Shown in pieces: positions 1 to 35,004 of a stretch of DNA of 35,004 nucleotides (position 1 is its first letter; every line of letters begins with the position of its first letter). A program made the position numbers and the translations under genes. A model generated the notes under the pieces. It saw only the letters and a list, made by a program, of their open reading frames with translations. It was not told where the DNA came from and did no database searches. This stretch comes from Bacteroidota bacterium (GTDB lineage: Bacteria; Bacteroidota; Ignavibacteria; Kapaibacteriales; UBA961): NCBI GenBank assembly GCA_018266765.1, contig JAFDZU010000040.1, positions 3,377-38,380 of the forward strand. The letters are read 5' to 3'.

Positions 1-171
1 GCATTACAACAGAATTTTGTTATAGATGCAATTGGGTTTAATCTAGGTGATAAAATATCACTTTGTACCGGTGGTAAACCATTTACGATTGCTTATACGA
101 TAGAAGAAAATACATATAACGGCACTACTTCTCCTCAACTTTCTATAAAAGATGTGCGAGCTGATGTATAG
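1..171 (+). CDS. recJ: RecJ single-stranded-DNA exonuclease, C-terminal end (partial)
   Basis: The frame is open from base 1 and stops at TAG 169-171, giving the last 56 residues of a protein that begins outside the window. The tail contains a FTIAYTIEEN strand, a Y-N-G-T-T-S-P-Q-L turn and an L-S-I-K-D-V-R-A ending. This is the usual end of the C-terminal OB-type domain of RecJ, the 5'-3' single-strand exonuclease of recombination and mismatch repair. The catalytic DHH domains lie upstream and cannot be seen. A strong hairpin follows 45 bases after the stop. The assignment rests only on tail similarity recognised by eye. Confidence 0.75.
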   Translation, partial: ALQQNFVIDAIGFNLGDKISLCTGGKPFTIAYTIEENTYNGTTSPQLSIKDVRADV

Positions 172-216
172 GAAACAGCATTGTTAAGACAACATAAACG
201 TTAGTAAATTTTTCAA

Positions 217-250
217 AAGCCCAATTTCAAAACCAACTGAAATTGGGCTT
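217..250 (+). terminator. Hairpin terminator after recJ
   Basis: A perfect 12-bp inverted repeat (217-228 with 239-250, core AGCCCAATTTC) encloses a 10-base loop. It lies shortly after the recJ stop. The following bases are only moderately T-rich, so it may be an imperfect intrinsic terminator. Confidence 0.7.
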
Positions 251-687
251 ATCAGTTTAATGAGTTCAATATAAACCATAACCTCCATGTCAGATTGAAT
301 AATTAACTATAAATTTTCCAACCTGATACCACCGTAAATATTCACTGCTATGTTGTTAAATAATAATGTAAAGTCGAAGAATAAACATCTTAATTTGTTT
401 CAATAAACTCAATATTACCAAATCGTAATATATCCAATATACAAATATAACTTTGCAACTCTCTTAATGTAATAGATATCAATTGAAAGACTTGTATTGA
501 AATTAACGAAAAAATAATATGAATATATTTCAATGTTATCAAATCGTAACAGTAAGGATTCGGATTATTGAGTACGTTCACCTTGATATTATCTTTACAT
601 TTGTATTAATACAGAGGCTAATTAATTTTAACATACTCTTTATCTGTATAATAATTAAAAATTCATTTATTTAAATGGGGAAACATA
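251..687. other. AT-rich intergenic region between recJ and the porin gene
   Basis: No convincing gene is present. A 63-codon minus-strand frame (390-581) is very AT-rich, lacks a ribosome binding site and matches nothing I recognise. Two imperfect copies of a 21-base motif (409-429 and 530-550, 18 of 21 identical) lie 121 bases apart. A Bacteroidetes-type -7 element lies at 596-603. Confidence 0.6.
567..603 (+). promoter_or_regulatory. Candidate Bacteroidetes-type promoter of the porin gene
   Basis: TACATTTG at 596-603 matches the TANNTTTG -7 consensus exactly. The nearest -33-like TATTG ends at 570, giving a 25-base spacer that is slightly long. Transcription would start near 609, leaving a leader of roughly 80 bases before the ATG at 688. 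Confidence 0.4.
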
Positions 688-1932
688 ATGTTTGTCAAGT
701 TTTTACGAAAAAGTTTGATGTTATCGTTTATGGTTGTGCTTGGTTGTATGTCAACTGTAGTGAATCTACCAGCACAAAACAATGAAAGTCCAAAATCTGA
801 AAAGCAGACTGAAAAGAAATGGTACGAGAAAATTGGGTTACGAGGATATACACAGGTACGATATAACCGATTACTCGAATCAAATTCTTCACTTAAATGC
901 GATCAATGTGATAAATCAATTGGTGAAAACGGTGGGTTTATGATTCGAAGAGCGCGGTTAGTATTTAGTGGTCAAGTTTCAGATAATGTGTATATCTATA
1001 TTCAACCTGATCTCGCTTCTTCTGTTTCGTCCGGGCTTCATTATGCTCAAATTCGAGACGCTTATTTTGATTTATCTTTAGATTCTCTTCGTGAGTTTAG
1101 ATTTAGAATTGGACAAAGTAAGATTCCATTTGGTTATGAAAATCTGCAGTCAAGCTCAAACCGTTTGCCTTTTGACAGAGCAGATGCATTAAATACTGCT
1201 TTCCCCAATGAACGTGATTTAGGTATATTCTTTTATTGGGCTCCCAACCATGTACGTAAACTTTACAGTAAAATGGGAAAAGATGAACTCAAAGGAACCG
1301 GTGATTATGGTGTTGTAGGATTTGGGACTGTCAATGGTCAAACTGCAAATAAAGCAGATGCTAATAATACACTCCATTATATTGGAAGAATTAGTTATCC
1401 ACTTGAAATAGCCGGACAAATCATAGAGCCGGGAATTCAAGCATTTACAGGGAAATATATGATTGAAAGTACAAACCCCGGAACATTTTCTGCCGGAAAT
1501 TATCTCGATGAAAGGGTAGGGGTTACTCTAAATGTTGCTCCACAACCTTTTGGCATTTTGGCTGAATATAACTGGGGACATGGACCACGTTTCCAACCAA
1601 AAATTGCAGGTGATACAACTTCATTTAATAGAATTGAAGATTCTCATTTAGAAGGTGCATATACTACTTTAAGTTATAAAATTGATGAATGGGGACAAAC
1701 TTTTATTCCGTATTTACGCGGGCAATATTATAACGGTGGTAAAAAACATGAAACCGATGCACGTTCGTATATTGTTCATGAATATGAAGTTGGATTAGAG
1801 TGGCAACCCGTTAGAGCATTTGAACTAACAGTTGCTTATACAATGTCTGATAGAACTGCAAGCGATGCAAAATTATTGGATAATCATCAATATGGGAATT
1901 TCATGCGTTTGCAAGCGCAGTTTAACTATTAA
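688..1932 (+). CDS. OprO/OprP-type (phosphate-selective) outer-membrane porin
   Basis: This is a 414-residue outer-membrane beta-barrel of the Porin_O_P family. A signal peptide (about residues 1-30, ending LPAQ) precedes a short charged linker. The typical first strand follows (GLRGYTQVRYNR, about 50-61), then FMIRRARLVFSG (84-95) and VYIYIQPDLAS, which are characteristic of the family. The protein ends on an aromatic residue (LQAQFNY), as expected for BAM-dependent barrel insertion. A CxxC pair (C71, C74) lies in the first extracellular loop or linker. Family members take up phosphate or polyphosphate, but the substrate cannot be read here. The gene is monocistronic by appearance, with its own promoter and a strong terminator. 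The ATG at 688 is preceded by GGGGAAA. Confidence 0.85.
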   Translation: MFVKFLRKSLMLSFMVVLGCMSTVVNLPAQNNESPKSEKQTEKKWYEKIGLRGYTQVRYNRLLESNSSLKCDQCDKSIGENGGFMIRRARLVFSGQVSDNVYIYIQPDLASSVSSGLHYAQIRDAYFDLSLDSLREFRFRIGQSKIPFGYENLQSSSNRLPFDRADALNTAFPNERDLGIFFYWAPNHVRKLYSKMGKDELKGTGDYGVVGFGTVNGQTANKADANNTLHYIGRISYPLEIAGQIIEPGIQAFTGKYMIESTNPGTFSAGNYLDERVGVTLNVAPQPFGILAEYNWGHGPRFQPKIAGDTTSFNRIEDSHLEGAYTTLSYKIDEWGQTFIPYLRGQYYNGGKKHETDARSYIVHEYEVGLEWQPVRAFELTVAYTMSDRTASDAKLLDNHQYGNFMRLQAQFNY

Positions 1933-2336
1933 TAAGTTGAAAAATAAAAATAGTAAAAGATAATGATGATTTGAACTCATCTTTAGACTGATAAAATTAC
2001 TTCAGCCGCGTTAATTCTGAACCAAAGAATTAAAGCGGCTGTTTTAGTATCCACCAAATCCTATTTTCATTTCAGAGAAACATTTACGGCACTCTTACAG
2101 TATATTTTCATAATTTTACTTCAAATAGTTTAAGTAAACTACTGTTCAATTACAAAGAAGGGAACAAATCCCAACTTCCAACAGTATATACTTTGAGTAA
2201 AACTCAATGAATGGTTTAACTTCGACGAATATGTTAATTTGATTCTGTTGTTCTATTTGTAAACATATCAGACTCAACTTCATTGTATCAAAGGCAATTA
2301 CATATAATAAAATAACTTAAGACTTAGGAGCAATTT
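1933..2336. other. Intergenic region between the porin and the PKD surface protein
   Basis: It contains the terminator at 2003-2046 and otherwise AT-rich sequence with no supported gene. No clean TANNTTTG element was found upstream of the next gene; TAGGAGCAATTT just before the ATG at 2337 supplies its ribosome binding site. Confidence 0.6.
2003..2046 (+). terminator. Hairpin terminator after the porin gene
   Basis: A 16-bp stem with one mismatch (2003-2018 with 2026-2041) and a 7-base loop is followed by TTTTA. The GC-rich base (CAGCCGC/GCGGCTG) makes it a strong candidate intrinsic terminator. Confidence 0.8.
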
Positions 2337-5300
2337 ATGAAAACTCTCATCACGATATTTATTATTCTCGTCAGTTCAGTTTGTTCACTCCAAGCACAAA
2401 ACGGTTGGAAAGACATGGGAACATATAAAGAATCTACAGACACAACCGGACAAATCCAACAGTTGAAAATCACTCCCGACGGTAAGTATGTGTATTGTTT
2501 GACAACACTTACGGAACAAAAGAAAAGTAATCTTTATCTTCAGAAATGGAGCATTGATAGCGGAACAATAGTTTTTTCAAGATTTATTGACCCAATATTG
2601 TACGCCAAAATCTATGGAATAAATCTCAATTGCGATGCCGCCACGTATTCAGTATGTGCAACTTTGCCTTCAAATCCAAGTGAGTATCGTTTACTAGTGA
2701 AAGATAATGAAACAGATAACTTGTTGGTGTCAGTAGTCGATAAAACTGATGAAGCTATTAATGTCAATCAAATCGATTATGATAGTGTATTCAAGTGTTT
2801 CTATTTTTCTTGTAATTCCATGTATTACAAAAGAGAAGGATATGTATCTTGGGTGTTTTATTCTACAGGTTATTTAAAAAGTAAAACAATTAGTTCTGAT
2901 TCATTAATTGATAAAATTATTGCTTCACCAAATTCAAAATATTTCTCCCATAAATTAGGAACTAATATCATATCTACAATTTCTAACTATTATTATGAAC
3001 AATCTACTTCCATAACACCGTATCAAGGTAAGTTAACTATATATAACACTAATTATATCAATTATATAGGTTTCCCTAAAGACTCCAGCAGCTTACTTGC
3101 TAATTATGTTTTAGATGGAAAACCTAAAGAACTGTTAACGTTGTCACCGAGTGGTAAGCAAGTTGCTGCTACTAATGCAAATACAATTTCCACTTGGTAT
3201 GTAGATTCGGCGAGAGTAAATCCATTAAATGTATTTCCTCAATATGCAAACGCTTTGGATTTTACATCTGACGATAAATATTTGTTAGCTTGTAATAGCT
3301 ACGATAGTTGCATTTTTTCTGTAAATGTAGGACTTAGAAAAATTTGTGGTTCAGTCAAACTGCCAGTTATAAGTCTCGTTAATACTATCAATTCATTACC
3401 TAATTCAAACACAGTTCTTGCTCATTGTGCCGACGGAAGATTCCGTTTAATAACAGCGCTGAAAGATACTTTGCAACCTTTTTATTCTTTTACTTCAAAT
3501 AAAGTAAAAGTTTATGAAAAAGAAAATGTTTCATTCTGTCCGATTATTCCATCCTTTGAAAATAATAAAATGGAATGGAATTTTGGTGATTCAAAATCCT
3601 CTGCTTCCGTAAATCCAAATCATAGTTATGATATACCTGGATTTTATGATGTTGTTATGAAAGTAACTGATGAAACAGGTGATCATAGCATCATTCAAAA
3701 AAAATATATTGAAGTTATTTCAAGAGAATTGGTACTTGATTTTGAAGCAGATAAAACGTATGGAGTAGCTCCACACATTGTTCATTTTATCAATAAATCT
3801 TCCGGTCCGATACTGTCATACAAATGGAATTTTGGCGATAAGACAAGTTCTGATGAAAAAGAACCAACGCATATATTTACGAATCAACAATTTTATACAA
3901 TCACACTTACTGTAAATGATGGAATTAAAGATACTTCAATTACAAAATTGCACTATATCAATGCAGATGAATATCCAACATTTGGATTACATACTACACT
4001 TACCGAAAAATATAAAGGAGAACACTTTTCTGACCCAATACCCGGCAAACAAACTCACACAACAATTAATCTTTTTGAAAATCTTATTCAAGATAAATTT
4101 GGTACTGCTATAGTTAAAGTTAAAAAATATGAAATTTTGGATGTAAAAGCAGATAATTTCCCCTATGATTATACAACTTACGGACACATAGAAAATGAAA
4201 TACTTACTGTAACGAATGCAGGAAAATTTGAATTTAGAATAGGTTCGGCCTATAATCAGAATTATAATATTTCTAGCAAATATGTACCATTTCTTTATTC
4301 AAATGGAACAATTGGGTTGTTAAATAATAATCTCGTATCATTATTTTACTTAGACTACAATTATGGTTCGACTGCTAAAACATGTATTTTACATGGAAAC
4401 AATAATCAACAAAGTATTAATTTCCCATTTGCAACAGCATTTTATACCGTTAAACCACTTAAAAATAATATTGATTGTTATGTATTCAGGGAAAAAGAGT
4501 CAATTAGTTCAAACACGACTTTATGTTTCTATTCTGACACTAACAAGTTACTTTCAAAAGATCCAATAGAAGGTTATGCAATACCTGCTGTCGAAACTTC
4601 AAGCAATCAATTGGTTTGTGTTGTATCTCCGACTAAACTCGATTCACTCGGAGCAAGAATATACTTACGTTATTATACAAGCAACGGTTCATTTATTAAT
4701 TCTACGATAATTCCCAGATTAAAATTTGAATTCATCAACGATATTATCCGTTTACCAAACAATAAATTTTTGCTTAGTGGTTATACTGAAAATTTCGACG
4801 GTGGGAGACATTTAAACGGATTAATACTAATAGTTGATGAAGCCGGTAATGTTGAACTAACAAAAGAACTTCCTCAATGGCAAACTTTTATACGAATCAT
4901 GAAAATGGATGAAGAAACCTTTGCAATCACAGGGTATCCACGTGCAAATTATCCTGGGTTTATCGCGGTTAAATCAGACGGAAAAGTTGTGGGAGATTTC
5001 CGAAGTGATATTACATACGGAAGTCAAACAAGTAATTATGTAACAACTAATCCAAATGCAGTCAACGTTGCCTTTGGGAAAACAATGAACACAGTTTTCT
5101 TTACTCGAAATAGCGGTTATGATGCAGAACTCTACGTCAGTGATAATCCATTCTTGAAAGACATCAATGTATCAGTCAAAGAAGAAAGCAAAGAGCAAAT
5201 CCCAAGTACCAATAGTATAAACTTTGCACCAAACCCAACAGATGGTCTGACGACGATTCAGTATAATTCTACAAATGAGCAAACTATTACAATTACAGTA

Positions 5301-5462
5301 GTATCGGTAGTAGGTCAAGTGCTAATGAAACAAGTAGTTCAGGTGTCAGCAGGAAGGAATGACATTCCACTTGATGTAAGCAGATTTGGTTCGGGAGTGG
5401 TGTTTGTGAATATATCGGATACTTCTGCGGTATATCATGGACAATTACATATAATTCGGTAA
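2337..5462 (+). CDS. Large secreted surface protein: propeller-like N-terminus, two PKD domains, T9SS sorting tail
   Basis: This 1041-residue secreted protein begins with a signal peptide (about 1-20, ending CSLQAQ). Residues about 25-380 look like a WD40/YVTN-type propeller with repeated K-x-T-P-D-G-K-Y and S-P-S-G-K-Q turns. Two PKD domains follow (about 384-461 and 465-540), each with the signature WNFGD (W414, W497). The middle region (about 545-950) is beta-rich and unassigned. The final 80 residues form a type A T9SS sorting domain, starting INFAPNPTDG and ending with G-Q-L-H-I-I-R. It is probably exported by T9SS and held on the surface, with an adhesion or matrix role by inference. 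It converges with the next gene, leaving only 12 bases between stops and no visible terminator. Confidence 0.85.
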   Translation: MKTLITIFIILVSSVCSLQAQNGWKDMGTYKESTDTTGQIQQLKITPDGKYVYCLTTLTEQKKSNLYLQKWSIDSGTIVFSRFIDPILYAKIYGINLNCDAATYSVCATLPSNPSEYRLLVKDNETDNLLVSVVDKTDEAINVNQIDYDSVFKCFYFSCNSMYYKREGYVSWVFYSTGYLKSKTISSDSLIDKIIASPNSKYFSHKLGTNIISTISNYYYEQSTSITPYQGKLTIYNTNYINYIGFPKDSSSLLANYVLDGKPKELLTLSPSGKQVAATNANTISTWYVDSARVNPLNVFPQYANALDFTSDDKYLLACNSYDSCIFSVNVGLRKICGSVKLPVISLVNTINSLPNSNTVLAHCADGRFRLITALKDTLQPFYSFTSNKVKVYEKENVSFCPIIPSFENNKMEWNFGDSKSSASVNPNHSYDIPGFYDVVMKVTDETGDHSIIQKKYIEVISRELVLDFEADKTYGVAPHIVHFINKSSGPILSYKWNFGDKTSSDEKEPTHIFTNQQFYTITLTVNDGIKDTSITKLHYINADEYPTFGLHTTLTEKYKGEHFSDPIPGKQTHTTINLFENLIQDKFGTAIVKVKKYEILDVKADNFPYDYTTYGHIENEILTVTNAGKFEFRIGSAYNQNYNISSKYVPFLYSNGTIGLLNNNLVSLFYLDYNYGSTAKTCILHGNNNQQSINFPFATAFYTVKPLKNNIDCYVFREKESISSNTTLCFYSDTNKLLSKDPIEGYAIPAVETSSNQLVCVVSPTKLDSLGARIYLRYYTSNGSFINSTIIPRLKFEFINDIIRLPNNKFLLSGYTENFDGGRHLNGLILIVDEAGNVELTKELPQWQTFIRIMKMDEETFAITGYPRANYPGFIAVKSDGKVVGDFRSDITYGSQTSNYVTTNPNAVNVAFGKTMNTVFFTRNSGYDAELYVSDNPFLKDINVSVKEESKEQIPSTNSINFAPNPTDGLTTIQYNSTNEQTITITVVSVVGQVLMKQVVQVSAGRNDIPLDVSRFGSGVVFVNISDTSAVYHGQLHIIR

Positions 5463-5474
5463 GTTTATGATATG

Positions 5475-6509
5475 TCAAGAAATTTCTTCTGTTGCCGGAA
5501 GAGTAGGGAGGTGATGCCCTTTGTTCTCGATGATAAAATAAAAACCACCAACAAGTGACGTTACTACATAACCAACTCCATGAGTAAGTGTGGCATACGC
5601 TAGAGCTTCTGCACCACTCATGCGATAGAGTTTAACCATTGCTCCGGCAACTAATGTGTGAAATAATCCCACTCCACCGGGAGCAGGAAGTATGAATGCT
5701 ATAGTCCCGATAACAAACAGAAAGGTTGCATCTCCAAATCCTAAACCCAATGAATTTTGAAACCCAAACGCATAAAATGACATCCACATCGGAATTATAT
5801 AGACAAACCAAATTGCAAGAGATTCGAGCGATAAACGGAAATATTGAGAGGGAGTCTTGACAATCTCGAATCCACGTCTGAATGATTCGACAAGTGAATG
5901 AAATTTCAGATAAATATTCTCGGAAAATCTACGAATAGTATGTTGCAAAATCCATTCTGTAAGGCGTGGATAGAGTACCAGAACTAATATACAAGCAGAA
6001 GCAAGTGCGACCATCAAACCCATCCCGGTTAATTGGGAAAGTGTGAAATTAGGGTAGGCAATTGCAATGTCATTCCTCATAAAAATAAATATACCCGCCG
6101 CCATTAAAAGAGTAACGGGCATATCAAATATAAATCGTTCTAAAACAATAGTAGCCATTACAAGCGAAAACGATACTTTCTCTCTTCTACTGAAAATTAG
6201 AGGGCGTAAAAACTCACCACCTTTTGGCAATACATTATTTATCGCATATCCTACCATAACAGCTGAAAAGAGATTCGTTAGCTTTGCATGTGGCACGTTT
6301 GGGCGCAACATAGTTTTCCAGCGGAACGCACGTAGCCAATGTGAAAATAAAACGACAGGAACAGTTGCAAGTATCCACCAATAATTCGCGCTTTTTAGTG
6401 AATCCATTAGTGCGCCAAGATCAATTCCTTTTTGTGCATAATAGAGCGAACCAACAACCAATACGATGCTGATAATAATACGAAGAGCAGATTTTGTCTT
6501 TTGTGTCAT
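5475..6509 (-). CDS. Lysylphosphatidylglycerol synthase-type integral membrane protein (UPF0104/LPG_synthase_TM)
   Basis: This 344-residue protein has about seven to eight hydrophobic segments. Its sequence is typical of the LPG_synthase_TM family: LRAFRWKTMLRP after the second helix, a GYAINNVLPKGGEFLRP motif, and a conserved LPAPGGVGLFHTL loop near the C-terminus. In MprF this module flips lipids. Stand-alone members of this kind in Bacteroidota have no assigned substrate, and no aminoacyl-transferase domain is present here, so it should not be called a lysyl-PG synthase. The start lies 9 bases after the stop of the ASPIC/UnbV gene, so it is probably the last gene of the minus-strand operon. 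A lipid-linked or glycolipid transport role is inference. Confidence 0.8.
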   Translation of the reverse strand: MTQKTKSALRIIISIVLVVGSLYYAQKGIDLGALMDSLKSANYWWILATVPVVLFSHWLRAFRWKTMLRPNVPHAKLTNLFSAVMVGYAINNVLPKGGEFLRPLIFSRREKVSFSLVMATIVLERFIFDMPVTLLMAAGIFIFMRNDIAIAYPNFTLSQLTGMGLMVALASACILVLVLYPRLTEWILQHTIRRFSENIYLKFHSLVESFRRGFEIVKTPSQYFRLSLESLAIWFVYIIPMWMSFYAFGFQNSLGLGFGDATFLFVIGTIAFILPAPGGVGLFHTLVAGAMVKLYRMSGAEALAYATLTHGVGYVVTSLVGGFYFIIENKGHHLPTLPATEEIS

Positions 6510-6518
6510 TGATTGTAC

Positions 6519-8498
6519 TTATCTTTTGATAAATGGCTTATTGAATGATGTTCCGTTGCTGAGTTGTACCGTCATCAGATATATTCCTTCCGAAACCGAT
6601 GATACAGGAAGAGATAAATCAACTGTCTGTGGTGGTAGGGAATTCATTAATACTGTTTTACCAAGTATATCCGTAATTGAAATCATTCCACCAGAATGAC
6701 TTACTGATGGAATTGTTATATGAACCAAGTCACTTGCAGGATTAGGAACGAGCGATAACGTTTGTTGTGATAATTCTTTTTGCTCATCAATTCCTTGAAT
6801 GACTTCAATTATTCCCTTCTCACCAATCACTAAAAAACGGTTAATGGGTGGATTCACTATGACTGTTTTAGCTAGAGTTTTATGAGGCCAATGAATCACA
6901 ATAGAATCAATCTTTGTGTTTTGTCCAATTCCGAAAACCTTTTCGAGTGGTTGCTGTGCACCAAAATGTCCTTGTCCTGTCAGAACATCACGTATTTGAG
7001 CCATTCCACCAGAATAGACCGTAATTCTTGAGCCGATACAATCGTGATTAACTCCTTTAGGTGCTACAAGTTTTACTTCCACATTATTATTAGATCGTCC
7101 TACATTGTTTCTTAATAAAGCAAGTCCGTTACCCCAACCAATCATAATATCTTCATCACCATCTAGATCATAATCATTCGGCCGAGTAATATAACAGGGT
7201 TTATAACTAAGCATCCCGATTGCTTCGGTCATATCTTCAAACATATGAGTTGAAGGACTTTGATGAAACATGAATACTCTATCGGTTGCAGGAACATATA
7301 CGTTTTCGCCATAAGCACAATCTGGCCAACCATCATTATCAAAATCAAACCAAGCGGCATCCATATCTCCTAAGTGAGGAGATTGAGGATCTTTACGTTG
7401 CAATCGAGCCATATCCCATTTAAGTTTGAAGCCCTTAGATTCTCCTTGATTAACAGAAATTGTAGAGCGACCTTCGCCAAAATCCAATCCACCATGAACG
7501 AATGCTTGAAGTAAGTCTATATCTCCATCATTATCAAAATCTTGAGGAACAACAGCCCATTGACACAATGCACGCGGCCCTGATCCATCCACATCTCCAT
7601 TAATTAATTGAGAAGTGTATCCTACAGTTTGGGCTACATCAGTAAAAGTACCGTCTTTATTATTTTTCCAAAGACTTCCGCCACTTCTACAATATGCTGA
7701 AGTGAGAATATCCGGCCAACCGTCATTATTCCAATCAACTGCTGTTGCACCATACATAGGGAATTCAACACCTGAAATACCTGCCGATTTAGAAACGTCG
7801 GTAAATGTTCCGTCACCGTTACCTTTTAGTAAATAATCCGGCATAAATCCAAGATTGTTTCCTTGGGTATAATTAAGGTTTTTGTCTTTGAACCATGTAG
7901 CGATATATAAATCTAATATTCCGTCGAGGTCATAATCCAAAAACGTAAATCCTGCACAATTTAATAATCCAAGTTCATGCAGACCGTTGTTTTTAACAAG
8001 TGTAAAATGTCCTTTGCCGTCGCCAAGCATTACTTCACATCGGTCATCAGGAAATTTGAAATTCTCTAATCTATCGTAATATGGGCCGGTGACGAGGTCA
8101 ATATTTCCGTCGTTATTTAGATCAGCCATGAGTGCAATATCAATGACACGACTACTGTCGGGAATATCAGGATGAACCCAAATACCGGATTCTGCTGTAA
8201 TATCAACAAAAATTCTGTCCCCTTGAAATGCTGAATTAGGGTCTTGTTTATTGAGATAAATCTTCATGTTTCGAGCACGGGTAGAGAGCTTAGCACCTAA
8301 TTCTTCTTGGACGAACATATCAGGATAGTTGTCATTATTTATATCCACCATATTTACTCGTGCACCTTTGAGTCCGCCAATTTTTGTTGCTACAGAAACA
8401 TCAGTAGTCCAACTTTTATCTTGAGAATAAAGATTTACAGAACTATAAATAATTAAGGATGTTACAAGTGTAAAGACACAAACAGAAGAAATTTTCAT
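6519..8498 (-). CDS. Secreted FG-GAP/VCBS repeat protein with ASPIC/UnbV domain and T9SS tail (CRTAC1-like)
   Basis: This 659-residue secreted protein has a signal peptide (about 1-25, ending VNLYSQ). At least six FG-GAP/VCBS calcium-type loops follow, including DINNDNYPD, DLNNDGNID, DYDLDGILD, DWNNDGWPD, DFDNDGDID and DFDNDGWPD, building a propeller. An ASPIC/UnbV domain (about 485-560; C-I-G-S-R-I-T-V-Y and VLTGQGHFGAQ) and a type A T9SS tail (about 575-659; LSLVPNPASD to the end) complete it. The open frame extends to 8672, but that part overlaps the end of the Ppx gene and shows no coding character. The ATG at 8498 follows GAGGAA (complement of 8503-8508) and begins exactly at the signal peptide. 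The ligand is unknown. Confidence 0.85.
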   Translation of the reverse strand: MKISSVCVFTLVTSLIIYSSVNLYSQDKSWTTDVSVATKIGGLKGARVNMVDINNDNYPDMFVQEELGAKLSTRARNMKIYLNKQDPNSAFQGDRIFVDITAESGIWVHPDIPDSSRVIDIALMADLNNDGNIDLVTGPYYDRLENFKFPDDRCEVMLGDGKGHFTLVKNNGLHELGLLNCAGFTFLDYDLDGILDLYIATWFKDKNLNYTQGNNLGFMPDYLLKGNGDGTFTDVSKSAGISGVEFPMYGATAVDWNNDGWPDILTSAYCRSGGSLWKNNKDGTFTDVAQTVGYTSQLINGDVDGSGPRALCQWAVVPQDFDNDGDIDLLQAFVHGGLDFGEGRSTISVNQGESKGFKLKWDMARLQRKDPQSPHLGDMDAAWFDFDNDGWPDCAYGENVYVPATDRVFMFHQSPSTHMFEDMTEAIGMLSYKPCYITRPNDYDLDGDEDIMIGWGNGLALLRNNVGRSNNNVEVKLVAPKGVNHDCIGSRITVYSGGMAQIRDVLTGQGHFGAQQPLEKVFGIGQNTKIDSIVIHWPHKTLAKTVIVNPPINRFLVIGEKGIIEVIQGIDEQKELSQQTLSLVPNPASDLVHITIPSVSHSGGMISITDILGKTVLMNSLPPQTVDLSLPVSSVSEGIYLMTVQLSNGTSFNKPFIKR

Positions 8499-8634
8499 TT
8501 TATTCCTCATTAAATTGGAAAAATGTAGATTTACAATTAAATTATTCAATTTTATAGTGTGCAATATAGGGAAATAGGATGATTTACATACAGAGAAGAA
8601 TTGGTTATTCTGAAAATTAATTAGAAATAACTGT

Positions 8635-9546
8635 TTAAACAATATCCGAAGCCATTTCTTTAAGTATTCCATATCGTAGCCCCTTGGTGCTCACAATACA
8701 TTTAAGCTGCTCGGTATAATGAAGAAATTCATGGAGAATCAATGTTCCGGCTGTAAGAATATCTGCCCTTCCTTTATGTACTCCCGGCATTTCAATTATT
8801 TCTTCAAGAGTAGAATCTAGCAGTTCACGTAAAACAATATGGACACTCAAAGTTCCAAGTGGATAATTATGAATTTTTTGGACATTATACTGTTCGAGTC
8901 CCAAACAAATGGCGGCAAGCGTAGTAGGCGTTCCTGCTACAACTCTCAAAGGATAAAACATTGATTTGTCTATTGTACCGATAATTGCTCTTACTTCATC
9001 AAAAGCTGATTGAACATCATTTGTGGATGCAGGTAATCGTTTGAAAAACCGTTCAGTTAGGCGGACTGCACCAATATCTAAACTCTTACGAAACACTATT
9101 TCATTTCCATAACCGCTTATTATTTCTGTGCTTCCTCCTCCAATATCGAGTACTGTTGTGGGAGTATCATTTTCGACTGTACCGATAAAACAAAGTCGAG
9201 CTTCTTCATCGCCTGAAATTATTTCTATAGGACATCCGAGAATGTGTTCAAATTCATGACACACTTCTTTTTGATTAATTGCATCACGAAGGCAACTTGT
9301 TCCCACAGCACGAATTACATCTATGTTCAGTTCATTACAACGTTTTTTATAATTAAGTAGAATTTCGCTTGCACGATTTTGGGCTTCATCATTAATTTTT
9401 CCCGAAGAATCTACATTCTGTCCAAGTCGTGCAATCGAATGAATATCTTCTAAAATAGTCATTTCACCGTTTGGAAAAACCTCGGCAATCGTCATTAAAA
9501 GAGTATTCGTTCCAATATCAATTGCGGCAATTTTTCTTGATTTCAT
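8635..9546 (-). CDS. Ppx/GppA family exopolyphosphatase / pppGpp phosphohydrolase
   Basis: This 303-residue protein belongs to the ASKHA-fold Ppx/GppA family, which removes phosphate from polyphosphate or pppGpp in the cytoplasm. The phosphate-1 motif DIGTNT lies at 10-15, SGDEEARL near 111-118 carries the acidic catalytic region, and the phosphate-2 motif DIGGGSTE is at 134-141. The length matches the short form with only the two ASKHA lobes; the extra C-terminal domains of E. coli Ppx are absent. Which of the two substrates it prefers cannot be decided from sequence. It starts 12 bases downstream of prmA on the minus strand and probably shares its transcript. Polyphosphate turnover would pair with the OprO/P-type porin at 688, but that link is speculative. 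Confidence 0.88.
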   Translation of the reverse strand: MKSRKIAAIDIGTNTLLMTIAEVFPNGEMTILEDIHSIARLGQNVDSSGKINDEAQNRASEILLNYKKRCNELNIDVIRAVGTSCLRDAINQKEVCHEFEHILGCPIEIISGDEEARLCFIGTVENDTPTTVLDIGGGSTEIISGYGNEIVFRKSLDIGAVRLTERFFKRLPASTNDVQSAFDEVRAIIGTIDKSMFYPLRVVAGTPTTLAAICLGLEQYNVQKIHNYPLGTLSVHIVLRELLDSTLEEIIEMPGVHKGRADILTAGTLILHEFLHYTEQLKCIVSTKGLRYGILKEMASDIV

Positions 9547-9558
9547 AATAAGTTCGGT

Positions 9559-10404
9559 TTACGTTGTGAAATGTATTGCCGCCCATTCATTTTCGATTTC
9601 TGTATGAATATGAATAAAGTGCTCGGATTCAGCGGCTGTAATAATTTCCTCCACATCATATTTCAATACACCCGAAACTAATAAAACTCCGTTTGGTCTT
9701 TTGAGTGCAGAATAAAACTTAGGAAAATTTGGAATTAACAAATTTCTATATAAGTTCGCACATATTCCATCTGAAAACGGCAATTCGACTGTGAAAACAT
9801 CTTGCTGTGAGCATTCAACTTGATTTTCTACTTGATTAATGAGAATATTTTCTTTAGAATTTTCAACTGACCATTCATCATTATCAAAAGCAAAACAGTG
9901 TTCAGCACCGAGTTTCACTGCTAATATAGCAAGAACACCTGTTCCGGTTCCCGCATCAATCCATCGAGATCCGAAATCCACAGTTTTTTCAAGCAATGTA
10001 CAGACCATGCGTGTAGTAGGGTGATAACCCGTCCCAAATGACATTTTAGGGTTAATTAGAACAACTATTTCTTGCGGAACCTCTGAACTTTTCCAAGTAG
10101 GTGAAATTGCTACTCTTTCACTGACAATAACAGGTTCGAGAGATTCTTCCCATTCAGCATTCCAATTCTTATCGTCAATGATTTCTACTGAAAGTACAGA
10201 TGCTTCAACACCTATATTTTTGAGTTCATTAATAATGACATCGTTTAATTCCGTTGAATAATCTTGAACATTGAATGTAACAACTATTTCATCAATCCGC
10301 TCTTCAATCCCAACAAAAGGGAAGAGGTTAAATACTGAATAAGAAAGGTCGAATTGTTCTTCAAGAATTAAAAGATGTAGATTGACAAATTGTTTTTTAA
10401 GCAT
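9559..10404 (-). CDS. prmA: Ribosomal protein L11 methyltransferase
   Basis: This 281-residue SAM-dependent methyltransferase trimethylates ribosomal protein L11 in the family. The N-terminal substrate-binding ferredoxin-like domain (about 1-75) is followed by the family linker NWNAEWEESLEPV (80-92). Then come MSFGTGYHPTT (121-131) and SAM motif I DAGTGTGVLAI (150-160). A late ICANLYRNLL stands where many PrmA proteins have an N-I-L motif. The family match over the whole length is good. It lies between the M28 lipoprotein and Ppx genes, 12 bases from the latter. The ATG at 10404 is the only sensible start. Confidence 0.88.
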   Translation of the reverse strand: MLKKQFVNLHLLILEEQFDLSYSVFNLFPFVGIEERIDEIVVTFNVQDYSTELNDVIINELKNIGVEASVLSVEIIDDKNWNAEWEESLEPVIVSERVAISPTWKSSEVPQEIVVLINPKMSFGTGYHPTTRMVCTLLEKTVDFGSRWIDAGTGTGVLAILAVKLGAEHCFAFDNDEWSVENSKENILINQVENQVECSQQDVFTVELPFSDGICANLYRNLLIPNFPKFYSALKRPNGVLLVSGVLKYDVEEIITAAESEHFIHIHTEIENEWAAIHFTT

Positions 10405-10452
10405 GTGATTTTATTTTAGCAAAAGTTATTTTGAACATGTAGAAAATTTATC

Positions 10453-11469
10453 TTAGTAAGTTAAAACATACTCCAATAGACATTGACCTATGCATCCAAG
10501 GGTTTCTGCAGAGATGTTTTCGATAGTATCGTGTGTGGTGTGCCAATATTTTCTACGAGGATTCGTAACATTTTGCCCAACGAGATTAACGTCAATTATA
10601 TCTATAGAGGGAATCCCGGCTTGAATCAACATATCATGATCATCACTAACACCATTTCCATTTTCATATATAAAATATTTACAATTTCTTCGAGAAGCAA
10701 TATCCCAAATTTTCCTCATAGCTTCCGGGTTTGATTGCATAGAACTTGGTTCATAGCGAAATTCAGCATCTTTATCGCCTACTAAGTCCAAGAGAACAGC
10801 ACTTCTCGGTTTTGTAAAAGGAATGTTGCCGGCAAAGTGTCGAGCACCGATAAAGTAATTTGACAAATCATGTTCATAACCATAATCTTCACCATCGAAA
10901 AATACTACATCAACTCCAATAGAAGGGTGTGTATCTTTTAAAACACGAGCTATCTCTAAAAGTACTGCAACACCACTTGCCCCATCATTAGCAGCAGGGC
11001 AGGGCTTTGAAGTGTCATTTGGGCTAGGGTCTTGTTCAGAACGAGGACGACTATCCCAGTGACCACATATAAGAATACGGTTAGTTGATTTAGGGTTAAA
11101 AGAACCAATTATGTTTGAGAAAACAATAGACTTACCATAAATTACCGATTTGAATGATTGTAAAAAAGTAGTGTCAGCATAGTTACGAAGAGTTGATAAT
11201 AAAAAGTCGCGGCAAGAAGTATGTGCTGATGAACCCGGAACACGAGCTCCAAAACTTAATTGTTTCTCAACCAATTTATATGCTGCTTGTGCGTCGAATA
11301 TAGGGATAGTGTCTTTTACATTAATAGTTGTTTGAGTTGATTTCGGCATTTGAATTGTTTTTTCGATAAGTGGTTGTTTTTCAACAGTACAACCTACTAG
11401 AAAAAAAACTGTGACAATGATACTTAAAATACACAACCTAAAGTTTGGAATTGTTTTTGTGGAGTACAT
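10453..11469 (-). CDS. M28 family zinc peptidase lipoprotein, glutaminyl-cyclase-like
   Basis: This 338-residue lipoprotein has a hydrophobic signal and lipobox FLVGC (C27). The M28 domain has the features of bacterial glutaminyl-peptide cyclotransferases: FGARVPGS (73-80), GHWDSRP (136-142), AANDGASG with the zinc-ligand Asp162, FFDGEDYG with Glu194 and Asp195, and YWHTTHDTIE near the C-terminus with the last histidine ligand. Glutaminyl cyclases convert N-terminal glutamine to pyroglutamate, which is frequent on exported proteins of Bacteroidota. An aminopeptidase activity remains possible. It is the first gene of the minus-strand run and is divergent from kdsC, with 58 bases between the two start codons. 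Confidence 0.83.
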   Translation of the reverse strand: MYSTKTIPNFRLCILSIIVTVFFLVGCTVEKQPLIEKTIQMPKSTQTTINVKDTIPIFDAQAAYKLVEKQLSFGARVPGSSAHTSCRDFLLSTLRNYADTTFLQSFKSVIYGKSIVFSNIIGSFNPKSTNRILICGHWDSRPRSEQDPSPNDTSKPCPAANDGASGVAVLLEIARVLKDTHPSIGVDVVFFDGEDYGYEHDLSNYFIGARHFAGNIPFTKPRSAVLLDLVGDKDAEFRYEPSSMQSNPEAMRKIWDIASRRNCKYFIYENGNGVSDDHDMLIQAGIPSIDIIDVNLVGQNVTNPRRKYWHTTHDTIENISAETLGCIGQCLLEYVLTY

Positions 11470-11527
11470 GGAAGGATTTAATAAAAGTGTAAAACGCGAA
11501 ACTTAATTGCAAATTAGGGGAAATTTT

Positions 11528-12055
11528 ATGGAGCAACAAATTTTACTCAAAAAATTAGAGAAAATAGAGCTTTTAGTGATGGATGTGGATGGTACTTTAA
11601 CTGACAGTGCAATGTATTTTTCACGGAATGGAGAAGAATTAAAACGATTTTCAACTCGTGACGGAATGGGTATAAATTTGCTCCATTTAGCAGGAATTCA
11701 AACTGCAATTTTAACGAGTGAACTTTCTGAAATTGTTTCTGCTCGTGCTAAAAAATTAGCAATAAAGCATGTTGTATTGGGAAGCAAAAACAAAAAATAC
11801 GCACTTACAGAATTAGCTTTAAAATTGGGATTGACTTTTCAGAAAATAGCGTATATTGGTGATGATGTCAATGATATACCACCATTTAAACTTGCGGGAG
11901 TAACAGCTTGTCCATCAGATTCTGTTTCGCAAATAAAAGAACTAGCAGATTATATATGTGTAGCAAGCGGAGGAAACGGAGCGGTGCGTGAATTTGCAGA
12001 TATGATACTTACAGCACAGCAAAAGCCACTGACCGTACCGGAAGATAATTGGTGA
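11528..12055 (+). CDS. kdsC: KdsC-like HAD phosphatase (3-deoxy-D-manno-octulosonate 8-phosphate phosphatase type)
   Basis: This 175-residue HAD-superfamily phosphatase has the short, cap-less KdsC form. The nucleophile motif MDVDGTLTD is at 18-26 (Asp19, Asp21), motif II is ILTSE (61-65), the motif III lysine lies in SKNKKYALTE, and motif IV is GDDVND (111-116). KdsC dephosphorylates KDO-8-phosphate for lipopolysaccharide inner-core synthesis. Related proteins act on other sugar acid phosphates (for example, the CMP-sialate or KDN pathway), and the rest of the KDO pathway is not in view. The open frame begins at a TTG at 11507, but the ATG at 11528 has AGGGG shortly upstream and begins at the normal family start. 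Confidence 0.82.
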   Translation: MEQQILLKKLEKIELLVMDVDGTLTDSAMYFSRNGEELKRFSTRDGMGINLLHLAGIQTAILTSELSEIVSARAKKLAIKHVVLGSKNKKYALTELALKLGLTFQKIAYIGDDVNDIPPFKLAGVTACPSDSVSQIKELADYICVASGGNGAVREFADMILTAQQKPLTVPEDNW

Positions 12056-12118
12056 TTTAGTTATATTAGTTTTGATTATATTAAGTTTATTTATTAAATA
12101 TTTAGAAGGAATCGAATT

Positions 12119-12556
12119 ATGGGAAACAACAGTGAACATTCATACACAAAGGGCTTTTTATTAGGAGCACTTGTCGGCGGTGCAGTAGGGGCAATTACTG
12201 CATTATTGGTTGCACCAAAGTCCGGTGAAGAATTACGAGAAGATATTGCACGCCGTTCCGGTGAAATTTACGGCAAAGCCACAGATTATATTTCAAATGC
12301 TCGAGATGAAGCAGAAAATGTGGTAAATCAAGGTAAAACACAGGCGGAACGAATCGTCATGAATGCTCGTACTCAAGCTGAGAATTTGATGCATAATGCC
12401 GAGCAAATGATTCAAGAAGCAAAATTTCGTGCTTCTAATGCTAAAGAACATGTTGGTGAAAACATGACAAGAGTTCGCGATGCGGCAAAAGCAGGGGCTG
12501 AAGCATTTCGTACTGAACTTAAAGGTCCTAAAGATGTAGATACAGAATTAGGATAA
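12119..12556 (+). CDS. YtxH domain-containing protein
   Basis: This 145-residue protein has one N-terminal glycine-rich transmembrane segment (about 10-30; GFLLGALVGGAVGAITALLV), then APKSGEELRED, the YtxH signature. The rest is a long alanine- and glutamate-rich amphipathic helix that resembles LEA/apolipoprotein-like repeats. The family is linked to general stress in Bacillus, and its biochemical role is unknown. AGAAGGAAT precedes the ATG as a good ribosome binding site. It follows kdsC by 63 bases and precedes a DUF948-like gene, an arrangement also common for YtxH and DUF948 genes elsewhere. Confidence 0.85.
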   Translation: MGNNSEHSYTKGFLLGALVGGAVGAITALLVAPKSGEELREDIARRSGEIYGKATDYISNARDEAENVVNQGKTQAERIVMNARTQAENLMHNAEQMIQEAKFRASNAKEHVGENMTRVRDAAKAGAEAFRTELKGPKDVDTELG

Positions 12557-12604
12557 TGATTGTGATTATACTTAATAGAACTTATAATTAACCTATACTA
12601 AATT

Positions 12605-13021
12605 ATGCAAATACTACTTTCTTTTGCAGGATTAATTGCTTTGCTTTCTTTTGCGACAATGTGTATTTATGTCGTGATTGCGCTCAAAGATTCAAGAATT
12701 TTCTTAAAAAACGCAACAGATTCTCTGCAACAAACAGTTAAAATAGTTCAACAAATGGAAGTAAAATTAGCAGTTACTTTAGAAACTGCTAACGATACTT
12801 TAGAAAATACAAGCATAACTTTCAATAATATTGATAAACAAATTGAATTGTTTGATAAGGGGTTGAATCATTTTAATGCTGTAGCTAAGCGTGTTGATGA
12901 ACTTGAGATGAGTATTCAAAAAAAGATAGAAGGGCCTCTAATGCAAGCCGCTTCTATTGTATCTGGTGTTTCAAAAGCCGTTTCTGCATTCGGTTCTTCA
13001 TGGTCAAAAGGCAAACGATAA
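12605..13021 (+). CDS. DUF948-like single-pass membrane protein with coiled coil
   Basis: This 138-residue protein has an N-terminal membrane helix (about 3-27). A long helical region follows, with heptad-like repeats of asparagine, threonine and leucine (about 35-105), then a short small-residue tail (SIVSGVSKAVSAFGSSW). This organisation and its position just after a YtxH gene match DUF948-type proteins, a family of unknown function often found beside YtxH in Firmicutes and Bacteroidota. Its stop codon abuts the next ATG with no intervening base, which suggests translational coupling with the lipoprotein at 13022. Confidence 0.65.
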   Translation: MQILLSFAGLIALLSFATMCIYVVIALKDSRIFLKNATDSLQQTVKIVQQMEVKLAVTLETANDTLENTSITFNNIDKQIELFDKGLNHFNAVAKRVDELEMSIQKKIEGPLMQAASIVSGVSKAVSAFGSSWSKGKR

Positions 13022-13762
13022 ATGCAACATAAACCATTATATCTTATTTATTTGGGAATGGTATTTTTGGGAATGGTATTTCTATTCTCAGTTTTAATTA
13101 GTAGTTGTGGTCATCTTAACAATCTTGATAAGGTTAACATTAGAAATTCAATCGTTTTTACCGATTTTCAAGCTGTCGGAGATGCCGCACATGGAGTAGT
13201 TTGTTTAGGAATTGTCTCGGGCAAACCTATTATAAAAGATAGTTCCGGAATTGTCGGACAAATTGTAAACTCGGTTGGAGCAATAGGAAGTGCAATTGCA
13301 TCCTCGTCAATTGAAAATAAAATTGCACGCTCTGTACGACCTGATTCACTTGCTTGGGCTACTGCTCGCGGATTTGAAAGAAGTATGGAACGCTATGCTT
13401 CTATTAAAGTTGTTGATAATTTATCGAGTAATCCACAATTCATTGCTGAAACGTTGTTAGAACGTTATGAATTATCATCTACACAAGTTGGAGTTTATGC
13501 AAATGTTTGTGTTACATCCAGAATAATTGAGCGTGGAACAGGGAAAAAGATTTGGCAAAACAGAGAAACTAAAACTATTTCGTTGAGTAATTTATCACCA
13601 GCCGGACTTTTTACTCCAATTGGTCGAAGTGTTACCGGAATTGTAAATATGGTGCAAATACTTTCTATGAGTGATGAAGAAGTAAAAAGTGTTCTATTAA
13701 CTGCAGCGGCTGATGCCGGAAGAAAAATGGGCGAAACATTACGTGAAGATATTTCTGAATAA
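13022..13762 (+). CDS. Lipoprotein of unknown function
   Basis: I do not recognise this 246-residue protein. It begins with a hydrophobic signal peptide and lipobox LISSC (C29), so it should be a lipoprotein. A hydrophobic glycine/alanine/serine-rich stretch (about 70-95) is followed by a mixed alpha/beta region (R-G-F-E-R-S-M-E, then S-I-K-V-V-D, then V-C-V-T-S-R-I-I-E-R-G-T-G-K-K-I-W). That region is vaguely reminiscent of the CsgG/LpoB-like fold, which also carries an 'R-x-x-x-T-G-x-x-x-W' pattern, but this is only a hint. The signal peptide contains a perfect in-frame 15-bp duplication (LGMVF twice). It is the last gene of the kdsC operon and is coupled to the preceding gene. Confidence 0.7.
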   Translation: MQHKPLYLIYLGMVFLGMVFLFSVLISSCGHLNNLDKVNIRNSIVFTDFQAVGDAAHGVVCLGIVSGKPIIKDSSGIVGQIVNSVGAIGSAIASSSIENKIARSVRPDSLAWATARGFERSMERYASIKVVDNLSSNPQFIAETLLERYELSSTQVGVYANVCVTSRIIERGTGKKIWQNRETKTISLSNLSPAGLFTPIGRSVTGIVNMVQILSMSDEEVKSVLLTAAADAGRKMGETLREDISE

Positions 13763-13784
13763 GCATTATATCACATAAAAAATT

Positions 13785-13824
13785 AAAACCCCTTACTTTA
13801 AATAAAAAAGCAAGGGGTTTTATA
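13785..13824 (+). terminator. Terminator between convergent genes, possibly bidirectional
   Basis: A 15-bp stem with one G-T pair (13785-13799 with 13807-13821; AAAACCCCTTACTTT type) has a 7-base A-rich loop. The plus strand continues into TTTTATAT and the minus strand reads TTTT within the stem. It lies between two convergent stops (13762 and 13839), so it may end both transcripts. Confidence 0.8.
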
Positions 13825-13838
13825 TAATGACAATACAA

Positions 13839-14387
13839 TTATTTACGAATTAACGCAGGGATTTTCTGTTCTGCAATTGCAAAAGCTCCAAAAAATACAG
13901 CACTAAAAAAAACGTCACCCATAAATGTATTAAGTAACATACTACTGAATGGAGTATAATCGTAGAATGGAACTGCTGCAGCATAACATGCGATAAGTCC
14001 ACTGATTGAATATGGGTACGAAGAACTCAATGCCCAAACTGCAAAATTAGTTATCACGAAAAAAAGTGTAGAACCTGCTACCGAAGCCAAAGCTATTCTT
14101 CCAGCAGATTTGTTTTCTTTTAATCGAAATCCGATTAAAGTTATTAAAGCAAAACATCCATAAACAAACGGCATCGTAGTATGAAATCCAATTATTAAAT
14201 CGCTTAATAGCATAGCTAAGATTGGAATTAAGAAAGCAAGCCGTTTGTCTGAAAAATAAGCACCTCCAAAAAGTGCAATTGCCGTTATCGGTGCAAAGTT
14301 CGGTGGATGAGGCAATAAACGTGAAAGTGCAGCTAAAAGAATCATTCCGCTTATAGTTGCAAACCGAGGATTGAACAATGATTTCAT
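13839..14387 (-). CDS. DUF6580 family membrane protein (possible ECF-type substrate-binding component)
   Basis: This protein has 182 residues and about five transmembrane helices. It has the DUF6580 hallmark opening: ALSRLLPHPPNFAPITAIALFGGAYF near the N-terminus. Further conserved elements are a FLIPILAMLLSDLIIG helix, TNFAVWA and FSSMLLNTFMGDVFF. The family is predicted to be a putative transporter, similar in size and topology to S components of ECF vitamin transporters, but its substrate is unproven. The open frame extends to 14438, but the ATG at 14387 (MKSLFNPRFAT) fits the family start and avoids overlap with the divergent gene. Its neighbours, a YncE/BtuG-like lipoprotein and a partner surface protein, suggest a role in uptake of a small molecule such as a corrinoid. 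Confidence 0.75.
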   Translation of the reverse strand: MKSLFNPRFATISGMILLAALSRLLPHPPNFAPITAIALFGGAYFSDKRLAFLIPILAMLLSDLIIGFHTTMPFVYGCFALITLIGFRLKENKSAGRIALASVAGSTLFFVITNFAVWALSSSYPYSISGLIACYAAAVPFYDYTPFSSMLLNTFMGDVFFSAVFFGAFAIAEQKIPALIRK

Positions 14388-14406
14388 CGAATGTCCCAAA
14401 GAGAAT

Positions 14407-15318
14407 ATGAGTAATATAAGAATGTTTAGATGGAACAAAAATACGCTATTTTTACATAAAATTTGCTTCTTTTTATGGTTGCTTGTCTTTCCGTCCGCGC
14501 TTAATGCTCAGCAAATCAATGGAAAAGGAGCAGATTTCGTACTTTCATTTAAGCCGGGAACCGAACAGAATTCTGGACAATCTTCGGAATATTTCCCGAA
14601 AAATGTCTTCGGTTTGCCTGATACATCTGCTCGATATGAGATTCCTTCTGTGAATCCTGAACAAATTTGCTCTATTGGCTTAGGAGGTGAAATAATTCTT
14701 GGGTTTCAGGGTAAATTTATTCGTGATTTACCTGGGAAAGACTTCACAATTTTTGAAAATGCCTTTTATTCACCAGATTTCCATAAGACTTTTGTTGAAC
14801 CTGCTAAAATTGCTGTCAGTAAAGATGGGATAACATTTGTAGAATTCCCTTATAATTCAGAAACATTAAAGGGATGTGCAGGAATAACACCAACAAATGG
14901 AAATAAAAATCCTTTCAATCCATTCGAAAGTGGTGGAGATAGCTTCGACCTCGCTGATATTGGAGTAGATTCAGTACGTTTCATTAGAATTACAGATATT
15001 TCGGGACTTCTGTTGAATAGAAAACACCCTATGTATGACCCTATTGTAACCGGTTTTGACTTAGACGCAGTAGTAGGATTACACCTAGAAGATGATAATG
15101 CTATATCAATTCTTATTGGAGAAAGTAATATAACTATCAATTCAGAATCAGAATATAATTATTCAGTCTATTCGCTAACTGGTAGTAAAGTAATCTATTC
15201 TCAAAATCAAACTAAAACGACTAAACTTCCATTTGAAAATATTCCCAAAGGAATTTTTGTATTAGTTGTAACAATCACTGATTCAAAAGATAGCAAGTCA
15301 ATAACCTTCATTAAATAA
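14407..15318 (+). CDS. Secreted cell-surface protein with degenerate T9SS-like tail, partner of YncE/BtuG-like protein
   Basis: This 303-residue exported protein carries a signal peptide ending FPSALNAQ. The core has features of a 'cell surface protein' family found next to YncE-like lipoproteins and TonB receptors in Bacteroidota: FPKNVFGLPD, LGGEIILGF, DFTIFENAFY, VSKDGITFVEFPYN and GGDSFDLADIGVDSVRFIRITD, ending in a GFDLDAVVG strand. The last 75 residues resemble a T9SS sorting domain (Y-S-V-Y-S-L-T-G-S-K-V, then L-P-F-E-N-I-P-K-G-I-F-V-L) but lack the normal PNP start. The open frame reaches up to 14371, overlapping the divergent gene. The ATG at 14407 is preferred, and 14422 is also possible. 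The next gene follows after 7 bases. Confidence 0.7.
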   Translation: MSNIRMFRWNKNTLFLHKICFFLWLLVFPSALNAQQINGKGADFVLSFKPGTEQNSGQSSEYFPKNVFGLPDTSARYEIPSVNPEQICSIGLGGEIILGFQGKFIRDLPGKDFTIFENAFYSPDFHKTFVEPAKIAVSKDGITFVEFPYNSETLKGCAGITPTNGNKNPFNPFESGGDSFDLADIGVDSVRFIRITDISGLLLNRKHPMYDPIVTGFDLDAVVGLHLEDDNAISILIGESNITINSESEYNYSVYSLTGSKVIYSQNQTKTTKLPFENIPKGIFVLVVTITDSKDSKSITFIK

Positions 15319-15325
15319 TTTGAAA

Positions 15326-16432
15326 ATGCTTCGTAATTTACTACAAATTCTACTTCTACTTTTATTGACAAGTTGTATTTCAACTCCGAATCAACCGACT
15401 GTAAATTCAGATTTAATACCATCTGGTAAAGGGGCTTATATCCTCTGTGAAGGTTTACAAGGGCAAAATAATTCGTCTTTGTACCGATACAGTTTTGAAA
15501 AAAAGACATCACTAACTTCTACTGATTATTTCACTGCTGTCAATCCTACACTACATTTAGGAGATATAGCAAATTACATTGCTAAAAAAGGAGATACTGC
15601 TTTTGTTGCAGTGACCACAGGTGGAAACATAGAAATATTCAGGATATCTACTGGAAAATGGATTTATCGAATAACTCTTCAAGGAAATAATCGTGCTCCT
15701 CGCGAAATAGTTATTGTGAATGATTCAATAGGATATTTAACTGATTTTCATACGAATTCACTTACGAGGTTTAATCCTACTACTTTTGTAATAACAAAAG
15801 ACAACATTTCAGTCGGCTATGCACCCGAAGGTGTTGTTACAATCAATAACTATGTCTTAACAGCCAATTCCGGTTTTGGAGATTATGCATACGAACATCC
15901 CGAAATCAAAGCACATAATATCTCAGTTGTTGATGTATCCACTAATACAGAAATAGCTGTTATTCCGGCCGGAATAAATGTTCAATCGTTACGAGTACAT
16001 CCTACTTTACCTAAATTTTATGCTCTGTATACCCATTTGCCACGATTTGATAGTGACTCACTTGGTGGAATCATAGAATATGATGCAAACACTTTAAGCG
16101 AAATTAAGCGTTGGAATCTTAAAGTTTCTAAAAATTTTGGACTCTCATTTTCAGGTGACTCTTTACTTTTTCTCAATAATGACGGGCTTTATGTATTAAA
16201 TACTCAAGATAATCAACTACCTAAACTTGTTGCTAAATCTGAAGTAAATGAACATTGGTATAATGTTACTGTTTGCCCTTTTGATGGAAACGTTTGGGTG
16301 TGTAATGCAAAGGGCTACACAACTAAAGGTGAAGTATTGATATTAAATCCGAAAAATAATTGGCAACCTGAACAAAAATTTAATGTAGGAGTAAATCCTA
16401 ATGGAATAATTTTTTTTGACGGTTTACCTTAA
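15326..16432 (+). CDS. YncE/BtuG-like beta-propeller lipoprotein
   Basis: This 368-residue lipoprotein has a leucine-rich signal and lipobox LLTSC (about residue 17). The mature part is a YVTN/YncE-type propeller with repeated G-K/S-x-x-x-Y-R-x-T-L, TTGGNIEIFRI, N-S-L-T-R-F-N and SVVDVSTNTEIAVIPAG blades, ending V-G-V-N-P-N-G-I. Size, lipidation and the DUF5074-like pattern match BtuG, the surface corrinoid-capture lipoprotein of Bacteroides. No TonB receptor (BtuB) is present in this window, so the ligand is an inference. The frame could begin at a TTG at 15320, but the ATG at 15326 follows the previous stop by 7 bases and suits the signal peptide. It converges with the VWA gene, with 14 bases between them. 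Confidence 0.7.
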   Translation: MLRNLLQILLLLLLTSCISTPNQPTVNSDLIPSGKGAYILCEGLQGQNNSSLYRYSFEKKTSLTSTDYFTAVNPTLHLGDIANYIAKKGDTAFVAVTTGGNIEIFRISTGKWIYRITLQGNNRAPREIVIVNDSIGYLTDFHTNSLTRFNPTTFVITKDNISVGYAPEGVVTINNYVLTANSGFGDYAYEHPEIKAHNISVVDVSTNTEIAVIPAGINVQSLRVHPTLPKFYALYTHLPRFDSDSLGGIIEYDANTLSEIKRWNLKVSKNFGLSFSGDSLLFLNNDGLYVLNTQDNQLPKLVAKSEVNEHWYNVTVCPFDGNVWVCNAKGYTTKGEVLILNPKNNWQPEQKFNVGVNPNGIIFFDGLP

Positions 16433-16446
16433 ACCCATAACTTTTC

Positions 16447-18633
16447 TTAAACCATTCCAGAGCGTTTTCTTATAAACCATTCAGAACCAAAACAAAGTAA
16501 TCCAGTCGCAAGTAACCATGGAAGATTCCATAAAGCAAATTCAGATTTTTGCGTAATAGTTCTTGGAGAGAAAGTTGGTTGCTTTTTTATGTCTTCTAAA
16601 AACTTTGATGCATTTTCGGGAGTATAAAACTTGCCACCTGTTCGTTCTGCTATTTGACGAAGAAGTTCGGAATTCATCCTAACATTTTGATATTCAAGTG
16701 CTATATCACCTACGCTGAATCTTCCGTTATCGGTTCCATACGATTTTTGAGCTACTGAAACAGAACCGGAAAACGAATAATCACCTTCAGTAAGTCCTTC
16801 TAATTGACCACTATATCGTCCATTAGTTAAAGGAGTAAGTATTAATTCGCGAGGATTATTTCCACCTGAAATTTTAACAACAACTTCTGCATTTTCGATA
16901 GGAGTGAGTGTTTGGTCGTAGACTTGAGCATTGAATTCTACTTTTTCTCCACTTGCGTACAGTTTTTTAGTTGTTTTAATTCTTACAGTTTTTTGGTTAT
17001 CCGAAGTAGTAAGCCATCGAGTTGAATTTTGTAGAAATGTAGAAAGAACGTCAGGAACATCCGTTCTACCTTTTGAAATTTCAGCGGCTTCTCCCAGCAA
17101 TTTCCAACGATACAAACCATAACCTAACACTGCAACTGACTTCTTACCTTGAAATTCCCTTGATGTAATTAAAGGTTCATTTAACGGTGTTGAATTGACT
17201 TTAATGGTTGCTAATACTTCCGATTCCGGTTTGACTCGAACAAATGTTTCGGTACGAAATATAGGAGGTAATTGATTCCAAATTGCTATATCTTCATTAG
17301 TTCCTTTTATTTTTAGGAGTGAATTCGATAATGATTTTGACTGTATATCAGCGAAAACCATGAATTCCTGTGCTCGTGATGACACAACAGTAAATGGCAA
17401 GTATTGCTCTAATTGTTTCAATTTTGTGTAATCTGTTTGAAGTGAAGAAACAAAAAGAATTGGTTTACCTCGTTCGCATTCTTGGGCTATTAGTTGTAGT
17501 GAAGTATTACCAGTTGAATTTATAGGAAATCCTACTAATACTATAAGTTCTGCATCATGAAGGACTTGTGAAGTCGGTTCTTCGTCATAAAATTCGGCAT
17601 TTTGTTTCTGAATATATGCTTTTACTTCTGCACCTTTTTCATTTGTCAATATAGACCGCAGGAAAGAAACGTCCGAACTCGGAGCACCTGCAAACAAAAC
17701 AACTCTTCTTTTTTGTTTAAGAACTGTAATAAATTCAGAAAGTGAATTGTTTTTTGTTGTTAATTCACCTACTCGAGGAGAAATTGATGCGGTTAATTTA
17801 TGAACCCCTTCAGTTTTAGGATGATAATCAAATACTGCAGAATATGCCTGTTGGTCAGCCCGCAATATTATTGTTTGTTCTGCGATTGGAGTTCCATTAT
17901 CTGAAAGAACGAGTTTAGTAGTTGAATTATATTCATCGGTATAACCATTTGATTTTAAATTAATATTCACCGGAACTGAAGATTCAAGATATGTTAATTC
18001 GTTAGTTAGAATGGTTTGAATTGATATGTCTTTTGGTTCAGTCGAATCTCCGATACCAATAATATATAATGGTTTGCCGAGTAATTCAGCTTCGTATAAA
18101 GGATTTGCTCCAGCATTAAATGCACCGTCTGTTATCACAAGTCCTGCTCGAAGATTAGTACTTTCAGTTTGTTCTGAAACCCATCGAATTGCACCTGAGA
18201 TATCAGTTAATTGCCCGTCAAATTTTAGTGAATCTATTCTTTTGGTATCAATTGCTCTCACTGCATCATGGAAGGATGCAACCTTTACTTCATCTCCTAA
18301 TGATAGAATTTTAGAATCAATTAAAGATTTTGTAATTGCAACTTTTCGACTTCCTTTACTATCGGTAATAGTCATTGATTGAGAATTATCTAGTAATAAA
18401 GCAAGCTTAGGTGTATCTATACTTGTACGTACAAAAGAAAGAATCGGTTCAAATAATGCAAAAATTAACAAACCTAATGCAATAGTTCGTAAAGTGATTA
18501 GGATAGATTTTTTAACAGAAGAAATTGGGGGGATTGTGGTTCGGTAGCAGTAAAAAGCATATATGAATGCACAAAGAATAATTCCAAAAACTACCAACCA
18601 AGAGCCACTTATACCGAGTGAGTATGAATTCAT
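16447..18633 (-). CDS. Membrane-anchored VWA domain protein with GATase-like central domain
   Basis: This 728-residue inner-membrane protein has two N-terminal helices (about 11-30 and 44-61) and one C-terminal helix (about 703-720) followed by a basic tail (FIRKRSGMV). A von Willebrand A domain begins at about 75 with the MIDAS motif LDNSQSM (Asp82, Ser84, Ser86) and later VITDGAFNAG. A class-I glutamine-amidotransferase-like fold lies at about 310-420 (RVVLFAGAPSSD) without an obvious catalytic triad. An immunoglobulin-like region (about 560-640) precedes the last helix. This is a familiar Bacteroidota layout of unknown function, often linked to Bat/MoxR-type loci, but no MoxR ATPase is seen here. 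The open frame begins at TTG 18636; the ATG at 18633 is used. Confidence 0.75.
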   Translation of the reverse strand: MNSYSLGISGSWLVVFGIILCAFIYAFYCYRTTIPPISSVKKSILITLRTIALGLLIFALFEPILSFVRTSIDTPKLALLLDNSQSMTITDSKGSRKVAITKSLIDSKILSLGDEVKVASFHDAVRAIDTKRIDSLKFDGQLTDISGAIRWVSEQTESTNLRAGLVITDGAFNAGANPLYEAELLGKPLYIIGIGDSTEPKDISIQTILTNELTYLESSVPVNINLKSNGYTDEYNSTTKLVLSDNGTPIAEQTIILRADQQAYSAVFDYHPKTEGVHKLTASISPRVGELTTKNNSLSEFITVLKQKRRVVLFAGAPSSDVSFLRSILTNEKGAEVKAYIQKQNAEFYDEEPTSQVLHDAELIVLVGFPINSTGNTSLQLIAQECERGKPILFVSSLQTDYTKLKQLEQYLPFTVVSSRAQEFMVFADIQSKSLSNSLLKIKGTNEDIAIWNQLPPIFRTETFVRVKPESEVLATIKVNSTPLNEPLITSREFQGKKSVAVLGYGLYRWKLLGEAAEISKGRTDVPDVLSTFLQNSTRWLTTSDNQKTVRIKTTKKLYASGEKVEFNAQVYDQTLTPIENAEVVVKISGGNNPRELILTPLTNGRYSGQLEGLTEGDYSFSGSVSVAQKSYGTDNGRFSVGDIALEYQNVRMNSELLRQIAERTGGKFYTPENASKFLEDIKKQPTFSPRTITQKSEFALWNLPWLLATGLLCFGSEWFIRKRSGMV

Positions 18634-18728
18634 CAATAATCAAATTGTGTAAAAATAATAATATGAAGACTTCGACGAACAGACCTTATATGAATTTTAG
18701 GAATACCAATGTCAAAATAAACTTGCTG

Positions 18729-18761
18729 TTTTGACGTGAAGATAGTAACTTCGTATGTTTA
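18729..18761 (+). promoter_or_regulatory. Candidate promoter of the Lon-like protease gene
   Basis: TTTTG at 18729-18733 and TATGTTTA at 18754-18761 are separated by 20 bases. They match the Bacteroidetes -33/-7 pattern with one mismatch in the last -7 base. The predicted start near 18767 leaves a leader of about 45 bases. Confidence 0.45.
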
Positions 18762-18812
18762 TTTTAGTAAAGAAATTACAATTTGCAAAAAATCTGAGAA
18801 ACCTTCGCAATT

Positions 18813-21335
18813 ATGTCACAAAATACATCTTCATTTCTTCCAATTCAAACTCCATTGCCTGAACTTACATTTCATGAACTTCGCTGGCATTGTTCACCTG
18901 AAATATTCAATTTTCAAACAACTCAACAGCTTACACCAATTAAAGGAATAGTTGGTCAGGAACGTGCAATCGAAGCCATTCGACTTGGTGCACAATTATT
19001 TTCTTACGGATATAATACATTTGTTTCGGGAGTATCCGGTACAGGTCGACTAACAACTGTCAAAAAAATATTAGATGAAGTTGCCACTGCAACTCCGGTT
19101 TTATTTGACTTTTGTTATGTTCAAAATTTTGTTAATACTGACAATCCACGATTATTACGATTCCCAGCAGGACAAGGTAAACTATTTTCGAATTCAATGG
19201 ATGATACCATTAGTTTTCTCAAAAGAAGAATACCTCAGCTTTTTGAGGAAGAAGGATTCCAACATAAACGAACTGAACTCATTGAATTGTATCAAAAAAA
19301 AGAACAAGATTTAATTGAACAATTTAATTTAAAAATTCGACCAACAGGATTTGTCCTTGGTAGAGTAGAAACCGAAGAAGGGGAAACACAAACAGAAGTA
19401 TTTCCTATCGTTGCTGGAAAACCAGTCCCCATTTCTGAACTCGAAAGCTTAGTTTCTACAAAAAAAATAACCGCAAAAAAAGCAGAAGAACTTCGTGAAA
19501 AATATGACAGTTTACATGATGAATTGTATTCACTCGCTCGGCTGGGTGTAAAACTTATGTTGGAGTTTCGTTCTGAGCTAAATTCATTCGACCGAAACTC
19601 AGCAGCACTCATCACTAAAAGCGTATTTGATGAGATACGGAATGATTTTCCTGACAGACGAGTCAATGAATATTTACGAGAAGTTGAGAAAGATATACTA
19701 GATAATTTGGAGTTGTTTGAAGCAACACTCGGAAAATTACCGAATGAAGTCGAACATGAAAAAATTGAAAGTAACCTTAAAGAAAAATTTATAAATTATA
19801 CGGTAAATGTTGTTTTAGATAATAATGATACGAAAAATGCTCCTGTAATAGTTGAGACTCTACCGACTTATAGTAATTTATTCGGGGCTATCGAGAAAAA
19901 ATTTGATTCAAGCGGATTCTGGAAAACTGATTTTACTAAAATTAAACCAGGAGCATTATTAAGAGCAGACCAGGGATATTTGGTTGTAAACGCTTTAGAT
20001 TTACTTAGAGAAGAAGGAGCATGGCAAGTACTTAAAAAAGTATTACTTTACGGCAAATTAGAAATTCATTCGGTTGATTCTTATTTTGCTATTTCACAAT
20101 CTACGCTCAAACCTGAAGCAATAGATCTTAACGTAAAAGTAGTTATGATAGGCGATGAGGATTTATATCGAGCGTTATATTTTTCAGAAGAAGATTTCAA
20201 GAAAATATTTAAAGTTAATGCCGAATTTGATTATGAAACTTCTCGAACTCCTGAAATGATTCAATACTACGCACATTTTATTAGTAAAATATGTAACAGC
20301 GAAACATTACTACATGCTGATAAAACAGGAGTTGCTGCAATAGTTGAGTGGGGAGTGGAACACACCGAAACTCAAAATAAAATTACTTTGCAATTTAGTG
20401 ATGTAGCTGATGTAATTCGTGAATCTTCGTATCATGCGAGACTAAAGAACACAAAATTTATTTCAAGTAATGAAGTTCAAGATGCATTAAATGCTCGCCG
20501 TCGCAGAAATGAAATGCTCGATGAGAAAATCAAAGAGCAAATTGTTCAAGAAACATTAATGATTGATACATCCGGTGAAAGAATAGGTCAAATTAACGGA
20601 TTAACAGTTTACAGTACTGGATTAATTTCATTCGGAAAACCTGCTCGAATTACAACAACAGTAGGAGTCGGAGAAGAAAGTATTGTTAATATTGAACGTG
20701 AAGTAGAATTAAGCGGTAGTACTCACGATAAAGGAGTAATGATTCTAACCGGTTTTATGAGAGAAAAATTTGCCCAAACACGTCCATTAACTTTATCGTG
20801 TTCTATAGCTTTTGAGCAGAGCTATGGTGGAATTGACGGTGATTCTGCTACTGCAGCGGAAATTATTTCAATATTATCATCATTATCGAAAATACCCGTT
20901 AAACAATCACTTGCAATTACCGGTTCGGTGAATCAAAAAGGAGATATACAGCCAATTGGTGGTGTTAATGAAAAAATTAAAGGATTTTTTGAGATTTGTT
21001 CCATTCGTGGATTAACGGGGGAACAGGGAGTTGTAATTCCAAAACAAAATGTACAAGATTTGATGCTTTCAGACGATATAATAGAACAAGTTAAGGCGGG
21101 AAAATTCCATATTTATCCTGTTTCCAGTATCGAAGAAGCAACATTTAGAATGTTAGGTGTATATGCAGGCGAACTTGATAATGAACGTAAATTTCCGGAT
21201 GGAACAGTTTTTGGATTAGTAGATAAATGCTTGGAAAAGCTCCACGAAGCAAGTACAGATAATGAAAAAGATAGTAATACTGCAAACCATGCTAGTAATA
21301 AAAAAACAAAAACGGATAAAACTAATGGAAAATAA
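18813..21335 (+). CDS. Lon-like S16 protease of the COG1067 type with degenerate ATP site
   Basis: This 840-residue protein has the COG1067/LonB-like layout. An N-terminal segment (LPELTFHELRWHC) leads into a P-loop-like sequence GVSGTGRLTT (73-82). A long helical insertion (about 130-330) follows, then a Walker-B-like strand LVVNALDLL (390-398), an AAA lid, and the C-terminal Lon protease domain. The Ser-Lys dyad is intact: Ser678 in GDSATAAE and Lys721 in GGVNEKIKGF, 43 residues apart as in E. coli Lon. The ATP site appears degenerate: Arg79-Leu80 replace the usual Lys-Ser/Thr, and Asn393-Ala394 replace the Asp-Glu of Walker B. It may therefore be ATP-independent, as in LonC-type enzymes. 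An acidic/lysine-rich tail ends the protein. Its substrates are unknown. It is monocistronic by appearance. Confidence 0.85.
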   Translation: MSQNTSSFLPIQTPLPELTFHELRWHCSPEIFNFQTTQQLTPIKGIVGQERAIEAIRLGAQLFSYGYNTFVSGVSGTGRLTTVKKILDEVATATPVLFDFCYVQNFVNTDNPRLLRFPAGQGKLFSNSMDDTISFLKRRIPQLFEEEGFQHKRTELIELYQKKEQDLIEQFNLKIRPTGFVLGRVETEEGETQTEVFPIVAGKPVPISELESLVSTKKITAKKAEELREKYDSLHDELYSLARLGVKLMLEFRSELNSFDRNSAALITKSVFDEIRNDFPDRRVNEYLREVEKDILDNLELFEATLGKLPNEVEHEKIESNLKEKFINYTVNVVLDNNDTKNAPVIVETLPTYSNLFGAIEKKFDSSGFWKTDFTKIKPGALLRADQGYLVVNALDLLREEGAWQVLKKVLLYGKLEIHSVDSYFAISQSTLKPEAIDLNVKVVMIGDEDLYRALYFSEEDFKKIFKVNAEFDYETSRTPEMIQYYAHFISKICNSETLLHADKTGVAAIVEWGVEHTETQNKITLQFSDVADVIRESSYHARLKNTKFISSNEVQDALNARRRRNEMLDEKIKEQIVQETLMIDTSGERIGQINGLTVYSTGLISFGKPARITTTVGVGEESIVNIEREVELSGSTHDKGVMILTGFMREKFAQTRPLTLSCSIAFEQSYGGIDGDSATAAEIISILSSLSKIPVKQSLAITGSVNQKGDIQPIGGVNEKIKGFFEICSIRGLTGEQGVVIPKQNVQDLMLSDDIIEQVKAGKFHIYPVSSIEEATFRMLGVYAGELDNERKFPDGTVFGLVDKCLEKLHEASTDNEKDSNTANHASNKKTKTDKTNGK

Positions 21336-21438
21336 ATATAGATACTTTTTCATTTAATTTTTACAATGTAAAAGTATTTTACAAAAAATAGGATGTTTTA
21401 ATTTAGACCAAAGACGTTATAAATATTGCTTCTTTCCG

Positions 21439-21446
21439 TATCTTTG
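21439..21446 (+). promoter_or_regulatory. Bacteroidetes-type -7 element upstream of the TPR-motAB operon
   Basis: TATCTTTG matches the TANNTTTG consensus and is followed by CC. No good TTG lies at the expected -33 distance, so the upstream half is weak. The predicted start near 21452 gives a leader of about 45 bases before the ATG at 21498. Confidence 0.45.
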
Positions 21447-21497
21447 CCAATTACGTCTAAAAATAATTAGTTTACTTGGATTTATATCTGTTCTACG

Positions 21498-23159
21498 ATG
21501 CGTATTCGACAAATTCAGTATTTTTTACAGAATTTACTAACAGTGGTTATATTATTTTCCACAATAGTAGGTCTAACTTCGTGTGTATCCAATTCACTAA
21601 GTAAAAAAAATATTATCTCATCGAAACACAAAAATCTAACCAAATTTGATATCCATTTAGATAGTATAATTGCTTCGAAAAAAGCAAAAGATTATGTAAT
21701 TCGGGGTTCATCATTGCAGATGCGAGAGCAATATGCAGAAGCAATTCTTGAATTTCAAATGGCACTTCGATATGATACTTCAGCAGTTATATATTATGCA
21801 CTTGCAAAAAACTACACTTCACTGGCAAAATTCGACTTAGCTGCTGAAAATGCGCGAATTGCTATCCAAATTGATTCTTCGTTTATTCCTGCTTTGGAAT
21901 TACTCGCCGACATTTATAATAATTCTGACCGTTCAGATGAAGCAAATGAGATTTATGAAAAAATAGTTGAGCTTGAACCTGAAAATAAAGGATATATTTT
22001 TGCTCTTGCTCAAAGTTGTGAGATACGTAATCCTCGACGTGCAGAAGAATTGTATCTTCAATTATTAATTGGAGAAGAAGATGAAGGAACACTTTATACT
22101 CTCGCTCAATTATATAGAAGAAATAAACAATATGAAAAATACATCTTTACTTTAGAACGATTATATTCAGTAACTTCAGATAATAGAGTTGCTTACATGC
22201 TTGTAAATAGTTATTTACGTCAGCAAAATTATGACAAAGCAATTGAACTTTCTTTTAAGTTAGAGCAAAGTCTTCCATCGGATGATATTGAGGACTATTA
22301 TCAAGTCATAAGTAGTTCATTACTTGACAACTCAGATTCATTACTATTAGCAACTCCAAGCATTACAAATTATTTAGAAAAATTAAGCCATCGTCATAGT
22401 TTTGAATGGCGTTATTATTACAATAATGGATTACTCGCTTCTCGAATTGAAAAACAACAATTGGCTGAAACTTTTTTTAAGAGAGCAATTTCGTTAGATA
22501 CAACAATTGAACTTCCATTAAGACTCGCGGCATACTATTTGCAGAGAAAAAATTATGAAGCAACAATTGAGTTATTAGTAACGTTTGAAAATTTGTTTCC
22601 TTTAGAAGCACGAATTCCATTATATATTGGAATTGCCTTTTCCGGTATTAATAAATATGATTTAGCGATTCCTTTTTTAAAGAAATCAATTCTTCTAAAT
22701 AATGAAAATATTGATGGTTGGGCTCAACTAGGTATAGCGTATGACCATCTTAATATTTCGGATAGTTCAGATTTAGCTTATGAGAATGCTTTAAAAATTG
22801 ATTCATCTAACGCATTGATTAATAATAACTATGCTTATTCATTATCTATACGTAATTTAAAATTAAGCCGAGCATTGGAAATGGCTTCAACAGCAATAAA
22901 TGCTCAGCCAAACAATTCATCGTATCTTGATACATTCGGATGGGTTCATTTTCAGCTTGGAAATTATAAAGAAGCTTTAGAAAATTTGATTAAAGCATCA
23001 ACTAATACAGAGTCTAGTGCTACAATATTAGAACATTTAGGAGATGCATATTTGAAAAATGGAAATGTCGATCAAGCTATTTCTACATATAGAAAAGCGT
23101 TAGAAAAATCCCCTGACCGACGTTCATTATTTGAGAGATTAGAAAATATATATAAATAA
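21498..23159 (+). CDS. TPR repeat lipoprotein
   Basis: This 553-residue predicted lipoprotein has a signal and lipobox GLTSC (near residue 30). The rest is built almost wholly from tetratricopeptide repeats: an N-terminal set (about 65-200, with A-I-L-E-F-Q-M-A-L-R-Y-D and Y-A-L-A-K-N-Y), a middle, less regular part (about 200-310), and a C-terminal set (about 310-550, ending Y-L-K-N-G-N-V-D-Q-A-I-S-T-Y-R-K-A-L-E). Such proteins act as periplasmic or outer-membrane scaffolds. It starts an apparent operon and lies 51 bases ahead of motA, so it may assist the stator or the T9SS machinery, but that is inference. Confidence 0.85.
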   Translation: MRIRQIQYFLQNLLTVVILFSTIVGLTSCVSNSLSKKNIISSKHKNLTKFDIHLDSIIASKKAKDYVIRGSSLQMREQYAEAILEFQMALRYDTSAVIYYALAKNYTSLAKFDLAAENARIAIQIDSSFIPALELLADIYNNSDRSDEANEIYEKIVELEPENKGYIFALAQSCEIRNPRRAEELYLQLLIGEEDEGTLYTLAQLYRRNKQYEKYIFTLERLYSVTSDNRVAYMLVNSYLRQQNYDKAIELSFKLEQSLPSDDIEDYYQVISSSLLDNSDSLLLATPSITNYLEKLSHRHSFEWRYYYNNGLLASRIEKQQLAETFFKRAISLDTTIELPLRLAAYYLQRKNYEATIELLVTFENLFPLEARIPLYIGIAFSGINKYDLAIPFLKKSILLNNENIDGWAQLGIAYDHLNISDSSDLAYENALKIDSSNALINNNYAYSLSIRNLKLSRALEMASTAINAQPNNSSYLDTFGWVHFQLGNYKEALENLIKASTNTESSATILEHLGDAYLKNGNVDQAISTYRKALEKSPDRRSLFERLENIYK

Positions 23160-23210
23160 AAAATAAGTACTATACACTGGTATAAATTAAAGAAATAAAA
23201 GGAATAATGT

Positions 23211-24062
23211 ATGTTTGTTATCATTGGTATCGTAATTGTTTTTGGTAGCATCGTAGTTGGTTATACCATGCACCATGGAAACCTTGGCGTACTCTTTCAA
23301 ATCAACGAGTTTATCATTATTGGGGGAGCAGCGCTTGGTTCTTTGTTAATCGCTAACCCTTTACCGATAACTATGTCGGTTTTCAAAGGGATTATAGGAA
23401 CATTAAAAGGTTCGAAAATCAATAAAAGCTCATACATTGAATTATTGCAAATGATGTATGAATTATTTCAATTTGCAAAACGTGAAGGTTTAATTGCTCT
23501 TGAGCAACATATTGAAACTCCTGAATCTAGTTCAATATTTTCTAAATACCCTTCATTTCTTGCAAACCATCATTCTGTTGATTTTCTTTGTGATACGTTG
23601 AAAGTAGTGTTAAGTGGAGGAGTGCCAGCTCATGATTTGGAGGAACTTATGGAAATAGATATTGATACTCTTCATGCATCAGAACTTCAAGCCCCATCAG
23701 CTCTAACAACAGTAAGTGATGCATTTCCTGGATTAGGAATTGTTGCGGCTGTATTGGGTGTTATTATCACTATGGGTATTATTGACCAACCACCTGAAAT
23801 TATTGGACACAGTGTTGCTGCTGCTCTTGTGGGAACGTTTTTCGGTATTTTGATGAGTTACGGATTAGTTGGTCCACTTGCTAAAAATATGGAACACATG
23901 GTGAATGCTGAAGGTCGTTATATAACATCAATCAAAGCAGGTTTACTTGCTTTTGCTAAAGGAACTCCTGCTGCGGTAGCTATTGAATATACACGTCGCT
24001 CTATTGATCCGAGTGAGCGCCCGTCATTCCAAGAAACTGAAGAGGCTACTAAAAAACGTTAA
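23211..24062 (+). CDS. motA: MotA-type flagellar motor stator protein
   Basis: This 283-residue protein is the proton-channel stator subunit that couples ion flow to torque on the flagellar rotor. Four membrane segments are visible: an N-terminal pair, FVIIGIVIVFGSIVVGYT and FIIIGGAALGSLLIA, and a C-terminal pair, PGLGIVAAVLGVIITMGII and VAAALVGTFFGILMSYGLVGPLA. Both carry the conserved prolines of the family. The long cytoplasmic loop between the pairs is present. It resembles the long E. coli-type MotA rather than the shorter ExbB/TolQ or GldL proteins. AAAGGAATA precedes the ATG. motB follows after 45 bases. Confidence 0.92.
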   Translation: MFVIIGIVIVFGSIVVGYTMHHGNLGVLFQINEFIIIGGAALGSLLIANPLPITMSVFKGIIGTLKGSKINKSSYIELLQMMYELFQFAKREGLIALEQHIETPESSSIFSKYPSFLANHHSVDFLCDTLKVVLSGGVPAHDLEELMEIDIDTLHASELQAPSALTTVSDAFPGLGIVAAVLGVIITMGIIDQPPEIIGHSVAAALVGTFFGILMSYGLVGPLAKNMEHMVNAEGRYITSIKAGLLAFAKGTPAAVAIEYTRRSIDPSERPSFQETEEATKKR

Positions 24063-24107
24063 GAGTATTAGATTAGATTTATTTTATAAATTTCCATTAA
24101 GTGTGTT

Positions 24108-24992
24108 ATGGCTGAAGGTAATCCCGAACAACCGATTATTATTAAAAAAAGAAAGAAACATGCTCCTCACGGGCATCATGGGGGGGCATGGAAAGTGGCA
24201 TATGCTGACTTCGTTACAGCGATGATGGCTTTTTTTTTAGTTATGTGGATTCTTGGGCTAAGCCAACAATCGAAAAAAAATATGGCGCAGTATTTTAAAG
24301 ATCCGGGAGTGTTTAGTTTTAAAACAGGTAAGGCATTACCTGTTGATTTAAAGATGGTTACTGCTAAATACGATGGAACTAAAGGTGAAAATTCAGTTGA
24401 TAATTATACTGAAAAGGGTGGAGAAGGATCAGGAAGTCTAAGCAATAAAACATCAGATTCTTCCAAAGTACAAATTATGGTAGAATCTAAGCAAGATAGT
24501 ACTCGTATAACAAAGTTGGAACAAAAATTATCAGAACAACTAAAAGATTTAGCTAATGGACAACCAAGTTTAAAAGATTTATTGTCATCTCTTAAAGTAG
24601 AAATAACAAATGAAGGTTTGCGTATTGAAATGGTCGAATCGAAAGATAATGTGTTTTTTCAGGTTGGTAGTGCTAACCTTACAAAAGAAGCAGTCGAAAT
24701 ACTCAAACGAGTTGCAGAAGAAGTTGGTAAAATGCCTAATTACGTAAATATTGAAGGTCACACAGACAGTCGTCCCTATGGAAATGGAAAAGGATATTCA
24801 AATTGGGAACTTTCTAGTGACCGAGCCAATGCAGCTCGTAAAATTTTAGAAACAAATGGTCTGTGGGAAGGGCAAATGGCGAGTGTGTCTGGATATGCCG
24901 ACCGTAATCTTCGTTCTCCTGAAAATCCATTTGATGTTTCAAATCGTCGCGTATCGATTTTAGTTAAATTCCAAAAATCAAAAATTAATTAA
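24108..24992 (+). CDS. motB: MotB-type flagellar motor stator protein with OmpA domain
   Basis: This 294-residue partner of MotA anchors the stator to peptidoglycan. A basic, histidine-rich N-terminus precedes the single helix W-K-V-A-Y-A-D-F-V-T-A-M-M-A-F-F-L-V-M-W. It carries the ion-binding aspartate Asp34, the equivalent of E. coli Asp32. A plug/linker region with an acidic, serine-rich segment follows (about 65-160). The OmpA-like peptidoglycan-binding domain (about 175-290) has NIEGHTDSRPYG, NWELSSDRANAARKIL, GYADRNLRSPENP and NRRVSILVKF. The residue pattern in the helix suggests proton use, but this is not certain. All essential residues appear intact. Confidence 0.92.
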   Translation: MAEGNPEQPIIIKKRKKHAPHGHHGGAWKVAYADFVTAMMAFFLVMWILGLSQQSKKNMAQYFKDPGVFSFKTGKALPVDLKMVTAKYDGTKGENSVDNYTEKGGEGSGSLSNKTSDSSKVQIMVESKQDSTRITKLEQKLSEQLKDLANGQPSLKDLLSSLKVEITNEGLRIEMVESKDNVFFQVGSANLTKEAVEILKRVAEEVGKMPNYVNIEGHTDSRPYGNGKGYSNWELSSDRANAARKILETNGLWEGQMASVSGYADRNLRSPENPFDVSNRRVSILVKFQKSKIN

Positions 24993-25060
24993 AAGAATTG
25001 GAAATATATGTTAAATAGTACTGAAACTTCGGTCAATTTATTTATTAAATAAAAATAGCA

Positions 25061-26248
25061 ATGTTATCATTTTTAATTATAGATGACGAACCTACAATCA
25101 TTCTTACACTTCAAACGATTATTTCGTCAGCATTTCCTAATTCGACTATTCATACAGCAAAAAATGGTAGTGAGGGGTGGTCGACACTTCAAGATAATAA
25201 ACCTTCCATAGTAATAAGTGATTTGCAATTACCTGGTATGAATGGTATCGAACTTTGCAGAAAAGTTAGGGCGAATGAAGTACTAAATGAAACATATTTT
25301 ATTATTATAACTGCAAGCACAGTAAAAGAACAGCGCATAGAAGCACTTCAAGCAGGAGCTGATGATTATTTAAGTAAACCCCTTACGACCGAAGATTTAA
25401 CAGCTAAACTTCGTTCAGCTATAAGGATTGTTCAAATGCAAGAACGACTCCAAGCAGAAAATGATAAATTAATCAAGATTTCAAACCAACTCGAACAAGA
25501 TTTTGAAGAGATGGTTCAGTTGACAGTAGGATTTTTACAGTCACGATTTGCACAAACAATTCCTATGTTAGGAAGGGTCACAAAAGCAGTTCAATGGATT
25601 GCTAAACAGTTTACTGAATTCTCAGAAACAGAACGTAAAGAACTTGAATATGCGTCTCAACTTTGTTATGTAGGAAAATTGTTTCTGCCGGACTCGTTAA
25701 TGTATTATCCTATTAGTATTGATGGTAAGCCAAGTCATGAGCTAATGAATCAAGTTCCTCATTCAGCCAAAATGATTTTATCTGCTGTGAAGAGATTTGA
25801 AAATATTGGAGATATTCTCCACAAAATGCATGAAAATTTTGATGGTACTGGATTCCCTGACCGTTTACAATCTTGGCAAATTCCAATGTCTGCTCGAATT
25901 CTACGTGTAGTTCTTGATTTTGAAGAACTTCGTGATAGAACAAGACGTTCTCCACAAGATGCATTTACACATATTCAACAAAGTGCTAAACGTCTTTATG
26001 ATAATCGAGTTGTATTGCTGTTAGGGGAATATATCTCAAGAAATTCAGGTATATTAACGCAAAGCACAAGCCGTCCGATTCAGCTTCAAGATTTAATGGA
26101 AGGAATGGTGCTAGCTCGTGATATTTATACAAATTCGGGTATGAAACTTTTACCTGCTGATGCAACTCTTTCTGATAATTCTATTTCTAAGATATTATCT
26201 CACGCATCAACCGACCCAATTATTGGGAATATTTATGTGAAAATTTGA
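25061..26248 (+). CDS. Response regulator: REC domain plus degenerate HD-GYP domain
   Basis: This 395-residue protein starts with an intact receiver domain (1-122): acid pair Asp8-Asp9, phosphoacceptor Asp54 in VISDLQLPG, Thr84 and Lys106 in YLSKP. A coiled-coil linker (about 123-155) leads to an HD-GYP-like domain (about 155-325). The metal-binding HD pair is missing there: the usual L-L-H-D-x-G-K reads QLCYVGK (200-206). PHSAKMIL (233-240) and the MHENFDGTGFP (256-266) counterpart of H-H-E-x-x-D-G-T-G-Y-P remain. A short C-terminal module (about 340-385, LMEGMVLARDIYTNSGMKLLP) is like those often joined to HD domains. It may bind or sense c-di-GMP rather than hydrolyse it. It lies 68 bases after motB, suggesting motility control. 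Confidence 0.83.
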   Translation: MLSFLIIDDEPTIILTLQTIISSAFPNSTIHTAKNGSEGWSTLQDNKPSIVISDLQLPGMNGIELCRKVRANEVLNETYFIIITASTVKEQRIEALQAGADDYLSKPLTTEDLTAKLRSAIRIVQMQERLQAENDKLIKISNQLEQDFEEMVQLTVGFLQSRFAQTIPMLGRVTKAVQWIAKQFTEFSETERKELEYASQLCYVGKLFLPDSLMYYPISIDGKPSHELMNQVPHSAKMILSAVKRFENIGDILHKMHENFDGTGFPDRLQSWQIPMSARILRVVLDFEELRDRTRRSPQDAFTHIQQSAKRLYDNRVVLLLGEYISRNSGILTQSTSRPIQLQDLMEGMVLARDIYTNSGMKLLPADATLSDNSISKILSHASTDPIIGNIYVKI

Positions 26249-26280
26249 AAGTGTTTGATGATAAATTTTACACTTTTATT
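26248..26280 (+). terminator. Weak hairpin after the response regulator gene
   Basis: A 7-bp inverted repeat (AAAGTGT 26248-26254 with ACACTTT 26270-26276), a 15-base loop and a trailing TATT lie directly at the stop codon. It is too weak to be sure. Confidence 0.3.
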
Positions 26281-26457
26281 CAAAGTTAATTATTATCAAT
26301 TTGTTTTATAATAATATTTTCATTTCTTTATACCATATAATTTATATTTCCCCCCGCAATTTATGGATGAAATAAACCTTATGATAATCCGTTGAATCAC
26401 ACCGAAAATTAAATAAGCAACAATTGCTGTACTTTGCCACGATTTCGCTTTAAATAT

Positions 26458-27144
26458 ATGAAAATTAATGCAGTATTTTTACTTTTTGTCATTGCTTTGT
26501 CAATTCAATCTAAAACTCTATCTCAAACAAGTATTGGATTTTATACAGGACTTTCTACACCGAGTGAACAAATAAATAATGTTTATAATAGTGAATTTTT
26601 AACGACAGAGAACTTTATTGGAAGAATGAAAAGAGATGCCGTGGATTTAGGATATCATGTTGGAACTCGGCTCCGCTTTGGACTTGGAGATGATTTTGTA
26701 TTCAGTGGAGGAGTCGCTGTATCTCGATTTCCACAGTCCAAAATAATTGTATCAGTCCCAAATGGAACAGGTACTGATTCAATAAGGGCTACATTAACTA
26801 CTACTCAAAATATTATACCTGTTTCAGTCGGGTTGAATTATTATTTATCCCGAAAATTACTAGGAATATTTGGAACTGGTGAACTTACTTATAACTATTA
26901 TATAAATAGTATTGATGCAGTATATAATGGTACTTCTATTCCATTGAATCAAAGTCCAACGTACAATCGTGTCGGATTTGGACTTGGAGCTGGTGTTGAA
27001 TTGGATGTCAAGATATTTACGGTTAATATTGAAGGTAAATATAATTTAGTAAATTTCATTGGAAGAGATGCTGATGAGAAGCCTAAGACTTTTATAACAT
27101 TAAGTATGGGCTTATATTTCGGATCAATGGTAACTTCAAAATAG
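26458..27144 (+). CDS. Outer-membrane beta-barrel protein
   Basis: This 228-residue protein has a signal peptide (1-22, ending SKTLSQ). About eight alternating amphipathic strands follow, with aromatic girdles (SIGFYTGLS, YHVGTRLRFGLGDDFVFSGGVAVSRF, IIPVSVGLNYYLS, GELTYNYYI, VGFGLGAGVELDVKIFTVNIEGKYNLV, TFITLSMGLYFGS). This is the pattern of small Bacteroidota outer-membrane barrels (OMP_b-brl, PorT/OmpW-like size). I cannot name a specific function. The open frame begins at a TTG at 26434, but the ATG at 26458 fits the signal peptide. A near-consensus TACTTTG lies at 26430-26436, so it may have its own promoter or be the last gene of the motAB run. Confidence 0.75.
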   Translation: MKINAVFLLFVIALSIQSKTLSQTSIGFYTGLSTPSEQINNVYNSEFLTTENFIGRMKRDAVDLGYHVGTRLRFGLGDDFVFSGGVAVSRFPQSKIIVSVPNGTGTDSIRATLTTTQNIIPVSVGLNYYLSRKLLGIFGTGELTYNYYINSIDAVYNGTSIPLNQSPTYNRVGFGLGAGVELDVKIFTVNIEGKYNLVNFIGRDADEKPKTFITLSMGLYFGSMVTSK

Positions 27145-27183
27145 CATAATAATTCATATTAATTATAAAATCCAAATGATAGT

Positions 27184-27222
27184 AACACAGCCCACAAATT
27201 TATGTTTTGTGGGCTGTGTTTT
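27184..27222 (+). terminator. Strong hairpin terminator between convergent genes
   Basis: A perfect 15-bp stem (27184-27198 with 27206-27220, core CACAGCCCACA) with a 7-base loop and a following TTTT ends the outer-membrane protein transcript. It is also placed to stop the convergent EF-G-like gene, although T residues are poor on that side. Confidence 0.85.
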
Positions 27223-27243
27223 AATGATAAAACTAATTAGAAA

Positions 27244-29379
27244 TTAATCATCTATATGTTTACTGTGAGATTGATAATCTGCTATCAATTTTTGTTGAAC
27301 ATTGGCAGGGACAGCCATATATTCTGAGAATTCCTGAGTATAACTTGCTCTACCTTGTGTCATAGCTCTGAGCGCCATAGAATATTTGTCAAGTTCAGCA
27401 AGTGGCATTTGTGCTTTAATCTTTTGATAATGTCCTTCAGCTTCCATTCCAAGAATTATTCCCCGACGAGAAGGTAAATCACTCATAACATCACCCATAA
27501 AGTCATTGGGAACAGTTATTTCAACACTGTACATTGGCTCTAAAATCTTTGGATCTGCTTGTATGAAACATTCCTTAAAAGCCATTAATCCTGCAGTTTT
27601 AAATGCTGCTTCATTCGAGTCAACAGCATGCATTTTACCATCAAAAACACTCACTCTAATATCTCTTGCAGGACTTCCCGTAAGTGGTCCTGTAGTCATC
27701 TTATCCATGACACCCTTCATAATTGCCGGAAGAAAACGCGTTTCAATAACACCACCAACAATACAATTGACAAATACCAATTTCCCACCCCATGGAAGAT
27801 CATGAGTTTCAGTACCACGTATTGTTAATCCTACAGGATCAGGCATTCCTTCATACCAAGGTTCGACCTGAATATGCACTTCTGCAAATTGTCCTGCACC
27901 ACCGGATTGCTTTTTATGGCGATACATACCTTGTACCTTTTTTTGAATTGTTTCGCGGTATGGCACACGTGGTTCGATAAATTCTACTTCTACTTTATAC
28001 CGTTGTGTAAGATGTCTTTTAGCAACAGCCAGGTGCATTTCTCCTTGACCATGTATCAGTATTTGTTTGAGTTCAGGAGAATGTTCAATTATTATTGTAG
28101 GGTCTTCTTCATGAATGTGATTCAGTGCCATACCCAATTTATCTTCCTCGCCTTTTTTTGAGGCAATGACGGCTGTTCGAACTTTTGGAGCGGGGAATTC
28201 AATTGGAGGGAGTGAGAGATCTTTTCCTTTTTCATGGAGAGTATTATTAACATGTGTATTTTTGAGTTTGACAGTTGAGCCGATGTCTCCCGCAGAAATC
28301 GAGAGAACATCGGCACGTTTCTTGCCATTTACAATAAATACTTGTCCAATTCTCTCTGCAATACCTGTTTCCTCGTTTACTAAATCCATACCCTGCTTTA
28401 TATTGCCGGAATAGACTCTAAAAAATGACATATCACCAAGATGAGGTTCGGAAATAGATTTGAAAACAAAAGCACAAGGTGCACCGTTCTCTTCACAATG
28501 AATACTTGCAGATGAAAGTGCTACTTTGGGTGGCATTTCAACGGGAGCCGGAACTACATTGTCGATAAATCCCATTAATCTTCCACTACCCATGTTATGT
28601 TTTGCTGAAATGCAGAATAAAGGAAATAACTGTCTATTTATCATCGAGCTTGTAAGTCCTTTGCGCATTTCATCTTCATTGAGTTCTCCTTTTTCAAAAT
28701 AGAGATTCATCAGTGTTTCATCGTTTTCGGCGATTGCTTCGATTAGCTGATTATGAAGTTCATCAGCACGGCTTCTTTCAGATTCAGGGATAGGTAATTT
28801 TTCAGGTTTGCCGCCGGTAGCCGGGAATTTATACATTGTCATTTTGAGTACGTCGATGATAGAATTAAATCCCGGGCCTTCATTTAAAGGATATTGAACA
28901 ACTGTAACTTCACGACCAAATCTTTCTTTAGCTTGTTCAACTGTTGTTTCAAATTTAGATTGGTCTATATCAAGTTTATTTACAACAAAAATAACTGGAG
29001 TATGAAACTTATCTGTATATTTCCAAACGATTTCAGTTCCGACTTCTACTCCATTTTGTGCATTAAGAACGATTATTCCAGTATCAACAACACGAAGTGC
29101 CGAAGCAACCTCTCCAATAAAATCATCATAACCGGGGGTGTCGATTATATTAATCTTATAATCTCTCCATTCGGCATATAATACAGATCCATACACAGAT
29201 GTGCCGCGTTCGTGTTCGATATCATGATAATCAGAAACTGTATTACGTTCTTCAACTGTACCTCTTCTGGATATTTCACCAGATTCGAACAACATAGTTT
29301 CTGCGAGTGTTGTTTTTCCTGAGCCGGCATGACCAAGTAATGCTATATTCCTAATGTGATGCGCATCATATACTTTCAT
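27244..29379 (-). CDS. EF-G-like translational GTPase lacking the catalytic histidine
   Basis: This 711-residue protein has the full EF-G domain order: GTPase domain, domain II, and domains III-V with the EFG_IV motif region (YRETIQKKVQG, later GGVIETRFLPAIMKG) and a C-terminal EF-G_C domain. G1 is GHAGSGKT (16-23), G3 is DTPGYDDF (80-87) and G4 is NKLD (134-137). Canonical EF-G has DTPGH in G3, so Tyr84 replaces the histidine that positions the attacking water. It looks like the second, EF-G-like paralog of Bacteroidota, separate from the main fusA beside rpsL and rpsG. The ATG at 29379 follows GAGGAG; the open frame runs up to a TTG at 29394. No neighbour suggests a role. Confidence 0.85.
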   Translation of the reverse strand: MKVYDAHHIRNIALLGHAGSGKTTLAETMLFESGEISRRGTVEERNTVSDYHDIEHERGTSVYGSVLYAEWRDYKINIIDTPGYDDFIGEVASALRVVDTGIIVLNAQNGVEVGTEIVWKYTDKFHTPVIFVVNKLDIDQSKFETTVEQAKERFGREVTVVQYPLNEGPGFNSIIDVLKMTMYKFPATGGKPEKLPIPESERSRADELHNQLIEAIAENDETLMNLYFEKGELNEDEMRKGLTSSMINRQLFPLFCISAKHNMGSGRLMGFIDNVVPAPVEMPPKVALSSASIHCEENGAPCAFVFKSISEPHLGDMSFFRVYSGNIKQGMDLVNEETGIAERIGQVFIVNGKKRADVLSISAGDIGSTVKLKNTHVNNTLHEKGKDLSLPPIEFPAPKVRTAVIASKKGEEDKLGMALNHIHEEDPTIIIEHSPELKQILIHGQGEMHLAVAKRHLTQRYKVEVEFIEPRVPYRETIQKKVQGMYRHKKQSGGAGQFAEVHIQVEPWYEGMPDPVGLTIRGTETHDLPWGGKLVFVNCIVGGVIETRFLPAIMKGVMDKMTTGPLTGSPARDIRVSVFDGKMHAVDSNEAAFKTAGLMAFKECFIQADPKILEPMYSVEITVPNDFMGDVMSDLPSRRGIILGMEAEGHYQKIKAQMPLAELDKYSMALRAMTQGRASYTQEFSEYMAVPANVQQKLIADYQSHSKHIDD

Positions 29380-29391
29380 ATATATTCTCCT

Positions 29392-29419
29392 CAAATATAG
29401 AATAAATTTAGCAGTTCAA
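29392..29419 (-). promoter_or_regulatory. Candidate promoter close to the EF-G-like start codon
   Basis: On the minus strand, TATATTTG (complement of 29392-29399) follows a TTG by 17 bases. It would start transcription near 29387, only about 8 bases before the ATG at 29379 and next to the GAGGAG. It could give an almost leaderless transcript or be chance in an AT-rich region. Confidence 0.3.
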
Positions 29420-29855
29420 TCTTAAAACTGCTTCAGTAATTATTGATAAACAAATCTATTTCTATCATAATTATAAAAATAATTGTACGGATATGAACAT
29501 GGATTTGTTGAACAGCAAAATTACATACAATATTTGAGAAAGTAATAAATACAATAATATCTCATAAAAGTAATTAAGTGAAGTTCAAAAATGCAGGGAA
29601 AATTTTTGTTAATTTTAGAAAAATGAAAATATTTGTAAATTAATATTTATAATTACGTTACTGTATTGTATATCCAAGTTAACATGGAAATATTAATAAC
29701 TGCATTTGTAAAAATCTATTTTTCTTTTGGTAGAATGATGATAAAACTAGTATAGTGAAATAGTATTGAAATTCACAAAATGAAATTCACATTGATGAGC
29801 GTTATAATTTTCCGTAATTTTGTTATAATTATTTTATGTAATTGGAGAAAAAACG
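29400..29855. other. AT-rich divergent intergenic region
   Basis: About 450 bases separate the EF-G-like gene and the lipoprotein pair. Apart from the candidate promoter elements at each end and a direct repeat TGAAATTCACA at 29767-29777 and 29781-29791, I see no gene, RNA structure or mobile element in it. Confidence 0.6.
29792..29822 (+). promoter_or_regulatory. Bacteroidetes-type promoter of the twin lipoprotein operon
   Basis: TTG at 29792-29794 and TAATTTTG at 29815-29822 are separated by 20 bases, a full match to the -33/-7 pattern. An 11-base direct repeat (TGAAATTCACA, 14-base period) lies just upstream. The gene starts at 29856, with TTGGAG as ribosome binding site. Confidence 0.55.
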
Positions 29856-30638
29856 ATGAAAAATTTAAAAATATTACTTATCTACTTTTTTGCAATTGCT
29901 ACTTCTATAATGGGATGTAAAGGACCTACGGGTTTAGATGGTGCTGTAGGTTCACAGCTTAGAGGTGATGTTTTTGGATATGTGGACGTATATGATGTTA
30001 ATGGTAGACTGCTTCCTGACAGGCGCGGAGTTGAAATATCAACCTTGGAGTCAATTGTTTCAGATGTTACAGATTCAACCGGTAAATGGACTTTAAAAAA
30101 TCTTTATGCAGGAATCTATACTATTATAGCAAAAAAATCCGGATATACATCTACTACCAATCCAAACTTTCAATTTGTTGGAGGGGGAACAGCATTTTCA
30201 AATTCAACGATGGGAATAATTCAACTACCTTCTTTTATGATTCAAAATGTTGCATTATCAGGAAAAGTTACGGATTCATTAGGACAACAACTTAAAATAG
30301 ATATCAATCCCTCTGCTGTGATAGGTGATAATCGTGCATTTATAATCATATATGGAAAAACTCCTACAGTTAGTATAAATACTTCAGATGCTTTAATAAC
30401 TTCAACAATAACATATAATTATAAAGAAGTAGGTTCGGCTATAGTTCCATTGAAAAACATTGTTGCAACTCTTCAAAATACATATGGATTGAAATCTGGA
30501 GACAAAGTTTATGCTGTAGTGTACCCATCATCTGCTCATGTAAATAATGTTGGTGTATATACAGATCCAACCTCAAAAAAAACAATCTATACCCGTATAT
30601 CGACTCCGTATGTTGCTATTAATTTTTTGATCCCATAA
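29856..30638 (+). CDS. Lipoprotein with collagen-like stub and carboxypeptidase-regulatory-like domain (first of a tandem pair)
   Basis: This 260-residue lipoprotein has lipobox IMGC (C21). The next residues are K-GPT-GLD-GAV-G, a short collagen-like Gly-X-Y stub. A beta-sandwich follows that resembles a carboxypeptidase regulatory-like domain (about 40-110; V-D-V-Y-D-V-N-G, DSTGKWTLKNLYAGIYTI), with a F-V-G-G-G loop. The second half (about 120-260) is a beta-rich region of unknown type ending AINFLIP. The next gene is a clear paralog 6 bases downstream. By inference both are surface-exposed. The function is unknown to me. Confidence 0.75.
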   Translation: MKNLKILLIYFFAIATSIMGCKGPTGLDGAVGSQLRGDVFGYVDVYDVNGRLLPDRRGVEISTLESIVSDVTDSTGKWTLKNLYAGIYTIIAKKSGYTSTTNPNFQFVGGGTAFSNSTMGIIQLPSFMIQNVALSGKVTDSLGQQLKIDINPSAVIGDNRAFIIIYGKTPTVSINTSDALITSTITYNYKEVGSAIVPLKNIVATLQNTYGLKSGDKVYAVVYPSSAHVNNVGVYTDPTSKKTIYTRISTPYVAINFLIP

Positions 30639-30644
30639 AATTAT

Positions 30645-31448
30645 ATGAAGATTATTTTTAATCTAATATTAGGTACTTTAATATCAATAATTTCAATTGG
30701 TTGTGAAGGTGAAGAAGGGAAAAGAGGGCTTCCTGCACCATTGCTCATTGGATCAATTTCTGGTAGTGTTTCACTTGTCAACTCGATTAATTCTTCAGGA
30801 GTTGAAATTAAATTACTTGAAACATCACAATCTACACTAAGCGATTCATTAGGAAATTGGGTAATTAATGACGTGAAAGCAGGAATTTATACTATTGTAT
30901 GTAGTAAAAGTACGTATGGTACTTCTAAATTGTTAAATTATCAATTTATAGGTGGTGGAATTTCTCGTATATCAACAAACATTCAATTAACTAAAATTCC
31001 AGAATATACAGCTAATAACCTTGAAATAATTGAATCACCAAAAGATGAAATTGGTCAATTATCTTGTTTCTTGGAATTCACTCCAAAAGCACCAAGTAAT
31101 GAACAGAGAATATTCAGATTCTATTTCTCAAAGTATAAATACTTTTTACCATCCACCAGTAATTATTTTTATACAACGACATATTCAGGCATTATGGATA
31201 ACCCTTTTTCAGAACTGACAGTACGATTTAAAGGTATAGCCGCAACTCTAAAAAATAAACTTTCTTCAAGTTCCTTGATTCCTTTTAGCAAAGGAGATAC
31301 TGTTTATGTTGTTGCATGTGCTTCGGGAACATCTGCATCAATACCCCAACAAGCAGGAAGTGGTTTTTATGACTATGGTAATTTTAGTCAATATGTATAC
31401 ACCGACATTACAACTCCTACCAATACTGTTAGTTTTATTTTGCCCTAA
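30645..31448 (+). CDS. Lipoprotein paralog of the upstream gene, collagen-like stub
   Basis: This 267-residue lipoprotein has lipobox SIGC (C20) followed by E-GEE-GKR-GLP, another short collagen-like stub. It shares the pattern S-D-S-L-G-N-W-V-I-N-D-V-K-A-G-I-Y-T-I, then N-Y-Q-F-I-G-G-G, with the preceding gene, and both end in a V-x-F-x-(I/L)-P strand. The halves between are more diverged, so the duplication is not recent. It is the second gene of the operon, after a 6-base gap. The stop at 31448 is 26 bases ahead of argD, with no terminator visible, so read-through into argD is possible. The function is unknown. Confidence 0.75.
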   Translation: MKIIFNLILGTLISIISIGCEGEEGKRGLPAPLLIGSISGSVSLVNSINSSGVEIKLLETSQSTLSDSLGNWVINDVKAGIYTIVCSKSTYGTSKLLNYQFIGGGISRISTNIQLTKIPEYTANNLEIIESPKDEIGQLSCFLEFTPKAPSNEQRIFRFYFSKYKYFLPSTSNYFYTTTYSGIMDNPFSELTVRFKGIAATLKNKLSSSSLIPFSKGDTVYVVACASGTSASIPQQAGSGFYDYGNFSQYVYTDITTPTNTVSFILP

Positions 31449-31474
31449 AACTTTTTTTTATTTAATTACTTACA

Positions 31475-32650
31475 ATGATTTCCTCTTTAACTTCTCGCGA
31501 ACATATTTCAATTTTTCAAACATACAAACGATTACCAATTGAAATAGACTATGCAAAGGGTTGTCGTATTTATACTAAAGATGGAGCAGAATACTTAGAT
31601 TTCCTAGGAGGTATTGCAGTAAATGCACTTGGACACAGCCACCCTAGAATTATAGAAGCTATTTGTAACCAAGCTCATAAATACTTACATGTTTCAAATT
31701 ATTTCTACCAAGAACCGCAAGTTTTACTCGCTGAGAAACTAAAAGAAATATCCGGTTTTGACAGAGTATATTTTTGTAATTCAGGGTCGGAAGCTTTCGA
31801 AAGTGCAGTTAAATTAGCCCGTAAATGGGGTAATTTACAAGGAAAAACTGAAATTATTGGATTTACCGGGGGATTCCACGGGAGGACATATGCTCCACTT
31901 TCTGCTATGGATAGACCGCTCTATAAAGATGGAATGGAGCCGTTTCTACCAAATAATATCGTTGTAAAATATAACGATTGCAACTTATTACGAAAATCCG
32001 TAGGGCCTTTTACTTGTGCGGTAGCATTAGAATTTTTACAAGGGGAGGGCGGTGTTATATCCGCTACTAAAGAATTTATAGAAACTCTTGAAGAATTACG
32101 TCATGTATATGGATTTTTAGTGATTGCAGATGAAGTTCAATCTGGCGGTGGACGCACAGGTTCCTATTTTGGATATGAATTTTATAATTTTAAACCAAAT
32201 TTAGTTACGATGGCAAAGGCAATTGGTGGTGGACTTCCATTGGGAGCATTATTAGCTAATGAAGAAGTAGCAGGAGTTTGGAAGCAAGGAATGCACGGAA
32301 CTACCTATGGAGGAAATGCACTTGCGTGTGTTGCAGGATTGGTAGTTCTTGAAGAACTTGAACGAGGTGTATTAAGTAATGTTCATAAAGTTGGTATATA
32401 TTTATCTGAAGAATTATCTAAACTTAAAACTGACAATTCACTAAAGATAATTGAACTTCGTGGGCGAGGTATGATGCAAGGAATCGTAATGAATGAAGAT
32501 GCTATTCATGTAGTTACATCACTATTAGAAAAAAAAGTAATTACTAATGCAACTGCTGGAAATGTAGTACGTTTACTACCGCCTCTAACTATTTCAAAAG
32601 AAGATGTAGATGAGTTTATTTTTAGTTTTAAAGAAATTCTTTCAAATTAA
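31475..32650 (+). CDS. argD: Acetylornithine/succinyldiaminopimelate-type aminotransferase (class III)
   Basis: This 391-residue PLP enzyme is of the ArgD type, converting N-acetylglutamate semialdehyde to N-acetylornithine in arginine synthesis; some members also act in lysine synthesis. Family landmarks are FLGGIAVNALGHSHPRI (about 43-59), FCNSGSEAFESAVKLAR, GFHGRTYAPLSAM, the cofactor aspartate in VIADEVQSGGGRTG, and the Schiff-base Lys248 in MAKAIGGGLPLGA. The later TTYGGNALAC segment is standard. No other arginine gene is in the window. It might instead be an acetylated-sugar or ornithine aminotransferase, but the match to ArgD is good. Confidence 0.88.
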   Translation: MISSLTSREHISIFQTYKRLPIEIDYAKGCRIYTKDGAEYLDFLGGIAVNALGHSHPRIIEAICNQAHKYLHVSNYFYQEPQVLLAEKLKEISGFDRVYFCNSGSEAFESAVKLARKWGNLQGKTEIIGFTGGFHGRTYAPLSAMDRPLYKDGMEPFLPNNIVVKYNDCNLLRKSVGPFTCAVALEFLQGEGGVISATKEFIETLEELRHVYGFLVIADEVQSGGGRTGSYFGYEFYNFKPNLVTMAKAIGGGLPLGALLANEEVAGVWKQGMHGTTYGGNALACVAGLVVLEELERGVLSNVHKVGIYLSEELSKLKTDNSLKIIELRGRGMMQGIVMNEDAIHVVTSLLEKKVITNATAGNVVRLLPPLTISKEDVDEFIFSFKEILSN

Positions 32651-32693
32651 GTAATTAATTTTCTATTTAGTGATTTAAATTGCTATTAATATA

Positions 32694-33857
32694 GTGGCCA
32701 AACAACAATTTCCATTTAGAATTTTACATTTGCTTACTTCGCAGTCATTTGGCGGATTAGAAATGTATGTTTGTTCGCTTATCAACAAATTACAAATGTT
32801 GGGTATTGAAAATGTTCTTTATTGTATGCCTAATAGTAAAGTTGAAAAAACAGCAGCATCTTTAGGAATAAAAACAGTTCATTCTAAAAGAAGTGGAACG
32901 TATATTAGCATTTCTGATATTAAAAAAGTTCGTTCGCTTAGCCATAGCAAAACTATTATCCATAGTCACAGCCGATATAATGTTTGGCTCGGTTCATTAT
33001 CTGCTTATTTTACAAAGACACCTCATGTACTTTCGGTGTATATGAATGCTGTGCCCAAAAAAGATTTACTACATCGAATGATTTACCGTCGAGTTGATGC
33101 TATACAATCAACCTCATCACTAACTAATAACCAAATTAAAGATTTCTTCCATGTGAATCCAGCTCACATATATCGTGTTCCTTATGGTAGAGATGTTGAA
33201 TTGTTACGTATAGGGGACTCGCTGAGAAATCAAATTCGAGATAAATTTAATACATCTGATAAAATTGTCTTTGGAATGATGTGTAGAATCGATGAGCAAA
33301 AGGGAATTCGTGAATTTGTTGAAGCATTTATGTTGTTATCTAATGAACTACGTGATAAAGTTCAATTTTGGATTTTTGGCGAACCCTCGATTTCTTCCTT
33401 AAACGAAGATGGCACTCCAATCTATGAAAAAGAGGGTGAAGATTTACAAATATGGCTAAAAAGTACCCTACAAATTATTGACAAAAACGAAGATTCTTTT
33501 AGAGTATTCGGATTTCAAAACGAATATTCAGGTTATTTAGCAGCTATGGATGTATTTGTCCTAGCAAGTCATTGTGAAATGTATTCACTCTCTGTTATTG
33601 AAGCTATGATACTTGGTAAACCGATAATTGGAACTAATTGTGGAGGAACAATAGAACAAATAGGAGACAATCAACGTGGATTATTGTTTACCCCTAAAAA
33701 TGCACATCAGTTATCAGAAGCAATAACTGAATATATAAAGTATCCAGAGATGAGAAAAAATCATGGAGAATCAGCAAGACATTGGGCTGAGAAAGAACAT
33801 TCATGGAATATATCTCTCGAATCTCAAATCAAAATATATCAAAAACTTATATCTTGA
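32694..33857 (+). CDS. GT4-family glycosyltransferase
   Basis: This 387-residue GT-B glycosyltransferase has the N-terminal acceptor-domain opening HLLTSQSFGGLEMYVCSLI and the IIHSHSRYNVWLGS strand. The C-terminal donor domain has FGMMCRIDEQKGIREFVEAF, FRVFGFQNEYSGYLAAMDVFVLAS and the EX7E signature in C-E-M-Y-S-L-S-V-I-E-A-M (two glutamates seven residues apart). Such enzymes transfer a nucleotide-sugar unit, usually to a lipid-linked or surface glycan. The start is GTG at 32694, because the next ATG falls inside the conserved first helix. It is 4 bases ahead of the WecE-like gene, suggesting an operon for glycan assembly. Confidence 0.85.
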   Translation: MAKQQFPFRILHLLTSQSFGGLEMYVCSLINKLQMLGIENVLYCMPNSKVEKTAASLGIKTVHSKRSGTYISISDIKKVRSLSHSKTIIHSHSRYNVWLGSLSAYFTKTPHVLSVYMNAVPKKDLLHRMIYRRVDAIQSTSSLTNNQIKDFFHVNPAHIYRVPYGRDVELLRIGDSLRNQIRDKFNTSDKIVFGMMCRIDEQKGIREFVEAFMLLSNELRDKVQFWIFGEPSISSLNEDGTPIYEKEGEDLQIWLKSTLQIIDKNEDSFRVFGFQNEYSGYLAAMDVFVLASHCEMYSLSVIEAMILGKPIIGTNCGGTIEQIGDNQRGLLFTPKNAHQLSEAITEYIKYPEMRKNHGESARHWAEKEHSWNISLESQIKIYQKLIS

Positions 33858-33861
33858 AGTT

Positions 33862-35004
33862 ATGAAAATACCACTTTCTAAACCGTATATTGATGAGAAC
33901 GCTTTACAATTAATCGCAGAAAGTCTTTCAAGCGAGAAATTATCAGGAAACGGGATATTTGGAAAGAAAGCTGAACAATTATTACAAACGATTATTGGTA
34001 GCTTTTTTGTCATGCTGAGCACATCTTGTTCGCATGCTCTCGAAATGTCAATCGAAGCATTAGAACCATCACATAGGCAACGAAAAGAAATTATATTACC
34101 TTCTTTTACTTTTACCTCTACTGCAAATGCTATTATAAGAAACGGATACACCCCTGTTTTTGCAGATATTGACCCACTCACTATGAATATAAGTCCTGAG
34201 TCTATTTCACGTTTAGTTTCATCAAAAACACTTGCAATTATTGCAGTACATTATGCAGGTGTTTCTGTAGATTTTACTTCGTTATTCCGGAGTAAGTTAA
34301 CTACAATACCAATTATAGAGGATGCAGCTCAAGCTCTTGGTGCAACTTATAATGGTATTCCTCTTGGTTCTTTAGGTATAACAGGTTGCATCAGTTTTCA
34401 CGATACAAAAAATATAGGTTGTGGTGAAGGTGGTGCAATATTTACAAATGATGAAGAAATTTCTAGACGAGTAGAAATAATAAGAGAAAAAGGAACAAAT
34501 CGATCTCAGTTTTTGCGTGGTGAAGTAGATAAATATACTTGGGTTCGTTCGGGTTCAAGCTATATACTGGCAGAACCCCTTGCAGCTTTTTTGTTAGCAA
34601 ATCTGAATGGAATATCGAAGGTAATTGAGGCAAGAAAAACAATATACAATCATTATATTGAACAATTACAACAACTTGAGAATACGGGTGTTTTACAATT
34701 ACCTATGATTCCTTTCTTTGCTCAAAGTAATTATCATTTATTCCATATATTCTTACCAACTACAGATCTTAGAGATTCATTGATGAAGTTTCTTCGAGAT
34801 CGAGGTATTGGAGCAACGTTTCATTATGTGCCATTACATTCATCACCAATGGGACTTTCGTTAGGTTGGAAACAAAGTGATTGTCCAATTACTGAAAATT
34901 GCTCTTCTAGACTTCTAAGGTTACCTCTATATCATAGTTTAGAAAAGAAGGAGCAAGATTTTATTATAGAATGTATTTATGATTGGTCAAAAATTATGAA
35001 AACT
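33862..35004 (+). CDS. wecE: WecE-like dTDP-4-amino-4,6-dideoxygalactose transaminase (3' end cut by the window)
   Basis: The open frame starts with ATG 33862 and runs without a stop through the last base, 381 codons, close to the full family length of about 376. It belongs to the DegT/DnrJ/EryC1/StrS PLP aminotransferases. KLSGNGIFGKKAEQLL, STSCSHALEM, LPSFTFTSTANAI, and IIEDAAQALGATYNG are present. The Schiff-base lysine is Lys183 in SFHDTKNIGCGEGG, a motif specific to WecE/RffA. That enzyme converts dTDP-4-keto-6-deoxyglucose to the 4-amino galactose sugar that, once acetylated (Fuc4NAc), enters surface polysaccharides. The GT4 gene just upstream fits such a locus. Its acetyltransferase partner should lie beyond the window. 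Confidence 0.87.
   Translation, partial: MKIPLSKPYIDENALQLIAESLSSEKLSGNGIFGKKAEQLLQTIIGSFFVMLSTSCSHALEMSIEALEPSHRQRKEIILPSFTFTSTANAIIRNGYTPVFADIDPLTMNISPESISRLVSSKTLAIIAVHYAGVSVDFTSLFRSKLTTIPIIEDAAQALGATYNGIPLGSLGITGCISFHDTKNIGCGEGGAIFTNDEEISRRVEIIREKGTNRSQFLRGEVDKYTWVRSGSSYILAEPLAAFLLANLNGISKVIEARKTIYNHYIEQLQQLENTGVLQLPMIPFFAQSNYHLFHIFLPTTDLRDSLMKFLRDRGIGATFHYVPLHSSPMGLSLGWKQSDCPITENCSSRLLRLPLYHSLEKKEQDFIIECIYDWSKIMKT

Follow-up and report, generated by a model that had tools for sequence, protein, structure and literature searches.

Three adjoining genes in the 35,004-nucleotide stretch of DNA analyzed here (the window) probably form a route for the capture and import of corrinoids (vitamin B12), in which the DUF6580 membrane protein P1 would be a solitary importer in the inner membrane and BtuB is encoded elsewhere in the genome. 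Our preferred reading takes DUF6580 for a widespread solitary importer of corrinoids that has gone unrecognised and does the work of BtuCDF. We infer that it both binds and transports corrinoids, and that in the window organism the three proteins cooperate. In the open-licence PMC literature, no paper on DUF6580/PF20221 and no published B12 role for it were found, and nothing recognised as DUF6580 appeared there under new or putative B12 transporters, BtuM, or B12 in these groups.

The three genes were confirmed at the positions given in a preliminary description of this DNA, with P1 divergent from P2 and P3 (Table 1). The open reading frame of P1 covers 13839-14438 on the reverse strand and opens at a TTG codon at 14438, while translation probably starts from the ATG at 14387, which gives the same length of 182 aa as in a genome of the same genus (G107). 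P2 starts at the ATG at 14422 and has a signal peptide that was seen by eye. P3 starts at the ATG at 15326, 7 bases past the stop of P2, as previously described. Positions 9559-14387 of the window carry PrmA, M28 peptidase, KdsC-like, YtxH, and DUF948 genes, whose arrangement next to DUF6580-P2 is conserved across several families of the order.

Table 1. Positions of the three genes and of the gap between P1 and P2 within the window.
Feature	Position	Strand	Length and remarks
P1, DUF6580 membrane protein	13839..14387	-	182 aa; candidate solitary corrinoid importer, predicted S-component fold
P2, BtuH-type domain protein with T9SS C-terminal tail	14422..15318	+	298 aa; candidate surface corrinoid binder
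P3, BtuG-type YncE/DUF5074 beta-propeller lipoprotein	15326..16432	+	368 aa; candidate high-affinity surface corrinoid capture
P1/P2 intergenic gap	14388..14421	.	34 bases between likely starts; no riboswitch

The window genome is 3.7 Mb in size and 100% complete, and the parts of the proposed route are split among its contigs. DUF6580, P2, and P3 lie on contig C41, to which the window belongs, BtuB with its TonB domains on C84, and a cobalamin riboswitch with a T9SS-tail propeller-like protein on C24. The preliminary description had reported that no TonB receptor is present here; this holds for contig C41, where the BtuB query gave no match, but not for the genome as a whole. No cobalamin riboswitch reached the gathering score in the window (Rfam), and no cobalamin family was among the rows at E<=10 for positions 13400-16900. 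Three sub-threshold Rfam rows in the window belonged to eukaryotic or CRISPR families and were read as chance. The sole cobalamin riboswitch of the genome (G000:C24:4079-4279) lies upstream of the T9SS-tail propeller-like protein, which is 450 aa long (L003:2559-3911, reverse strand), is related to the first gene of the riboswitch-TonB-P2-P3 runs of relatives, and shares 24% identity with that of L043. Elsewhere in the window genome, a propeller gene is located upstream of a MeaB/IcmF-like B12-binding protein (L213:369-2865).

By its sequence, P3 is a BtuG homologue. The best PDB matches (phmmer) were to BtuG1 of Bacteroides thetaiotaomicron in 8blw_B, 8ptf, and 8ptd with 1.9e-27, 2.7e-27, and 2.8e-27, respectively, followed by other Bacteroides surface propellers. 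The BtuG1 match spans residues 23-365 of P3 and thus amounts to full-length propeller homology, which bears out the earlier assignment to the BtuG type; the title of 8blw reads “Vitamin B12 transporter BtuB1 with lipoprotein BtuG1”. In Pfam, only a weak match to DUF5074 was obtained. The lipobox LLLTSC was seen by eye.

The surface protein P2, which the preliminary description had left unnamed, is assigned by profile and predicted structure to the BtuH-type domains and is as such homologous to B12-binding proteins. The best match of its AlphaFold model (pLDDT 93.5, 32 sequences) was the H domain of BtuG1 (8blw_B 392-660; Z 13.1, 3.2 A, 157 residues, 24% identity), with PAPP-A as the next fold at Z 10.4. 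Searched against the PDB, the P2 profile found the BtuG1 H domain at 1.6e-5 and BtuH2 (7biz) at 0.0096; profile and model were both built from 32 of the 41 P2 loci. In Pfam and NCBIfam, P2 gave only a weak T9SS tail and a partial LIC_13355 match, the sorting domain scoring 25.7 bits with TIGR04183 and its tail fold Z 9.8. Foldseek rows for P2 were led by beta-glucuronidases with a TM of about 0.2 and were not used. The viral contigs searched for P2 contained no relative of it. The core of P2 is also matched below the cut-off, at 36 and 49 bits, by the Leptospira LIC_13355 lipoprotein family (NF033170; window 14422-15318 and L158:1712-2962), and from sequence this family may be BtuH-like too.

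BtuG1 is described as a fusion of a propeller with an H domain (PMC10404256), and P2 and P3 would therefore be the two halves of BtuG1 carried as separate genes, the propeller corresponding to P3 and the H domain to P2. The arrangement here differs from BtuG1 (8blw, 8ptd, 8ptf) in this separation, in the T9SS tail of P2, and in BtuB, which is not adjacent to P3 in the window genome. In relatives such as L036, L039-L041, and L043, a TonB receptor stands with P2 and P3 in the arrangement TonB receptor-P2-P3. The B12 contacts of BtuH2 given in PMC8941943 include Tyr510, Trp577, Trp511, and His476. While its domain is homologous to that of P2, P2 lacks the PKD domains of BtuH2 and carries a T9SS tail in place of a lipoprotein export signal.

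P1 matched DUF6580 (PF20221) in Pfam with 1e-57. The family is present once in the window genome, in 105 of the 123 order genomes, and in 153 of 395 sampled genomes of the phylum. Its AlphaFold model (pLDDT 89.4, 33 sequences) predicts the fold of an ECF S component, in agreement with the preliminary description, which had pointed to S components on account of size and helices. In VIA-align, rows 1-20 were occupied by S components only, and the first other fold was MreD at Z 8.6. The top matches were BtuM with hydroxy- and cyanocobalamin (8ovv and 8c7p, Z 13.8 and 13.6), aligned to the predicted model over 159 and 161 aa with an rmsd of 3.1 and 3.2, respectively. FolT (7nnt) followed with Z 13.2 and is tied with BtuM within 1. 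Foldseek E-values of S components were weak, at 0.45 and above, and DUF6580 profiles of 33 or 82 sequences (the larger drawn from the 105 sequences counted for residues) matched no PDB chain at E<=10, BtuM included. The common fold alone does not fix the ligand of DUF6580.

The pocket of BtuM is described as containing H28, D67, C80, Y85, and R153, with Cys80 in loop 3 invariant and essential (PMC6072759). In DUF6580, H27, D63, and Y76 were conserved in 99, 104, and 105 of 105 sequences, respectively, and are candidate counterparts of H28, D67, and Y85, matched by their order and rough position, while position 69 is His or Tyr in 88 of 105. No cysteine occurred in the loop-3 columns of the 33 aligned sequences, and since the cysteine of BtuM is absent, DUF6580 is not a member of BtuM. 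Both families share the S-component fold (predicted for DUF6580), a length of about 180 aa, genomes without EcfT, and a linkage to BtuB, and the candidate His, Asp, and Tyr counterparts lie at similar sequence positions (8ovv, 8c7p; PMC6072759). They differ in the loop-3 cysteine and in the phyla that carry them, with 12% identity in the structural alignment and no profile match between them.

A connection of DUF6580 to B12 emerged from its surroundings in other genomes. Eighty named DUF6580 loci, selected for their similarity without regard to riboswitches, were each scanned with Rfam, and a cobalamin riboswitch was located upstream on the same strand in 30 of them (29 RF00174 and one AdoCbl-II), where chance would give about 0.2-1.4 of 80 assuming 1-6 riboswitches per 3 Mb. 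One further cobalamin riboswitch lay downstream on the same strand and none on the opposite strand, while 50 of the 80 loci, some of them on short contigs, had no upstream riboswitch. By record title, and MAG titles may mislabel taxa, the 30 loci include Ignavibacteria, Bacteroidetes, Verrucomicrobia, Planctomycetes, Rokubacteria, and Levybacteria. The genes between riboswitch and DUF6580 (n=30) were BtuB in 17 cases, a P2-like gene in five, and another gene in two; in the other six the riboswitch leads straight into DUF6580, with no more than a short frame between them over less than 700 bases. P2-like genes in L158, L149, and L144 matched the P2 profile with 3.9e-33, 4.4e-8, and 2.5e-6, respectively, and the pairing of DUF6580 with P2 therefore reaches Rokubacteria and Verrucomicrobia. 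Thirteen further loci of the phylum (L222-L234) were not picked for a riboswitch, whereas L216-L217 and L218-L221 were picked for one already visible. Six of the 13 had a riboswitch upstream of DUF6580, either directly or with BtuB in between, two of them (L223 and L228) probably repeating L130 and L193 of the 80, and the remaining seven had none upstream, some being on short contigs. The link to cobalamin riboswitches raised in the preliminary description was thus found in relatives, but not at the locus in the window. Its tentative choice of a corrinoid ligand gains support from the homology of P2 and P3 and from the many genomes in which DUF6580 is linked with cobalamin riboswitches and BtuB.

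Within the order, DUF6580 and P2 were adjacent (<600 bp) in 18 of the 82 genomes that have both, spread over four families, which is more than chance. This count leaves out one pair 8.4 kb apart (G087), and the tally of 94 genomes with P2 takes in every genome that reached E<=0.001, even where the match is weak. The adjacent genes were divergent in 11 of the 18 cases (families f1, f2, f6, and f9), while all seven genomes of genus g4, from the family of the window organism, carry riboswitch, DUF6580, and P2 on one strand. In 87 of 105 order genomes bearing DUF6580, it does not lie beside P2. Riboswitches and P2 occurred within 8 kb of each other in 30 pairs, every P2 being downstream on the same strand, and several loci of the order present a run of riboswitch, T9SS-tail protein, TonB receptor, P2, and P3. 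The grouping of DUF6580, P2, and P3, whose conservation the preliminary description had suggested checking, is kept in only part of the order, and elsewhere the parts appear in other combinations. Gene order that was simply inherited, with a DUF6580 function unrelated to B12, would agree with the flanking PrmA to DUF948 genes, which accompany P1 and P2 across several families, and with the many DUF6580 genes of the phylum that sit among unrelated genes (L224-L226, L229-L231, and L233). We consider this very unlikely, as linkage to riboswitch and BtuB recurs in distant phyla in other gene orders, and in genus g4 DUF6580 is the first gene behind the riboswitch with P2 following it.

Many bacteria possess BtuB and lack BtuCDF. 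The passage of B12 across the inner membrane in most bacteria is presented as an open question in PMC6072759. A BtuCDF ABC importer would do the same inner-membrane job as DUF6580, but strong FecCD matches (BtuC-type permease, >200 bits) were found in 11 of 123 order genomes and were absent from 96 of the 105 with DUF6580, and the window genome (G000) had no FecCD match. Mutual exclusion of the two is weak, with strong FecCD in 9 of 105 genomes with DUF6580 and 2 of 18 without it.

S components usually need EcfT and ATPases, and ECF-CbrT is an ECF transporter specific for B12. While such transporters share the S-component fold with DUF6580, EcfT (PF02361) was found in 0 of 123 order genomes, the window genome included, and in 10 of 14 controls. 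An ECF-type DUF6580 working with a distant, unrecognised energising module is quite unlikely given these counts and given that no ABC genes were recognised among the DUF6580 neighbours examined, even though remote T components could escape PF02361. For transport across the inner membrane, we infer that DUF6580 is the best candidate left. Since no BtuC-type permease was detected in the window genome and no EcfT in the order, the earlier proposal of a unit unlike the standard Btu set is also supported.

The window genome encodes MetH, methylmalonyl-CoA mutase, and a MeaB/IcmF-like protein, and the organism should therefore need corrinoids. CbiC, a marker of corrin synthesis, was detected in 0 of 123 order genomes and in 7 of 14 controls, and the order therefore probably does not make the corrin ring. 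This count also bears on whether DUF6580 transports cobalt in the manner of the Cbt families, given that cobalamin riboswitches are described to precede some predicted cobalt transporters as well (PMC2667541). As CbiC is missing from all 123 genomes though DUF6580 is present in 105, cobalt transport was set aside for the order; the commonest operon partner of DUF6580 is moreover BtuB, and no metal-binding S component was among the structural matches listed, which is not an exclusion. We regard cobalt transport as highly improbable.

Outside the order, many loci place DUF6580 next to a Peripla_BP_2 (BtuF-like) gene and a DUF71/PF01902 gene, and once next to CobU (L219). DUF71/COG2102-like genes lie beside DUF6580 in the riboswitch-led runs of L142, L144, L149, L158, L174, L175, L177, L197, and L234, and both that were tested (L142 and L197) matched PF01902. 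Bacterial DUF71 genes have been tied to B12 salvage, 75 of 102 adjoining B12 transporter genes (PMC3541065). BtuF-like genes (PF01497) next to DUF6580, whose products show no signal peptide by eye and which have no recognised ABC permease nearby, were found in L142, L159, L164, L166, L174, L175, L177, L197, L198, and L219. Overall, 10 of 13 BtuF-like frames begin inside the domain itself, so that no signal peptide is seen by eye, while the other three starts are unclear; these proteins are perhaps a cytosolic corrinoid-binding trap. In L234 (2145-4752), riboswitch, DUF6580, a DUF71-like gene, and a BATS/radical-SAM (biotin-synthase-like) gene stand in a row. A c-di-GMP-I riboswitch was located near the DUF6580 locus of L174 (1927-2014).

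S components of the CblT type are reported to import corrinoid fragments or lower-ligand precursors. DUF6580 belongs by its predicted fold to the same class, and the salvage genes beside it (CobU in L219 and DUF71/PF01902 in several loci) would suit the import of alpha-ribazole, DMB, or cobinamide only, and not of whole cobalamin. Such a restriction appears unlikely in view of BtuB as the usual partner between riboswitch and DUF6580 (17/30), BtuM with bound cobalamin as the top structural match, and the finding of no other inner-membrane route for cobalamin in most of the order.

Under the preferred reading of import of whole corrinoids, the propeller lipoprotein P3 and the T9SS-exported, BtuH-type P2 would bind corrinoids at the cell surface and pass them to BtuB, encoded on contig C84, for transport across the outer membrane. 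DUF6580, resembling an S component but acting alone, would then take them through the inner membrane with neither an ABC permease nor an ECF module, and import would probably be pulled by intracellular corrinoid binding, adenosylation, or use.

The chances are about even that DUF6580 constitutes a large and so far unrecognised family whose members import B12 on their own in Bacteroidota, Ignavibacteria, Verrucomicrobia, Planctomycetes, and others, with the BtuM fold but not its cysteine, replacing BtuCDF and joined in some phyla by a cytosolic BtuF-like/DUF71 trap. Lacking that cysteine, such proteins would use another cobalt ligand, a His/Tyr of loop 3 or the conserved His of loop 1, or else bind cobalamin in its base-on form. 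If DUF6580 does fill this role, a single family would account for how much of several phyla takes up B12, and predictions of auxotrophy for uncultured groups would change. DUF6580 would also be the second S component, in this case one free of the cysteine, that may function with no ATPase.
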